NCBI GenBank assembly: GCA_903832775.1
Contig: CAILCX010000176.1
Coordinates: forward strand, 1 to 64,000
DNA length: 64,000 nucleotides
From: an uncultured Methylobacter sp.
Lineage (GTDB): Bacteria; Pseudomonadota; Gammaproteobacteria; Methylococcales; Methylomonadaceae
Direction: 5' to 3'
The stretch's first letter is position 1. Every line of letters starts with the position of its first letter. Of this stretch, positions 1 to 64,000 are shown piece by piece. The notes beneath the pieces were generated by a model. It was given only the letters and a program-made list of their open reading frames with translations. It searched no databases and was not told the origin of the DNA. The position numbers were made by a program, and so were the translations under genes.

Positions 1-1
1 A

Positions 2-679
2 AGAATATTAAATACTGTTTTCCTGCTTACTATAGGGTTGGGATATCTTGCGGCACTCGCTAATATGTATTACACCCATCAAGGGCGTGATGGGAAAGCA
101 GGGTTATCTATTGAAGATGTGGTCATTAGCTATCATGGTTCAAACAGTGAAACCCGGTTAGGTACAGCTATAAAAGGTATTATGGAGCCGAATCTCAAGT
201 TTAAAGGTGATCAGGAGCTTATCTTGCATTGGATACAGCGTGGCGCTGATGAACCCGAATATAACGAACTAATCGCACCCATATTAAATCGTGACTGTAT
301 TTTGTGTCATACGCCAAGCATAAATCCTTCTTTACCTGATTTAACCCATTACGCTACGGTGTCTGAAGTCGCTCATGGCGGCGGAGCATCAATACCAACT
401 TTGGTGCGGATCTCTCATATCCATCTGTTTGGTATTGCCTTTATTTTGTTTTTTATAGGCAAAATATTTTTGCTGTGCGACCTTAATATTTTTGTAAAAA
501 GAATAGCGGTCATTATTCCTTTTGCGGCTATGTTGCTGGATGTGGTGTCATGGTTTATTACTAAATCTACCCCTTCATTTGCTTATGCTGTTGTTTTCAG
601 TGGCGCATTAATGGGTATTTCAATGGGGCTACAAATTGTATTAAGTGTTTATCAAATGTGGTTCTATTCAAGGAAATAA
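2..679 (+). CDS. membrane-anchored monoheme c-type cytochrome, 5' end outside window
   Basis: The reading frame is open to the left edge of the window; the ORF-track start is a TTG inside the first membrane segment. The upstream in-frame codons read RILNTVFLLTIG and match the first helix of the paralogue at 46401-47126, so the true N-terminus lies outside the window. After helix 1 comes a periplasmic domain with one heme c motif (CILCH), then a conserved SHIHLFG stretch opening helix 2, and two more helices before the C-terminus. The order helix - heme domain - three helices is the same as in the paralogue, which directly follows the MtrA/MtrB genes. I infer an inner-membrane electron carrier facing the periplasm. 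The partner proteins are not visible here. Confidence 0.75.
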   Translation, partial: RILNTVFLLTIGLGYLAALANMYYTHQGRDGKAGLSIEDVVISYHGSNSETRLGTAIKGIMEPNLKFKGDQELILHWIQRGADEPEYNELIAPILNRDCILCHTPSINPSLPDLTHYATVSEVAHGGGASIPTLVRISHIHLFGIAFILFFIGKIFLLCDLNIFVKRIAVIIPFAAMLLDVVSWFITKSTPSFAYAVVFSGALMGISMGLQIVLSVYQMWFYSRK

Positions 680-1282
680 TGGTCATCGATTTTAAGAAAA
701 TCCGGACCAATATAAGCTGGTTGTCTATTGAATATATCTTTAGGATTTAACTGATGGTAGCCTGGCTTTTGAATCCGGGTTCCAGATAGGGATGGCTTTA
801 AAGATAATGTTGTCGTTAAATATCTGAAATGTCGGCATTCGTTATTATTCTGTGTAGGTAGATGTCTTAAAGCAGCTATCAGAACAGCTTATACTCGAAG
901 CCGGTTTCTCGGGCTATCCAGTTATATACTTCGGCATAAATCTCTCAAGACCATTAGCAGCAAGCGTTACAGCGCACCTTGTTTTTCAGGGTTCTCCGGC
1001 CAAGTTGCCAGCCTCTCCGGACAAATGTATAGCGGCTTCTTATGCGCTGTAAATTGCTCCAAACAGGACAATAAAGTGTTTAAGCGTAAGCTACGACTCT
1101 CTTCAGAGAGTCTGGATCAGTAGATTTGTGTACCAAATTGCCCTTAATTCAGTGCTGTTGTAAAGTAAGGTATAGCCAGGTGCTTATTTAACGGCAAAGA
1201 TAAATCCATCCCTACAATGTTATTTGCTTGTTATAATAAGGTCAATTATTGTAAAAAGCATACATTCTAATCGAGAGATTTC
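680..1282. other. 603-bp gene-free stretch with one short hairpin
   Basis: I see no coding region, RNA gene or recognisable mobile-element remnant. The one clear structure is a perfect 7-bp inverted repeat with a 4-base loop at 1095-1112 (GACTCTC-TTCA-GAGAGTC), not followed by a T run. A TATAAT-like hexamer at 1232-1237 lies about 45 bp before dapA and may be its -10 box, but I see no convincing -35 element. Confidence 0.5.
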
Positions 1283-2161
1283 ATGATTCAAGGTAGTATC
1301 GTAGCGTTAGTGACACCGATGTACGAAAACGGCGCGGTGGATAACGAAAGCTTAAAAAGGTTGGTGGAGTTTCATATCGCCGAGGGTACAGATGCACTGG
1401 TAGCCGTTGGTACTACGGGTGAGTCGGCGACTCTGGATGAGGAAGAGCACATTGGCGTAATAAAATCAGTTGTTGATTTTGTCGCTGGCAGGATACCGGT
1501 AATAGCGGGGACTGGCGCCAACTCAACGACGGAAGCCATTACTTTAACCCGAATGGCCAAAGATGTGGGTGTTGATGCGTGTCTGATTGTTACGCCTTAT
1601 TACAATAAGCCAACTCAGGAAGGCTTATATCTGCATCATAAAACTATTGCCGAGGCAGTCGATATTCCGCAGATTCTCTATAATGTACCAGGCCGGACTG
1701 CTTGCGATATGCTTCCCGCAACGGTTGGACGCTTATCCCACATCAGAAACATTGTGGGTGTAAAAGAGGCGACCGCCGATTTATCCAGAGTTAAACAAAT
1801 TCGTGATTTGGCTGGCGATTATTTTGCTATTTATACCGGAGATGATGCAAGCAGTCTTGAATTTTGTTTGTTAGGCGGTAATGGCAGTATTACGGTAACC
1901 GGTAATGTTGCCCCAAAATTGGTACATAACATGATTATGGCTGCAATAGCCGGTGACAGTGAAGCTGCACTGGCCATCGATAAAAAGCTGGTGGCCTTAC
2001 ACCAGAAACTTTTTATAGAATCCAATCCGATTCCGGTTAAATGGGCGGTTGCCGAGATGGGACTGATGCCCAAGGGGATACGTTTACCGTTAACCTGGTT
2101 GACTGAAAATTGTTTTGAAGCAGTTCGTGATGCCCTGCGTCAGGCAGAAGTGGTGTTATGA
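1283..2161 (+). CDS. dapA: 4-hydroxy-tetrahydrodipicolinate synthase
   Basis: DapA condenses pyruvate with aspartate semialdehyde, the first committed step of the diaminopimelate/lysine pathway, in the cytoplasm. The 292-residue length is typical. The GTTGES substrate loop is at about 43-48, the catalytic tyrosine at 133 (YNVPGRT) and the Schiff-base lysine at 161 (VGVKEAT), the same numbering as the E. coli enzyme. The ATG has a GAGAG ribosome-binding sequence shortly upstream. The stop codon overlaps the bamC start by 4 bp, the usual dapA-bamC coupling of gammaproteobacteria. Confidence 0.97.
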   Translation: MIQGSIVALVTPMYENGAVDNESLKRLVEFHIAEGTDALVAVGTTGESATLDEEEHIGVIKSVVDFVAGRIPVIAGTGANSTTEAITLTRMAKDVGVDACLIVTPYYNKPTQEGLYLHHKTIAEAVDIPQILYNVPGRTACDMLPATVGRLSHIRNIVGVKEATADLSRVKQIRDLAGDYFAIYTGDDASSLEFCLLGGNGSITVTGNVAPKLVHNMIMAAIAGDSEAALAIDKKLVALHQKLFIESNPIPVKWAVAEMGLMPKGIRLPLTWLTENCFEAVRDALRQAEVVL

Positions 2162-2814
2162 AGATAAAACTTAGCATACTCACCCTCACTGCGGTTTTAA
2201 TTAATTTATCAGCTTGCAGTACTATAAAAACTTACTTTCCGGACAAAGAAAGAGATTATCAGTTTACGACTGAAATTCCTCCTTTGATTTTACCTCCCGA
2301 TCTTGCTGTCGATTCATTGGTTAAAACGCCTGTTCCAGTTGTTGCGCCGCCTGTCGAAGCGCTTCAGGCGACTCATGCAAAACCTCAAATTGACGAGGTC
2401 CCTGCGGTTGACCCCAAATCAATCAAGGTTGCCTTGATTGATGCCGAGCAGGGGACCAAACGCCTCCAAATCAACGCACCTTCAATTACAGCCTGGCGTA
2501 TGGTTGGTAAAGCATTAAGCAGAAAAAATCTGGAAGTAACTGATCGGAATCAGGAAAAGGCTTTTTTTCATGTCCAGTTTGATCCAAATAAACAGCCAGT
2601 GGAAGATGATTCATTTTTCGATGAAGTAGCTTTTCTTTTTAAGGGGTTTGTCAGCGAAGAGCGTAAATATATTCTCAAATTAAGTGAAAATAACGGGCAA
2701 ACTGACGTCATTATTCTCGACAAAGATGAAAAGCCTATCGCTGATGAAGCGAGTTTAAGCTTGTTGACCTTATTACATAACACCATAAAAGCTGATTTAT
2801 CAGCTAAAAAATAG
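2158..2814 (+). CDS. bamC: outer membrane assembly lipoprotein BamC
   Basis: BamC (NlpB) is a lipoprotein of the BAM complex that inserts beta-barrel proteins into the outer membrane. The protein has a lipoprotein signal with lipobox LSAC, then the characteristic N-terminal stretch ending in PPLILPPDL that contacts BamD. A proline-rich linker (about 60-85) precedes one recognisable C-terminal helix-grip domain. At 218 residues it is shorter than E. coli BamC (about 344), so the second helix-grip domain seems reduced or absent. The start overlaps the dapA stop (ATGA), implying translational coupling. Confidence 0.88.
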   Translation: MKIKLSILTLTAVLINLSACSTIKTYFPDKERDYQFTTEIPPLILPPDLAVDSLVKTPVPVVAPPVEALQATHAKPQIDEVPAVDPKSIKVALIDAEQGTKRLQINAPSITAWRMVGKALSRKNLEVTDRNQEKAFFHVQFDPNKQPVEDDSFFDEVAFLFKGFVSEERKYILKLSENNGQTDVIILDKDEKPIADEASLSLLTLLHNTIKADLSAKK

Positions 2815-2817
2815 ATT

Positions 2818-2911
2818 AAGGTTCAAGGTCAAAGGGGCGAGGTTCAAGGTTAAAAACCATTATTGGACCTTGCATTTTGTGCCTTGTGCCTTGTACTTTG
2901 TATCTTGTACC
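2818..2911. repeat. long imperfect hairpin built of 7-bp tandem units
   Basis: The left arm repeats AAGGTTC/AAGGTCA-like heptamers about five times. The right arm repeats CCTTGTG/CCTTGTA-like heptamers six times (2868-2909). The arms are complementary, so the transcript could fold into a long imperfect hairpin with a register that can slip by 7 bases. It lies between bamC and purL and ends 12 bp before the purL ATG. Two other spacers in the window (13376-13449, 14851-14913) have the same design with different unit sequences. Confidence 0.8.
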
Positions 2912-2923
2912 TGAATTTCTCAC

Positions 2924-5900
2924 ATGCTAAAAATCATTGGAACCTCCGCTCTATCTCACTTTCGTATCAATAAGCTTCTGGCTGAGCTTCAGCTCATTGT
3001 GCCTGAAATCAAGTCCGTCAAAGCACAATTTATTCACTTCGTCGATCTTGAGCATGATTTGAATCAAGATCAAGCTGGAATATTACAGCAATTATTGACC
3101 TACGGGTCAGAGCAGATGGTTGAGCCCATTTCCGGGCAGCGTTTATTGATCGTGCCACGCTCAGGAACGATTTCACCCTGGTCCAGTAAAGCGACCGAAA
3201 TTGCCCAGCGTTGCGGATTAACCGAAGTTAAGCGCATTGAACGAGGCATCGAGTTTACCCTGGATTGCGCAGAGCCTTTATCGTCGGCAGTCAAAGCTCT
3301 AATGCATGATCGTATGACGCAAACCGTTTTGGACGGCGACAGCGAACCGCAGTTATTTATACATCATGAACCCAAGCCTATATTGACAGTAGCTATTATG
3401 GAGCAAGGACGAGAAGCGCTGATAAACGCCAATTCGGAACTGGGTCTGGCTTTGTCGGAAGATGAAATTGCTTATTTAACTGACAGTTTTCAAGCCCTGT
3501 GCAGAAATCCAACCGATGTTGAATTGATGATGTTTGCGCAGGCCAATTCCGAACACTGTCGTCACAAGATTTTTAATGCTGACTGGACGATTGATGGTGT
3601 AGAGCAGGCTAAGTCCCTGTTCAATATGATCCGTAATACCGCACAACAGAGCCCGGAAGGTATTTTGTCGGCTTATAGTGATAATGCTTCTGTTATGGTC
3701 GGTTCAAGCACAAAGGTTTTTATTCGTAATCCCAATACTGGCGAATATGCCTATCAGGAGGAAGAAGCGCATTTGTTGATGAAGGTCGAAACCCATAATC
3801 ATCCAACTGCCATTTCGCCTTATCCGGGTGCCGCAACCGGTTCCGGCGGTGAAATTCGCGATGAAGGTGCGACAGGGCGCGGCTCTGCACCTAAAGCCGG
3901 CTTAACGGGTTTCTCCGTGTCACACCTGAAAATTCCCGGTTATCCGCAACCGTGGGAAGCCGACAATGGCAAGCCCGAACGCATTGCCTCAGCGTTAACG
4001 ATTATGCTGGAAGGCCCGTTGGGAGGAGCCGCTTTTAATAATGAGTTTGGCAGGCCTAATCTGGCAGGTTATTTCAGGAGTTTTGAGCAAGCGGTACCGG
4101 GTAGTATCAATGAATTTCGCGGTTATCATAAACCCATTATGATTGCCGGCGGTCTGGGAAATATTCGGCCCATGCTGGTTCAAAAGCAGCCAATTCCTGC
4201 CGGATCGCTGATTATTATTCTGGGTGGTCCAGCCATGTTAATTGGATTAGGTGGCAGTGCTGCTTCCTCGCAAGCTTCGGGCGAAGGATCGGAAGATTTG
4301 GATTTTGCCTCTGTGCAGCGCGAAAATCCTGAAATGGAGCGGCGTTGTCAGGAAGTCATTAATCACTGCAATGCGCTGGGCCACGACACACCGATAGTGT
4401 CTATTCATGATATTGGAGCGGGAGGTTTGTCTAATGCCGTTCCTGAAATCATTCATGATTGCGAGCGCGGCGGTCGTTTTGAGTTGCGCAAGGTTCATAA
4501 TGCCGATTTGGGCATGTCGCCGATGCAAATCTGGTGCAATGAAGCCCAGGAGCGTTATGTGGTTGCCATCAAGCCGGAAGCACTGGAATTGTTCAGCGGT
4601 TTTTGCGAGCGTGAACATTGTTTGTTTGCGGTCATAGGCGTAGCGACTGAAGAGCAACATTTGACGTTAAACGATGAGTTATTGGAGGATAAGCCAGTCG
4701 ATATTCCGATGTCGGTTTTATTTGGTAAATCGCCGAAAATGCATCGCAAAGTCGAACATAGTGCGCCTAAAACTAAAGCGTTGGATATTAGCAGGATCAC
4801 ATTAAACGAGACAGTCAGACGCGTTTTGTCATTTCCGGCTGTCGCTGATAAAAGTTTTTTGATACACATTGGTGACCGTTCCGTAACCGGACTGGTTGCG
4901 CGGGATCAAATGGTTGGGCCGTGGCAAGTGCCGGTCGCAGATGTCGCGGTTACAGCTGTGGGCTTTTACGCTGTTGCCGGTGAAGCCATGGCCATGGGCG
5001 AGCGCTCGCCGATTGCCGTGATTGACGCGCCTGCTTCCGGTCGGATGGCGATAGGTGAGGCCGTCACCAATATCGCTGCGGCCAGCATAGAGTCACTTAA
5101 AAAGATAAAGCTTTCCGCTAATTGGATGGCCGCTGCCGGTTATCAGGGCGAAGACGCCGCTTTATTTGATACCGTCAAAGCGGTGGGTATGGAGTTATGT
5201 CCGGCTTTGGGTATTGCGATACCGGTGGGCAAGGATTCCTTGTCGATGAAAACCGTTTGGAAAGAAAATGTCAAAGGCGAGACTAGCGTAGTAAAGGCTC
5301 CAGTCAATGTTGTGGAGTCATGTCGACCTCTGGAAGAGGGCTTGGAAGATACGATCATGCTGATCGAGGAAGCAGAGCAAGTCCTAGAGCCGACTTTTGA
5401 TATTCCGGTAATCTCTCCGGTTGCACAAATCGAAAAAACCATGACGTCACCCTTGTCCTTGGTGATTACTGCGTTTGCGCCGGTTGTTGATATTACTAAA
5501 ACACTGACGCCGCAACTTCGCAATGTTGCCGATGAAGACAGTGCTTTGATCCTGATTGATCTTGGCGCAGGTAAAAACCGTTTGGGTGGTTCAGTACTGG
5601 CGCAAGTCTACAATCAGCTTGGCGACGATTGTCCCGATCTGGATGAGCCGGGTTTGTTAAAAGCCTTCTTCGATGCGATCCAGACGCTGAATGGCCAGGA
5701 TAAATTGCTCAGTTACCATGATCGTTCCGATGGCGGTTTACTGGCTACGGTCACGGAAATGATGTTTGCTGGCAGGTTGGGTGTAACCTTAAAGCTTGAT
5801 TGTTTGGGTGATGATATCTTTGCAGCCTTGTTTAATGAAGAATTGGGTGCGGTAGTGCAAGTCCGGCAAAGTGAATGCAAGGAAGTCGTCGCATTTTTAC

Positions 5901-6949
5901 AAGACTCCGGATTAATTGATTGCACTTATGTTATCGGTAAAGTCAAAGAAGATCAGCAACTGACGATCCGGTTTAAGGGCGAAGCCATTTATTCAGCAAG
6001 TCGAGCCAGGATGCAGAATGTTTGGTCTGAACTCAGTTATAAAATGCAAGCTTTGCGTGATAATCCGGTCTGTGCACAACAACAGTTTGAACGGATCACC
6101 GATGATGATGACCCCGGTTTACATGTTGAACTGACCTTCTCGGTCAATGACGATGTGACGCTGCCCTTTAAAGAATCAGCAAGACCCAAAGTTGCCATAT
6201 TGCGTGAACAGGGCGTTAACGGTCATGTGGAAATGGCAGCTGCTTTTGATCGTGCTGGCTTTACCAGTATTGATGTGCACATGAGTGATATTGTTTATGG
6301 TCGGGTGAGTCTGGCCGATTTTACTGGTTTGGTTGCCTGTGGTGGCTTTTCTTATGGTGATGTCCTGGGCGCTGGCGGTGGCTGGGCAAAATCGATACTG
6401 TTTAATCAGCGTTGCCGTGACGAGTTTGCTGTCTTTTTTCAGCGGCCTGACACCTTTGGCTTAGGCGTTTGTAATGGCTGTCAGATGATGTCGGGATTAA
6501 AGGATATAATCCCCGGTGCCGAACATTGGCCGCGTTTTATGCGCAATAATTCTGAGCAATTTGAAGCGCGGGTCGCGATGGTTGAAGTACAAAATTCACC
6601 CTCGATATTTTTTGCCGGCATGGAAGGCTCAAGAATCCCCGTTGCGATTGCGCATGGCGAAGGTCGGGCAGAGTTTTTAACTGACCCGGTTCTTGCGCTT
6701 GAAGCGGGTGCCGTTGCTTTGTGTTATGTTGATAATTATGGCGAGTTAACCACTGAATTCCCGGCAAACCCAAATGGTTCACCCTTCGGTATTACGGGAC
6801 TTACTAATACGGATGGACGCTTTACCATAATGATGCCGCATCCTGAACGCTGCTTTAGAGCGGTTCAGAATTCCTGGCACCCCGAAGATTGGGATGAATA
6901 TGGTGCCTGGATGCGACTGTTTAGAAACGCCAGGGTTTGGGTAGGCTGA
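2924..6949 (+). CDS. purL: phosphoribosylformylglycinamidine synthase
   Basis: PurL converts FGAR, glutamine and ATP to FGAM in the fourth step of de novo purine synthesis. This is the large single-chain form (1341 residues) of gammaproteobacteria. An N-terminal domain ([11 protein letters not shown]) is followed by a linker region with the [10 protein letters not shown] motif, two AIRS-like synthase halves (first half with the [11 protein letters not shown] stretch) and a C-terminal class I glutaminase. The glutaminase has its nucleophile cysteine in GVCNGCQ and His/Glu in MPHPERC. The ATG is preceded by a repeat hairpin rather than a clear Shine-Dalgarno sequence, but the protein starts as the family does. 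No partner purine gene is adjacent; purB lies 28 kb away. Confidence 0.97.
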
Positions 6950-6996
6950 GTAAGTTTATAAGTTATGCTTGAAATTTATGATACTGTAAAGCGTTG

Positions 6997-7044
6997 CGGG
7001 TTCGTGGTGAAATAAAAATATTTAATAGGTTGCCACGTTACCCG
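6997..7044 (+). terminator. hairpin downstream of purL
   Basis: CGGGTTCGTGG (6997-7007) pairs with CCACGTTACCCG (7033-7044) with one bulged base, 47 bp after the purL stop. The loop is AT-rich and there is no strong T run, so it may be a weak terminator or an mRNA 3' stabiliser. Confidence 0.4.
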
Positions 7045-7171
7045 AATGCGGCCGAGTTTCATATATTATGAAGCTTGCTCGTGTTGAGCATATTTTATGA
7101 GTTTTACGTATTATCTGAGTTGTGTAAAGTAATCAAATCCGGACAATAAAAAGGTTTAATGGTTGTAGATT

Positions 7172-8098
7172 ATGGATAAGGTCAACATGGTTAAGACTAA
7201 AAATAGAAGAGGTTTCTTTCGGGTTTATGAAGAAGCGGGTCTTTTATTTAAAAAAATAGATAACAACCAGCTCCCTGAGTTTCAACCTGTTTACGATGAT
7301 TCATTTGATAAACGTAGATCTTTTAATTCTGACGAATTAGCACCCACTTATCATTTGCCCAGTTTGGATGAGAACTGGCCAGCCGATACTGACTTTGTGG
7401 CCAATGACGCGCTCAATGTTAATATCAGTGCAAGTGGCATTGCTTTTTTATGTGAAGATCCGCTTGAACAAGGCGAATATCTTGCCATGAAGATAAAGCT
7501 GGAATCAAATGCAAAGGAAATTTTAACTTACGCCCGGGTGGTGTATTGCAAAACCGATCAGGATAGTGATGAAGGTTATCCAAGTTTTGTTGGCGCTCAT
7601 TTTGTTAATTTAAAAAGCGAAGATCAAGAGTTGCTGATTGCGTATGGTGAAAAAAAGAAATTGCGCCAAACCTGGTTGAATGGCTGTTTTCTTGCGGTAA
7701 TCCTGACAGTTTTAGCTGCTCCGGGTGCGATATTCGGATTATTGTTCGAACTGATTCATTTGCTGCTTGAATTGCTTCTGGAGTTTACTCATCTTGGTTT
7801 TGAGTTTATTGAGTCCAATCTTGATCATCTGATCGAACATTTTTTTGAGACAGACCTGCATCAAACGCAGGTTATTGTATTTTATATAATATTCTGTGTC
7901 CTTGGTGTTGGTTTTTATCGGCTTTGGCGGAAATTGCCACCCTTTTTTCTAAAGCTTAAAAGAAAACAGTTTCGTTATTGGTCGATCAAGAAAGCGAGCT
8001 TGAACTTTTTTTGGCGAGAACAATCTTTGATCAATAAGATCAGAGTGATAGGGTTTGGCGTTGCAATCATTGCCCTGTATGTGTTTTTTGGGATGTAG
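7172..8098 (+). CDS. PilZ-domain protein with C-terminal membrane segments
   Basis: The N-terminal half (about 1-160) carries the two PilZ signatures for cyclic di-GMP: an RxxxR motif near the start (RRGFFR) and the (D/N)xSxxG motif as NISASG. This predicts a c-di-GMP receptor. The C-terminal half has three hydrophobic segments (about 170-195, 230-250 and 285-308) with a Leu/Glu-rich amphipathic stretch after the first, so the sensor is tied to the inner membrane. An in-frame ATG at 7187 (MVKTKNRRG) is an alternative start, and neither has a strong ribosome-binding site. The output is unknown. A large c-di-GMP turnover protein is encoded 14 kb downstream. Confidence 0.8.
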   Translation: MDKVNMVKTKNRRGFFRVYEEAGLLFKKIDNNQLPEFQPVYDDSFDKRRSFNSDELAPTYHLPSLDENWPADTDFVANDALNVNISASGIAFLCEDPLEQGEYLAMKIKLESNAKEILTYARVVYCKTDQDSDEGYPSFVGAHFVNLKSEDQELLIAYGEKKKLRQTWLNGCFLAVILTVLAAPGAIFGLLFELIHLLLELLLEFTHLGFEFIESNLDHLIEHFFETDLHQTQVIVFYIIFCVLGVGFYRLWRKLPPFFLKLKRKQFRYWSIKKASLNFFWREQSLINKIRVIGFGVAIIALYVFFGM

Positions 8099-8125
8099 AT
8101 GCCATTTTTCGCCTGGTGAAGAGAG

Positions 8126-8152
8126 ATGCTTCTCTTTGCCCAAGAAAAGCAT
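8126..8152. terminator. hairpin between convergent genes
   Basis: ATGCTT-C-TCTT (8126-8136) pairs with AAGA-A-AAGCAT (8142-8152) around a 5-base loop. It sits between the 3' ends of the PilZ gene and the convergent glycine-zipper gene. The ORF-track entry starting at 8126 begins inside this hairpin and is not a real gene. Confidence 0.45.
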
Positions 8153-8261
8153 CCAAAAGAAAAGTCTTTTGATTCTCTTTATACCCTGTGCGCAGTAAAC
8201 CGGATTATTACTGACTTCAGTTTAATATCGATGTTAACTGCAAGAAACCAAATAGATAATA

Positions 8262-8663
8262 TTATCTATATCCGCCGTTCATTCCGTTACCTAAAAAAGA
8301 ACCTGCCGCTGCGCCAAGACCGGTAGCAATAGGGTTGCCGCTTCCCATTTCGTAACCTAACACGCCACCTATGACGCCGCCCGCCAGTCCCTGGTGTGAG
8401 CGTTGATCGTAAGGTTGTTGGTAATAAACAGGTTGTGGTGGGTAATAATTGATTTGCGGTGGCGGATAATAGTTAATCTGAGGTTGGGGATAATAATTAA
8501 ATTGTGGCTGTGGATAATAGCCATCATCATAATGACGATGGTGATGGTGGTGACCCCAACCGTGGCCATGGTGTCCGCCCCAATCGTCTTCATCAGCATA
8601 TATAGCTGGTGAAAACAGAATAATAACGGCAGTTAATTTTATTAAGGTAAGCATTTTTTTCAT
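8262..8663 (-). CDS. secreted His-rich, Pro/Tyr-repeat, glycine-zipper protein
   Basis: The N-terminus is a Sec signal peptide ending near SPAIYA. A His/Gly cluster (HHGHGWGHHHHH) follows, then four to five copies of an octad-like NYYPQPQI/NYYPPPQI repeat. The C-terminal glycine-zipper 2TM-type segment runs GLAGGVIGGVLGYEMG to AAAGSFLGNGM. Glycine-zipper proteins of this kind are usually envelope or outer-membrane associated; the His cluster suggests metal binding (inference). The next upstream gene is a tandem paralogue with the same zipper but without the Pro/Tyr repeats, so this copy has gained or retained a repeat spacer. Function unknown. Confidence 0.8.
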   Translation of the reverse strand: MKKMLTLIKLTAVIILFSPAIYADEDDWGGHHGHGWGHHHHHRHYDDGYYPQPQFNYYPQPQINYYPPPQINYYPPQPVYYQQPYDQRSHQGLAGGVIGGVLGYEMGSGNPIATGLGAAAGSFLGNGMNGGYR

Positions 8664-8719
8664 GGGATGATCTCTCTTAAAATTTATTTTACAAAATAAA
8701 ATAGCCCTTAAATCAGATT

Positions 8720-9022
8720 TTAGCGTCTTCCAGCCATTCCGTTGCCGAGATATGATCCCGCAGCTGCGCCTAGGCCGGTAGCGAGCGGGTTGCCATTACC
8801 GATTTCATATCCTAAAACGCTGCCGACAACGCCACCCGCCAAACCTTGATGGGAGCGCGGATCTTGATAGTTTGAATATTGTCGCTGCGGATAATATCTG
8901 TCATCCTCTGAATAATGAGATCTATGATGTCCTCTACCATGATGTTCTCTATCTGCCAACGCATAGGGTGACGTTATGAGTGCAATAGCAAAAAGTGCAT
9001 TTAATAATAAAAATTTTTTCAC
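8720..9022 (-). CDS. secreted glycine-zipper protein, tandem paralogue
   Basis: A 100-residue protein with a signal peptide ending near YALA, a short His/Arg-rich stretch (REHHGRGHHRSHY), and a C-terminal glycine zipper (SHQGLAGGVVGSVLGYEIG) almost identical to the downstream neighbour. The pair lies head to tail on the minus strand with a 56-bp spacer, consistent with a local duplication. Presumably exported to the envelope. No specific function can be assigned. Confidence 0.8.
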   Translation of the reverse strand: MKKFLLLNALFAIALITSPYALADREHHGRGHHRSHYSEDDRYYPQRQYSNYQDPRSHQGLAGGVVGSVLGYEIGNGNPLATGLGAAAGSYLGNGMAGRR

Positions 9023-9613
9023 TGAATTATTCCTTATGTAATGTATATGCGGAAGTTCTTTTTAAATAGTGGGCGAGTTCTAAAAGTTAAGATGATGTTA
9101 TGCGCTGGAACCTTAATGGTCGCTTAATGGATTTTTCAGCACTTAACTAAAATATTTTATCGTCATAACTTGTAATTAACTGCCTTAATTAATCCGTTGT
9201 CATGCTTATAATATGCTAAGTTAAGCAAGGCTTTCTCAATCTTAATTGTTTTTTAATAAAGTGCCTGTTTAAGCCTTCATATATTGAGCCTTTTCTTTTT
9301 CTGGATAATCATAAAAAAGCATTGAAAAGATATAGCGTGTTTATGGCGGTCGATTTATGATATGTTTTGAGGGCGTGATAGTCAGAAGAGTTATTACAGC
9401 GGAAGTTGGCTAAAAATGGCCGAATACTAAAACCCGCTAAGTCTGATAACTTGCGGGTTTTATAGTTATACTGGTAACGATTTTTTTATTGTTGTAGGCT
9501 TGATGCAATATTTGGGATTGCCTGTGATTACCTTACATTAGAAAAGCTCTAACAGTACAGGTCAGAATTGTAAAAGATATTCTGATTTTGGAAGTTAATA
9601 TAAGCTGCTTGGC
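9023..9613. other. 591-bp gene-free AT-rich stretch
   Basis: No ORF is convincing here. It contains the terminator-like hairpin at 9429-9461 and, to its left, about 90 bp of mixed-composition sequence that could be a small RNA gene ending in that hairpin. A short palindrome TAATTAA-CTGCC-TTAATTA is at 9173-9191. The rest is AT-rich and probably holds the promoter of the minus-strand glycine-zipper gene that starts at 9022. Confidence 0.4.
9429..9461. terminator. bidirectional terminator-like hairpin
   Basis: AAAACCCGC (9429-9437) pairs with GCGGGTTTT (9453-9461), and an inner AAGT/ACTT pairing extends the stem. It ends in four Ts on either strand. It could terminate the minus-strand cysteine-rich gene, whose stop is about 150 bp away, or close a plus-strand small RNA with no ORF. 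Confidence 0.5.
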
Positions 9614-9916
9614 TTATTTATTTTGCGTACAAACACCCTTAACACCACCTTGCTTTTTACAGATGGTACCTGGGCCACAATCGGTGCTAAATGAGCAAGT
9701 ATTGCCATACGTTCCGTTTATATCGTAAGGTGCCCGAACTGGAGGTTGCTTGTCGTTGGTGTTTCCAGGCGATATGCCGCCTTCGCAAACTCCGTAAATA
9801 GCGCCAGGTGCTCGAGCACATTTGCTGCCGGGACTACAATCAGAGTCGAAAGAGCAGGCAATCACGGCTACAGGTAAACAGATTACTAGCAGTAGTAAAG
9901 TTCTAACAATATTCAT
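9614..9916 (-). CDS. small secreted cysteine-rich protein with two internal repeats
   Basis: The 100-residue product has an N-terminal signal and two homologous four-cysteine modules. Module 1 is C21-C27-C33-C44 (CSFDSDCSPGSKC) and module 2 is C74-C80-C86-C96 (CSFSTDCGPGTIC), each ending GVC and joined by a 29-residue linker. The even cysteines and periplasmic targeting point to disulfide-stabilised mini-domains. VIAC before the first module fits a lipobox, so cleavage there would lipidate the first cysteine of module 1 and break its pattern; whether it is a lipoprotein is open. Product not recognised. The upstream region carries a long inverted repeat. Confidence 0.75.
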   Translation of the reverse strand: MNIVRTLLLLVICLPVAVIACSFDSDCSPGSKCARAPGAIYGVCEGGISPGNTNDKQPPVRAPYDINGTYGNTCSFSTDCGPGTICKKQGGVKGVCTQNK

Positions 9917-10281
9917 AAAGCCTCACAATATTAAATGATGGAGAGATAACTTGGAATGAAATCCATTGAGTCACTTTGGAGAACACGCTTAACAATCAAT
10001 AATACGGGGGTATTGATTGTTAAGGTCAATGAATTTGTTTTCCACTTTTAGGTTAACAAGCTAAAGTCGCTAAAAGACCAGGCTCAATTAGAATCTAACA
10101 TAATACCTGATGTTTATCTATGGGTGTTTAGCTTATTTTATGCAGTTACACTAATAAATTATATTTAATTATAAATTTAATGATGTATGTTAATAACAAG
10201 TGTAACTTATTTTTAATGCGAAAGTATCATTGTGATAAATGCAATTAAAATATACTGCAAACTATTTTAGTTGTCTTTTTA
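9917..10281. other. 365-bp divergent intergenic region
   Basis: This separates the minus-strand cysteine-rich gene from the plus-strand flavin oxidase gene and should hold both promoters. It contains the 14-bp-arm inverted repeat at 9988-10024 and a spaced 8-bp pair GTTACACT (10145-10152)/AGTGTAAC (10199-10206). The second half is strongly AT-rich. I see no ORF in it. Confidence 0.5.
9988..10024. repeat. perfect 14-bp inverted repeat
   Basis: CTTAACAATCAATA (9988-10001) and TATTGATTGTTAAG (10011-10024) are perfect inverted copies around ATACGGGGG. It starts 72 bp upstream of the minus-strand cysteine-rich gene. It may be a regulator's operator or a cruciform/hairpin. There is no T tract, so a terminator is less likely. 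Confidence 0.8.
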
Positions 10282-11745
10282 ATGTCAAATATAAATCAAT
10301 GGATAATTAGCATGATCAATACGTTAAATACTACGCTGTACCGATTTTTATTAATGGCGATTTTATTATGTCTTAGAGCGGAAATAGTATTTGCCGAGGA
10401 AAACAGTGCGGAGGTTTTGATTGTTGGCGCGGGTCTATCAGGCTTAAGTTCCGCCTATTATCTGAAAAAAGCCGGTAAATCTGCAGTCATACTCGAAATG
10501 AGTCCGCATGTCGGCGGACGCATACGCACGGCTACTTATGCTGATAATGCTCACGCTGAAGTGGGCTTGGAAGAGTTTTGGGAAAGTAATCCTGCGCTTC
10601 AGATTATGCGCGACTTGAAAGTTCCAATGGAAACTTCATATACCAGTTTTTCAAGTTTCTATTATCAAGGCAAACTCTACCTATTTCACCATAAAAGTAA
10701 TTTGGATTTTTTAAAGTCAGTCATTACTGTCGATGAATTTAAAGCCTACAAAACATGGGATGAAACTATGGTGGCGCTCTATAAACAGCTGGAAGTGCGG
10801 CCTTTGACTGCCTCACTGTTGGCGCTTAAAGAGATATCTTTTGCTGACTGGATTCATGAAAAAAGTGGCCTGTCAGCCAAGACGCAAGAATTTGTTCGTA
10901 TCGAAACCGAACCGGAATATGGTGTTGCCTGGCAAAAAATCAGTGCCTTGGATGGTATTGCCGAATGGCATTTTTTCTCGGGCGAAGGCCAGTCACCAAA
11001 TCATGTGGTTGGCGGTAATCAACGTGCCGCGCAAACGATTGCCGATTTTATCGGTGCTGATAATATTCGCCTCAATCAGCTGGTTACACATATTAAATCC
11101 ACTGATGCCGGAGTTGAGGTAACAACTAACGACACGGGTAATTTTCAACAGCATGTTTATCGGGCTAATTACGTTATTACTACCATTCCTTTGTTTAAGC
11201 TAGATGATATTCAATTTACTCCGCCGCTAAGTCCGGACAGAAGAGAGGCAATAAAAACACAAGCCGGCGGTTCATATTTTACGGCTCATGTATTGGTAGA
11301 CGTTAAAGCCAGTCATTTTTGGAAGCATAATAACGAAAGTATTCTTCCTGTGCTGACCGATGGTCCTTTGGGCGTGATTTATGAAGGGCAATCTGAGCCC
11401 AATAAAGATGTTCTATTAAATTTACTGATTACGGGGACGTATGCCGATCGTTTTAACAGTCGAGTTAATGGCTTGGATGACGATCAAAAAACGATTATTG
11501 AAGCCTTTGACAAACAATGGCCCGGTTTTGGCCGGTCGGTCAAACAAATGACTTTTTACCGTTATCATCCACGCGCCATTGCTTCTTGGCCTGTCGGTAG
11601 ATCACGATTCGATATCCTTTCTGATTCCTTAAGAGTTCCCCAAGGCCGGATTTACTTTGCTGGTGATTTTACCGAGGATACTCATTCCAATGGGGCGGCT
11701 ACTTCTGCCCTAAGAGCAGTTAAGGATATTCTGCTGAGAAAATAA
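10282..11745 (+). CDS. exported flavin-containing amine oxidase family protein
   Basis: The protein belongs to the FAD-dependent amine oxidase/NAD(P)-binding Rossmann family. A dinucleotide-binding motif VGAGLSGL follows shortly after an N-terminal hydrophobic segment. GGRIRTAT supplies the second flavin contact, and the C-terminal GRIYFAGDFTEDTHSNGAATSA is the family's FAD-binding end. The hydrophobic N-terminus ending VFAEE looks like a signal peptide, so it probably acts in the periplasm. An in-frame ATG at 10312 is an alternative start, and neither start has a clear Shine-Dalgarno. The substrate cannot be told from sequence. No operon partner is adjacent. Confidence 0.8.
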   Translation: MSNINQWIISMINTLNTTLYRFLLMAILLCLRAEIVFAEENSAEVLIVGAGLSGLSSAYYLKKAGKSAVILEMSPHVGGRIRTATYADNAHAEVGLEEFWESNPALQIMRDLKVPMETSYTSFSSFYYQGKLYLFHHKSNLDFLKSVITVDEFKAYKTWDETMVALYKQLEVRPLTASLLALKEISFADWIHEKSGLSAKTQEFVRIETEPEYGVAWQKISALDGIAEWHFFSGEGQSPNHVVGGNQRAAQTIADFIGADNIRLNQLVTHIKSTDAGVEVTTNDTGNFQQHVYRANYVITTIPLFKLDDIQFTPPLSPDRREAIKTQAGGSYFTAHVLVDVKASHFWKHNNESILPVLTDGPLGVIYEGQSEPNKDVLLNLLITGTYADRFNSRVNGLDDDQKTIIEAFDKQWPGFGRSVKQMTFYRYHPRAIASWPVGRSRFDILSDSLRVPQGRIYFAGDFTEDTHSNGAATSALRAVKDILLRK

Positions 11746-11870
11746 CAGGTCAAAGCGTTGTGAAACTGGCTGGCTTTGGATGGCAAGCTCTATCAAAAAA
11801 TGTAACTTAATTAAGGCATATATTAATTCGGCATCAGCCATTTTGCTTAAATAGTTCATGATTTAGTCTT

Positions 11871-12494
11871 TTATAGGCTGTTGTCAGTTAACAGGCGCCA
11901 TTTATTAACTATCATGCAAAACAGTTCGGCGGTTTTTTCAGCGTCATACAGTGCAGCGTGAGCTTTTGCATTATCCCACTCCAAACCTGCCGCCTCGGCA
12001 ATTTTTGATAATACAGTTTGCTGGTAGACCAGTCCGCCCAAAGTTGCAGTATCAAAAGTACTGAACGGGTGAAAAGGGCTACGTTTTATCTGGGTTCGTT
12101 GTATGGCTGCATTCAGAAAGCCAATATCAAAAGCAGGATTGTGGCCAACCAGAATGGCGCGTGTGCAATTATTGCGTTTGACAGCGTCCTTGATTGGTTT
12201 AAAGAGCATGTTCAGCGCCTCTTTTTCTTCGATGGCCATCCGAAAAGGATGATAAGGATCTATGCCGTTAAATTTGAGCGCGGATTCGTCCAGTTCCGAA
12301 TTTTTAAAAGGAACAACATGTGTGGTATAACGTTCGGTAATTACCATATTATTGTTACTGTTAAGTTCAACAATAACCGCTGCAATTTCGAGTAAGGCAT
12401 TTTTTTTAGGATTAAAGCCGGCTGTTTCTATGTCTATAACTACCGGGAGGAAACCTCGGAAACGTTTTTCTAAGGGAATTAAAGATTTATCCAT
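11871..12494 (-). CDS. rnt: ribonuclease T
   Basis: RNase T is a DEDD-family 3'-5' exoribonuclease that trims tRNA CCA ends and matures stable RNAs. The protein carries the RNase T opening KRFRGFLPVVIDIETAGF with the first catalytic Asp/Glu, FNGIDPYHPFR, VGHNPAFDIGFLNAA with the third acidic residue, and HAALYDAEKTAELF with the catalytic His/Asp. I moved the start from a TTG at 12545 to the ATG at 12494, which gives 207 residues (E. coli about 215) and begins just before the conserved region. Divergent from mlaA. Confidence 0.92.
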   Translation of the reverse strand: MDKSLIPLEKRFRGFLPVVIDIETAGFNPKKNALLEIAAVIVELNSNNNMVITERYTTHVVPFKNSELDESALKFNGIDPYHPFRMAIEEKEALNMLFKPIKDAVKRNNCTRAILVGHNPAFDIGFLNAAIQRTQIKRSPFHPFSTFDTATLGGLVYQQTVLSKIAEAAGLEWDNAKAHAALYDAEKTAELFCMIVNKWRLLTDNSL

Positions 12495-12608
12495 TTTTAA
12501 AGTTGTACCAGGAGGTCTTGAAATGAGCCGCTGGAGATCCAGCAATTATTGATATGTTACGCGAAATTTTACCTTTAATAAAAATAATAGTTTTGTGGAG
12601 AAAATGAA

Positions 12609-13370
12609 ATGAATCATAGAAGATTGATACCTCAATTTGGCTATCTAGTTTTATTGGCCAGTTTGGGCGGTTGTGCAACGACCGGAAAAGATCCCCAAGA
12701 TCCTTTGGAAGGTTGGAATAGAGGAACGCAAACGTTTAACGACAATCTTGATACTTATGCTATGAAGCCTATCGCTGAAGGTTATCGCTGGATAATGCCA
12801 GCGTTTGCTGATCGCGGTGTAACCAATTTTTTCAGTAATATTAAAGATATTGGCGTAACTATTAATGATTTGTTGCAGTTTAAGGTCTCACAAACCGGTC
12901 AGGATGGCGCGCGTTTTCTGGTTAATACAACTGCCGGAGTTGGCGGCCTGGTTGATGTTGCCGAGATGATTGATTTGCCCAAGCATAACGAAGATTTTGA
13001 TCAAACTATGGGTGTTTGGGGAATTCCAACCGGTCCTTATTTGGTGTTGCCGTTTTTTGGACCAAGTTCTCCTCGTGGCGTTGGTGGTTTGATCGGCGAT
13101 GCGGCGATGAATCCAATAAGTTATGTAGACAGCGGTATTATCACCGGTAGTTTGTTTGCGCTGAATGCGTTTGATCGTCGTGCTGATAATTTGGGGACTG
13201 AGAAAATAGCCACTGAAGCGTCAATAGACCGGTATTCATTCTTTAAAAGCGCCTACTTTCAACAGCGCGATTATTTGGTTCATGATGGCAATATGCCAGA
13301 AGGAGCTGATTTATTGGAAAATGAGGATAGTTTAAAGAAGGAAAATTTGGTTCCTGTTAGGCCGTATTAA
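12609..13370 (+). CDS. mlaA: MlaA/VacJ family phospholipid-retrieval lipoprotein
   Basis: MlaA is the outer-membrane lipoprotein of the Mla system that removes misplaced phospholipids from the outer leaflet. Visible are a lipoprotein signal with lipobox LGGC, the DPLEGWNRGTQTFND opening, and the family core GVGGLVDVAEMIDLP ... DFDQTMGVWG and GPYLVLPFFGPSSPRG. The ATG at 12609 is 8 bases after GGAG; a nearer ATG at 12604 encodes only Met-Lys before a stop. The other mla genes are not nearby. A heptamer-unit hairpin follows the stop codon. Confidence 0.93.
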   Translation: MNHRRLIPQFGYLVLLASLGGCATTGKDPQDPLEGWNRGTQTFNDNLDTYAMKPIAEGYRWIMPAFADRGVTNFFSNIKDIGVTINDLLQFKVSQTGQDGARFLVNTTAGVGGLVDVAEMIDLPKHNEDFDQTMGVWGIPTGPYLVLPFFGPSSPRGVGGLIGDAAMNPISYVDSGIITGSLFALNAFDRRADNLGTEKIATEASIDRYSFFKSAYFQQRDYLVHDGNMPEGADLLENEDSLKKENLVPVRPY

Positions 13371-13375
13371 AAAAT

Positions 13376-13449
13376 AAGTCGAAGGGGACGAAGGGCGAAA
13401 GGTGTTGCTTTCACTTAGCCCTTTGTCTAAAGTCTTAAGTCTTTAGTCT
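13376..13449. repeat. heptamer-unit hairpin between mlaA and pyrC
   Basis: The left arm is purine-rich (AAGTCGA-AGGGGACGA-AGGGCGA-AAGG). The right arm is pyrimidine-rich with heptamers TAAAGTC, TTAAGTC and TTTAGTC. The arms can pair imperfectly. It sits between convergent genes and overlaps the pyrC stop codon, so a bidirectional 3'-end role is plausible. Same design as 2818-2911 and 14851-14913. Confidence 0.65.
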
Positions 13450-14480
13450 AATTTAAGCTTCCATGACAATTCTTCATTTGCCTTAAGTGGCGTAATGCTA
13501 AGGTTATTTTCTCCGTAAGTAGACGGAACTTTCCAGGACGCTTTTTCAAGTGTCACTGTGCCTGAATTTCTGGGCAATCGATAAAAATCTGCACCATGAA
13601 AACTGGCGAAACCTTCCAGTTTATGCAGTGCGTCGCCCTGTTCAAAGGCTTCTGCGTAAAGTTCTAAAGCCGCGTGTGCGCTATAACAACCGGCACAACC
13701 GCAAGCATTTTCTTTTAAATCTGACAAGTGTGGCGCGCTGTCTGTGCCCAAAAAGAATTTTGGATTGCCGCTGCTGGCTGCCTTAACCAGTGCGAGGCGA
13801 TGCGACTCGCGCTTGAGGATCGGCAGGCAGTAATAATGCGGTTTTATGCCACCCGCCAGAATCGCATTACGGTTAAACAGTAAATGCTGGGGAGTAATGG
13901 TTGCGGCAACAGTGTTACCGCAAGCTTTTACAAAATCTACTGCTTCGGTCGTGGTTACATGTTCGACCACAATGCGCAACTCGGGAAAGTTACAGATAAT
14001 GTCATTTAGATATTTGTCGATAAATACCCGTTCGCGGTCAAAAATATCACAAGCCTCGTCGGTTACTTCGCCATGAATCAATAAGGGAATATCGTGTTTT
14101 TCCAGTGCCGCTAATAAGGGATAAATTGATTTGATGTCGGCAACACCGGAATCCGAGTTAGTGGTTGCGCCGGCAGGATAGAGTTTGAAGGCATGAACGT
14201 GTTCAGAGGCGGCGGCCATTTTGATTTCATCTGCGCTAGTCGAACCGGTCAGATACAGCGTCATTAGCGGCATAAAATCCAGCCCAGCAGGAACCGCTTG
14301 CAAGATTTCTTCCCGATATATCAAGGCCTGAGCCACCGAAGTTACTGGCGGCTTGAGGTTGGGCATAATAATCGCGCGGGCAAATTGTTTTGCCGTATGC
14401 GGCATTACCGTTTTTAGAATAGCACCGTTTCTGACATGTAAATGCCAGTCATCTGGCCTTGTGATGGTTATTGTTTTCAT
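13443..14480 (-). CDS. pyrC: dihydroorotase, PyrC type
   Basis: PyrC cyclises carbamoyl-aspartate to dihydroorotate in pyrimidine synthesis. At 345 residues it matches the class II enzyme (E. coli 348). The metal-binding [10 protein letters not shown] motif is at about 10-18. The carboxylated-lysine region [13 protein letters not shown] follows. LIHGEV, VVEHVTT and GTDSAPH supply the remaining zinc ligands and catalytic aspartate. The start is the ATG at 14480. It is divergent from the FmdB-type gene. Confidence 0.96.
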
Positions 14481-14585
14481 TATTCAAGTTAAATTCTGTA
14501 AAATAGGCGGTTATTTTATAGTAAGTGCCATGAAAAATCAGACACAGCACTTATTGTAGCTATTTTTTTGTTATCGGAGTGGTTA

Positions 14586-14843
14586 ATGCCAATATACGAG
14601 TACCAATGTCAATCCTGCGGTCATGAGCACGAAGCGTTACAAAAAATCAGCGCCGAGCCGCTCATTACCTGCCCAGCTTGTAGTAAACCGGAATTAATGA
14701 AAAAGATTTCTGCGGCTGGATTTCGCTTAAAAGGCACCGGCTGGTATGAAACTGATTTCAAGAGCGGCACCAAAAAGAATGTAGCCGGGGAAGCGACAAG
14801 CAAAAGTTCTGCAAAACCAACCAGCGATAGTAAAAGTCAGTAA
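14586..14843 (+). CDS. FmdB-type zinc ribbon protein
   Basis: An 85-residue protein starting [16 protein letters not shown], with two CxxC pairs (CQSC and CPAC) forming the FmdB/CxxC_CXXC_SSSS zinc ribbon and a low-complexity Ser/Lys tail. I moved the start from 14568 to the ATG at 14586, which follows GGAG and gives the canonical N-terminus. FmdB-type genes commonly sit directly upstream of aspS in gammaproteobacteria, as here. The function is thought to be regulatory but is not established. Confidence 0.88.
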
Positions 14844-14850
14844 CAAAGCA

Positions 14851-14913
14851 GACGAAAGACGAACGACGAAAGGCGAAAATACCGCTTTCGTTTTTCGTCT
14901 TTCATCTTTTATC
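14851..14913. repeat. heptamer-unit hairpin before aspS
   Basis: The left arm is four heptamers GACGAAA, GACGAAC, GACGAAA and GGCGAAA (14851-14878). The right arm is TTTCGTT, TTTCGTC, TTTCATC and TTTTATC (14886-14913). Together they give a 28-bp, slightly mismatched stem with a 7-base loop. It lies in the FmdB-aspS spacer. This is the clearest of the three heptamer hairpins in the window. Confidence 0.85.
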
Positions 14914-14941
14914 TAAAACTTTATATCAACAGGGAAAATTT

Positions 14942-16732
14942 ATGCGTACTCACAAGTGCGGAGAATTAAATACACAACAACTAGGCGAAACAGTTTCAAT
15001 CTGCGGTTGGGTCCATAGACGCAGAGATCATGGCGGCGTTATTTTCATTGATTTACGTGATCGTGCCGGTCTGGTGCAGGTCGTGGTTGATCCTGATGTT
15101 GCCGATACTTTTGCAGTTGCTGAAAGTGTTCGCAGTGAATACGTTTTAAAAATTACCGGTCTGGTTCGTCACCGTCCGGAAGGCACGGTTAACAGTAACA
15201 TGCATTCCGGTGCGATTGAAATACTGGCTAAAGACATAGAAGTGTTGAATGAATCAGAAACCCCACCGTTTCCGGTTGAAAGTGACATCGAAGTTAACGA
15301 AGAATTGCGTTTGCGCTACCGTTATATCGATTTGCGTCGTACCGTGATGCAGGAAAAGATGAAAGTGCGTCGCGATGTGACCCGGGTTTTAAGAAACTTT
15401 TTGGATGACAATGAGTTTTTTGAGATTGAAACGCCGTATCTGACCAAAGCTACACCAGAAGGCGCCCGCGATTACATCGTCCCGAGCCGTACCCACGAAA
15501 ATTCCTTTTTCGCCTTGCCGCAATCCCCGCAATTGTATAAACAAATGCTGATGGTGGCGGGTATGGATCGTTATTATCAGGTAGTACGCTGTTTCCGCGA
15601 CGAAGATTTACGCGCTGACCGTCAACCCGAATTTACCCAGTTGGATATTGAAACGTCTTTCATGAGTGAAGACGAAATCATGATCATTATGGAAGAGATG
15701 ATTCGCCAGCTGTTTGCCAAAGTCATCGACGTTAAACTGGACGATGTTTTTCCGCGCATGACTTATCAGGAATCTGTGTCCCGTTTTGGTGTTGATCGTC
15801 CCGATTTGCGGATTCCAATGGAATTGGTCGATATCGCAGAAGACATGAAAGACGTCGATTTTAAAGTTTTTTCAGCCCCCGCCAATGATCCTAAAGGTCG
15901 AGTCGTGGCGATGCGTGTTCCTAACGCTGGCGATTTAAGCCGTAAAGACATCGATGCGCTCACCAAGTATGTCAGTATTTATGGCGCTCGTGGCTTGGCT
16001 TATATTAAAGTCAACGATTTGTCTGCTGGCATTGAAGGCTTGCAATCGCCGATCGTTAAATTTGCGCCCGATGAAGTCTGGGCTAGCGTCCTGGCTAAAA
16101 CCGGCGCACAAACCGGCGATTTAATTTTCTTCGGCGCGGACAAAGCCAGCATCGTGAATGAAGCGATGGGCGCCTTGCGGGTCAAGTTGGGTCATGATCT
16201 TAATTTGCTGCAAGGCGACTGGAAACCGGTTTGGGTTGTTGATTTCCCCATGTTTGACTGGGATGAGAAAAGTGGCCGTTTCAATGCCATTCATCACCCT
16301 TTCACGGCGCCAAGTTGTTCGGTTGAAGAACTGGTGGCCAATCCGGGAGCAGCCTTGTCACGCGCTTATGATTTGGTCTTGAACGGCACAGAAGTCGGTG
16401 GCGGTTCAATTCGTATCAATCGTACTTCCATGCAACAAACCGTACTCGAGATTTTAGGTATTGGTGAAGATGAAGCCAGAGAGAAATTCGGCTTCCTGCT
16501 CGATGCCCTGAAATTCGGTGCGCCTCCGCACGGTGGTTTGGCGTTCGGTCTTGATCGTTTGGTAATGTTAATGACCCATTCAAGTTCAATTCGCGATGTG
16601 ATAGCGTTCCCTAAAACCCAATCAGCGGCTTGTCCATTGGTTAGCGCGCCTGCGGTAGTAACCGATGAGCAATTGAAAGAATTGGGTATTCGCCTGATTA
16701 AACCGGCAGGGAAAGAAAAAGTTAAGGATTAA
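14942..16732 (+). CDS. aspS: aspartyl-tRNA synthetase
   Basis: AspRS charges tRNA-Asp with aspartate. At 596 residues it is the bacterial-type class II enzyme. An N-terminal OB fold binds the anticodon ([20 protein letters not shown]). Motif 2 is [22 protein letters not shown] insertion domain follows at about 300-420. Motif 3 is [12 protein letters not shown] near the C-terminus. Start ATG with AGGG upstream. A strong intrinsic terminator follows at 16742. Confidence 0.97.
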
Positions 16733-16741
16733 GACAAGTAG

Positions 16742-16764
16742 GGTGCGCATTGCGCACCTTTTTT
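16742..16764 (+). terminator. intrinsic terminator of aspS
   Basis: GGTGCGC (16742-16748) and GCGCACC (16752-16758) form a GC-rich stem with a 3-base loop, followed by TTTTTT. It lies 10 bp after the aspS stop. The same GGGTGCGCAT half-site recurs at about 27464 without its partner arm. Confidence 0.9.
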
Positions 16765-16866
16765 GAGCTTGGAGTATGTAGTGGTGTGTAGCGCACTCTA
16801 GATTAACTGATCATAAAGATAACCAACTACCGCCAAAAGCAATCTTCGTGGAGGAATACCATTTAA

Positions 16867-17964
16867 ATGACCATAACCACCTTACTCATTCAAGATTACG
16901 CCTTACTCAGTGATGAGGAATGCGATGAGCGTATTATTGCCGCTAAAGCCAAGTTGGGTAAACGCTGCGTGGTGCTTGGCCATCATTATCAGCGTGATGA
17001 AGTGTTTAAACATGCTGATTTTTCCGGGGACTCCTTAAAACTGTCCCGGGATGCTGCGCAATCCGATGCTGAATATATTGTGTTTTGCGGTGTGCATTTT
17101 ATGGCGGAAGTCGCCGATATTTTGTCGCGTCCGGAACAGATTGCGATTTTGCCGGATATGGCGGCCGGGTGTTCGATGGCGGATATGGCCAATCTCATCA
17201 AAGTTCAAAAGAGTTGGGATGAATTGGCGCAAGTGATTGATGTGGAGAATGAAGTTACGCCCATAACGTATATCAACTCTGCGGCCGACCTTAAGGCTTT
17301 TTGCGGTAAGCATGGCGGCATTGTCTGCACTTCATCTAATGCCCAAAAGATTTTGGAATGGAGCTTTGCCCAAAAATCGAAAATTTTGTTTTTTCCTGAC
17401 CAGCATCTGGGACGAAATACCGGTTACCGTATGGGCATTCCTTTGGAAGAAATGGTCACCTGGGACTTCACCCAGTCTATGGGGGGCTTGACTGAAGAGC
17501 AAATTCGCAACGCAAAAATCATACTCTGGAACGGCTATTGTTCAGTGCATCAGGTTTTTAAGCCGGAACAGATTGATAACTTTCTGGAGCGCTACCCTGA
17601 AACCAAGGTTATTTCCCATCCGGAAGCGTCTTTTGAAGTTTGCCAAAAGTCAGAATATATTGGTTCTACCGAGTATATTTTAAAAACGGTTCGTGAAGCT
17701 GAGCCTGACACCCGCTGGCTGGTTGCGACCGAATTAAATCTGGTCAATCGTCTGCATGAAGAATGTAAGGCGCAGGGTAAAAACGTGCATTTTATGTCAC
17801 CGACCTTGTGTATGTGTTCAACGATGTTTCGAACCGATCCTCAGCATTTGGCGTGGATACTGGAAAACCTGGCTGCAGGGCAGGTAGTTAACCAGATATC
17901 AGTACCTGTTGAAGTCGCAAAATTTGCCAAACTGGCCTTGGATAATATGTTGGGAGTAATGTAA
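16867..17964 (+). CDS. nadA: quinolinate synthase
   Basis: NadA condenses iminoaspartate with dihydroxyacetone phosphate to quinolinate for NAD synthesis and uses a 4Fe-4S cluster. The protein has the NadA opening VLGHHYQRDEV and FSGDSLKLS. Cluster cysteines are in FCGVHFMAE, GYCSVHQ and the C-terminal LCMCSTMFR. Its 365 residues fit the longer NadA form. The ATG follows GGAGG at a slightly long spacing. The next ORF overlaps the stop by one base. nadB and nadC are not adjacent. Confidence 0.96.
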   Translation: MTITTLLIQDYALLSDEECDERIIAAKAKLGKRCVVLGHHYQRDEVFKHADFSGDSLKLSRDAAQSDAEYIVFCGVHFMAEVADILSRPEQIAILPDMAAGCSMADMANLIKVQKSWDELAQVIDVENEVTPITYINSAADLKAFCGKHGGIVCTSSNAQKILEWSFAQKSKILFFPDQHLGRNTGYRMGIPLEEMVTWDFTQSMGGLTEEQIRNAKIILWNGYCSVHQVFKPEQIDNFLERYPETKVISHPEASFEVCQKSEYIGSTEYILKTVREAEPDTRWLVATELNLVNRLHEECKAQGKNVHFMSPTLCMCSTMFRTDPQHLAWILENLAAGQVVNQISVPVEVAKFAKLALDNMLGVM

Positions 17965-18314
17965 TGGAACTGGATATAAGTCGTTTAAAACATTTTTCAA
18001 TGACCTATGTGTTTTTGGAAAACGAAGGTGAAGATATTGCTTGTGAATATGAGCAGATATCCGAGAATCCTGTGCTTTCCGCAGATGGTAATAGTGTTAC
18101 CTTTACCATAAGAAATATTGATCAGGCTGAGGATAGTGAAATTTATTCAGTAACGCTTGTAAAAGAGAGTGCTGATGATTTTTACATAAAGTCTGATTAT
18201 TTCGATGATATCAACGAGGCTTATTATCTTGACCTTGAAATCTCTGATGAGGATGTGAAATTCATCCTTGAAGGAGATGATGAAGTTATGTTTTTATATG
18301 GATTTTATGAATAA
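17964..18314 (+). CDS. small acidic protein of unknown function
   Basis: This 116-residue acidic protein is rich in Asp and Glu, has alternating hydrophobic/charged stretches suggesting a beta-rich soluble fold, and shows no signal peptide or membrane segment. I do not recognise it. Its ATG shares one base with the nadA stop (TAATG) and GGGAG lies just upstream inside nadA, so it is almost certainly translated with nadA. Whether it serves NAD synthesis is unknown. Confidence 0.65.
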   Translation: MELDISRLKHFSMTYVFLENEGEDIACEYEQISENPVLSADGNSVTFTIRNIDQAEDSEIYSVTLVKESADDFYIKSDYFDDINEAYYLDLEISDEDVKFILEGDDEVMFLYGFYE

Positions 18315-18501
18315 ACTCGATATTAATTTTAAGTGCGGTATATTTTTTTTAAACGTATTTATATAAATTAACAATTTTAATTTTAAGATTAGATATAGCT
18401 TTTGCGGAGATTTTTCTGTAAACAGCATTAGGTTTTAGTAACAATATAAATATCGATAGGGCTTTACTTATAAGCCGTATCTCAACAAAATAAAGGGTTT
18501 T

Positions 18502-19095
18502 ATGGAAGAGTATTTTATCGGGTGGCTCAAGGAATACGGTTATATTATTTTGTTCCTTTGGAGCATCATAGAAGGAGAAATGGGTCTGATCATGAGCGGC
18601 ATCATGTCCCACACTGGAGACATGGAGTATTTTATGTCGATATTTGTTGCGGGTTTAGGTGGTTTTACCGGTGATCAAATATACTTTTATCTTGGACGCT
18701 TCAACAAGAACTTGATTCAACGAAAATTGCACAAGCAAAGACGCAAGTTTGCAATTGCCCATTTACTGTTGAAAAAATATGGTTGGCCCATTATTTTTGT
18801 GCAGCGATACATGTATGGTTTACGCACCGTTATTCCCATGTCGATTGGAATTACTAAATATTCGGCCAGAAAATTTGCTTTTATTAATCTGATCAGTGCC
18901 TGGATATGGGCCACAATTACTATAACGCCAGCTTATATTTATGGCGCTGAAATATTGGTTTTCTTGGCTTATGCAAAACAACACTGGTATTTTGCACTAC
19001 CCATAGCCGGTGGGTTTTTATATGGTGTTTATGCTTATTTTCAAAGACTGGAAAGACATTTTTTAGAAAAGAGAAGTGAGCGATTTTCCAAGTAA
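18502..19095 (+). CDS. DedA/VTT family membrane protein
   Basis: The 197-residue polytopic protein shows the DedA (SNARE-associated, VTT) pattern: the reentrant-loop sequence GEMGLIMSG with a conserved acidic residue, GGFTGDQIYFYLGR, and the arginine motif QRYMYGLRTVIPMSIGI. Later helices close the fold. DedA proteins are implicated in membrane-lipid (undecaprenyl phosphate or phosphatidylethanolamine) flipping and membrane homeostasis; which substrate applies here cannot be told. It starts ATG after AAAGGG and is preceded by a 187-bp AT-rich spacer. Confidence 0.87.
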   Translation: MEEYFIGWLKEYGYIILFLWSIIEGEMGLIMSGIMSHTGDMEYFMSIFVAGLGGFTGDQIYFYLGRFNKNLIQRKLHKQRRKFAIAHLLLKKYGWPIIFVQRYMYGLRTVIPMSIGITKYSARKFAFINLISAWIWATITITPAYIYGAEILVFLAYAKQHWYFALPIAGGFLYGVYAYFQRLERHFLEKRSERFSK

Positions 19096-19127
19096 ACTTG
19101 ATTTGTTACATAATTGCTTTATGAAGG

Positions 19128-19343
19128 TCATTTAAAATAGTTGGCGGTTGTTAAGTAAATATAAGCGGCGGTAAAAATAGCTAATAGCCATTGCGAAGGG
19201 TCACCGTACAAAACGCAAATAACAATGACAGGAATGCCGATTAACCAGGCCCATTTAAGATGATTGCCTTTTTTGATGTAACGTTTTAGTTCCAATTCTT
19301 CTTCATCGGGATTGTTGATGAAATCAGCTTTATTTTTAGTCAT
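19128..19343 (-). CDS. small two-helix membrane protein, unknown
   Basis: This 71-residue ORF has a charged, acidic N-terminus (about 1-25) followed by two closely spaced hydrophobic segments (WAWLIGIPVIVICVLYG and WLLAIFTAAYIYLTT). It lies on the minus strand between the DedA gene and the methyltransferase-like gene. No family is recognised. It could be an envelope micro-protein, and coding status is moderately supported by composition only. Confidence 0.5.
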   Translation of the reverse strand: MTKNKADFINNPDEEELELKRYIKKGNHLKWAWLIGIPVIVICVLYGDPSQWLLAIFTAAYIYLTTANYFK

Positions 19344-19398
19344 TTTGTATTACCTCTAAATCACGATAAAAGTTATATTTTTAACTGTAGCATTTTTA

Positions 19399-20364
19399 GT
19401 GAAAAACGTTAAAAAAATTGAGACAAGGATGAAAATAACAGCTCACGCAAAAACGTTGAAATGGCTTAAAACGAATCCGCCCCTGACTGAACTCTGTTTG
19501 CGTTACCCCGAGCAATGGAAAGCTGTACAGCAAGAACTATCTACCATCGTTGAGCGGCGCGTCGCAGAAGAATTGCAAGCCTATTTGACGAGCGCTACCC
19601 AAGTCAAGAAGTTTCCTGACTCCCGAATTCGTAACAAAATGACTGACGCCGAATTATTCGAGATCATCCGCAGTCGAATGGCACAAGAGTCTATTAAAAA
19701 GCTTTGTTTGAGTCTATTGGCCGCCGATGCCGGAGTAACAAAGGGTAAAGTGCGTTTTAATTTGCTAAATGGTTATGTCGCACAAAAACTGCTATTTTCT
19801 GAAGGTCTGGAACGGAAACCGGTTTCTATGTTCTGGTTCCGTCTATTTTGGCCGCTGGTCTGGCAAAAAAAACGGCTCATGCCGTTGGTGCAACCCAAGG
19901 GGATTTATTGTTTTTATTCACAACCGCTAATAAAGGCTTTGAGCAGCATGATTGCTTCAAGAAGTTGCCTTGAGATTGCTGCGGGAGATGGTACTTTGTC
20001 GCGCTTCCTTGAAAATAGTGGAGTTAAGATAACCGCAACCGATAATCATAGCTGGAAAAATGCTGTTAAATATCCTGATCATGTTATAAATCTTGATGCC
20101 CGGGTAGCACTGGCAACTTATAACCCAGCGGTAGTTATCTGTTCCTGGCCGCCAGCCCGGAACGATTTTGAGAGAGATGTGTTCAATACGGCGAGCGTGC
20201 AAATTTATATTGTTATTGGCAGTCGCCATCAGTTTGCCTTTGGGAATTGGCAAGACTACAAGCAACAAGCTGATTTTGATATTGAAGAAGATATAACACT
20301 TGGCGACTTGGTATTGCCCCCTGAATTAGGCGCCGCTGTTTATGTATTTCGCAGAAAGCGGTAA
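19399..20364 (+). CDS. SAM-dependent methyltransferase-like protein
   Basis: The C-terminal half has a methyltransferase motif I (CLEIAAGDGTLSRFL), a following acidic strand end (ITATDNHSW) and a motif-IV-like segment (VVICSWPPARNDFE). The N-terminal half (1-170) is helical, basic and unrecognised. The annotated start is GTG at 19399; an in-frame ATG at 19429 (MKITAHAK) is an alternative but has its AAGG too close. The substrate is unknown. The downstream gene is convergent. Confidence 0.6.
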   Translation: MKNVKKIETRMKITAHAKTLKWLKTNPPLTELCLRYPEQWKAVQQELSTIVERRVAEELQAYLTSATQVKKFPDSRIRNKMTDAELFEIIRSRMAQESIKKLCLSLLAADAGVTKGKVRFNLLNGYVAQKLLFSEGLERKPVSMFWFRLFWPLVWQKKRLMPLVQPKGIYCFYSQPLIKALSSMIASRSCLEIAAGDGTLSRFLENSGVKITATDNHSWKNAVKYPDHVINLDARVALATYNPAVVICSWPPARNDFERDVFNTASVQIYIVIGSRHQFAFGNWQDYKQQADFDIEEDITLGDLVLPPELGAAVYVFRRKR

Positions 20365-20404
20365 AGGTGCTCCTCCTTTACCCCGAGTTTAATAGCCTAC
20401 TGCA

Positions 20405-21433
20405 CTAACAAAGCGTAAAAGGACAGTGTGTCGTGTTGTCAGAGGAATTTGACTGCTTTTTGCCAGGTTTGTCGCCGTAAACCATTCTAATAATTTCCCG
20501 TTTTGCTTCCAGCCAGTCGCGTAGCTCATTGCCAGGGGTAAAAGAGCGTTTTTCTGCTTTGTAATAAGCTGCTTCAGCAATCATCGCCGAAAGATTTAAA
20601 TCAGGTTCATAAGCAGTAACTTGTTTATCAGAGGAAAAGCCAAATTTTATAAGCCCTGAAAAATTCTGGGGTGAGCTGTTTTTAATACCGATTTTAGCCG
20701 GCTCATATTCTGCAAAGGTGCCGAATAACCGATCCCATATTGAAAAAATCGCTCCATAATTAGTGTCGTGTTCTTTGCGTTCCACGGAATGGTGAGCGCG
20801 ATGTAAATAGGGCGCGATAATGACTTGTCCCAAGCCCTTTTCACCAGAAAAGGTGGTGTTGGTGTGATGAAACATAATAAATAAGGTCAAAATGGTCTCA
20901 CTGGTCGTTACCATTACCTGGCTTATACCGGTGACTAAGATAAAAACTGTTTTCACCAGGGTAAGTATCAAAAGCTCCACAATATGAATCCGAAAAGCGG
21001 TTGATACATTTAAATAGGGGTCGTTGTGATGGACTTTGTGAAACATCCACAAACCATCAAAATGGTGGCTGGCCCGATGCCAAAAATACATCAGTAAATC
21101 GAGCAAAAGCAGCGATAGCAGTGCTTTTCCGCCAGGATTGTCAATAAAACTTAACAGCCCGGCGCCTGAATTAAGTCGGGCTACCAGAATTAAGGGAATT
21201 GCTGATAATAACGAAATAACGATACTGTTAAAAATAAAAAGGCTGACATTGGTTTGATAAGACTGACGTAACTTTTTTAGCGGCAGCTTGCGTTTTGGAT
21301 AGTTGAGCTCAATAACTGCTAAAACGACAAAAGCAATCAGGAGGATGAGTGTAGCTAATTCGCCTGAGAGACTTGAGAGCCAGTGAAGATAAGATTGAAG
21401 AAGGGTGGCTAATGATGTAAGTAGATTAGACAT
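20405..21433 (-). CDS. fatty acid hydroxylase / sterol desaturase family protein
   Basis: This integral membrane di-iron oxygenase has five or so hydrophobic segments and the histidine clusters of the family: HRASHH, HKVHH, an HH pair in a membrane segment (FHHTN), and HRAHH. These bind two irons and hydroxylate or desaturate lipids. The 342-residue length is normal. Start MSNLL at 21433 with a clear ATG. No lipid-synthesis partner is adjacent, so the substrate (sterol, fatty acid or carotenoid-like) cannot be assigned. Confidence 0.85.
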   Translation of the reverse strand: MSNLLTSLATLLQSYLHWLSSLSGELATLILLIAFVVLAVIELNYPKRKLPLKKLRQSYQTNVSLFIFNSIVISLLSAIPLILVARLNSGAGLLSFIDNPGGKALLSLLLLDLLMYFWHRASHHFDGLWMFHKVHHNDPYLNVSTAFRIHIVELLILTLVKTVFILVTGISQVMVTTSETILTLFIMFHHTNTTFSGEKGLGQVIIAPYLHRAHHSVERKEHDTNYGAIFSIWDRLFGTFAEYEPAKIGIKNSSPQNFSGLIKFGFSSDKQVTAYEPDLNLSAMIAEAAYYKAEKRSFTPGNELRDWLEAKREIIRMVYGDKPGKKQSNSSDNTTHCPFTLC

Positions 21434-21818
21434 TGATTTTTCCTCTAGACAAAATTATATGGACTTAGTGCCTCATTTTTTAAAAGACAGTGAAATTTAA
21501 AGTGAGTTATTTTTTATATTTATTAAAATTATTTGCAAAAATTGAACCAGATTTGTTTGTTAAATCATTAAAAAACAAATAGTGCTGTTGAATTGCCCGG
21601 TAGGCGCCGTTTATCCTGGATTTGTTAGAATATAAAAAATCATTCTACTATCCAACGCATTTGAATAGGTCATTATTTAATTAACTTGGCGCCTCAGCTT
21701 GGTGCAAATGATCTGTTATACGCACCGATAGCATCTCTAAAAGTATTTTTAAATGCTATTTAGAATGTCACCTTTGGAAAAAGCTTAGCGTCATTTTTTT
21801 CAAAATAAAATGTTATTT
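21434..21818. other. 385-bp gene-free stretch
   Basis: AT-rich spacer between two minus-strand genes. It probably carries the promoter of the desaturase-like gene on its left. I see no ORF, strong hairpin or repeat in it. Confidence 0.4.
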
Positions 21819-22199
21819 TTAGGAGTACTTATCTAATAAGTCGATAAAAGTATCTCGAAGCCCATGGAGTTCATCCAGTCTTGTCAGTGCCTCTGATTTT
21901 CGGCGTGCTTCGTGGAGTTTACATAGCTCTGTAGACAGCATTTGTATTTGATGATGAACTGAATCTATAATGTTAAGAGTGGGTTGGCTTTCTGGATTAA
22001 CCTGATGCGCGGCATTTATCCACATACCGAAATAGCTTTGCTCAGGGTCCAGCTCTATAGGAAGTTCACGCTCGTTTTTAAGGAAAGCCTCGATAGAGGC
22101 AATCCAGTGACGTTGTTCAACACTGGCAAACAGTCCAGGCAAGTTATCGCGACTAATTTGTATCTGGCAGGTCCAAATTGGATCAGGTCGCCAGGTAAG
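21819..22199 (-). pseudogene. displaced C-terminal (CZB-like) domain of the GGDEF-EAL protein
   Basis: After the upstream gene's EAL domain ends with PMPADQLPDW its frame runs STYLAT and stops at 22183. Another frame from about 22199 continues with LTWRPDPIW and SRDNLPGLFASVEQRHWI. That is the sequence normally following an EAL domain in this protein type. About 127 further residues follow, with WIASIEAF and a helical His/Cys region (YFGMWINAAHQ, LHGLRD) resembling a chemoreceptor zinc-binding (CZB) helical domain. The ATG at 22265 proposed by the ORF track lies in the wrong frame inside the EAL domain. So this is most likely a severed domain, either a real frameshift or a sequence error. Confidence 0.75.
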
Positions 22200-25100
22200 T
22201 CGACCAGTCAGGTAATTGGTCGGCTGGCATGGGACGGGCAATGCCATAACCTTGGGCCAATTCACAGCCGAGTTTCAGCAGCATGGTGCCATGTTCGATG
22301 GTTTCTACCCCTTCAGCGATGACGTGGCGATGGAAAGTACTCGCCAAACCGACGACTCCTGCAATGATTGCCAGATCATCAGGATCGTCGAGCATATTAC
22401 GTACAAAACTCTGGTCGATCTTGAGGCAGGTAACAGGCAGTCGTTTTAGGTAATTGAGTGAGGAATAGCCTGTGCCAAAGTCATCCAGGGCAAAATTCAC
22501 CCCGATTTTCCGGCAAGCCTCGATGAGATTTGATGCCATAGCCAAATCTTCTAAGGCATTGGTTTCCAATACCTCCAGCTCAAGATAGGATGGTGAGATA
22601 TCTGGATGTGATGCCAATATTTCTCGCAGACGAACAATAAAGTCTGTTTGTTGTAACTGACGGGCACCAATATTGACACTGACCGGTATGTCCAGACCTT
22701 GTTTACGCCATAGGGCTATTTGAGTTAGGGCCATATCAATCACCCATTCGCCAATTCTGACAGCCATGGGATGATCCTCGATCGTTGTTAAAAACGACAT
22801 AGGTAACAGCAAGCCTTTTTGCGGATGTTGCCAGCGAATAAGTGCTTCCGCACCGATAATGGCTCCAGTACGCATGTTAACCTTAGGCTGGTATAAGAGT
22901 ATGAACTCCTGCTCGATCATGGCTACACGGATACGATCCAAGCTTTCATGACGGATACGAATGTTATTATCAAGCGCTGCATCAAAGATGTGGTAACGAT
23001 TTTTACCTGTTAACTTAGCCTGATACATTGCCTGGTCGGCCTGACGAAGTAATTGATCGGCATCAATGTCTTCTTCCAGCGGGTAGAAGGTAACCCCGAG
23101 ACTCGCCGTGACCTGGAGATTAAGGTCGCCAAAAGAGACGGATTCGGAAGCGGCGGCAAGCAGGCGGTTAAGCAAATGTATAATGGTGGATTCACTATCT
23201 AAGTCCAGCAGAATAGCGACAAATTCGTCACCGCCAATTCGGGCCAGGGTGTCACCTTCGCGCAGTGCCTGCTCCATTCGGGTTGCAACGGCAATCAGTA
23301 AGCGATCGCCTGCCTCATGTCCGTTTTTATCATTAATTTGCTTAAAGCCGTCCAGGTCGAGAAAAACCACTGCCATGGATTGGTTCCTTCTCTGAACTTG
23401 AGCCATGGCCTGGCGCATCCGATCAGCCAAGAGATTACGGTTGGGTAAAGAGGTTAGCGCATCGTAATGGGCTATATGTAATAGTTCATTTTCGTGTTCT
23501 TTGAGATGAGTAATGTCTGTGAGCATTGCTACATAATGACGAGGGATTCCCAGAGAATTTCTGACGACGCTGATGGTTTCAATCACGGCATATAATCCAC
23601 CGTCTTTGTGGCGGTTCCAGATTTCGCCATACCAATGGCCTTTTTCAATCAAACTAGTCCAAAGTTCAGTGTAAAAGCTATTATTCTGAGTGCCGGCACC
23701 AAGAATACGAGGATTTTCCCCCAGCACTTCGTCACGGCTAAAACCGGTGATCCGGCTAAACGCGTCATTAACATCGACGATAGTGCCATCGGTTGTGGTT
23801 ATTAAGATACCTTCCCAAGCGTGAGCAAAAACGCTGGATGAGAGGCGAAGTTTTTCTTCTGCGAGTTTGCGATCGGTGATATTAACATGAGAGATTACCG
23901 CACCTTTGCCTGGTGATTCCAATTGAGTAACGATCATGCTAAACCAGCGTGTTTGCAGTGGTGAATCGCAGGGGTATTCCTGGGTAAAGGAGGATGATTT
24001 TCCGCTCAATACATCATTTATGCCTTCGATCATGGTTAAAGCTATATCATTCGGTTCGGATGTAACACTTGCGTAACATATCTCGAGGTAGTTAACACCT
24101 ACTCCCGTTCTCGGGGACGAAATGCCCTGGGCTATAGCGTTCTCTGAAGCAAAAGCCTGCCATTGTCGGTTAACCAGGATAATGACACCATCAGAATCAA
24201 GAACAGCGATTTCTGCTGCTATGGAGTCCAATATCTCCAGGCTGAAGGCATTGCTATTGCATAACGCCAATTCTGTAAGTTTTCGCTCTGTAATATCCTG
24301 TAAAAAAATTACAAACCGACCGTCATCGATAGGGAGAAACTGCAAGCTTATTTCAACGTCAAAATTACTGCCATCTTTGCGGCGATGGCGAGTTTCAAAA
24401 CGATTTACGCTCTGTGTAATGGTATTTGGAAGATGAATGAAAATTTCGCTGGCTGTTTCAATCGCTTCCAAATCGGCAATATTCATGCTCAGCAATTCCT
24501 GCTCAGAATAGCCACTCATCAGTATATAGGTTTTGTTAACTTCCAGTAAATTGCCATGTCTGTCCATCAACAGGAACCCATCCATGACAGTATGGAGGAT
24601 ACCGCTATGCAGTGCATTACTATTCAGTTCTGCCAGGCTTGCTTTAAGTAATTTCTTTTTCAGCACAAGTCGCTGTTGACGCCATAGCAGAAATAAAACG
24701 AAGCCCATACCTAAAATCAAAATACTAGCCAGCATTGAGGTCAGCCACATTCGCTCATAAAGCGGAGCGTAAACTTCTTTTTTATCTATACGTGTCACAA
24801 GTTGCCATGGGGAGTTGGGTATGGCATTCAATGCAGCGATTACTGGCTCGCCTCGATAGTCTTTGCCATCTACGATTCCTCGTTCACCCAGTACGGCTTT
24901 CACGGCGGGTATTTTGTGGTTGTAGCTTAACGGGATTCGCAGTTGCAAAGCCGAGTCCTTGTCAAATCTGATGTCATTTAAAAACAGGGCGTCATTGTCA
25001 TCCCTGCGGACAAGCAAGGTTTCAGCACTACTGCTTGGCGTTGGCCAGCGATTAATGAGTGGATATAAATAGACAGTGGGATCAATGCGCAGCACGATTG

Positions 25101-26295
25101 CCCCCAGCGGTTTTAAGTTGTTTGGTTTGTCAAGAATCGGTACTATGAGTGCCATATAGACGTTCTGGTCGTGCTCGTCGCGGTAAAAATCCTGGAGCAT
25201 GATCTGCTTTGATCGCATTGAGATAATAGCCGTCTGTTTAAGAACAGAGGCTATATCAGGCAAGCGATTAATTGGACTTGATAACCTGGTAACGGTCTGT
25301 GTATCAAACAGAATAATCTGATCATATCCTAAATGTCGCAGGTAGCTATCAAACCAGTCCTGTAACTCCTGCTGTGTCAGCAGATTGTTGGGCGTTTCAA
25401 GGTAACGCGCTACCGAAGAACTTATGATTGCGCTTTGAGTTAGAGCTCCATCACCGAGGCGCTCTATCCGCCACTGAGTCAATTCTCTCATTTTTAACTC
25501 GGAAACAGATAGCAGTTGTAACTCCACCTCGCTCCTTATCCTGAGCTCAATGCCTCTGTATGACTGGTATGCGATGGTGAAGACTGCTATGGTAAAGGTA
25601 AGAAAAGCCAGTGAATAGGGTAACAGATTGGTTTCAGTTACTGCGGTTTGCCACGTTGAGTGACGATAGGCGAATATTTGCAGTCCTATTCCCATGAGCA
25701 GGAGAATGACGCTCGTGTTGAGTGCTGGGTGAATCTTTGTGTTTTCAATGAGCAGCGGTATGCCGTAGCAGTAGCCTAGCAGGAGCGTAAAGCTTAACAA
25801 GGTGATTAAGCTGGCCAAGCCGGATATGACATAGCCTCGCCATGGGTTTCGGGAAAGAGGAACGAGCAATACACCATTCGCTAGCAGGAAACAGAGAGCC
25901 GTAATCGGAGATATAAATCCTAGTGGTGTATCGGCCAGCTTGTCGGTAATGTGTAGGCCGAGATACTCCTCTGGCAAATAAATATGAAGTAGGCGAAGAA
26001 TGAAAAGTAATAAAGCTAATATAGCGCCTAGTCTTACTAAGAGTTTTGAAAGTAAGAGGGTAATAAAGGAGGGTGAAACACGGGTGTTCAGACTGAAAGC
26101 TCCGCCGAATAACATGGCAAGTATTGCCGTACTTGGTGCCATTGGAAGGGTGCCTGGTTTCCAGGCGGTGAGGTTAGGCGTGTCAATCAACCAGCCAAGC
26201 AGCGCCAGAAAACCGATAGTTGCTATAGTTAGTCCCGCAACCAAGAGCACGATTGATCTCGATGTATCTATACGGTTGCGTATTATGTTGATCAT
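22183..26295 (-). CDS. membrane PAS-GGDEF-EAL cyclic-di-GMP protein, frameshifted at its C-terminus
   Basis: The 1370-residue product has an N-terminal membrane region of about seven helices (1-235). A periplasmic sensor of about 280 residues resembling dCache follows, then one more helix near 525-545. Next come PAS domains (about 555-665, 680-800 and 800-920, the last followed by RHKDGGLYAVIETI). The GGDEF domain has an intact RIGGDEF active site and an RxxD inhibitory site (REGD) five residues before it. The EAL domain has AEALIRW and DDFGTGYSSL. So both synthase and phosphodiesterase motifs look functional. The stop at 22183 is premature: the usual downstream domain continues in another frame at 21819-22199. 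Start ATG at 26295. Confidence 0.88.
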   Translation of the reverse strand: MINIIRNRIDTSRSIVLLVAGLTIATIGFLALLGWLIDTPNLTAWKPGTLPMAPSTAILAMLFGGAFSLNTRVSPSFITLLLSKLLVRLGAILALLLFILRLLHIYLPEEYLGLHITDKLADTPLGFISPITALCFLLANGVLLVPLSRNPWRGYVISGLASLITLLSFTLLLGYCYGIPLLIENTKIHPALNTSVILLLMGIGLQIFAYRHSTWQTAVTETNLLPYSLAFLTFTIAVFTIAYQSYRGIELRIRSEVELQLLSVSELKMRELTQWRIERLGDGALTQSAIISSSVARYLETPNNLLTQQELQDWFDSYLRHLGYDQIILFDTQTVTRLSSPINRLPDIASVLKQTAIISMRSKQIMLQDFYRDEHDQNVYMALIVPILDKPNNLKPLGAIVLRIDPTVYLYPLINRWPTPSSSAETLLVRRDDNDALFLNDIRFDKDSALQLRIPLSYNHKIPAVKAVLGERGIVDGKDYRGEPVIAALNAIPNSPWQLVTRIDKKEVYAPLYERMWLTSMLASILILGMGFVLFLLWRQQRLVLKKKLLKASLAELNSNALHSGILHTVMDGFLLMDRHGNLLEVNKTYILMSGYSEQELLSMNIADLEAIETASEIFIHLPNTITQSVNRFETRHRRKDGSNFDVEISLQFLPIDDGRFVIFLQDITERKLTELALCNSNAFSLEILDSIAAEIAVLDSDGVIILVNRQWQAFASENAIAQGISSPRTGVGVNYLEICYASVTSEPNDIALTMIEGINDVLSGKSSSFTQEYPCDSPLQTRWFSMIVTQLESPGKGAVISHVNITDRKLAEEKLRLSSSVFAHAWEGILITTTDGTIVDVNDAFSRITGFSRDEVLGENPRILGAGTQNNSFYTELWTSLIEKGHWYGEIWNRHKDGGLYAVIETISVVRNSLGIPRHYVAMLTDITHLKEHENELLHIAHYDALTSLPNRNLLADRMRQAMAQVQRRNQSMAVVFLDLDGFKQINDKNGHEAGDRLLIAVATRMEQALREGDTLARIGGDEFVAILLDLDSESTIIHLLNRLLAAASESVSFGDLNLQVTASLGVTFYPLEEDIDADQLLRQADQAMYQAKLTGKNRYHIFDAALDNNIRIRHESLDRIRVAMIEQEFILLYQPKVNMRTGAIIGAEALIRWQHPQKGLLLPMSFLTTIEDHPMAVRIGEWVIDMALTQIALWRKQGLDIPVSVNIGARQLQQTDFIVRLREILASHPDISPSYLELEVLETNALEDLAMASNLIEACRKIGVNFALDDFGTGYSSLNYLKRLPVTCLKIDQSFVRNMLDDPDDLAIIAGVVGLASTFHRHVIAEGVETIEHGTMLLKLGCELAQGYGIARPMPADQLPDWSTYLAT

Positions 26296-26566
26296 ATAAT
26301 TAACTTTTAATTCAATCGCATTAGTGATAGACGATAACCTGGGAGTAGGGTTTGGTCGATTTTCAGAGAAGGAAATATCGGTAACTTATTGATCATTTTG
26401 TATGTCAGATATACTAATTTCTATTATTATATTTTCTGGTGATTACAATGAGAAACATAAGGCGTGTCAATTCACTTTAATGTAGCGTACTCTGGTGTTT
26501 TTGTAAAAATATACCTACATTGATAAGTAAATAATCACTTTGACAGAATATAACGTTAATAAATAA

Positions 26567-27463
26567 ATGCACCCTGAACTCATAAAACTGGAGAAAATTT
26601 TTACTCCGTCAGTGTTGACAAAGATCGATGATCCATTGCTGGCGAGATATAAAATTGATTTATGGATGAAGCGCGATGATTTGCTGCATCCGGTTATTTC
26701 AGGTAATAAATGGCGCAAGCTTAAATATATATTGGATCATGCGTTGTCTTTAGGGAGCGATACTTTAATTAGTATGGGGGGGGCTTATTCCAATCATTTG
26801 CATGTTATGGCTTATGTAGGCAAGTTATTAGGATTAAAAACTATTGGGTATATTCGCGGCGAACAACCAGACATTCTAAATCCAACTTTGTTAGACATAA
26901 AAGGTTGGGGGATGGAACTTAGGTTTTTAACTCGAGCTGAATATAGAGTATTAAGACAATATAAATATAACCGAGCTTTGCCTGGCATAAAGTTGGGTCA
27001 ATACTGGTTACCGGAAGGTGGAGCACAGCTCCTGGCTTTGAAAGGTGTCTCTGAGCTTCTCAGTGAAATAAGAATTCCCTATAACACCATCTGCGTTCCT
27101 TGTGGAACCGGGACGACTTTGGCGGGAATGATTAATGAAGTTCCGGATGAGGTTTCTATTTTGGGATTTGCCGCGTTAAAAAACGCACATTTTTTAAACG
27201 ATGAAGTTGCGGGGTTGTTGTCACAATCACGTAATAATTGGCATATAAACTTGGAGTACCATTTTGGCGGTTTTGCCAAAATTAATGCAGATTTATGTGC
27301 GTTTATAGAAGACTTTGAAGTTAAAACCTCCATTCCACTTGAGTCGGTTTACACCGGTAAAATGATGTATGCCCTTTTCGATTTAATCAAAAAAAACTAC
27401 TTCGCACCTGGTCAGTGTATTATTGCCTTACATACTGGTGGCTTGCAGGGTAACAGAGGCTAG
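26567..27463 (+). CDS. PLP-dependent ACC deaminase / D-cysteine desulfhydrase family protein
   Basis: Fold-type II PLP enzyme of 298 residues. The PLP lysine lies in SGNKWRKLKY. SMGGAYSNHLH supplies the Ser/Asn pair that binds the substrate carboxylate. The phosphate-binding loop is VPCGTGTTLAGM. TGKMMYALFDL and HTGGLQG are close to the C-terminus. Members act as D-cysteine desulfhydrase or 1-aminocyclopropane-1-carboxylate deaminase. At 298 residues it is slightly shorter than DcyD, and which activity applies is undecided. The start is an ATG with no strong Shine-Dalgarno. Confidence 0.85.
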   Translation: MHPELIKLEKIFTPSVLTKIDDPLLARYKIDLWMKRDDLLHPVISGNKWRKLKYILDHALSLGSDTLISMGGAYSNHLHVMAYVGKLLGLKTIGYIRGEQPDILNPTLLDIKGWGMELRFLTRAEYRVLRQYKYNRALPGIKLGQYWLPEGGAQLLALKGVSELLSEIRIPYNTICVPCGTGTTLAGMINEVPDEVSILGFAALKNAHFLNDEVAGLLSQSRNNWHINLEYHFGGFAKINADLCAFIEDFEVKTSIPLESVYTGKMMYALFDLIKKNYFAPGQCIIALHTGGLQGNRG

Positions 27464-27534
27464 GGTGCGCATTTCTCAATGTCTCAAATTCACAAAAGGT
27501 TCGCGGTGCGAGCCAAATATACAAAGAGTACAAA

Positions 27535-29625
27535 ATGGATATAATTGAAACTGAAGCTCCGATTGATCTTCAAAAACCAGAACTTTACCTTAATCGTGAG
27601 CTTAGTCTTCTGGAGTTTAATAAACGGGTTTTGGCGCAGGCGAAAGATGAAAAAGTGCCGTTGCTTGAGCGGCTGAATTATTTATGTATTTCCTGTTCCA
27701 ATCTTGACGAGTTTTTTGAAGTTCGCGTAGCCAGCGTTATTCAAATGGCGAGTATTGATCCCAAAGCGGTTGGGCCGGATGGGTTGACACCAAGTGAACA
27801 GTTGGAGTTGATTGCTGTTCATGCGCATCAACTGGTTGAAGAACAATATAAAGTTCTAAATGAGATTCTGATTCCAAAGCTGGCCAAGGAAAACATTCGT
27901 TTTATTCGTCGCAAGGAATGGACTGAAAGTCAGCACAAATGGCTGGAAGCTTTTTTTAATGACGAGTTATTGCCAATTTTGACGCCGGTTGGGCTGGATT
28001 CGGCGCATCCTTTTCCGCGCATACTCAACAAAAGTTTAAACTTTATTATATCTTTGACGGGGAAGGATGCGTTTGGTAGAAATAGCGGTCGTGCTATTTT
28101 ACAGGCACCAAGAGCGTTACCACGAATAATTCAGCTTCCTGTTGATGAAACATCTAGCAACGGCGGGGCCAGTTTCGTCTTTTTATCCTCTATTATTCAT
28201 GCTTTTGTCGATCAATTATTTAACGGCATGAATGTCAAAGGCTGTTATCAATTCCGGGTTACCCGGAATAGCGATTTTTTTGTCGATGATGACGCGATTG
28301 ATGATTTATTGTTGGCCGTTGAAGGTGAGTTGGCCATGCGAAATTATGGCGATGAAGTTCGTTTGGAAATTGATGCCAATTGCCCGGATGAAACTGTCTC
28401 ATTTTTGCTGGACCGTTTTGAGATGACCCGTGACCGTCTGTTTTTGGTTGACGGACCGGTCAACTTAAACAGGATTCAGGAAATCAATGACTTGATCGGT
28501 CGACCTGATCTTAAGTTTCCACCTTATAAACCTTTAGTTCCACAACAATTGGAGCGTACCAAAGATATCTTTGCGGCAATCAGACGCCACGATATTTTGT
28601 TGCATCATCCTTTTGAGTCTTTCTCGCCAGTTGTTGAATTTATTCGTCAGGCGGCTGTATCTCCTGAAGTGTTGGCCATTAAACAAACTTTATATCGTAC
28701 AGGTACCGATTCACCAATCGTTAGCGCTTTGATTAAGGCCGCGAGGGCAGGAAAGGTTGTAACCGTGGTTATCGAGTTAAGAGCACGCTTCGATGAAAAA
28801 GCCAATATCGGTTTGGCCGCCAAGTTACAGGAAGCTGCCGTGCATGTGGTTTATGGTGTGGTTGGCTATAAAACTCACGCAAAAATGTGTTTGGTGCTCA
28901 GGAGAGAAGGCAAGCAATTGCGTAATTATGTGCATTTGGGTACTGGTAATTATCATCCCAAAACAGCACAGATTTATACTGACTATGGCTTGTTTTCCTG
29001 TGATAAGGAATTGGGTGAAGATGTTCGGCGTGTTTTTGCCCAGCTTACCAGCTTGGGAAAAGTCACCAAATTGAATAAATTATTGCAATCGCCGTTTACT
29101 TTGCACAGTGGTTTGATGGAGAAAATTGAACGGGAAATTCGCCATGCTAAAAATGGTAAGCCAGCAAAAATTATTTTTCAAGTCAATGCAGTTGTTGAGG
29201 AGCAATGTATTAAGGCGCTTTACCGAGCCTCGCAAGCCGGTGTTGAGGTTAAGTTAATCGTGCGAGGTGTTTGCTGTTTAAGGCCCGGTGTTTTGGGTGT
29301 GTCTGAGAATATTGAAGTCCGGTCAATTATTGGCCGCTTTCTGGAGCACGCACGCGTTTATGCCTTTGAAAACGATGGTAACAAAGAAGTTTATGCGTCT
29401 AGCGCTGACTTAATGAATCGAAATATGTTCCGGCGTGTTGAAGTGTTTTTTCCTATTGAAAATAAAAAGCTGCAGGCACGGGTTTTGCACAATCTGGATT
29501 TGTATTTGACAGATAACAGTCAGGCCTGGATCTTGCAATCTGACGGCAGCTATCAACATTTGAAACAAACCGATGCTGAAGAATCAATACAGGTTCAATC
29601 GCTACTAATGCATGAAGCGCAATGA
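27535..29625 (+). CDS. ppk: polyphosphate kinase 1
   Basis: Ppk1 reversibly makes inorganic polyphosphate from ATP. The 696 residues match the family (E. coli 688). The N-terminal helical domain opens with LYLNRELSLLEFNKRVL. Two phospholipase-D-like catalytic domains follow. The autophosphorylated histidine lies in YKTHAKMCLVLRR and the second histidine in FLEHARVYAFEN. The stop overlaps the start of the peptide deformylase gene by 4 bp, so the two are translationally coupled. No ppx gene is adjacent. Confidence 0.96.
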   Translation: MDIIETEAPIDLQKPELYLNRELSLLEFNKRVLAQAKDEKVPLLERLNYLCISCSNLDEFFEVRVASVIQMASIDPKAVGPDGLTPSEQLELIAVHAHQLVEEQYKVLNEILIPKLAKENIRFIRRKEWTESQHKWLEAFFNDELLPILTPVGLDSAHPFPRILNKSLNFIISLTGKDAFGRNSGRAILQAPRALPRIIQLPVDETSSNGGASFVFLSSIIHAFVDQLFNGMNVKGCYQFRVTRNSDFFVDDDAIDDLLLAVEGELAMRNYGDEVRLEIDANCPDETVSFLLDRFEMTRDRLFLVDGPVNLNRIQEINDLIGRPDLKFPPYKPLVPQQLERTKDIFAAIRRHDILLHHPFESFSPVVEFIRQAAVSPEVLAIKQTLYRTGTDSPIVSALIKAARAGKVVTVVIELRARFDEKANIGLAAKLQEAAVHVVYGVVGYKTHAKMCLVLRREGKQLRNYVHLGTGNYHPKTAQIYTDYGLFSCDKELGEDVRRVFAQLTSLGKVTKLNKLLQSPFTLHSGLMEKIEREIRHAKNGKPAKIIFQVNAVVEEQCIKALYRASQAGVEVKLIVRGVCCLRPGVLGVSENIEVRSIIGRFLEHARVYAFENDGNKEVYASSADLMNRNMFRRVEVFFPIENKKLQARVLHNLDLYLTDNSQAWILQSDGSYQHLKQTDAEESIQVQSLLMHEAQ

Positions 29626-30155
29626 GTGAAGTATGTGCCATTGCCCAGCTAGGTTCGCCTGTACTCAGGCAACAAGCCGAGGCTATTTCCGATGTGCATG
29701 ACTCTGCGGTATTACAACTTATAGCGTTAATGCAAAGTACTTTGGCGACGACATCCGGGGTTGGTATTGCCGCGCCTCAGATTGGATATTCAAAACAAAT
29801 TATCATTGTTGCCTCAAGACCAACGCCACGTTATCCCTTGGCGCCTTTAATGGAACCGACGGTAATGATTAATCCTTGTTTTGAGGCGTTGTCTGGTGAA
29901 AAGTTAAAGGACTGGGAAGGTTGCTTAAGCATTCCCGGAATACGTGCTTTAGTGCCGAGGTATGTGGAAATAATAATTACGTATACAGATCAGAACGGTG
30001 CTTTGGTGCGAACCGGTTTAAGCGGATTTGTGGCCAGAATTTTTCAACATGAGTTTGATCATCTACAGGGGGAAACCTATCTGGACAAGCTTGAGAATAA
30101 CAGGGATATTTATGCCGAAAGTGAGTATTTCAAGCTGATTGCAAATCCAGCTTGA
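29622..30155 (+). CDS. def: peptide deformylase
   Basis: The enzyme removes the formyl group from nascent proteins using a metal ion. All three motifs are present: GVGIAAPQIG (motif 1), EGCLSIP with the metal cysteine at 101 (motif 2), and QHEFDHL with metal histidines at 143 and 147 and the catalytic glutamate (motif 3). The ATG overlaps the ppk stop by 4 bp. It is not in the classical def-fmt arrangement, so it may be a second paralogue in this genome (inference). Confidence 0.93.
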   Translation: MSEVCAIAQLGSPVLRQQAEAISDVHDSAVLQLIALMQSTLATTSGVGIAAPQIGYSKQIIIVASRPTPRYPLAPLMEPTVMINPCFEALSGEKLKDWEGCLSIPGIRALVPRYVEIIITYTDQNGALVRTGLSGFVARIFQHEFDHLQGETYLDKLENNRDIYAESEYFKLIANPA

Positions 30156-30292
30156 TTTGTGCTTTGATGGGTTTTAAAAGGTAAGTGGCAAATAAAAAAG
30201 TATTTATCCGTTCATGATTCCTAAGGTCATAATTTAACAGCTATTATTCGCTGTATGAGCTCAAAAACAAATACTCTGTTTATAGACTTCTG

Positions 30293-30319
30293 TTGTTAAA
30301 AACGCGCTTATGGTATAGT
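30293..30319 (+). promoter_or_regulatory. predicted infA promoter
   Basis: A TGGTATAGT extended -10 element ends at 30319, and TTGTTA (30293-30298) lies 15 bases upstream as a possible -35. It is 31 bp before the infA ATG, a sensible distance for a short leader. Prediction from consensus only. Confidence 0.45.
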
Positions 30320-30349
30320 TAGCGGTTTTAAACACTAGGATTAATATAA

Positions 30350-30568
30350 ATGGCTAAAGAAGATCAGATTGAAATGGAAGGGAAGGTGATCGATACGCTT
30401 CCAAATACCATGTTTCGCGTCGAACTGGAAAATGGTCATGTTGTGACTGCACATATCTCAGGAAAAATGCGTAAGCATTACATCCGAATTCTTACCGGTG
30501 ACAGCGTTAAAGTTGAAATGACGCCTTACGATTTATCTAAAGGTCGTATTACATTCCGTATGCGCTGA
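30350..30568 (+). CDS. infA: translation initiation factor IF-1
   Basis: The single OB-fold protein binds the ribosomal A site during initiation. The 72 residues [13 protein letters not shown] ... [14 protein letters not shown] ... [10 protein letters not shown] match IF-1 throughout. It is monocistronic, with its own predicted promoter and a hairpin overlapping its stop codon, and convergent with clpA, an arrangement related to the E. coli infA/clpA neighbourhood. Confidence 0.98.
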
Positions 30569-30591
30569 TCCCGAAAGCAACGGGATCAGCG
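30563..30591. terminator. hairpin overlapping infA stop codon
   Basis: CGCTGATCCCG (30563-30573) and CGGGATCAGCG (30581-30591) form a perfect 11-bp stem around AAAGCAA. It includes the infA stop codon and lies between convergent infA and clpA. There is no T run after it, so it may stabilise 3' ends or terminate in both directions inefficiently. Confidence 0.6.
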
Positions 30592-30618
30592 TAAGATTCT
30601 TGAAGTTATTCCATTGTA

Positions 30619-32892
30619 TTAAAAGTTGGCTTCAGGAACGATAAATTCAACGCTTTCTATAGCGAAGTTCAGCTCATTATCTTTCACGAAAATTCGCACA
30701 TGCCCACCGTGCGCTAATTCACCAAACAGTAAGTCATTAGCCAAAGGTTTTTTGATTTTCTCTTGTATGAGTCGCGCCATCGGTCTGGCTCCCATTTTTG
30801 GATCGCAACCATTTTCTGCCAGCCATAAACGGGCATCAACATCTAATGCTAATGTTACATGTTTGTCTGCCAGTAAAGCTTCCAATTCAAAAATGAATTT
30901 ATCGACCACATGGCCGACGATGGCAATATCTAATGGTTTGAATTGAATAATGGCATCAAGACGGTTACGGAATTCCGGGGAGAAGCCTTTTTCGATCACT
31001 TTCATGCTGTCGCTGGCATGATCCTGTTGGGTAAAGCCAATAGAGGCACGACTGCCTTCTTCAGCTCCGGCATTGGTTGTCATTACTAAAATAATGTTAC
31101 GGAAATCTGCTTTGCGACCGTTATTATCGGTCAAAGAGCCATGATCCATAACCTGTAATAACAAGTTAAATACGTCGGGATGGGCTTTTTCCAGTTCATC
31201 CAGTAACAACACTGCATGAGGATGCTTGGTCACCTGTTCAGTTAGCAATCCGCCCTGATCAAATCCTACATAGCCTGGAGGCGCACCTATCAGCCTGGAA
31301 ACGGTATGTCGCTCCATATATTCAGACATATCGAAACGAATCAGTTCAACGCCCAGAACCTTGGCCAGTTGACGTGTCACTTCAGTTTTTCCAACCCCGG
31401 TTGGGCCTGAAAAAAGAAAAGAACCAATCGTCTTTTGTGTATCTCTAAGTCCTGCACGCGATAACTTTATGGCAGAAGCTAGCGCTGAAATGGCTTCGTC
31501 CTGTCCAAAAACCAGCATTTTCAGATTTTTTTCAAGATTGCTCAATTTGTCAATATCGTTGGAAGATACTGATTTGGCGGGCACTCTGGCAATTTTTGAG
31601 ACTATTTCTTCTATTTCGGCGACATCAATGAGTTGTTTTCGATCAATTTCTGCTGTCATGCGTTGTTTTGCACCGGCTTCATCAATGACGTCGATGGCTT
31701 TATCGGGCAAATGACGGTCGGTAATATAACGATCTGATAGCTCTGCTGCAACGCGTAAGGCTTCAGAGGAATATTTTACATCATGATGTTCTTCGTAGCG
31801 GGATTTAAGTCCTTTTAAAATCAATATGGTGTCTTCAACAGAAGGTTCAAGCACATCAATTTTTTGAAAACGTCTTGCCAGAGCGTGATCTTTTTCAAAT
31901 ACGCCGCGATATTCCTGATATGTTGTAGAGCCGATACAGCGCAATTGGCCAGAAGCCAGCGCTGGTTTAATAAGATTTGAAGCATCCATAACGCCACCAG
32001 AAGCGGAGCCTGCTCCGATGATGGTGTGTATTTCATCAATAAACAGGATCGAATCAGGTTCCTTGTTAAGTTGGCTCAACAAGGCTTTAAGTCGTTTTTC
32101 AAAATCGCCCCGGTATTTGGTTCCTGCAACTAAGGCACCTAAATCGAGTGAGAAAATGACGCTATTCATTAATACATCAGGCACTTGTTCTTCGACGATT
32201 CTTTTCGCCAAACCCTCGGCAATAGCGGTTTTACCTACACCGGCTTCACCAACCAGTAACGGATTGTTTTTACGGCGACGGCAAAGTGTCTGAATAGTTC
32301 TTTCAATCTCTGCGTCTCTGCCTATTAAGGGGTCAATTCGACCTTTCAGCGCTTCTTCATTGAGATTTGTGGCGTATTTATCTAAAGGACTGCCGGTAAT
32401 TTCAGTATCGATATTGCCAGTATCTGGCAATTCATTATTGGACGGGTCATTTTCAGGGTCAATTTTTGAAATGCCATGTGCCAGATAGTTAACTACGTCC
32501 AGTCTTGAAATATCTTGTTTATTTAACAGATATACAGCATGGGAGTCCTGTTCACTGAATAAGGCTACAAATAAATTCGCCCCCGAAACTTCTTTTTTGT
32601 CAGAGGCCTGCACATGAAAAACGGCACGTTGGAGAACTCTTTGGAATCCCAGTGTAGGTTGTGTTTCGCGTTGGACGCCCATAGGGATCAGCGATGTGGT
32701 TTCATCAATAAATTGAGTCAACTGGCCTCGCAACATTTTTATGTCGCAGCCGCAAGCTATCAGAATCGACTGGGCAGATTCATTCTCGAGCAATGCCAGC
32801 AGTAAATGTTCAACGGTGATAAATTCATGCCGTTTATCATGTGCATTTTTAAAGGCATTATTTAATGTGATTTCTAGCTCTTTACTTAACAT
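30619..32892 (-). CDS. clpA: ATP-dependent Clp protease ATP-binding subunit ClpA
   Basis: ClpA is the AAA+ unfoldase that feeds proteins to ClpP. The 757 residues equal the E. coli length (758). An N-terminal double Clp repeat binds ClpS. AAA domain D1 has Walker [10 protein letters not shown] and Walker B ILFIDEIH. Domain D2 has GPTGVGKTE and [11 protein letters not shown]. Start ATG at 32892. The clpS gene ends 12 bp upstream on the same strand, making a clpS-clpA operon. Confidence 0.97.
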
Positions 32893-32904
32893 ATTCTCTC
32901 CAGC

Positions 32905-33228
32905 CTAAACTTCTTCCATCGAACACATCAACGGATGCTGATGCTCTCGTGAATAATCATTAACTATATATACTTTGGTTTCAGCCACATCTTTAGAATA
33001 GGTTCCGCACACACCAATCCCTTTTGTATGTATTTGCAGCATTACCTGTGTAGCCGTTTCTTCAGGCATGGCAAAAAAATTCATTAAAATCTCTATTACA
33101 AAATCCATGGGCGTAAAGTCGTCATTTAAGAGTATCACCTTAAATAATGACGGGTTTTTCAGTTTAGGCGCTGCTTCCTGAATGGCCAGGTCGCCGTCGT
33201 TATCTTTAATAGGATTAAAATCTGACAT
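32905..33228 (-). CDS. clpS: ATP-dependent Clp protease adaptor ClpS
   Basis: ClpS binds the ClpA N-domain and delivers N-degron substrates. The 107 residues contain the substrate pocket strand VILLNDDFTPMDFVIEIL with its Asn-Asp-Asp residues and the IHTKGIGVCGTYSKDVAETK segment that contacts ClpA. It is transcribed first in a clpS-clpA pair with a 12-bp spacer. The leader to its right, upstream of 33228, is AT-rich. Confidence 0.97.
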   Translation of the reverse strand: MSDFNPIKDNDGDLAIQEAAPKLKNPSLFKVILLNDDFTPMDFVIEILMNFFAMPEETATQVMLQIHTKGIGVCGTYSKDVAETKVYIVNDYSREHQHPLMCSMEEV

Positions 33229-33426
33229 AATTGAAATAATAAAAAATTTTATACCTCTAACATAGTGCCAATTCTGGCAAATTTCAATACATATGTTAGC
33301 AACAAAATAAACATGTTACATGAGAATATTTATTAAGGGCTTCGTAAGGACGAATGACCGCCTTTTTTTACCAGCATAATCTTGGCAAATCTAGTAAAAT
33401 ATGTAATTTGATGTTGGAGTTTTGCA

Positions 33427-33882
33427 ATGGTTTGGAAGCCACACGTTACAGTTGCCGCCGTTATTGAACTAGACCAGCGTTTTTTGTTTGTAGAGGAAGA
33501 AACGTCCAGTGGCCTTCAATTCAATCAACCTGCAGGGCATCTTGAAGCTGGTGAAGATTTAATTGCTGCCATTAAGCGAGAAGTATTGGAAGAAACCGCC
33601 TGGCAGTTTGAACCCGAGTATATTATCTCAGTTCAGCTTTGGCGAAAAAATCCTGATTTCCCCAGCTTTGTCCGGATATGTTTTGCCGGTCGGACCTATG
33701 CGCATAATCCTGAACAAAAACTTGATGAAGGCATAGTTGCTACCCATTGGTTAACGCGCGATGAAATTGTAGCGGAGCAGCATCGTTTGCGCAGTCCGTT
33801 AGTATTAATCAGTATCGACGAGTATCTGAGCGGACAGCGCCATCCTTTATCCTTGCTTAAATCATTTATTGACCATGAGTAA
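33427..33882 (+). CDS. nudJ: NUDIX hydrolase, NudJ type
   Basis: NudJ-type enzymes hydrolyse nucleoside and thiamine pyrophosphates. The protein begins [14 protein letters not shown] as NudJ does and carries a complete NUDIX box ([20 protein letters not shown]). A GAG-containing ribosome-binding sequence (TTGGAG) precedes the ATG. It overlaps mnmA by 8 bp, the same gene pair as in E. coli. Confidence 0.92.
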
Positions 33883-34969
33883 AAAAATAATTGTCGGCAT
33901 GTCAGGCGGTGTCGATTCCTCAGTTACGGCGTTGTTACTGTTAGAACAAGGTCATCAAGTCACCGGTTTGTTCATGAAAAACTGGGAAGAAGACGATGGT
34001 ACTGAGCAGTGCACAGCGATGGAAGATCTTGCTGATGCCCAACAGGTTTGCGATAAATTAGGTATAGAATTAAAAACCGTTAATTTTGCCGCTGAATACT
34101 GGGATGAAGTCTTTGAAGTATTCCTGGCTGAGTTTAAAGCGGGTCGCACCCCGAATCCTGATATTCTTTGCAATAAACACGTTAAATTTAAAGCGTTTTT
34201 AAATTATGCAATTGAAGATTTAGGTGCTGAATATATTGCCACAGGTCACTATGCCAGAGTGTCATCCAATCAGAATGGAGAACATTTTCTGTTAAAAGGT
34301 TTAGATCCTAATAAAGAACAAAGTTATTTTCTTTATACCCTGGGACAAAAACAGTTGGCACGCACTTTGTTTCCGATAGGTCATTTACATAAACCGGAAA
34401 TTCGCGCAATGGCCGATAAAGCCGGTTTTGCTAATAGCCGTAAAAAAGACAGTACCGGTATTTGTTTTATTGGCGAGCGTAAATTTACTGAATTTCTGCA
34501 ACGCTATTTGCCCACTCAACCCGGCGAAATGCAAACACCTGAAGGCCAAATTATTGGTAAGCATCATGGTTTGATGTATTACACGTTTGGTCAACGCCAG
34601 GGTCTGGGAATAGGTGGGGTTAAAAATGCCCCGGATGAACCCTGGTATGTGCTGGAAAAAGATTTGGATAATAATATTCTGATCGTTGGGCAAGGTCATG
34701 ATCATCCCTTGATGTTGCATAATACTCTCGAAGCCAGTCAATTGGACTGGTGCAATAACCGCCCTTTGACAGACGCTTTAAACTGTAAGGCCAAAACCCG
34801 TTATCGTCAGGCTGATCAGGCTTGTTATTTGGAGCCGATAGGTGCTGATCGTTGCAAAGTGACTTTTGTTCAGCCGCAACGGGCGATTACACCGGGGCAG
34901 TCTGTCGTTTTTTATGACGGCGACATTTGCCTTGGTGGCGGTATCATTGAATCAAAAGCAAACGAATAA
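33875..34969 (+). CDS. mnmA: tRNA 2-thiouridylase MnmA
   Basis: MnmA thiolates uridine 34 of Lys, Glu and Gln tRNAs with sulfur from the Tus relay. The PP-loop GMSGGVDSS is at the N-terminus. The first catalytic cysteine is in [12 protein letters not shown] and the second in [11 protein letters not shown]. The C-terminal beta domain ends with LGGGIIE. The ORF-track start is a TTG, but the ATG at 33875, inside the nudJ 3' end, gives the normal N-terminus MSKKIIVGM (364 residues). Confidence 0.96.
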
Positions 34970-34999
34970 TAACAAACACTTAAACACCCGGATTAATAA

Positions 35000-36364
<1,365 letters not shown>

Positions 36365-36742
36365 AACCTTCTGCGCACATTGCTAGCAATAAAGAGCCAA
36401 TCTTGGCTGTGAATCTTCGCTTTAAAAGTTATAGAAAGTGAACTTTTAAAGCGGCTTTAAGTTTTCGCATCGCATAAATTTGGTACATATTCATGCGATA
36501 AAACTAAAAAAACACTCCAGTTAATTTTTTAAACCTGCTTTTCGTATGGAAATTACCTATAGTAATCAACGGTGCTATTGGATTTTGTTTTTTTGCTCCA
36601 GCGAAATATCTAAATATTGCAAAATAAATTACATAATGGTAAAAATACAATTGTTGGTTCTGACGAAGTTTTATAAGCGTGGTACTGACAAGTTAATAAT
36701 ATAAACATTTATTCCAAAAAAATAATTAATGAGGAGATGATT
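36365..36742. other. 378-bp intergenic region after purB
   Basis: Contains the 13-bp-arm hairpin at 36418-36453 and a spaced inverted pair ATCGCAT (36469-36475)/ATGCGAT (36493-36499) that could be an operator for the SmbP-like gene. The rest is AT-rich and presumably holds that gene's promoter. I see no ORF. Confidence 0.5.
36418..36453. terminator. perfect 13-bp hairpin downstream of purB
   Basis: CGCTTTAAAAGTT (36418-36430) and AACTTTTAAAGCG (36441-36453) pair perfectly around 10 bases, 54 bp after the purB stop. No T run follows. A 3'-end stabilising or terminating role is likely. Confidence 0.6.
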
Positions 36743-37084
36743 ATGAAAAAAATCGCATCAATAAGCGCAGGTTTATTACTTCTTTTAAGTACAAATGTTT
36801 TCGCTGAAGATTATGCGGCGTCCGCTTTAGAACACGCCAATTCAGCAGTAGTTCACGGCAAAGCAGGTCATGCGCCCGTGCTGGTTGAGCACGCAAAGGC
36901 AAGTCTGGATCAAGCCTTGGCTGCTTCAATAGCGGCGAAAGGAATCTCAAAAAATCATATCAATGCAGCCGCAAAAGAGTTGCAGGAGTCTATCGATCAG
37001 GGTGGATTGGGGCAGACAGATGCTGCTACCAAACATGCTGAAGCAGCGGTAGAACATCTTAAAGCCAGCAAAAACAAATCATAA
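36743..37084 (+). CDS. SmbP-like small metal-binding periplasmic protein
   Basis: 113 residues with a signal peptide ending NVFAED and then a His-bearing helical repeat (LEHANSAVVHGKAGHAPVLVEHAK ... KHAEAAVEHLK). This pattern matches the small metal-binding protein SmbP family first described in Nitrosomonas, which binds copper and other metals in the periplasm. The start was moved to the ATG at 36743, which lies 6 bases after GAGGAG; the ATG at 36737 directly abuts it. A clean intrinsic terminator follows. A related protein is encoded at 39816-40142 on the other strand. Confidence 0.85.
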   Translation: MKKIASISAGLLLLLSTNVFAEDYAASALEHANSAVVHGKAGHAPVLVEHAKASLDQALAASIAAKGISKNHINAAAKELQESIDQGGLGQTDAATKHAEAAVEHLKASKNKS

Positions 37085-37099
37085 AAGCCGGTTAAAAAG

Positions 37100-37124
37100 A
37101 AGGGGCGGGGAACTGCCCCTTTTT
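37100..37124 (+). terminator. intrinsic terminator of SmbP-like gene
   Basis: AAGGGGC (37100-37106) pairs with GCCCCTT (37115-37121) around an 8-base loop, and the T run continues to 37124. It is 16 bp after the stop. Confidence 0.85.
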
Positions 37125-37219
37125 AATATATTTAAAAATGTTCACTATGATCAAATCAATTGATGGCTTATATCTTATGCCACCACTGTCAGTTACAAAT
37201 CCGGTCCAAATTCTAATTT

Positions 37220-38776
37220 CTATTTAGTCGTAAATTTGCTAAGGCTATTGATTAATACCTCCAAAGCCTTGTCAGTCTCGGTATCAATAATTATTGCGTC
37301 GATTCGTTCTTGCCTGGACAGCGGTTCGGCTGATTTTATTTGCTGATAAAGCACTTTTACGGTCGCTTCCGAAGCATCATTTTGACGTTGTTCAATACGC
37401 CTGCCTAATTCCGCCTCAGAAGCTTCAAATGAAATAATTTGAAAAGGCACCTTACAGTCAGTTGCCAGTTGTTTAAATATTTCCCGTTGCGATGACTTAA
37501 GAAAACAGGCATCAACAATAACCGGAAAACTGGCTTCAAGTATGACTTTTGCCAGTTCTTTAAGATGTAGATAAGTTTCTACATTAGCCTGCGTGCTATA
37601 TATTCCAACGTCTATGTTGCTGTCAGTTTGCGCTAAGGGTTGGTGGCGAAATAATCTTTTTCTCTCGATATCCGAGCGTAGTTGGAATGCTCCGAGTCTT
37701 TCACTCAGTTGGCTGGAAATTATTGATTTCCCCGAACCTGAATAGCCATGAGTGATGATCAGGAACGCCGGGTCAGGTTTGCTAAAGTGCTCGGCCAGAT
37801 CGGCGTAAGTTTGGTAATCATCACTTAATTTTTTGGATGCGGCCAGATCATCAATTTGCTGTGTTTGGCGCAACAAGGTGACTTTGGCTCTTACAAGAGC
37901 ACGGTAAACCAGGTAATAGGGCAGCAAGGACAGCCCATTGTAATCACCGGTATTTTGTAAATAGCGATTAAGAAAACGATAGGCGTATTGTTTATAACCA
38001 AAATACAGAAGGTCAATAAACAGAAACGCGACTTCACTAATAACATCGATCCAGCGCAGTAGGGGGTTAAATTCAATACAATCGAACAGAATAACCCTGT
38101 CGTTTAGCAGCGTCATATTGCCCAGATGTAAATCGCCATGACATTCGCGGATATAACCTTGCTGTTTACGTAGTTGCATGAAAACAGCTAGTTTATGGGA
38201 TTCAGACTCGTCCCATTCCTGAAGGCGCTGTAGTTGTAGTTTTTGATTTATATCGGTTAACAAGGGCCTGATCTGGTCAAAGTTTTCGATAAACCAATAA
38301 TTGATGTCCGAACCCTCGCCATAAGGAGTGTCTAGGTCCGCATGCGCTATGGAGCCATGGAAATGGGCGATGCTCTCAGTAAGTTGGTCTAATTCCTCGG
38401 TAGTCAGTTGCCCTTGCTTGGCATATTCAGCCAGCAAGTGTCTTGCGGGAAATTGGATCATTTTGACCGCGTATTCCAGAGCCAAACCCTCGCCGCCTAA
38501 TTGGGGATGAGCAACGGTTCCGGTTATCGGTACAACATCAAGATAAAGGTCAGCGGCCAGGCGCTGGTTGAGTCTGAGTTCTTCATGACAGCAATGTCGG
38601 CGCTGTTCGAGCGAGGAAAAATCCAGAAAACCAAAGTTAACCGGTTTTTTTATTTTGTAAGCATATTGCCCGCTGAGCACTACCCAGGAAATGTGTGTTT
38701 CAATAAGACTATAGCCATTAAGTTCACATAATGTCTTGATGAGAGTGGTACTTGAATCCAACGCATTATTGCTCAT
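37220..38776 (-). CDS. APH-type kinase domain fused to a P-loop ATPase/kinase
   Basis: This 518-residue protein has two enzymatic halves. The N-terminal half (about 1-330) is aminoglycoside-phosphotransferase-like, with catalytic loop CHGDLHLGNM and metal motif LFDCIEFN. The C-terminal half (about 335-518) is a P-loop kinase-like ATPase with Walker A GYSGSGKS and the helix SDIERKRLF. Such fusions are widespread in proteobacteria and annotated as bifunctional aminoglycoside phosphotransferase/ATP-binding proteins. The real substrates are unknown, so I do not claim antibiotic resistance. Start ATG at 38776. Confidence 0.85.
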   Translation of the reverse strand: MSNNALDSSTTLIKTLCELNGYSLIETHISWVVLSGQYAYKIKKPVNFGFLDFSSLEQRRHCCHEELRLNQRLAADLYLDVVPITGTVAHPQLGGEGLALEYAVKMIQFPARHLLAEYAKQGQLTTEELDQLTESIAHFHGSIAHADLDTPYGEGSDINYWFIENFDQIRPLLTDINQKLQLQRLQEWDESESHKLAVFMQLRKQQGYIRECHGDLHLGNMTLLNDRVILFDCIEFNPLLRWIDVISEVAFLFIDLLYFGYKQYAYRFLNRYLQNTGDYNGLSLLPYYLVYRALVRAKVTLLRQTQQIDDLAASKKLSDDYQTYADLAEHFSKPDPAFLIITHGYSGSGKSIISSQLSERLGAFQLRSDIERKRLFRHQPLAQTDSNIDVGIYSTQANVETYLHLKELAKVILEASFPVIVDACFLKSSQREIFKQLATDCKVPFQIISFEASEAELGRRIEQRQNDASEATVKVLYQQIKSAEPLSRQERIDAIIIDTETDKALEVLINSLSKFTTK

Positions 38777-38850
38777 AGTCGTAATTATCGGCAGCAGTGA
38801 GGGTCTGATGGTATTACGATTTCTGCTTTAGACGCAATGTCGGATCGGTT

Positions 38851-39687
38851 TTACTCGGTTGATATTTTTGCCAGCGTTAAAATAAAGTCGGTTTCGATTT
38901 CGAGAGCCACTTCATCTTTAATGGCTTTCTGAACGGTTTCATTGGCACGCCAGGCAAAGGGCGTCATGGTCAGTAGTGCAATTCTTTCCTGAGGTGTCGG
39001 CGTAATTTTATAACTGATGCGTTGCGTATTAAGCATGGTAAAGCCTTGTGGCAACTGATTTTCCAGGATATGTTCCTGGGCATTGGCATAAATAAATTCT
39101 TTAAGTTGCCAGAGATGTCTCGGTCCTGGCGTTACCATTAATAAAAGCCCCGAAGTTTTCAGCACTCGCTTGAGTTCTTGTTCATTTGACGGAGCAAATA
39201 TCTTTAGCACCATATCAAAATAGTGATCGCTATATGGCAGGCGATTTGAACTGGCAACAACGAAACTGGCATTGGTATGTTTTTTTGCAGCAGCAACAAT
39301 GGCGAATTTTGAGATGTCCAGGCCATGCTGCAGCATTTTATGTGTACAAAGACTTTCGATTTTTCGGCTGTAGTAGCCTTCACCGCAGCCAAGATCCAAG
39401 AGCTGATCGGGTTTATTTACCTCAATGAACATCGATAACACTTTTGCCAGGGGTTCGTAATAGCCAGCTTCTAAAAACTCTCGTCGGGATTGCATCATGG
39501 CCTTGTTATCGCCAGGATCATTAGAGTGTTTATACTGCACCGGTAATAAATTTAAATAACCTTCTTTTGCAAGATCGAAGTGATGGTTATTTTGGCAAGC
39601 GTAGGATTTGGTCGATGGTGTCAGTTGAAGTAAAGCACCGCAAACTGGGCATAAATAGCAGGGCAGGGAAGTCGTATTTTGAAGCAT
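38851..39687 (-). CDS. rlmA: 23S rRNA (guanine-N1)-methyltransferase, RlmA type
   Basis: RlmA methylates G745 of 23S rRNA. An N-terminal zinc finger (CPVC ... ACQNNHHFD) is followed by the family linker DLAKEGYLNLL and NDPGDNKAMMQSRREFLEAGYY, and then the SAM-binding motif LLDLGCGEGYYS. At 278 residues it matches E. coli RlmA (269). The ORF-track start is a TTG; I chose the in-frame ATG at 39687 (MLQNTTSLPC), closer to the zinc finger. Confidence 0.9.
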   Translation of the reverse strand: MLQNTTSLPCYLCPVCGALLQLTPSTKSYACQNNHHFDLAKEGYLNLLPVQYKHSNDPGDNKAMMQSRREFLEAGYYEPLAKVLSMFIEVNKPDQLLDLGCGEGYYSRKIESLCTHKMLQHGLDISKFAIVAAAKKHTNASFVVASSNRLPYSDHYFDMVLKIFAPSNEQELKRVLKTSGLLLMVTPGPRHLWQLKEFIYANAQEHILENQLPQGFTMLNTQRISYKITPTPQERIALLTMTPFAWRANETVQKAIKDEVALEIETDFILTLAKISTE

Positions 39688-39762
39688 GGCAACAGGCAAT
39701 GCGGTCTTTATTCGAGATAAAGCAGGAGAAAATCGGGATGTTTACACGGAACTTATAAAAGT

Positions 39763-39792
39763 GAACAGGATCAACCGGAGTCAATCCTGTTC
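39763..39792 (-). terminator. terminator-like hairpin after SmbP-like gene
   Basis: GAACAGGAT (39763-39771) and ATCCTGTTC (39784-39792) pair perfectly. Read on the minus strand it starts 24 bp after the stop of the SmbP-like gene and is followed by ACTTTT. Confidence 0.65.
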
Positions 39793-39815
39793 GCTTTAAA
39801 AAACAGATCTAATGA

Positions 39816-40142
39816 TTAGATTGTTTTGAAGAAACCTATTGCTTTGTTCAATTCAGCTGTAGCTTTTGCTTCATCAGCACTTTTGCCAATGATTTGTGCT
39901 TTAATCAAGCTTGCAAGACCTTGTTTTACAGCTTCTTCGTGTCCGACGATTTCATCAGAAGCGCCACGAGCCGCTTTTTCATGAATATAAGCAGCATTAA
40001 AATCGTGTTTTACGATTTCAGCAATAGCTTGTTCAATATGTGAAATAGCGCGTGCAGCTGGATCTTCGGCCAAAGCAACTGTGCTAGCACCTAAAGAAAG
40101 AGCCATAGAAAGTGTAAGTACTGTTTTTTTAATTAAGTTCAT
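39816..40142 (-). CDS. second SmbP-like periplasmic protein
   Basis: 108 residues with a signal peptide (ALSLGASTVALAED) and helical repeats carrying regularly placed histidines (ISHIEQAIAEIVKHDF, YIHEKAARGA, VGHEEAVKQG). It resembles the SmbP-like protein at 36743-37084 in length, secretion and repeat style but has fewer histidines in the second half. The ORF-track start is TTG; the ATG at 40142 is preferred. Metal binding is inferred from family resemblance only. Confidence 0.75.
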   Translation of the reverse strand: MNLIKKTVLTLSMALSLGASTVALAEDPAARAISHIEQAIAEIVKHDFNAAYIHEKAARGASDEIVGHEEAVKQGLASLIKAQIIGKSADEAKATAELNKAIGFFKTI

Positions 40143-40516
40143 AGTCAATTGATAATGATGTTCGGAGGAAAATTCCAGATGGAACCTGTGAAGAAATTAT
40201 TGAAAAAGCACTGCCCTTTCGAGGGGTATCATATACGATTATCGATTTTCTCCTACAGGCAATTGCAATTTAAACGCCCAAAATGGTGCCATAAAGAATA
40301 AACATCTTTTAGGTTTCTGTATTTATTGGTTATTATTAAATTGCAGAGAGAATAAAGTCAGTGCAAGCACGGTAAGCATTAACTCACTAATTGAGCAATT
40401 AACTACGCTAAACCCGGAATATTAAAGTTATAGTTCTTAATCCTGTTACTTTATGGCCAGACAGATTAAGGTTAGCGCTAAAATCAAATTTTAATTCACC
40501 CAAGCTGGACTATTTT
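40143..40516. other. 374-bp divergent intergenic region
   Basis: Separates the minus-strand SmbP-like gene and the plus-strand DUF1348 gene. AT-rich, with presumed promoters for both. I see no ORF or strong inverted repeat. Confidence 0.4.
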
Positions 40517-40996
40517 ATGAATAACACCCAAGAAGCTCGCCCCCCCTTTCCTCCTTTTACCCGTGAGACGGCATCCCAAAAAGTACGTATGGCCGAAGAT
40601 GGTTGGAACAATCGTGATCCTCAGCGTGTCGCCCTGGCTTACACTATTGATAGTGTGTGGCGAAATCGTGCTGAATTTCCGGTTGGTCGCGAGCAAATCA
40701 TAGCGTTTCTTACCCAAAAATGGGCAAAAGAACATGAGTATCGCCTGATCAAAGAACTCTGGGCTTTTGACGGCAATCATATTGCCGTTCGTTTTGCTTA
40801 TGAATGGCACAACGATAACAATGAATGGTTCCGTTCTTACGGCAATGAAAACTGGGAATTCGACCAAAACGGTTTGATGCAGCGTCGTTACGCAAGTATT
40901 AATGATTTATCTATTCAAGAAACTGACCGCAAATTTCATTGGTCGCAAGGTCGTCGACCAGATGAACATCCCGGTTTAAGCGACTTGGGTTTGTAA
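40517..40996 (+). CDS. DUF1348 / NTF2-like protein
   Basis: 159-residue soluble protein of the DUF1348 nuclear-transport-factor-2-like superfamily, with typical stretches [45 protein letters not shown] and the C-terminal [11 protein letters not shown] ... [16 protein letters not shown]2-like folds form a conical pocket for small molecules; the activity of this family is unknown. It is 12 bp upstream of nspC on the same strand, so it is probably co-transcribed with it. Confidence 0.88.
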
Positions 40997-41008
40997 TTTA
41001 TTTAAGTG

Positions 41009-42172
41009 ATGGATTTTAATGGTTTAAAAGAAAGCGTTTATACGTCGCCTGCATTTGTCATTGATGAAGTAGAGGTCACAAGAACCCTTGAAATTTTGGC
41101 CGATCTCAGAAACCAGTGTGGCGTTAAAGTTTTATATTCGATCAAGGCCTTGCCACTAAAGGCAATTCTGGACTTGGCAAAGCCTTATGTTGATGGCTTT
41201 TCAGTCAGTTCCTTATTTGAAGCGCGATTGGCTGACGAAGCGCTTCGTCAAGGTGCGAAACAGGTTTTGCCGGGGCAGGGCGGTATTCATTTGACTACCC
41301 CCGGCCTTAGAGCGGATGAACTGCAAGAGTTGGCTACGCTGTGTTCGCATATCAGTTTTAATTCCGTATCCCAGTATCAACGTTTTGGGGAAGTGGCTCA
41401 GGAACAGTCTTCTATCGGTTTGAGGGTTAACCCCAAGTTGTCTTTTTTAAATGACGAGCGTTTTGATCCGTGCCGACAGCAATCCAAGTTAGGTGTTGCT
41501 CTTTCGGAAATTACTCATCTGGAACAAGTTCAGGGATTGCATGTTCATAATATTTTCTCGGCTACCGATTTTACGCCACTCCTTAAAACGATCGATAAAC
41601 TAAAACAGCATCTGGGGCCAAGATTGGCTGAACTGGAGTGGCTGAATATCGGTGGAGGCTATTTGTTTAATCAAATTAAAGATCATCAACCTTTTGTGGA
41701 GTTGGTGACAAAGCTGAAACACGATTATGGATTGGAAGTTTATATCGAGCCGGGCAAAGCTATTGTTGGTCAAGCCGGCTATTTAGTCGCGACAGTGCTT
41801 GATAGTTTTGTTAGCGACGGTGCCAACATGGTTGTTTTGGATACTTCTATTAACCATAATCCTGAAGTTTTTGAATACCAACGTCAGCCTGAATTACACG
41901 AACACGATCCCACTGCAAGTTATACAGCGACTTTGGCGGGCTGTACTTGTCTGGCTGGCGATATTTTTGGACGGTATCAGTTTAAAAATCCCCTGGCAAT
42001 TGGCGATAAAGTCGTTTTCAAAAATGTTGGTGCCTATTCTTTAATTAAAGCTAATCGTTTTAATGGCTATAACCTTCCCGATATTTACCTCAGCCATTCG
42101 TTTAGCGTAAAAAAATTAAAACAGTTTGCTTATGAGGATTATCGACGGCAATGGTTACCTGAGTATTTATAA
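41009..42172 (+). CDS. nspC: carboxynorspermidine/carboxyspermidine decarboxylase
   Basis: NspC is a PLP enzyme of the alanine-racemase fold that makes norspermidine or spermidine from the carboxy precursors, the route used instead of S-adenosylmethionine decarboxylase. PLP lysine is in LYSIKALPL. GLHVHNI, NIGGGYLF and EPGKAIVG are phosphate and active-site loops. The catalytic cysteine region is LAGCTCLAGD. The ORF-track start is GTG at 41006; the adjacent ATG at 41009 is equally placed and preferred. The usual partner, carboxynorspermidine dehydrogenase, is not in this window. Confidence 0.92.
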   Translation: MDFNGLKESVYTSPAFVIDEVEVTRTLEILADLRNQCGVKVLYSIKALPLKAILDLAKPYVDGFSVSSLFEARLADEALRQGAKQVLPGQGGIHLTTPGLRADELQELATLCSHISFNSVSQYQRFGEVAQEQSSIGLRVNPKLSFLNDERFDPCRQQSKLGVALSEITHLEQVQGLHVHNIFSATDFTPLLKTIDKLKQHLGPRLAELEWLNIGGGYLFNQIKDHQPFVELVTKLKHDYGLEVYIEPGKAIVGQAGYLVATVLDSFVSDGANMVVLDTSINHNPEVFEYQRQPELHEHDPTASYTATLAGCTCLAGDIFGRYQFKNPLAIGDKVVFKNVGAYSLIKANRFNGYNLPDIYLSHSFSVKKLKQFAYEDYRRQWLPEYL

Positions 42173-42366
42173 AAATGAGTTGTGTGCTAAACGCAACAGA
42201 TTTGCCGGGTTGTGACATAAATGACTAGAATCATTAAGAAATGTAAATATACCAACAAATTCAATCATCTATTATCATAGGGTTTAAATTTGACAATGAT
42301 TGCTACCTTAAATTAAGCTTAAACAAACTTAAAAAATGTAATTAAACTTTCTATTGAGTCATATTT

Positions 42367-42714
42367 ATGAAAAATTTATTTAATTTGTTGCTTAAAACTC
42401 TCAGTGCAATGTGTTTTACGATGTTTTGTTTATCCGCTCATGCAGAAGTTGATGCGGATGGCGCTAAAGACTTTGCCAAACAAAATAATTGTTTCAGATG
42501 CCATGGTGTCGATAAAGATAAAGACGGTCCTGCATTTACCAAGAGTGCCGCAAAGTTCAAAGCCGATCCTAAAGGCGAAGAAAAACTGTTACACCATCTT
42601 ACTTCAGGCGAAAAAGCCAAGTTCCCTGACGGTCATGAAGAAGATCACATGATCTTAAAATCGGACGACCAAAGTAAAATCAAAAATCTGGTTGACTGGA
42701 TTTTGTCTTTATAA
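42367..42714 (+). CDS. small class I-like c-type cytochrome
   Basis: 115-residue periplasmic cytochrome with a signal peptide (ending near SAHA), a CFRCH heme site at residues 42-46 and a later methionine (EEDHMILK) that could be the sixth ligand. The fold is that of short monoheme class I cytochromes. It is 213 bp upstream of the decaheme cytochrome gene on the same strand. I infer that it shuttles electrons to or from the outer-membrane conduit. Start ATG at 42367. Confidence 0.85.
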   Translation: MKNLFNLLLKTLSAMCFTMFCLSAHAEVDADGAKDFAKQNNCFRCHGVDKDKDGPAFTKSAAKFKADPKGEEKLLHHLTSGEKAKFPDGHEEDHMILKSDDQSKIKNLVDWILSL

Positions 42715-42927
42715 GTCTCAGTTATCTTGAAGATCCATTTTTTGTCTTCAATTCAATCATTTCAATTCATCCGGATCGGGTTGGAACCTTGGGCAACCAC
42801 TCAAGTAGCTTCAACCCACCGTTTAAAACGTTAACTATCTCACCGGTTTGGTAGCATAAATTTTCTATGTGCCTTATCTTGCCCTGGCTTTACTTGTGAG
42901 CCATAAGACTTACTGGACAATTGTCTA

Positions 42928-43878
42928 ATGAATATATTACTAAAAATAATCCTCCTGTTTGGACTTTTAACGATGTCTGTCTACGCTGAAAACACAGCGG
43001 CTCCAGTAAAAGCACCTACAGCAAAGCCATCCGATTCTTTGAACAAAGATTCTGCCTGTACCAAGTGTCACGATGAAAACGAAAGCAAACCCATTTTGGC
43101 GATTGCCCAGACCGCACATGGCAACAAAGCCGATTCACGCACGCCTTCCTGTCAGTCTTGTCATGGCGAGAGTGAAAAACATATGAGCAATAAAACCGTT
43201 GCTCCCGATGTTATTTTTGGCCTGAAGAAAGGCGCTTTTTCGCCAAATGAAGCCAAAGATCAGAATACGGCGTGTTTGACTTGTCACGACAAAGACCAAA
43301 AACGTACTCATTGGCAAGGTGGTGCTCACCAGGTCGCTGACGTAGCCTGTACCTCGTGCCACGTAACGCATACCGCCCATGACAAGGTACGTGACAAACA
43401 GACGCAACCCGAAGTTTGTTTTACCTGTCACAAAGATCAACGTGCGCAAGTTAAAAAGTTTTCGCATCATCCGATAGGCGAAGGCAAAGTCGCTTGTGCT
43501 GATTGCCATAATCCGCATGGTTCAGCCGGTCCAAAAATGCTGGTTAAAAATACCGTTACCGAAACCTGCTACACCTGTCATGCGGAAAAACGCGGACCGT
43601 TGTTGTGGGAACATCAGCCAGTAACAGAAGATTGTACCAATTGCCATACGCCACATGGTTCTAATATTACACCGTTGTTGAAGTCACGGGCCCCATTCTT
43701 GTGTCAGGAGTGTCATGATGGTCCGCATGCTAGTAGAAGTCCAGTTGCAGAAAGTGCTGAAGGTATTCAAGGTGGTGCTACTAGCGCTAGTGCGAACACT
43801 ACGGGTAGAGCTTGTATGAATTGCCATAGCATGGTGCATGGTTCGAATGATCCTGCCGGCGCACTTTTGCATCGCTAA
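42928..43878 (+). CDS. periplasmic decaheme cytochrome, MtrA/DmsE/PioA family
   Basis: 316 residues with a signal peptide ending VYAEN and exactly ten CxxCH heme sites: CTKCH, CQSCH, CLTCH, CTSCH, CFTCH, CADCH, CYTCH, CTNCH, CQECH and CMNCH. This is the DmsE/MtrA decaheme family that inserts into an MtrB/PioB barrel and carries electrons across the outer membrane. The gene is followed at 19 bp by the barrel gene. Ten hemes and about 300 residues match MtrA of Shewanella. Direction (reduction of external acceptors or oxidation of external donors) cannot be told from sequence. Confidence 0.95.
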   Translation: MNILLKIILLFGLLTMSVYAENTAAPVKAPTAKPSDSLNKDSACTKCHDENESKPILAIAQTAHGNKADSRTPSCQSCHGESEKHMSNKTVAPDVIFGLKKGAFSPNEAKDQNTACLTCHDKDQKRTHWQGGAHQVADVACTSCHVTHTAHDKVRDKQTQPEVCFTCHKDQRAQVKKFSHHPIGEGKVACADCHNPHGSAGPKMLVKNTVTETCYTCHAEKRGPLLWEHQPVTEDCTNCHTPHGSNITPLLKSRAPFLCQECHDGPHASRSPVAESAEGIQGGATSASANTTGRACMNCHSMVHGSNDPAGALLHR

Positions 43879-43897
43879 ACTGTATTAGGAGACACTC

Positions 43898-46258
43898 ATG
43901 AAAACTCAAGATAAAGAAATGAAAGTCAGTGTTTTGGCTTTAGCGGTGCGTTGCGCATTGATGGCAGCGGTTACTTTCCCGTTGGTTGCTCAGGCAGATG
44001 ATGATGCGTATGCCTTGACCCATCCGACTAATATGGTTGATTTTGGTGCCTTGTATTCCAGTCAAAGTTCGGCCAAGTTCGGTGAATATAATGGTCTGAA
44101 CGAAGAAGGCTTTTATGGTTTGGGCGGTTTTGATGTGCGCGGCGGCAAAGGCTACGATAGTGCAAATAGTGCCTTACGTTGGAAACTAAACGGAACTAAC
44201 CTTGGCACTACTTCCCGTAATTTGGGGGCCTCAATTAGCGAGCAGGGTAAATGGAAGATAAACCTGGGTTATGACGAATTGCAACATAACATAACCGATA
44301 CTTATCAAACTCCTTTTCAAGAAGATAGAGGTGGAAATAATTTTACCCTTCCTGCTAATTTTGGCAAACCTGCTGGTACAGTCCTTACTAATACAAATAA
44401 TTTAGGTGCATCTAGGTTAAATGCGTTCCATACTGAAAAGGAGTACACCACACGCAGGAACTCCTCTCTTGGAACTTCCTATACATTCGGAGAGCAATTA
44501 AGTGCACAGATTGATTATAATCATCTAGAACAGTCTGGTGCCAAGCTTATAGGCACTGGGGCACAAGGAGGTATAAATCTCGCTGGAACTAGTACAGGTA
44601 AAGCCGAAGCAGTTAATATCCTGTTTAACCCTACCAGTTACAGTACGGATAATATAACTGCAGCTCTGAATTGGAAAGGTGAAAAGGCTCATCTAAGCGG
44701 AGGTTACTATGGATCCATCTTTCATGATGATTATAACAGTTTGAGTTGGCAAAATGGGGTAGCCAGCGCTGCCTCCACTTGTACGGGGTCAGGTTGCTTT
44801 ACAAATAACACTATGAGTACCGCTCCGAGTAATAGTTTGCACCAAGCGAATCTCTCCGGTGGATATGATTTTTCATCTGCCACGAAGTTGGTTGGCGGTT
44901 TTTCTTACGGTTATAACACACAAAACTCCAGTTTCGCACCAACCCTCATACCACAAGCAAGTGGAATTGCATCTAGTATGATGTGGGGGAGCGGATATCC
45001 ATCGTCGCTGAATGGAGTTGTGGAGACTACGCATGGCGACTTAAAACTAACCAATCAAAGTATAAAGGATTTGACTTTAAGCGCCGGATTTAAATTCAAT
45101 GAGCGTGACAATAGCACGGATTCTTCTATCTACCGTTATAAAGCCATCAACGATGCTAATGCAGCAATCCAAACTGCAGTTCCTGTTACAAATTACACTG
45201 GAATTAATACACCGTATAGCAACAGAAAAACACAATATGAAGTAGCCGCTGCTTATCGTCTGACCAATGCACAGAATCTGCGTTTAGCCTATGAGCGTGA
45301 AGATATCAAACGTTGGTGTAATGGTGTGATAGGCGGTGCTCAATGTATTTCAAGTCCAACCAGTGAGGAGGATAAAGTTGGTTTAACCTATCGTTTAAAA
45401 GTGTTTAATGATGTAAATTTTAATGCTGGCTATAGTTATGCCAAGCGTAACGCGCACTTTGATCATAATTTCCTTGCTAATGATGGAAATCGATCAATCA
45501 CAAGCGTTGGAGGGTCTCATTCGGTTCTTAACGGAGCTGATTTGATTGGTTTCGTAGCGTATCCTTATGCTAATCGTAATCAGAATCTGGGTAAAGCTGG
45601 CATCAATTGGCAACTTACCCAAAAGATTGATTTTGGTGTGAATGGAAATTACAAATATGACGATTACGATGCAATGTTAGGTGTCCAGAATGGGCACTCG
45701 GCGGGTGTAAGTGTGGATGCTGCTTATAATTATGAAGAAAACAGTAGCGTTTCTGCCTATTGGAGTTGGCAAAATGGGAAGAGAAATTTGCGCAATGGAA
45801 CTGGGCCAAGTAATACGACTGCCAACGTATCAAATATTGGTATATGGACCAATCAGCTTGAGGATAACAGTAACACCGTCGGCTTACTTACCCGGAATGG
45901 TGGTTTGCTAGGTGGCAAACTGGAAGTTATAGGTGATTTTTCTTATGCTCTTGACTCTTCAGCCTATTCAACTCAAGTTCCCTATCTTTCAACATGCAGC
46001 GCAGCAACTACACTTAGTTGTGGAAATGTGTCACCAATTAAGAACGAGTTGATTAGTCTAAAACTTACCGGTAACTATAAAGTCCATAAAAATGGAAAAG
46101 TGGCTTTGGCTTACATATATCAGAAATTAAATAGCAATGACTATTTTTATAATGGTCAGCAGTATGGTTACACGCCAAGCACTCTTGTGCCGACCAACTT
46201 ACAGCCTCAGGATTATACGGTTAATGTAGTCGCGCTGTCTTACAGTTTGGCGTTCTAG
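43898..46258 (+). CDS. MtrB/PioB family decaheme-associated outer membrane beta-barrel
   Basis: 786-residue outer-membrane porin-like protein with a signal peptide ending VAQADD and many alternating aromatic/polar beta strands. It ends in a C-terminal strand with terminal phenylalanine (VVALSYSLAF), typical of barrel proteins. The N-terminal VDFGALYSSQSSAKFGEYNGL matches the MtrB/PioB opening, though the N-terminal CxxC of Shewanella MtrB is absent. Directly after the decaheme gene, it forms the sheath of the conduit. AGGAG lies just before the ATG. A 52-bp palindrome follows. Confidence 0.92.
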   Translation: MKTQDKEMKVSVLALAVRCALMAAVTFPLVAQADDDAYALTHPTNMVDFGALYSSQSSAKFGEYNGLNEEGFYGLGGFDVRGGKGYDSANSALRWKLNGTNLGTTSRNLGASISEQGKWKINLGYDELQHNITDTYQTPFQEDRGGNNFTLPANFGKPAGTVLTNTNNLGASRLNAFHTEKEYTTRRNSSLGTSYTFGEQLSAQIDYNHLEQSGAKLIGTGAQGGINLAGTSTGKAEAVNILFNPTSYSTDNITAALNWKGEKAHLSGGYYGSIFHDDYNSLSWQNGVASAASTCTGSGCFTNNTMSTAPSNSLHQANLSGGYDFSSATKLVGGFSYGYNTQNSSFAPTLIPQASGIASSMMWGSGYPSSLNGVVETTHGDLKLTNQSIKDLTLSAGFKFNERDNSTDSSIYRYKAINDANAAIQTAVPVTNYTGINTPYSNRKTQYEVAAAYRLTNAQNLRLAYEREDIKRWCNGVIGGAQCISSPTSEEDKVGLTYRLKVFNDVNFNAGYSYAKRNAHFDHNFLANDGNRSITSVGGSHSVLNGADLIGFVAYPYANRNQNLGKAGINWQLTQKIDFGVNGNYKYDDYDAMLGVQNGHSAGVSVDAAYNYEENSSVSAYWSWQNGKRNLRNGTGPSNTTANVSNIGIWTNQLEDNSNTVGLLTRNGGLLGGKLEVIGDFSYALDSSAYSTQVPYLSTCSAATTLSCGNVSPIKNELISLKLTGNYKVHKNGKVALAYIYQKLNSNDYFYNGQQYGYTPSTLVPTNLQPQDYTVNVVALSYSLAF

Positions 46259-46274
46259 TCAAAAAAACAGCCTT

Positions 46275-46326
46275 ACTTTGTGGGAGCGACGTCTACGTCG
46301 CGACGTAGGCGTCGCTCCCACAAAGT
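46275..46326. repeat. REP-like 52-bp palindrome after MtrB/PioB gene
   Basis: Two 26-base arms meet without a loop (ACTTTGTGGGAGCGACGTCT ... and its complement), with a single mismatch. The GTGGGAGCGAC core resembles gammaproteobacterial REP elements. It lies 16 bp after the barrel gene stop and before the membrane cytochrome gene. It could reduce read-through and set different expression levels within the cluster. Confidence 0.9.
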
Positions 46327-46400
46327 TACGCTACTACGAAGTACAAAGCTATACTTGCAGTAACACACTATATATCAACAACTTTCAGGCGAAAAAATAA

Positions 46401-47126
46401 ATGATCGAACCACGGGATGATTTAACCTTAGGCAAACTTTCTTTGACTTACCGGGTGTTGTTTACCGGCTTTTTACTGGTGATCGGTTTGGGCTTGTGTA
46501 TGGCCGGTGCCCAGATCATGTTGACCCATGGCAAGGCTGACGGCAAGGCCGGCTTGTCGATGGACGATATTGTTTACAGCTATTACGGTAACCGTTCCGG
46601 TTCCAAACTTGAGTCCGCGTTAACCGGCAAAATGAAAGACAAAGCACCGGCTGACGTTAATTTTATGTTGATTAAATGGGTGCGTGAGGATGCACCGGCT
46701 GCGGAATGGAGCAAAGTCGGGCCTTTATTGGAAAAGCATTGTGCAAATTGCCATGATTCGGAATCGGGTTTACCGGAAGTAGCCAAACTTGAAGTAGCAA
46801 AAGGTATGGCCGAAATCGATCATGGTGCCAGCATCGCCTCGTTGACAAGGGTTTCTCATATCCATTTATTTGGCATTAGTTTTATCTTTTTGTTTGTCGG
46901 CTGGATTTTCGGCATGGCAGAGTTTGATCAACGCTGGAAAGTGATTTTAATTTCTACCCCTTTTGCCTTTCTGGTATTGGATGTCGCTTCCTGGTGGCTG
47001 ACCAAATTCTGGCCCGAATGCGCCTGGTTTACCATGATCGGCGGTTTAGGTTACAGCCTGGCGGCGATGGTGATGTTTGCCACTTCTTTTGCCCAAATGT
47101 GGTTGCCGCGCTGGACCAAGAAATAA
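46401..47126 (+). CDS. four-helix membrane-anchored monoheme c-type cytochrome
   Basis: 241 residues: one N-terminal helix (about 15-40), a periplasmic segment with a heme c site CANCH at residues 114-118, then SHIHLFG opening helix 2 (about 153-172), helix 3 (about 180-200) and helix 4 (about 208-235). Paralogue of the truncated gene at the window's left edge. The SHIHLFG histidines are identical in both and might bind a second heme or contact quinone (inference). Following MtrA/MtrB, it is a candidate inner-membrane partner, since no CymA-type NapC/NirT cytochrome is visible. Confidence 0.82.
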   Translation: MIEPRDDLTLGKLSLTYRVLFTGFLLVIGLGLCMAGAQIMLTHGKADGKAGLSMDDIVYSYYGNRSGSKLESALTGKMKDKAPADVNFMLIKWVREDAPAAEWSKVGPLLEKHCANCHDSESGLPEVAKLEVAKGMAEIDHGASIASLTRVSHIHLFGISFIFLFVGWIFGMAEFDQRWKVILISTPFAFLVLDVASWWLTKFWPECAWFTMIGGLGYSLAAMVMFATSFAQMWLPRWTKK

Positions 47127-47233
47127 TATTAAGCCCATTTTCAGCTTGCGCATGATGGAAGAAGTGTTTGACTGATCATTAAGATTCGATTAGTTTAAAA
47201 ATAGATTATTAACTAAAGCAGGTACTTTCCATT

Positions 47234-47449
47234 ATGAGCATAACCGAACTTCATAAGTTACCTAACATTGAAAAGCTTAAGATCATCGGAGAACTTTGGG
47301 GCGATTTGGTAGTTGATGAAGACAATTTTCCTTGTTTGTCCTGGCATGAAAATGAACTCAAATTGACTGAAGAAAATTTTTTAGCCGGTAACGTCGAAAT
47401 ATTGGATTGGCAGCAAGCCAAGAAAGAGTTGCGTTTAAAATTTGAATGA
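47234..47449 (+). CDS. addiction-module antitoxin component
   Basis: 71-residue protein of the short addiction-module-component type often paired with RelE/ParE toxins. It has an N-terminal helix region (LPNIEKLKIIGELWGDL) and an acidic toxin-binding tail. Its last codons overlap the toxin start by 4 bp, implying coupled translation. The ATG lacks an obvious strong Shine-Dalgarno. Confidence 0.78.
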   Translation: MSITELHKLPNIEKLKIIGELWGDLVVDEDNFPCLSWHENELKLTEENFLAGNVEILDWQQAKKELRLKFE

Positions 47450-47745
47450 AAGTCCATGTTCTTCGATCAGCCGTCAATTATCTCGCAAAAGCCCGTAAAT
47501 TTTATGATCGCCAGGAAGCAGGGATTGGTGATTATTTTTTTGACAGTTTTTTTTCTGAAATAGATTCACTGGTTCTTTTTGGTGGGATTCATTCAGTTCA
47601 TTTCGGTTTTCACCGTCTTCTGGCAAAGCGGTTTCCCTACGCAATTTATTACAAGGTTCGAAATGGTGAAGCTATCGTATTTCGTGTGCTTGATTGCAGG
47701 CACGATCCAAATCGACTTCGTGTGATTTTTGAAGCTATTAAATAA
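47446..47745 (+). CDS. RelE/ParE-family toxin
   Basis: 99 residues with the RelE/ParE superfamily pattern: an N-terminal helix pair (NYLAKARKFYDRQEAGIGDYFFDSFFSE) and the C-terminal core RFPYAIYYKVR followed by FRVLDCRHDPNR. Members cleave ribosome-bound mRNA (RelE) or poison gyrase (ParE); which applies is not decidable. It lies between the electron-transfer cluster and the UbiE-like gene and starts inside the antitoxin stop. Confidence 0.83.
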   Translation: MKVHVLRSAVNYLAKARKFYDRQEAGIGDYFFDSFFSEIDSLVLFGGIHSVHFGFHRLLAKRFPYAIYYKVRNGEAIVFRVLDCRHDPNRLRVIFEAIK

Positions 47746-47835
47746 AGGCAAGCGAAATTTTATAAAGGGGAAGTCCACTTTAAATCTACTTGCAGTACAT
47801 AAATAATCACCAACCACTTTAGGAACACTATCTCT

Positions 47836-48597
47836 ATGGCTTTACCTCCACTAACCAAACGTGAACAAGTACGCGAATCAGCTTTTAGCACGGTTTGGTC
47901 TGAACAACTAAATGATGCGTTTAAAAACATTGCACCTTATTATGACCGTGGCAATCAGGTCGCCAGCTTGGGTTGCTGGAACTGGTTTTTACGTACCTTT
48001 ATGTCGATGATTGAAGTACAGCCAAATCAGCGCGTACTTGATGTCTGTGCTGGCACCAATGCGATAGGCATAGCTTTGCTTAAACGTGAACCAACATTGG
48101 AAATCAACGCTGTTGATCGTAGTGTCGATATGCAGGAAGTAGGTCGTCAACGGGCTGAGAAATTAGGTTTCAAGATTAATAGCACGATTGCTGATGTTCA
48201 TACTTTACCTTTTCCCGATAACCATTTTGATGTGGTGACCTTGCAATTTGCCTCGCGTCATTTAAAAATCGCCCACATGTTCGGCGAGATTAATCGCGTT
48301 TTAAAACCTGGTGGACATTTTTATCATTGCGATATGTTACGACCCAGCAATAAAGTTGTAGAAAAAGTTTATTACGCTTATTTACGCTTGTGTCTGAGCG
48401 GTACGGGTTTGCTGTTTCGCAGCAGTCCTGAGGCCTACAATTTGATTCAGTATTTTATCAGCGCGCTGGAAATTTTTTATTCAACTGAAGAGTTGTCTAT
48501 TTTGCTGGAAGAACAGGGTTACACAGAAGTTTCGGCAAAAGCCATCTTTTCAGGGATGCTAGGTTGCCATAGTGCGCGTAAGCCTTTGGTGGTTTGA
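47836..48597 (+). CDS. UbiE/COQ5-like class I SAM methyltransferase
   Basis: 253 residues. Motif I is VLDVCAGTNAIGIALL and motif II is NAVDRSVDM. A UbiE-like stretch LPFPDNHFDVVTLQFASRHL and INRVLKPGGHFYHCDM follow. It resembles the ubiquinone/menaquinone C-methylase family but is not the canonical UbiE, whose usual neighbours ubiJ and ubiB are absent. A quinone or similar isoprenoid substrate is possible. It ends 37 bp before a convergent-gene hairpin. Confidence 0.75.
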   Translation: MALPPLTKREQVRESAFSTVWSEQLNDAFKNIAPYYDRGNQVASLGCWNWFLRTFMSMIEVQPNQRVLDVCAGTNAIGIALLKREPTLEINAVDRSVDMQEVGRQRAEKLGFKINSTIADVHTLPFPDNHFDVVTLQFASRHLKIAHMFGEINRVLKPGGHFYHCDMLRPSNKVVEKVYYAYLRLCLSGTGLLFRSSPEAYNLIQYFISALEIFYSTEELSILLEEQGYTEVSAKAIFSGMLGCHSARKPLVV

Positions 48598-48633
48598 TTT
48601 TCCAAGGCCTACAAACGATTGTGGTTAATATTG

Positions 48634-48669
48634 ATCCCGCCTAAACGCAAATGCGAGTTTAGGCGGGAT
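48634..48669. terminator. bidirectional terminator
   Basis: ATCCCGCCTAAAC (48634-48646) and GTTTAGGCGGGAT (48657-48669) form a perfect 13-bp stem. TGATTTT follows on the plus strand. It lies between convergent methyltransferase and ispG genes. Confidence 0.8.
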
Positions 48670-48674
48670 TGATT

Positions 48675-49892
48675 TTAAGCCGCGTAATGCGTTTCGATAT
48701 AGCGTTGCACGATTTCCTGGAATTCTTCCGCAATTCTGTCGCCCTTTAAGGTAACGGTTTTTTCGCCATCTTCATAAACCGGCGCTACCGGTGTTTCACC
48801 AGTACCGGGAAGGCTGATACCGATATTGGCGCTTTTGCTTTCGCCCGGTCCATTAACCACACAGCCCATAACCGCAACTTCCATCGTTTCCACGCCGGGA
48901 TATTGGGTGCGCCAGACTGGCATTTGATCGCGCAGATAACCTTGAATATCCATCGCCAGTTTTTGGAAATAATCGCTGGTGGTGCGACCGCAACCGGGGC
49001 AGGAGATAACCATCGGGGTGAACGAGCGAAAGCCCATGGTTTGGAGTATTTCCTGGCCAACGATAACTTCCTGGGTTCTGGAAGCGCCGGGTTCTGGGGT
49101 CAGGGAAATGCGAATGGTGTCGCCGATGCCTTGTTGCATCAATACCGATAAAGCGGCAGAGGAAGACACGATGCCTTTGGAGCCTATGCCGGCTTCGGTC
49201 AGTCCCAAATGCAGCGCATAATCGCAACGGCTGGACAGGTCTTGATAAATATTGATCAGTTCCTGAACATTGCTGATTTTGCAGGATAAGATAATTTGGT
49301 TTTTGCTGAGTCCAATTTCTTCGGCTTTAGCGGCGCTTTCTAGGGCGGACAAGACGATGGCTTTTCGGGTAACGGCAGCTAGGGGTTCGGGTGTTTGTAA
49401 GTTCCTGTTTTCATCGAGCAAACGGGTTAATACCGCTTGATCCAAACTGCCGCCGTTGACGCCGATACGGACTGGTTTGTTATATTGACAGGCAAATTCG
49501 ATCATTTGCTGGAATTGTGGGTCACGGCTTTTACCGCGTCCTACGTTGCCGGGATTAATGCGGTATTTATCCAAGGCCTGGGCGCAGTCTGGATATTTTT
49601 CCAAGAGTTTATGGCCGTTAAAATGAAAATCGCCAACGATCGGTGTGTGGTTGCCTTTTTTGTCCAACTGGTTGCGGATTTCGGCAACAGCTTTGGCAGC
49701 TTCTTCAGAGTTGACGGTTATTCTGACCAGTTCTGAACCCGCATCAGCCAGTTCGATGATCTGGTTAACAGTAGCCAAAACATTAACGGTATCGGTATTA
49801 GTCATCGACTGAACAACGATAGGCGCGCCGCCACCGACTTTAACATCGCCGACTAAAACTTGATGAGTGATTTTTCTAAGGCTGATAGACAT
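48675..49892 (-). CDS. ispG: (E)-4-hydroxy-3-methylbut-2-enyl-diphosphate synthase
   Basis: IspG performs the penultimate MEP-pathway step with a 4Fe-4S cluster. The N-terminal TIM barrel begins [16 protein letters not shown]. Cluster cysteines are in ISCPGCGRT and GCVVNGPGE. 405 residues, the short form without the plant insert. The ORF-track start is a TTG; I chose the ATG at 49892 ([11 protein letters not shown]). No ispG partner gene (hisS, pilW) is adjacent. Confidence 0.96.
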
Positions 49893-49979
49893 GTGCAAAA
49901 TCTTTTTGAAAAGGTTACAGTTAACGGGAATATTGTTGTTAAATTATACGCTGATACAGCCAATTGAGTAGAGTTTAGT

Positions 49980-50708
49980 GTGAGGATAAATTATTTTTCT
50001 GATGTACATCTGGAGTTCGGTATGCTGGAAGTGCCGAATAATGACGCGGACATCATCGTTGCAGCAGGTGATATCGGCATTAGTACGCAAGGTTTGGAGT
50101 GGTTGAAAACGCTCAATAAACCGGTTATTTATGTGGCAGGCAATCACGAGTTTTATACTCATGACTATCAGGAAACTTTATTGTCGCTACGCAGGCAGTG
50201 CGCTGATAGCAATATTAATTTTCTTGAAAATGACTGTTTTGTTTTTCAGGGTGTGCGTTTTTTAGGTTGCACGCTATGGGCAGATTTGTTTGTAGATGGT
50301 GAAAAAAAGGCCGAGGCTTTAGGCAAGACCTTAAATGACTTCAGGAAGATTCAATTCGAGCAAAAGCCTTTTGATACGCTGGAGTTTAGTCATTTACATC
50401 AAATTTCAAAAAAGTGGCTAAAAGATGAATTAGCCCGGCCCTTTGCCGGTAAAACAGTGGTCGTAACCCATCATGCACCTTCCATGTGGAGTTGGAAAGA
50501 TTCTGCTGAGGCGCTTAAGAAAATTGCCTATTGCAATGATTTAAAGTATTTTTTACATGAAAATGAAATTGAAGTCTGGTTTCATGGTCATGTTCATAGT
50601 CCGGCAGATTATCGTATTGCAGGCGCCAGAATCTTGTGTAATCCCAGAGGTTACATCGGCAAGAAACTGGTTCCCGGTTTTGATCCGAACAGGGTGGTGG
50701 ATATTTAA
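49980..50708 (+). CDS. calcineurin-like metallophosphoesterase
   Basis: 242-residue cytoplasmic protein with the five metallophosphoesterase motifs in order: DVH, AAGDIG, VAGNHEFY, VTHHAP and FHGHVH, which bind two metal ions. Substrate unknown (nucleotide or phosphoprotein). The start is GTG at 49980 (MRINYFSDVH), which fits the family's start just before the first motif. It lies divergent from ispG, close to its start. Confidence 0.85.
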   Translation: MRINYFSDVHLEFGMLEVPNNDADIIVAAGDIGISTQGLEWLKTLNKPVIYVAGNHEFYTHDYQETLLSLRRQCADSNINFLENDCFVFQGVRFLGCTLWADLFVDGEKKAEALGKTLNDFRKIQFEQKPFDTLEFSHLHQISKKWLKDELARPFAGKTVVVTHHAPSMWSWKDSAEALKKIAYCNDLKYFLHENEIEVWFHGHVHSPADYRIAGARILCNPRGYIGKKLVPGFDPNRVVDI

Positions 50709-50719
50709 TATTAAATGGC

Positions 50720-50757
50720 TGTGTAAATGATAAATCCTTAAAGCTATCATTTACACA
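50720..50757. terminator. hairpin between convergent genes
   Basis: TGTGTAAATGATA (50720-50732) and TATCATTTACACA (50745-50757) are perfect 13-bp inverted copies around 12 bases, 11 bp after the phosphoesterase stop. No T run follows. Confidence 0.6.
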
Positions 50758-50786
50758 TCAGTTTGAATTGTTAACTGATATTACTA

Positions 50787-50829
50787 TCGCGACGGGGTTT
50801 TTTAATCGGGTTCTTGCAACCCATCGCGA
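50787..50829 (-). terminator. hairpin after NUDIX gene
   Basis: TCGCGA (50787-50792) and TCGCGA (50824-50829) bracket a GGGGTT ... AACCC pairing, giving an interrupted 11-bp stem. It is 21 bp downstream of the minus-strand NUDIX gene stop. Confidence 0.4.
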
Positions 50830-50850
50830 GATCATTTATTAATTCGGCTG

Positions 50851-51453
50851 TCATTTAACTCCCCACTCTTGTCTGAGTTTTTGTCTGTTTAAAGCCAGCC
50901 ACTGGATTGCAATGATCGGTATTGCCGAGTCTATTTCACCGTTTTCAAGCATAAGATAGGCTTCATCAAAGGATACAGTTCGTACCCAGATATCTTCATC
51001 TTCATGGTCAAGGCCATGAATACCCCCGACTGTAGTGCTATCAACCTTGCCGCAAAACAGCGTGATCCATTCGGATGACCCGCCTGGCGTGGTATAAAAT
51101 TCGTTAATAACCATCAGTTGCTGAATTTCACAGCCGGCTTCTTCCAGAGATTCGCGATAGGCAACTGCTTCGGCAACTTCTCCTTCCTCGATGGCGCCGG
51201 CAACAATCTCCACCAGCCAGGCTTTATCCGCTTTTAAAATAGCGCCAGTTCTGAATTGTTCGATCAACACCACTTTGTCGGCATCCGGGTCATATAACAG
51301 TACCGCAACGCAGTTGCCGCGCCGAAATAACTCTCTGGTGATTTCAGAACTCCAGCCGCCGCCATACAAAGTGTGTTTAAGGCGGTATCGTTCAAGACGA
51401 AAAAAACCCTGGTAAATGACCTCCTTATTTAATATTTCAAACTTCTTATCCAT
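50851..51453 (-). CDS. ADP-ribose pyrophosphatase-type NUDIX hydrolase
   Basis: NudF-like enzymes hydrolyse ADP-ribose to AMP and ribose 5-phosphate. The NUDIX box is in the GAIEEGEVAEAVAYRESLEE segment, followed by the NudF-typical YTTPGGSSEW loop. The ORF-track start is far upstream; I chose the ATG at 51453 (MDKKFEILNKE, 200 residues). It lies inside the last codons of the upstream gene (8-bp overlap), so the two genes are coupled. Confidence 0.88.
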   Translation of the reverse strand: MDKKFEILNKEVIYQGFFRLERYRLKHTLYGGGWSSEITRELFRRGNCVAVLLYDPDADKVVLIEQFRTGAILKADKAWLVEIVAGAIEEGEVAEAVAYRESLEEAGCEIQQLMVINEFYTTPGGSSEWITLFCGKVDSTTVGGIHGLDHEDEDIWVRTVSFDEAYLMLENGEIDSAIPIIAIQWLALNRQKLRQEWGVK

Positions 51454-52561
51454 GGTTGCCTTTGTATTCGACCTTATAAATGACACCCAGCTTGTCATCA
51501 CTGATTAACAGGCTACCATTGGGCATTTCCAGTACGTCAACAGGGCGCCCAAGGACTTCATTGCTTTTGCTTAGCCAGCCGTCAATAAAGGTTTGTTCGG
51601 AAATCGGTTTGCCTTGATTAAATTTAACCAGCGCGATGCGATAACCTTGCGGCTCAGACCGGTTCCAGGAACCATGTTGTGCGACAAATAATTGCTGATG
51701 AAATTCGGCTGGAAAGTGTTTGCCACGATAAAAACGCAATCCCAGCGGAGCGCTATGAGCTTTGAATTTCCAAACCGGTGCGGTAAATTGTCGACATTTT
51801 TTATCTGAGGAATAGTCAGGATCTGGGGTGTCGCCGCCATGACAATAAGGAAAACCAAAATGCTCACCTGAAGTCGTCCATTGATTAAGTTCATCAGCTG
51901 GTAAATCATCACCCAAATAATCGCGGCCATTATCGGTAAAAAACAGGGCACTGGTTTCCGGATTCCAGTCAAAGCCTACGGAACTGCGGATGCCTCTGGC
52001 AAGTTGTTCAAAGCCGCTACCATTGGTATTTAAACGAACCAGTGAGCTGAAGATCGGTTTATCAGGTTCGCAAATATTGCAGGGTGCGCCGACTGACGTG
52101 TAGAGTTTGTTATCGGGACCGATTCGTAGATATTTCCAGCCGTGATGTTGCTCTGAAGGGAATTGATCGTATACGACAACCGCTTTGGGCGGATATGCTA
52201 ACTGCTGCGTGATATGGTCGAAACGAATGATGCGGTTAACTTCGGCAACATAAAGGGTGTCATCTTTATAAGCAACACCGTTAGGCATATAGAGTTGGCT
52301 GGCAAGAACATAGCGTTTATCGGCGAGGCCATCGTTATTACTGTCTTGCACGGCATAAACTACGCCTTCTTTCCCTGAACCGACAAAAACTATTCCGTTA
52401 TTTCCCAAGGCCAAACTGCGGGCATTGGGCAGGTTTTCAGCGAAAATAGATATCGTAAATCCGGGCGGCAGTTTTAGTTGGCTAAGTAGGTCTTTATGAC
52501 TATTGTCTTGGGCAAGGGCAAAACAAGGCAATAAAAACAAAATTACTTTTATAATAAGCAT
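51446..52561 (-). CDS. exported sorbosone-dehydrogenase-like (PQQ-type) beta-propeller protein
   Basis: 371 residues with a signal peptide (LLPCFALAQD) and a beta-propeller of the sorbosone/glucose dehydrogenase family: LKLPPGFTISIFAENLPNAR, GSGKEGVVYAV, MPNGVAYKDDTLYVAE, the calcium/PQQ-region segments HHGWKYLRIGPDNKLY and FFTDNGRDYLGDD, and the C-terminal GRPVDVLEMPNGSLLISDD. The start was moved to the ATG at 52561, which is 6 bases after AAGGAG. PQQ use and substrate are inferred from family only. It overlaps the NUDIX gene. Confidence 0.85.
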   Translation of the reverse strand: MLIIKVILFLLPCFALAQDNSHKDLLSQLKLPPGFTISIFAENLPNARSLALGNNGIVFVGSGKEGVVYAVQDSNNDGLADKRYVLASQLYMPNGVAYKDDTLYVAEVNRIIRFDHITQQLAYPPKAVVVYDQFPSEQHHGWKYLRIGPDNKLYTSVGAPCNICEPDKPIFSSLVRLNTNGSGFEQLARGIRSSVGFDWNPETSALFFTDNGRDYLGDDLPADELNQWTTSGEHFGFPYCHGGDTPDPDYSSDKKCRQFTAPVWKFKAHSAPLGLRFYRGKHFPAEFHQQLFVAQHGSWNRSEPQGYRIALVKFNQGKPISEQTFIDGWLSKSNEVLGRPVDVLEMPNGSLLISDDKLGVIYKVEYKGNHG

Positions 52562-52677
52562 CGGAATCTCCTTCATCAATAAACTTTAAGTTATATTAGC
52601 ACTGGTGGTAGGGTTGGAATTTGTTATTTACTCCCCCATATTGATCAAACCTTAACATAATTCAAAAGGCTAAAGTT

Positions 52678-53553
52678 ATGATGCGTATATTTCTTTTTTT
52701 GGCGACCAATGCGGCTATCTTGGTTGTGGTCAGTATAATTTTTAATGTTTTGGGCTTAAGCGGCACGCTGGATGCCCAAGGCGTTGATCTTAATCTTAAT
52801 GCTCTTTTAGTCATGTCGGCAGTTATTGGCATGACCGGTTCGGTTATTTCGTTGGCGATGTCCAAGTGGTCAGCGAAAAAAGCGATGGGTGTACGGGTAA
52901 TTGTGCAACCCCAGAATCAAACCGAACAATGGCTGTTCGACATTGTTGCTAAATTGGCTAGGCAGGCAGATATCGGCATGCCCGAAGTTGGCATTTTCGA
53001 AACGCCCGAATCCAATGCCTTTGCAACCGGTATGAGTAAAAATAGTGCCTTGGTGGCCGTCAGTACCGGTTTGCTACGAAACATGAATGCCGATGAAGTT
53101 GAAGCGGTTGTCGGTCATGAAATCAGTCATGTTGCCAATGGCGATATGGTGACGATGGCTTTAATGCAGGGTGTAGTCAATACTTTTGTTTACTTTTTTG
53201 CGACTATCATCGGTCATGTTGTTGATCGGGTGGTGTTTAAAACCGAACGTGGTTATGGCCCGGCTTATTACATTACCCAGATGGTGGCACAGCTAGTGTT
53301 GGGTATTTTGGCGTCTATGCTGGTTATGTGGTTCTCAAGGTATCGTGAATTTAAGGCTGACGCGGGCGGCGCAAAACTGGCTGGACGTGAAAAAATGATT
53401 GGCGCGCTGCGTGCCTTGCAACGCGGTCAGGAAGCGGTTGAGCTTCCGGGCCAATTGGCAGCATTCGGTATTAACGGTGGCGGTGTCAGCAAGTTTTTTA
53501 TGAGTCATCCGCCTTTGGAAGAGCGCATTGCCGCCTTGCAAAACAATCGTTAA
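52678..53553 (+). CDS. htpX: HtpX membrane metalloprotease
   Basis: HtpX is a heat-shock zinc protease in the inner membrane that degrades misassembled membrane proteins. Two N-terminal helices (about 1-25, 42-62) precede the zinc motif HEISH at 147-151. Two more helices and REFKADAGGA, with the third zinc ligand (glutamate), follow. The C-terminus MSHPPLEERIAAL is family-typical. 291 residues match E. coli (293). Two adjacent ATGs (52678 and 52681) are equally possible starts. Confidence 0.95.
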   Translation: MMRIFLFLATNAAILVVVSIIFNVLGLSGTLDAQGVDLNLNALLVMSAVIGMTGSVISLAMSKWSAKKAMGVRVIVQPQNQTEQWLFDIVAKLARQADIGMPEVGIFETPESNAFATGMSKNSALVAVSTGLLRNMNADEVEAVVGHEISHVANGDMVTMALMQGVVNTFVYFFATIIGHVVDRVVFKTERGYGPAYYITQMVAQLVLGILASMLVMWFSRYREFKADAGGAKLAGREKMIGALRALQRGQEAVELPGQLAAFGINGGGVSKFFMSHPPLEERIAALQNNR

Positions 53554-53595
53554 TGAATGAGTTGGCTGAAAATTACTTTCAGCTTGTGAGAGTGG

Positions 53596-53624
53596 AGGCG
53601 CATCTTGTGCGATCTGATGCGCCT
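53596..53624 (+). terminator. hairpin downstream of htpX
   Basis: AGGCGCATC (53596-53604) and GATGCGCCT (53616-53624) form a perfect 9-bp stem, 43 bp after the htpX stop. It is followed by TGTTCC rather than a long T run. Confidence 0.5.
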
Positions 53625-53731
53625 TGTTCCTAAATACATCCTTTAGATTAAGGGAGATTTAGGAAATAACTTGAGTAATAAGAACTCTCCAGAATGGAGA
53701 AGGGAATTATAATTAAGTTGATTTCTCTACC

Positions 53732-53965
53732 ATGATCCAAAACCAGTTTATCCGATTTAAACTATCTTTGTCTTACGATCAATTTTTTCAGGTCTATCAA
53801 GGCATAGCCAAAAATGTGTCAGTTATCGCCGAGGATGGCCGCAGAGTGGCTTTTCCTGCAGGTAGAATTCAATCTTTTTTGACCCGGCAAGGCATTAACG
53901 GCTATTTTGAAATGGAATTAACACCTGAAAATAAATTTGTCAGCATTAAAAAAATTGAATGCTGA
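53732..53965 (+). CDS. DUF2835 family protein
   Basis: 77-residue protein whose pattern FKLSLSYDQFFQVYQGIAKNV, a VAFPAGRI segment and GINGYFEMEL matches the short gammaproteobacterial DUF2835 family. No function is established. It precedes the DUF445 gene by 6 bp, and the two are probably co-transcribed. Confidence 0.85.
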   Translation: MIQNQFIRFKLSLSYDQFFQVYQGIAKNVSVIAEDGRRVAFPAGRIQSFLTRQGINGYFEMELTPENKFVSIKKIEC

Positions 53966-53971
53966 TTTGTA

Positions 53972-54754
53972 ATGAAAAATCCCTATCACAAAAAACTACG
54001 AATTATTACCCAAGAAATGATTAACGAATATAAAGAATACCTGGAAAACAAAAGTTTTATGACCAATCTCATTTCGGTGGGTGTTATTTTTATAGGCTAT
54101 ATATGGCCTGGGCAATCGGAGTTTATCAAATCGATTGGTTTTTTTGCGCTTTCGGGAGCCATTACCAATTGGTTGGCTATTCATATGCTGTTTGAGAAAG
54201 TGCCTTATTTATATGGCTCAGGCGTCATACCCGCGCGGTTTGAAGAATTCAAACTGTCGATTAAACAATTGATGATGCAGCAATTTTTTACCGCAGAAAA
54301 TATCGAACAATTTATCGAATCCGAAGAGGAGCAAGGTAAAGGCGTGTTAAATCTGGAGCCTTTGTTGAATGCCGTTAATTATGACAAGGTCTACGAAGGC
54401 TTGGTTTCCTCGATTATGGAATCTTCTTTTGGCGGTATGTTGATGATGATGGGAGGTGAAGAAGCATTGGTTCCTTTAAAAGAACCTTTTACCGAAAAAA
54501 TGAAAATCACCCTCACTGAAATGGTTGACTCAGACCGCTTTAAAACGGCGTTAAAACAGGGTCTGGATGCACATAAAATTGGCGGCGATATTATTGGTAA
54601 AATTGAATCAGTCATTGATAAACGCCTTAGTGAGTTAACGCCGCAATTGGTTAAGGAAATGGTTCAGGCAATTATTCGCGAGCATTTGGGCTGGCTGGTT
54701 GTTTGGGGTGGCGTCTTCGGCGGATTGATGGGCGCTTTGTTCGCTTTTGCCTGA
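53972..54754 (+). CDS. DUF445 family membrane protein
   Basis: 260 residues. N-terminal hydrophobic segment (about 30-60) and SGAITNWLAIHMLFEK, then a YGSGVIPARFEEFK motif. A long helical/coiled soluble region (about 90-235) runs to a last C-terminal hydrophobic segment (LGWLVVWGGVFGGLMGALFAF). This is the DUF445 architecture of two membrane anchors around a helical domain. Function unknown. Its stop overlaps the hydrolase start by one base (TGATG). Confidence 0.88.
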   Translation: MKNPYHKKLRIITQEMINEYKEYLENKSFMTNLISVGVIFIGYIWPGQSEFIKSIGFFALSGAITNWLAIHMLFEKVPYLYGSGVIPARFEEFKLSIKQLMMQQFFTAENIEQFIESEEEQGKGVLNLEPLLNAVNYDKVYEGLVSSIMESSFGGMLMMMGGEEALVPLKEPFTEKMKITLTEMVDSDRFKTALKQGLDAHKIGGDIIGKIESVIDKRLSELTPQLVKEMVQAIIREHLGWLVVWGGVFGGLMGALFAFA

Positions 54755-55524
54755 TGGATACGGTCGCGCTGACATTTGAGGAATTTGGCAATCCGGATCA
54801 TTCTCCGTTGATTATCCTGCATGGTTTTTTTGCTTCATCGCGTAACTGGCGTCAGATTGCACAAAAACTATCCTCGCAGTTTCATGTTTATGTTCCTGAT
54901 ATGCGTAATCACGGGGCATCGATTCATCATCCGCTAATGAATTATCCGGTGATGGCCGCCGATTTGCTGCGTTTTATGGATGATCGGGGCTTGGAAAAGG
55001 CCGGTCTATTGGGGCACAGCATGGGCGGCAAGGTGGCCATGTGGTTTGCACTGACAGCGCGCCAAAGGTTGGCTAAGCTGATTGTGGCCGACATTGCCCC
55101 GGTCAGTTATCAACACAGTTTTGACAATACCATACTCGCGTTAAAATCAATATCGCTGGCTGAGATTAATAACCGTAAACAGGCTGAAATACTACTTGCA
55201 GCGCACATACCAGAGCTGAGTTATCGTCAGTTTCTGCTGCAAAACATGATTCTAAAAGACGGAAAATATTGCTGGCGAGTAAATCTTGATATATTTCATG
55301 AAATGGCCCCTTTTATAGCCGCATTTCCGAAAACCGAGGACTTAGAGGCTTTTACGGATGAAGTATTATTTATTGCGGGAGGCGATTCAGATTTCGTTCA
55401 GCCTGAGGCTATAAACTCTTTATTCCCAAAAGCGATTATTAATACCATAGACCAGGCGGGACATTGGCTGCATGTGCAGCAACCGGATATTTTTACGACG
55501 CAGGTTGCAAGGTTTTTAGTTTAA
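54754..55524 (+). CDS. alpha/beta hydrolase, YbfF-like esterase
   Basis: 256-residue soluble hydrolase. The oxyanion region is HGFFASSRNW, the nucleophile elbow GHSMGGKVAM has the catalytic serine, and candidates for the acid and base are GGDSDF and AGHWLH. It resembles E. coli YbfF. The ORF-track start (54703) is in the DUF445 coding region and unsupported; the ATG at 54754 shares a base with the DUF445 stop and begins MDTVALTFEE. A rho-independent terminator follows. Confidence 0.87.
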   Translation: MDTVALTFEEFGNPDHSPLIILHGFFASSRNWRQIAQKLSSQFHVYVPDMRNHGASIHHPLMNYPVMAADLLRFMDDRGLEKAGLLGHSMGGKVAMWFALTARQRLAKLIVADIAPVSYQHSFDNTILALKSISLAEINNRKQAEILLAAHIPELSYRQFLLQNMILKDGKYCWRVNLDIFHEMAPFIAAFPKTEDLEAFTDEVLFIAGGDSDFVQPEAINSLFPKAIINTIDQAGHWLHVQQPDIFTTQVARFLV

Positions 55525-55579
55525 AATAGGAAAGTAGGGGTGACCCAGGTTACCAAACGCCATCAATGGCAGGGATGAT

Positions 55580-55608
55580 TCAAGGCTTTAATCAGTCTTG
55601 GGTTTTTT
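55580..55608 (+). terminator. intrinsic terminator of hydrolase gene
   Basis: TCAAGGCT (55580-55587) pairs, with G-T wobbles, with AGTCTTGG (55594-55601), followed by TTTTTT. It overlaps the ORF-track galU start, which supports the later galU start at 55640. Confidence 0.65.
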
Positions 55609-55639
55609 AATGATCCGTTATTATCGAGTATATCTGAAG

Positions 55640-56521
55640 ATGAATTTAAAAATTAAAAAAGCAGTTTTTCCGGTTGCGGGTCTTGGAACCCGTTTTTTAC
55701 CTGCCACCAAAGCCAGCCCCAAGGAAATGTTGCCGGTTGTTGACAAGCCTTTGATTCAGTATTGTGTTGAAGAAGCCGTGGCTGCCGGTGTTGATACGAT
55801 TATATTTGTGACTGGCCGTAGTAAAAACGTGATCATGGATCACTTTGACAAAGCCTACGAACTTGAAAATGAATTGATTATTCGGGGTAAAACTGAAACC
55901 TTGAAAATGATTCGGGAAATGATGCCACCGAATGTTTCATTTGTGTTTATACGCCAGCCTGAGGCTTTGGGTTTGGGTCATGCGGTACTGTGTGCCAAGT
56001 CTGTTGTCGGTGATGAACCTTTTGCCGTTATTCTTGCAGACGACTTGATCACCAATTCAGGCGGTGCCGGTTGTTTGACCCAAATGGTTGAACAATATGA
56101 TCAGAACCAGTGCAGCATCTTAGGCGTAGAAAGGGTTAATCCGCAGGAAACCGACAAATACGGTATTGTCAAAACCAAAGAAATATCTTCGTCAGTGGGC
56201 TTGGTTGAACTGATAGTTGAAAAACCGGCACCAGAAAGAGCTCCGTCAAATCTGGGTGTGGTTGGGCGTTATATTTTAACCCCGGCGATTTTTGAAAAGA
56301 TTGAAACAACTGAAAGAGGCGCTGGTGGTGAAATTCAGTTAACTGATGCTATCGCAGCCTTAATGACAGATGAACAGGTATTGGCTTTTGAGTTTGATGG
56401 AAAACGTTATGATTGCGGATCGAAGCTAGGTTATTTACAGGCAACCGTTGAGTTTGGTTTGATGCATGAAGAGTTGAAAGGTGATTTCCTGGATTATCTG
56501 AGAAATCTGGTTTTGGATTAA
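55640..56521 (+). CDS. galU: UTP-glucose-1-phosphate uridylyltransferase
   Basis: GalU makes UDP-glucose for envelope polysaccharides. The N-terminal nucleotidyltransferase motif KKAVFPVAGLGTRFLPATKA, the ADDLI metal motif, VEKPAPERAPSN and GGEIQLTDAI are all present. I chose the ATG at 55640 (MNLKIKKAVF, 293 residues) over the TTG-based start; another in-frame ATG exists at 55610. Followed by tandem terminators. Confidence 0.95.
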   Translation: MNLKIKKAVFPVAGLGTRFLPATKASPKEMLPVVDKPLIQYCVEEAVAAGVDTIIFVTGRSKNVIMDHFDKAYELENELIIRGKTETLKMIREMMPPNVSFVFIRQPEALGLGHAVLCAKSVVGDEPFAVILADDLITNSGGAGCLTQMVEQYDQNQCSILGVERVNPQETDKYGIVKTKEISSSVGLVELIVEKPAPERAPSNLGVVGRYILTPAIFEKIETTERGAGGEIQLTDAIAALMTDEQVLAFEFDGKRYDCGSKLGYLQATVEFGLMHEELKGDFLDYLRNLVLD

Positions 56522-56540
56522 GTTAATGTAGAGAAACTGG

Positions 56541-56558
56541 GGGCGGATTTATTCGCCC
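56541..56558 (+). terminator. first of two hairpins after galU
   Basis: GGGCG (56541-56545) pairs with CGCCC (56554-56558) around 8 bases, followed by TTTC. It lies 19 bp after the galU stop. Confidence 0.5.
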
Positions 56559-56569
56559 TTTCAATATTA

Positions 56570-56610
56570 AAAAAGCCACAAAGAAGGTTTGCCATTCTTT
56601 GTGGCTTTTT
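56570..56610. terminator. bidirectional terminator between galU and RND gene
   Basis: AAAAAGCCACAAAGAA (56570-56585) and TTCTTTGTGGCTTTTT (56595-56610) are perfect 16-base inverted copies around a 9-base loop. The A and T tracts let it terminate both galU and the convergent RND gene. Confidence 0.9.
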
Positions 56611-56622
56611 AATTAAGGGGGG

Positions 56623-59265
56623 TTATCTGGTTTTTAAAACCAATTTGCTCAGTGCCGGAAGAATAATGAAGGTACTGACCATAATCCAAAAGATGCCAAT
56701 TGTAATAATTAGTCCCATACTAGCTATGCCCTGATGCGGCGAAAAAGCGAGTCCGGCAAAACTGGATGCTGTGGTTAAAGCACCATAAAACATCGCTCTG
56801 GCAGTACTGGATTGATAGATGTTTTGCTCTTCTGAAAGTGAGTGATGCAGCTTTTCAACCATGTGGATGCCGTTATCAACACCCAGTCCCAGTAACAGTG
56901 GCAAAGCGATAATATTGGCAAAGTTTATCGGTGTGTTGGTGATGACTGCACTTGCCATGGTAAACAGACCTGCCAGGATCAATGGCGTCATAACCAGTGC
57001 GGTATCAACAATGTTGCGTCTGATAGCGAATAGTAGCAGTGCAATAATTATTAGTGCGATCAATATTGCTTGCTGAAAGGCATCAATGACTTCTTTCATG
57101 GATTCCCAATACATAATTGGCAAGTCTGTCGTTTCCGGTGCAAGTGTTTGTACTTCGGTGATGAATTCTTCCAGACTGGCTAAATCATTCAGGTCTTTTT
57201 TAGGAAAAATCTGGATGCGGTAAGAACCATCTTTACTTAGCCACTTGTCCTTAATGTCAGCAGGTAAATCCGCAAGTGTAATGTTTCTGGCATTAAAGCT
57301 GGTCGACAGATCATTCATGACATTGGGTAGCGTTCCAAGCAGGGCTGACTGAATTTTTTCAATAAACAAGCGTTGATTGGGTTGTTGGCGTGTCTCCAGT
57401 TCAATCAAAATATCCCGGAGTTCTTTTTTGAAATTGCTTAAAGCCAAGCGGTCATGTTCATTGGTCTTTTGCGGCAGCAGCGCTTCGATGGTTTTTATCA
57501 GTTGATTGATTGCGGGAGCCGGATCAGTATCTGTTTTTAATGCCGGAAAGCTTTGTGTTTGTTCGCCAAGCATCAGGCTCATGTCTTCGATCAATGCCAG
57601 TTTGTCGTCCTGGGTAGCGGGTATAAAATCGAAGAGACTGATGGTTTTATCAACTGTTTTTAGGGTTGATAACTTCTTTTCAAGTTCTTTGGCATTTTTT
57701 TCATCTTTGGCCAGAACTGTCAAGGTGAGTGGAGTAGTTTCTTTGTCTTTCATCAGGTTTTTAAACGCGATGACCGATTCGGTATTGGGGTCGCGCAGGT
57801 TAATGGGATTGAAGTCTGTTTTTATTTGGAACATTAGACCAATCGATATAACGGCAATAATAAATGTTGCGATTGCAACTGGCTTGGCGAAATGAAGTGG
57901 AAAGATAGACAGTTTTTCGGCCAGTTTAGCTAGGCTACCTTGCGTTTCTTCCTCTTCGGATTTTACCGGTGCCGGGAGTATTTTCAAGAGTGCCGGCAAG
58001 GCAATCAAGGTAATTAACAGGCAGATGAACAGGCTGGTGCCTGCCAATAGTCCCAGTTCGGACACGCCTTTGTAATCGGTTGGTATAAACGCGTACAGAC
58101 CGATAGAGGTAGTGCCTGCACACAATAATAGCGAGGGTGCAGTGCTGGTTAAAGTGCTGCGTAACGCCAGATCTTTATGAATATGATGAGTCAGATTATC
58201 CCGATAGCGCAAACAAAAATGGATGGCATATTCTACGCCCAAACCGATATTGGATACCGCAAAAGCCACGGAAATAAGGTTCAGTTCCATGACTGAAAAG
58301 GCTGCGAAGGCTCCACAAAACAACATCCCCAAAGCCAGGGTAATTAAGGTGGCAACTGTTAGTAAAATAGATCGATAGGCCATTAAGAGAATAAATAAGA
58401 CCAGTACAAGAGAAAAGATGCTGGCGGTAAAAGTACCGGCACTCATGCCTGATAATTCGTCATCTTCAAGTCCTGCTTCACCGGTAATTGAAACTTTAAC
58501 GACTGGCAGATTGGGATCCTGAATTTGTATAACGGCTTTGCGGATAGCGTCAATCGCAGTTTCGGCAGGTCGAATTTGCGAGAAATCAAACTTGGGCGAG
58601 ACGATAATAAAGCCGTTACCAGAATGTGTTTTCTTTTCACTAATCAAGGATTCCCAGGACAATAGCGCATTCTCGCCATTAAGGGTTTTATGCAGGTTAA
58701 GCGAGACCTTGTCTATCAGTGAAGTCACGTCAATAGGAACAACCTGGGTTTTATCCTTGGATGATAGGGCGTCATCAAATATTGCAAGAAAGCCGGTCAA
58801 GTTGGGTTCTTGGGAAATTCTGCCTATAAATGGCTGGGCGAGCGTCAAATTGGTGGATAGGGTCTTTAGTTCTTCGGTTTCCAGATATAGCAGTCCGTTA
58901 TGACGAAAAAAATCGTTATCGTTGGGTATATAAGCTGAAATGATTTGGTCTTTGTTGGCGCTAAGTAGGCGTAGCAATCGCTTGCTGGCAGATTTGGTCA
59001 GCTCAGGTGTTTCTGATTCAACCACCAATAACAAGGTATGCATGTCCTGCGAAAACGCTTTTTCATAATTTCGTCGATTTATTTGAAAGGGGGCGTCCGG
59101 TGCAATCAGTTCAGCTGTATCGGTATTAATGCTTAAATGACTGGAGGTATATTGCAGTGCCAAAATACTGAGCAGAATTGTGAGTGACAATACGGCAATA
59201 GGGTGACCCAATGTATAGTCTCCCCATCGGGAAAAAAAAGAATTATTGCGATTTTTAAGTGACAT
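56623..59265 (-). CDS. RND/MMPL family exporter, HpnN-like
   Basis: The 880-residue inner-membrane protein has two repeats of one helix, a large periplasmic loop and five further helices (about 12 helices). This is the MMPL-type RND architecture. It resembles HpnN, which moves hopanoids to the outer membrane, in length and in segments such as NIGLGVEYAIHFCLRYRD and LLGLGVDNGIHMVEK; the second copy carries the transmembrane aspartate region. Hopanoid transport is plausible for a methanotroph but not proven, and no hpn gene is adjacent. The upstream apbE gene ends 17 bp before its start on the same strand. Confidence 0.82.
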   Translation of the reverse strand: MSLKNRNNSFFSRWGDYTLGHPIAVLSLTILLSILALQYTSSHLSINTDTAELIAPDAPFQINRRNYEKAFSQDMHTLLLVVESETPELTKSASKRLLRLLSANKDQIISAYIPNDNDFFRHNGLLYLETEELKTLSTNLTLAQPFIGRISQEPNLTGFLAIFDDALSSKDKTQVVPIDVTSLIDKVSLNLHKTLNGENALLSWESLISEKKTHSGNGFIIVSPKFDFSQIRPAETAIDAIRKAVIQIQDPNLPVVKVSITGEAGLEDDELSGMSAGTFTASIFSLVLVLFILLMAYRSILLTVATLITLALGMLFCGAFAAFSVMELNLISVAFAVSNIGLGVEYAIHFCLRYRDNLTHHIHKDLALRSTLTSTAPSLLLCAGTTSIGLYAFIPTDYKGVSELGLLAGTSLFICLLITLIALPALLKILPAPVKSEEEETQGSLAKLAEKLSIFPLHFAKPVAIATFIIAVISIGLMFQIKTDFNPINLRDPNTESVIAFKNLMKDKETTPLTLTVLAKDEKNAKELEKKLSTLKTVDKTISLFDFIPATQDDKLALIEDMSLMLGEQTQSFPALKTDTDPAPAINQLIKTIEALLPQKTNEHDRLALSNFKKELRDILIELETRQQPNQRLFIEKIQSALLGTLPNVMNDLSTSFNARNITLADLPADIKDKWLSKDGSYRIQIFPKKDLNDLASLEEFITEVQTLAPETTDLPIMYWESMKEVIDAFQQAILIALIIIALLLFAIRRNIVDTALVMTPLILAGLFTMASAVITNTPINFANIIALPLLLGLGVDNGIHMVEKLHHSLSEEQNIYQSSTARAMFYGALTTASSFAGLAFSPHQGIASMGLIITIGIFWIMVSTFIILPALSKLVLKTR

Positions 59266-59282
59266 GGCTTGTTTATGAGGTG

Positions 59283-60380
59283 TTATTTGATTGTCAGGGT
59301 ATTTAAATTATTCAGGGCATCACTGCGCGATTCAATGAGTTCGTTGCCTTGCATTTCGATGAACAGCGTGGGGATTTTTGCGGCGTTTGCGGCTTGCATG
59401 CCGTCTTTTTGCCCCAGACAGAGCAGGGCAGTATCCCAGGCGTCGGCAATTGTCGGATCGCTGATTAAAACGGTTACGGAGACAAGGTTGTGGGTAACCG
59501 GTTTTCCATTTCGAGCATCGAGAATGTGGCTATAACGCTGGCCATGATCATCAAAATAATGACGGTAAGTGCCTGCAGTCATGACCGCCATCGGCGAATC
59601 TTTAGGCATGGTAATGACTTTTTGCATGGAACGTTCTTCTGGTAAGGGTCTTTCCAGAGCGATACGCCAGGGTTGCCGTCCAGGTTTTGTACCGTTTATT
59701 TTTAATTCGCCGCCTATCTCAACCAGATATTGAGTAATATTCTGCTGCTCCAGAACCTTACTGATACGTTCGACACTATAGCCCTGGGCAATGGAAGACA
59801 GGTCTATTTTAAGGTCAACTTGTTGCTTGCGAAGATGAGTATCGTCAACAACTACAAGCTTTTCCATGCCGATTTGTTTTAGTGTGGTGAGAAGTTTGGC
59901 CTCATCTGGAATAGTGAGTGTGTCTCCTTTAAATCCCCATAGGTCAAACAAGGGCTTGATTGATAAATCATAACAACCATGACTGGCTTCATTTACAACT
60001 TGAGCAATTTTGACCAGTGACACAATTTCGCTACCGACTTCCTGGCTGTCAGTGTTCTCAATTTTATTAAAGATTTCAATTGTAGAATCTGGGCGGTAAT
60101 TGGATAACAGTTTATCGATAATAGTGAGTTCGTTTTCGATACTGGTTTTAATTGCTATGGTGTCAGCAGGGAGTTCGGACCAGTAACTGATATGGTAAGT
60201 CGTGCCTTGGGCGGGGCCTTCAAGTTTTTGTATAGCGGGTTCTGAGCAAGCTGTCAGAAGAGCAAACAATAGAGAGTTTAGAGGAAGGATTAAGTTTCGT
60301 AACGAGAATTTGCTATGATTAAGTATAGAGGTAGTTGTTATTGTTTTTTTAGTCATCCATTGCTGCCTTTGCTTTCTCAT
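59283..60380 (-). CDS. apbE: ApbE family FAD:protein FMN transferase
   Basis: ApbE transfers FMN from FAD to threonine side chains of target proteins in the periplasm. The protein has a lipoprotein signal (lipobox LTAC), the substrate domain GPAQGTTYHISYW, the helical FDLWGFKG and DLSSIAQGYSVERIS segments, EIGGELKINGTKPGRQPW, and SHILDARNGKPV with the metal-binding region. Start ATG at 60380. The 17-bp spacing to the RND exporter gene suggests an operon. Its target proteins are not visible. Confidence 0.94.
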   Translation of the reverse strand: MRKQRQQWMTKKTITTTSILNHSKFSLRNLILPLNSLLFALLTACSEPAIQKLEGPAQGTTYHISYWSELPADTIAIKTSIENELTIIDKLLSNYRPDSTIEIFNKIENTDSQEVGSEIVSLVKIAQVVNEASHGCYDLSIKPLFDLWGFKGDTLTIPDEAKLLTTLKQIGMEKLVVVDDTHLRKQQVDLKIDLSSIAQGYSVERISKVLEQQNITQYLVEIGGELKINGTKPGRQPWRIALERPLPEERSMQKVITMPKDSPMAVMTAGTYRHYFDDHGQRYSHILDARNGKPVTHNLVSVTVLISDPTIADAWDTALLCLGQKDGMQAANAAKIPTLFIEMQGNELIESRSDALNNLNTLTIK

Positions 60381-60807
60381 CTCTGTTTGTTAAATATTAA
60401 ATAGAATATGCTGCGCTTCTTCATCAACTTTAATATTGATAAAATGCCATACCAAAATCTCGCAATAATGCGGACAAAATTTAGCTATTGTGCTTATTAT
60501 AATCTGAAAGAAGCTAAATCCTTTTAAAAATTGGGCGATACTTGCATGCGAGTGATTTTCTATAGTACTGGGAGCACTGAGTAAGGTCGTATCTGCGGTT
60601 GAATAGAGTAGTTTGAGTGTCTGTAGAATGAAATTTGCTGACTAAGTATGGGCGAATCTCTTAAACACTTTATTAAAAAGATTGCAAAATTGTGTAAATC
60701 TGAAAAATTCCATTAAAATCGTAGTTGGTAAAAGACTGGGCACAATATAACAATAAAAACCCCTGTCTTAAGATGTTATTTATTTCACTATATCTTTGGA
60801 GTTTGAT
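60381..60807. other. 427-bp divergent intergenic region
   Basis: Separates apbE (minus) from the ABC-type gene (plus). It is AT-rich throughout, with presumed promoters. No ORF or strong inverted repeat is seen. Confidence 0.4.
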
Positions 60808-62499
60808 GTGGAATTTTCAAACGGATTTTTTATTAAATTTATTCGGTTAGCCGGTCCATTTTGGCATTCAGAAAACAAATCTACAATTCGCAGTCTGGCT
60901 TTGGCTTTATTCATGCTGACTGTGATGCAGATTGGAATAGCAGTTATTATTACGGAATGGAGTGCAGATCTTTTTAATGCGCTTGAGCAGCGTTCAATGG
61001 GCGGCCTGTTTATGCAGATTGGCGCAATAGTACTGATTTTCATATCAAATATAGCGGTTACCACCGCGCATTTTAAGGTAAAGCGGCGATTGCAACTTGA
61101 TTGGCGTAGTTGGTTCACTCAGCATCTGATTGGCCTGTGGATGAAAGATGGCCGGCATTATTTGGTAACGCATATTCAGGGAACCCATGATAATCCTGAC
61201 GGGAGAATCGCTGAGGATGTTCGTATTGCAACCGAATCGGCCATCGAACTTTGCCACTCCTTGATTTACAGTTTATTGGTGATTATCAGTTTTTCAAAAA
61301 TTCTTTGGGGTCTATCCGGAACTGTTGTTTTAGATCTGTTTTTCATCGAGATTCCGATTCATGGGCATTTGGTCTGGTTGGCTATTATTTATGCTGCCTG
61401 TGCTTCCTCGTTGGGTTGGTGGTTAGGTCGACCCTATACTTTGGCAACTGATGCCAGGCAAACTGTGGAGGCTAACTTTAGATTCGGTTTAGTAACGGCA
61501 AGGGAAAATTCTTTAGCGATTGCGCTAGTTCATGGGGAGGCCAATGAACAGGTTCGTTTCATCGGGCTTTTTAAGGATATTGTCCATGCTTGGCAGCTCC
61601 AGACACACACCTGGTCACATTTATTCATGCTTACTTCCGGTTACTCGGTGTTGTCGATGGCGTTTCCAATTCTGGTGTCTGCGCCCCGCTATATTTTGGG
61701 AAACATCACGCTTGGTGCCTTGATGCAATCAGCACAGGCATTCCAGCAAACGGCTGGAGCTTTGTCCTGGCCGGTAGATAATATGGCCAGAGTGGCAGAA
61801 TGGCGAGCTTCTGTTGAACGTGTTTTGGGATTGGCTAACGGTTTGGACCTATTGGAGCGTGAAATTATTCGTCATGACCCGCATCGTATTCAATTGAAAA
61901 AAACAGAACAGAATGTTTTACGTTTTTGTGATTTATGTATTATCAGACTTGACGGCATGGTGTGTGTGCAAAGTATTAATGTTGAGATTATGCCGGGTGA
62001 GCGGGTTTTGATTTCAGGGAATGCTTTTACTGGCTCCAAATTGTTTAAATCAGTAGTTGGTCTTTGGCCTTGGGGAGAGGGATCTATAGAGTTGCCTGTA
62101 GACCCGGTATTTTTTATGCCCCCCAGGCCGTATCTGCCAACTGGAACTTTGCGGTCGGCGATTTGTTATCCGTCAACGCAGATAGCTTATAGCGAAGCTG
62201 AGCTGGTTGAAGCACTTGAGCTGGTAGGTCTGGAGCAATTGCAAGAGGAACTGGACCGTGAAGACAATTGGGCTAGTGCTCTTTCACGCGAACAACAACA
62301 GCGTTTAGGTGTGGTTCGCTTATTGTTGCAGCAACCCAAGTGGATACTGTTGCAAGAGGCCATGGATTCGCTAGATTCTTCATGTGAATTAAAAATGCTG
62401 CGGTTAATAACACAAAAGTTGCCTGATGCTGCGATTATGACAATTACCAATGAACCTCTGGCAGAAGCCTTTCATCAGCGACGGATTGTTTTGCTATAA
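60808..62499 (+). CDS. SbmA/YddA-like ABC protein with eroded ATPase motifs
   Basis: The 563-residue protein joins an SbmA/BacA-type membrane domain (first about 330 residues, helices plus DWRSWFTQHLIGLWM and NPDGRIAEDVR) to a C-terminal nucleotide-binding domain (about 375-560). The NBD keeps its overall layout, with GLWPWGEGSIEL, YLPTGTLRSAI and a final LL. Its Walker A is GNAFTGSKL, with the lysine shifted. The signature is LSREQQQRL, lacking the glycine, and Walker B is ILLQEAMDS with aspartate replaced by glutamine. The H-loop region TITNEP lacks histidine. ATPase activity is therefore doubtful. I moved the start from TTG (60796) to GTG at 60808, 6 bases after GGAG. Confidence 0.83.
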   Translation: MEFSNGFFIKFIRLAGPFWHSENKSTIRSLALALFMLTVMQIGIAVIITEWSADLFNALEQRSMGGLFMQIGAIVLIFISNIAVTTAHFKVKRRLQLDWRSWFTQHLIGLWMKDGRHYLVTHIQGTHDNPDGRIAEDVRIATESAIELCHSLIYSLLVIISFSKILWGLSGTVVLDLFFIEIPIHGHLVWLAIIYAACASSLGWWLGRPYTLATDARQTVEANFRFGLVTARENSLAIALVHGEANEQVRFIGLFKDIVHAWQLQTHTWSHLFMLTSGYSVLSMAFPILVSAPRYILGNITLGALMQSAQAFQQTAGALSWPVDNMARVAEWRASVERVLGLANGLDLLEREIIRHDPHRIQLKKTEQNVLRFCDLCIIRLDGMVCVQSINVEIMPGERVLISGNAFTGSKLFKSVVGLWPWGEGSIELPVDPVFFMPPRPYLPTGTLRSAICYPSTQIAYSEAELVEALELVGLEQLQEELDREDNWASALSREQQQRLGVVRLLLQQPKWILLQEAMDSLDSSCELKMLRLITQKLPDAAIMTITNEPLAEAFHQRRIVLL

Positions 62500-62519
62500 A
62501 TTTTCAGAGGGTTTAACTT

Positions 62520-62539
62520 GGAGCAGATTTATCTGCTCC
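62520..62539 (+). terminator. hairpin after ABC gene
   Basis: GGAGCAGA (62520-62527) and TCTGCTCC (62532-62539) with a TTTA loop form a perfect 8-bp stem, 20 bp after the stop. Only a weak T-rich stretch follows. Confidence 0.55.
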
Positions 62540-62708
62540 TGTTCGTCAGAAGCCGATTTTCAAGAATGCCGATAATAAGCTAAATTCAAAATAATACTGG
62601 GTTATTTGATAATTCAGGGATTATTTGTCTAAGTTGTTTCACGTGCATTCCAATTTATCCAACTGTCGAGTAGTTTTTAATAATGTTTACTGACAAGGAC
62701 TAATAATA

Positions 62709-63827
62709 ATGAAACATGATTATGATAATAAATTTGGCAAAAAAATTCGTGGCGTAAATTTGGGTGGCTGGCTGGTTCTTGAAAAATGGATGACCCCCAG
62801 TGTCTTTGAAGGTCTGCAAGCTGTTGACGAAACCACTTATTGTGTTGAACTGGGAGCTAATGCTGAAGAAGCACTTAAACGGCATTGGGATACTTTCATA
62901 ACGCGTGAAGATTTTGTTTGGCTCGCAAATATCGGTATAAACGGGGTTAGGATACCGGTAGGTCATTGGATATTTGGGCCTGATTACCCATATCATGCCA
63001 GTTATGGTGAATATAAACACCCTTACGTACAGGGTGGCATAGCTATTCTTGATCAGGCATTTGACTGGGCTGAAGAACTTGGTTTGCATGTGGTGCTGGA
63101 TTTACACGCAGCTCCTGGGTGTCAAAATGGCTTTGATAATGGTGGTATTAAGGATGTTTGTGAGTGGCACACAAAACCGGAATATTTTGAACATTCTTTA
63201 AATATTTTGGAGCGACTGGCAGAGCGCTATCAAACTCGCCCGGCTTTACATGCTATTGAGGTTGTGAATGAGCCGCGTTGGGATATAGCCACGGATTATT
63301 TGAAGAAATATAACACTGAAGCTTATCATCGCATTCGTAAATATTGTCACGTAAATGATGTTGCTGTGGTTTATCACGATGGTTTTCGTTCATTCACCGA
63401 GTATGCTGGTTTTTTAACGGGGCCTGAGTTCAGTAATGTGGTACTTGATATTCACCGCTATCAGTGTTTTGTAAGGGATGACATAGATACTGACATATAT
63501 GGACATATAAATAAAGCAGTTATAGAGTGGAAAAATGAAGCTGATAGTATTGTCAATGAACTAAGTTGGACCTATGTTGGCGAATGGAGTTTGGGGTTAG
63601 ATTTAAGGGTTGTGTCCTTGTGGGCAGAAGGGCCTTTTAATCATGCCTTGCAAGAGATGGATGCGGTTCAGATGGATCTTGCTTATCGCGGCTACGCATC
63701 TGCTCAACTGCTTACATTTGAAAAGTATTTGGGCTGGTTTTTTTGGAGCTACAAGACCGAAACAACTCCAGCGTGGAGTTTTCGGGATTGTGTCGAAAAC
63801 GGATGGTTTCCCGATAAGTTTGTTTGA
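62709..63827 (+). CDS. glycoside hydrolase family 5 protein, exo-beta-1,3-glucanase-like
   Basis: 372 residues of a (beta/alpha)8 hydrolase of the GH5 subfamily that includes yeast exo-1,3-beta-glucanases. The family opening is RGVNLGGWLVLEKWMTP, the catalytic acid is Glu188 in EVVNEPRW, and the nucleophile is Glu292 in YVGEWS. The aromatic loop WFFWSYKTET is at the C-terminal end. No signal peptide is visible, so it seems cytoplasmic, which is unusual for a glucan-degrading enzyme. ATG with AAGGAC upstream. It ends 3 bp from the convergent next gene. Confidence 0.87.
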   Translation: MKHDYDNKFGKKIRGVNLGGWLVLEKWMTPSVFEGLQAVDETTYCVELGANAEEALKRHWDTFITREDFVWLANIGINGVRIPVGHWIFGPDYPYHASYGEYKHPYVQGGIAILDQAFDWAEELGLHVVLDLHAAPGCQNGFDNGGIKDVCEWHTKPEYFEHSLNILERLAERYQTRPALHAIEVVNEPRWDIATDYLKKYNTEAYHRIRKYCHVNDVAVVYHDGFRSFTEYAGFLTGPEFSNVVLDIHRYQCFVRDDIDTDIYGHINKAVIEWKNEADSIVNELSWTYVGEWSLGLDLRVVSLWAEGPFNHALQEMDAVQMDLAYRGYASAQLLTFEKYLGWFFWSYKTETTPAWSFRDCVENGWFPDKFV

Positions 63828-63830
63828 GAT

Positions 63831-64000
63831 TTAAAATATTTGAATTAGTCCAAATAGGGCAATCAACGCCCAAACAAAATTAAGCCAGAATAAAGGTCTT
63901 GATTTTTTTTGCCTGGCGTTGACTGCCATGAATGTGGCTCCTGCCATATTCATCCCATGGTAAATATTAGAGTCGATATCCAGGGTTTTGAGTGTCAAAA
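63831..64000 (-). CDS. C-terminal part of small CBU_0592-like membrane protein, 5' end outside window
   Basis: On the minus strand a reading frame runs from the right edge of the window to TAA at 63831-63833, about 56 residues visible. It reads GMNMAGATFMAVNARQKK, then RPLFWLNFVWALIALFGLIQIF. The pattern of two short hydrophobic helices with NA and LN-FVWA motifs resembles the CBU_0592-type small membrane proteins. The start is outside the window. Too short for the ORF track. Confidence 0.65.
   Translation of the reverse strand, partial: LTLKTLDIDSNIYHGMNMAGATFMAVNARQKKSRPLFWLNFVWALIALFGLIQIF

Follow-up and report, generated by a model that had tools for sequence, protein, structure and literature searches.

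The four plus-strand genes at positions 42,367 to 47,126 of the window (the whole 64,000-nucleotide stretch of Methylobacter sp. DNA analysed here, from a genome of 3.86 Mb that is 99.6% complete) probably encode an mto-type conduit across the outer membrane of a Methylobacter-like methanotroph, a reading to which we give a probability of about 0.6, and in which a four-helix monoheme protein, X, would replace the NapC/NirT-type inner-membrane link (ImoA, MtoC or CymA). The cluster itself is already known. A paper of June 2026 reported the four-gene set from a methane-fed bioanode, in an enriched Methylobacter MAG, with synteny conserved in Methylococcales (PMC13322032). There it forms genes 02045-02048 of Methylobacter_1, a putative EET/PCC cluster comprising a periplasmic monoheme cytochrome, an MtrA-family decaheme, an MtrB/PioB barrel and a four-TM monoheme protein, without OmcA/MtrC; the gene types match ours and their order and orientation are conserved, the likeness being one of types and order. 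That paper reads the cluster as serving outward electron transfer and nowhere mentions Mto, Sideroxydans or Cyc2 (PMC13322032). The genes of JABFSH01 (L225), among the carriers listed there, match those of the window at 68-87%, and previous papers on Methylobacter MAGs had already reported MtrAB/MtoAB/PioAB homologues as well as Cyc2 (PMC6344600, PMC12810054). What is new here is the mto identity of the cluster and the family to which X belongs; our literature search found no earlier description of the cluster as an mto variant whose fourth gene has been exchanged, and none of an association of X with Cyc2.

Few parts of neutral-pH iron oxidation, or of electron exchange by methanotrophs, are as poorly known as the inner-membrane step. 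If X does connect the respiratory chain with both MtoAB and Cyc2, a single protein family could serve as a marker of that step and as an object on which to test it, and the published 'methane to anode' cluster would be recast as a conduit of the iron-oxidiser type, for which Fe(II) uptake is relevant besides outward transfer. The interpretation given in the original prediction, that of an extracellular electron transfer cluster, is partly supported overall, as it missed both the Mto frame and the prior publication (PMC13322032), and its word 'complete' for the cluster would hold only if X is indeed the inner-membrane link.

Identity of the D, A and B genes

The first gene, D (42367..42714, plus strand), is an mtoD homologue encoding a 115-residue protein with one CXXCH motif (PF00034, 30.5 bits). 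It is followed on the same strand by A (42928..43878), encoding an MtoA/MtrA-type decaheme cytochrome of 316 residues with exactly ten CXXCH motifs, by B (43898..46258), encoding a 786-residue outer-membrane barrel of the MtoB/MtrB/PioB type, and by X (46401..47126), encoding a monoheme cytochrome of 241 residues with four predicted TM helices and one CANCH motif at residues 114-118. By their coordinates the genes are separated by 213 bp (D-A), 19 bp (A-B) and 142 bp (B-X). All four open reading frames, and the family scores, agree with the gene types first proposed, and these scores together with the same gene order in many other genomes exclude a chance arrangement. The flanking genes encode a DUF1348 protein, a decarboxylase, a UbiE-type methyltransferase and further unrelated products.

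A scores 289 bits against the DmsE-family decaheme model TIGR03508 (cut-off 192). For B the scores are 427 bits with PF11854, the model of MtrB/PioB barrels, and 435 bits with TIGR03509 (cut-off 240). Both proteins also match PDB entry 6R2Q, an MtrCAB structure whose chain names are wrongly assigned in the entry, A aligning with the MtrA chain (3.9e-70) and B with the MtrB chain (5.6e-16). These matches bear out the MtrA/MtrB-type conduit of the original prediction and the homology of A and B to the Shewanella proteins. The N-terminus of A resembles a signal peptide. In phylogenetic analysis A is placed within the MtoA tree, beside betaproteobacterial MtoA, and its closest MtoA relatives come from Methylobacter and other Methylococcaceae MAGs, which agrees with the earlier view of the host as a probable methanotroph.

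The best PDB match of D is 4XXL (8e-38; 56% identity over 111 residues), the MtoD of Sideroxydans lithotrophicus, a cytochrome with a potential of +155 mV whose heme ligands are two histidines, H47 and H95, of a rare type (PMC4412085). Residues H46 and H94 of D align with these ligands and are invariant in our alignment (A1), and the distal-His motif is present in 85 of 87 D homologues; bis-His ligation by H46 and H94 is predicted for D. On identity and ligands a generic class I cytochrome was dropped in favour of MtoD, and D is by homology a periplasmic monoheme cytochrome c of this kind. The locus thus has in common with mtoD-mtoA-mtoB-imoA of S. lithotrophicus ES-1 the conserved bis-His ligands of D, a decaheme of the MtoA tree, the barrel and the order D-A-B-fourth cytochrome. 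It differs in its host, a methanotroph, and in the fourth gene, which is X here and ImoA, a NapC/NirT tetraheme, in Sideroxydans. As the fourth gene is not of the NapC/NirT type, we regard the locus as an mto-type variant and not as a canonical mto cluster.

X in place of the NapC/NirT tetraheme

The D alignment, scanned against named bacterial genomes, yielded 80 MtoD loci. The gene after B is X in all 24 Methylococcales loci where this slot is readable and a NapC/NirT tetraheme of the ImoA type in 29 of 29 other loci, from Sideroxydans, other Gallionellaceae, Comamonadaceae, Rhodocyclaceae, Rhodoferax and Dokdonella (NapC/NirT identity confirmed as PF03264 in L275 and L255); X and NapC/NirT occur together in none of the 80. 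A further 11 A-B loci have neither, the contig ending no more than 400 bases past B in nine of them. The split follows taxonomy and so reflects few events, not 53, and it may be a single historical one. Gene order is conserved across Methylococcales, which removes absence of synteny as an objection to the original prediction.

The window's genome contains no NapC/NirT protein (PF03264), which rules out a CymA encoded elsewhere, and no OmcA/MtrC (TIGR03507), which rules out a surface decaheme elsewhere, so the lack of both, first remarked in the cluster, extends to the entire 99.6%-complete assembly. This sets it apart from Shewanella MtrCAB/CymA, in which both are present; in the Mto systems of iron oxidisers, likewise, surface decahemes do not belong to the cluster. 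A true NapC/NirT protein is missing from 16 of the 17 other genomes with X clusters (one has it), and all four control genomes with tetraheme-type clusters are NapC/NirT-positive. The pairing that the original prediction called unusual is therefore so for the fourth gene, as X replaces the tetraheme, but not for the small cytochrome, which is the MtoD of the Mto pathway.

The MtoA proteins of X-type clusters form two lineages, one of them close to betaproteobacterial MtoA, and a single origin of Methylococcales MtoA was rejected (one-clade tree, AU p 0.007, some branches being long). The X proteins of the clusters form one clade, though they accompany these two separate MtoA lineages, and the nearest kin of this clade are orphan X copies in other Methylococcales; the X tree was built by a rapid method, and branches are long in parts of both the MtoA and X trees. 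The simplest account would be one recruitment of X, after which the A-B pair was exchanged once while X stayed in place.

Variants of the arrangement are also evident. Tandem X copies follow B in some Methylococcales (L121, L125 and L127), and L121 also has a third X copy, together with a Cyc2-like gene, next to the conduit. X is kept in L050 (G008:C59) and L142 (G224:C201) with the barrel gene reduced to a remnant, L050 also being without D and A, a pattern suggestive of a conduit that has decayed or been deleted.

The X family and its Cyc2-like neighbours

Searches with X gave nothing above cut-off in Pfam or NCBIfam, no significant sequence match in the PDB and no fold match at E 0.001. Its AlphaFold2 model (mean pLDDT 77.7) shows four long membrane helices (residues 15-42, 145-171, 177-201 and 205-234) surrounding a heme domain placed in the periplasm, and M78, C114, C117, H118, H153, H155, D194 and W198 are invariant among 121 family members. 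The family is resident in Gammaproteobacteria, its genes in GC-rich loci being detected by tblastn. A second paralogue, 39% identical to X, lies outside the cluster at 2..679 on the plus strand, truncated by the contig start, and falls in the tree within an X subclade of which many members adjoin Cyc2-like genes. Numerous X paralogues occur as orphans, away from any conduit, and for this reason a family devoted to extracellular electron transfer alone was rejected.

In seven or more genomes a heme-less homologue of the X membrane module, bearing the same SHxH motif, adjoins a protein of the FMN_bind type (L015, L288-L290, L293, L294 and L301, the pairing being Pfam-confirmed in L015 and recognised by motif only elsewhere). 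This association suits a membrane redox module, which the four-helix part of X may well be. At L015:5591-6648 the heme-less homologue adjoins a 493-residue protein in addition to the FMN_bind protein. X itself adjoins, in other Gammaproteobacteria (L104, L110, L169, L172 and L188), a six-heme protein of ~580-600 residues with repeated cytochrome c domains.

Cyc2 is an iron oxidase in which cytochrome and porin are fused, with the motif AXPXFAR[Q/K][T/Y]-CXXCH (PMC8406198). Cyc2-like genes are present in 12 of 61 Methylococcales genomes, one match being a fragment. Where the match is substantial, in 11 genomes, an X paralogue directly adjoins the Cyc2-like gene in 10; G060 lacks this pairing, and the copy in G031 has an internal stop. 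The Cyc2 motif was found in X-adjacent genes of relatives, several with S for A at one position, and the pairing extends beyond Methylococcales to two families (L105 and L107). The window's genome differs from these clusters in having no Cyc2 match, X here accompanying MtoAB. X is best read as a putative exchangeable inner-membrane link for outer-membrane conduits, here one of the Mto type. More tentatively, and at somewhat less than even odds, X would be the founder of an unrecognised inner-membrane electron-transfer family in which a four-helix SHIHLFG module bears a single c-heme. This family would be the shared inner-membrane partner of two unrelated outer-membrane conduits, MtoAB and Cyc2, and in methanotrophs would have taken the place of the NapC/NirT tetraheme.

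Electron route and direction

In the mechanism we propose, the ten-heme MtoA would thread the MtoB barrel and move electrons across the outer membrane, MtoD would act as a diffusible periplasmic monoheme carrier, and X, its periplasmic c-heme domain mounted on the four-helix membrane module, would most likely pass electrons to or from the ubiquinone pool. Since no recognised menaquinone pathway is encoded, MenD matches in the window's genome being below cut-off and MqnA/D absent, the quinone is probably ubiquinone. By the route we favour, electrons from an extracellular reductant such as Fe(II) would enter through MtoAB and then pass by way of MtoD to an oxidase and by way of X to ubiquinone. 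The role of X as inner-membrane link, its reaction with quinone, the order of transfer and the direction are all points that we infer. The place of D is uncertain because in Sideroxydans MtoD binds neither MtoA nor ImoA, though PmcA does (PMC13390432), and an additional periplasmic carrier besides D may be required.

We consider the chances about even that flow is inward or reversible, uptake or two-way flow being favoured by the high-potential MtoD, by ubiquinone as the likely sole quinone, and by the kinship with Mto and Cyc2. A serious though less probable alternative is an outward conduit in which X would oxidise ubiquinol and pass electrons through D to A and B, disposing of those derived from methane. 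Ubiquinol has a potential of about +0.1 V and, with no recognised menaquinone pathway, would in that case be required to reduce minerals with potentials close to 0 V or lower. The high potential of MtoD (+155 mV; PMC4412085) likewise argues against outward flow, as does the linkage of X relatives to Cyc2, an iron oxidase (PMC8406198). The published type of outward reading envisages that, under oxygen shortage, the acceptor would be Fe(III), humics, Mn(IV) or an anode, and it draws on a methane-dependent current at a poised anode, where the four genes were found in just one enriched Methylobacter MAG (PMC13322032). That anode was held at +600 mV, however, which is thermodynamically undemanding, such that almost any carrier could donate to it, and the outward reading in that work is a proposal. 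Outward transfer is also consistent with experiments in a heterologous Shewanella host, in which MtoD and PmcA could accept electrons from CymA and donate them to MtrA (PMC13390432).

It is unlikely that X is instead an accessory, either a heme sensor or an assembly factor, with electrons running from MtoAB through MtoD to cytochrome c oxidase and no quinone step. Such a role would fit the orphan X copies of many genomes and the suggestion that MtoD feeds a high-potential acceptor, for example an oxidase (PMC13390432), as well as the 142 bp gap between B and X, which contains a potential hairpin. This is a long, near-perfect inverted repeat, GTGGGAGCGACGTCTACGTCGCGACGTAGGCGTCGCTCCCAC (46280..46321, assigned to neither strand), present in one exact copy in the window where shuffled sequences give an expectation of 0; it may act as a terminator or attenuator of the DAB transcript, from which it may separate X, or it could be a mobile repeat. 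In some relatives, however, the B-X gap is just 9-24 bp, and an accessory role sits poorly with the conserved c-type heme motif, with the possession of the imoA slot by X in 24 of 24 loci and with the adjacency of the X family to Cyc2. A DmsEF-type respiration, in which A and B would belong to an extracellular DMSO reductase system, is brought to mind by the DmsE name that TIGR03508 carries and is highly improbable, as that system has DmsA/DmsB with its conduit, no molybdopterin reductase genes are found in our cluster or among its neighbours, and D and the tree group A with MtoA.

A different MtrAB cluster, which does include a NapC/NirT tetraheme, is present in other Methylococcales (L133-L135, L137 and L047). 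In these clusters a cytochrome of ~312 residues, with an EB_dh domain in L137, replaces both D and X.
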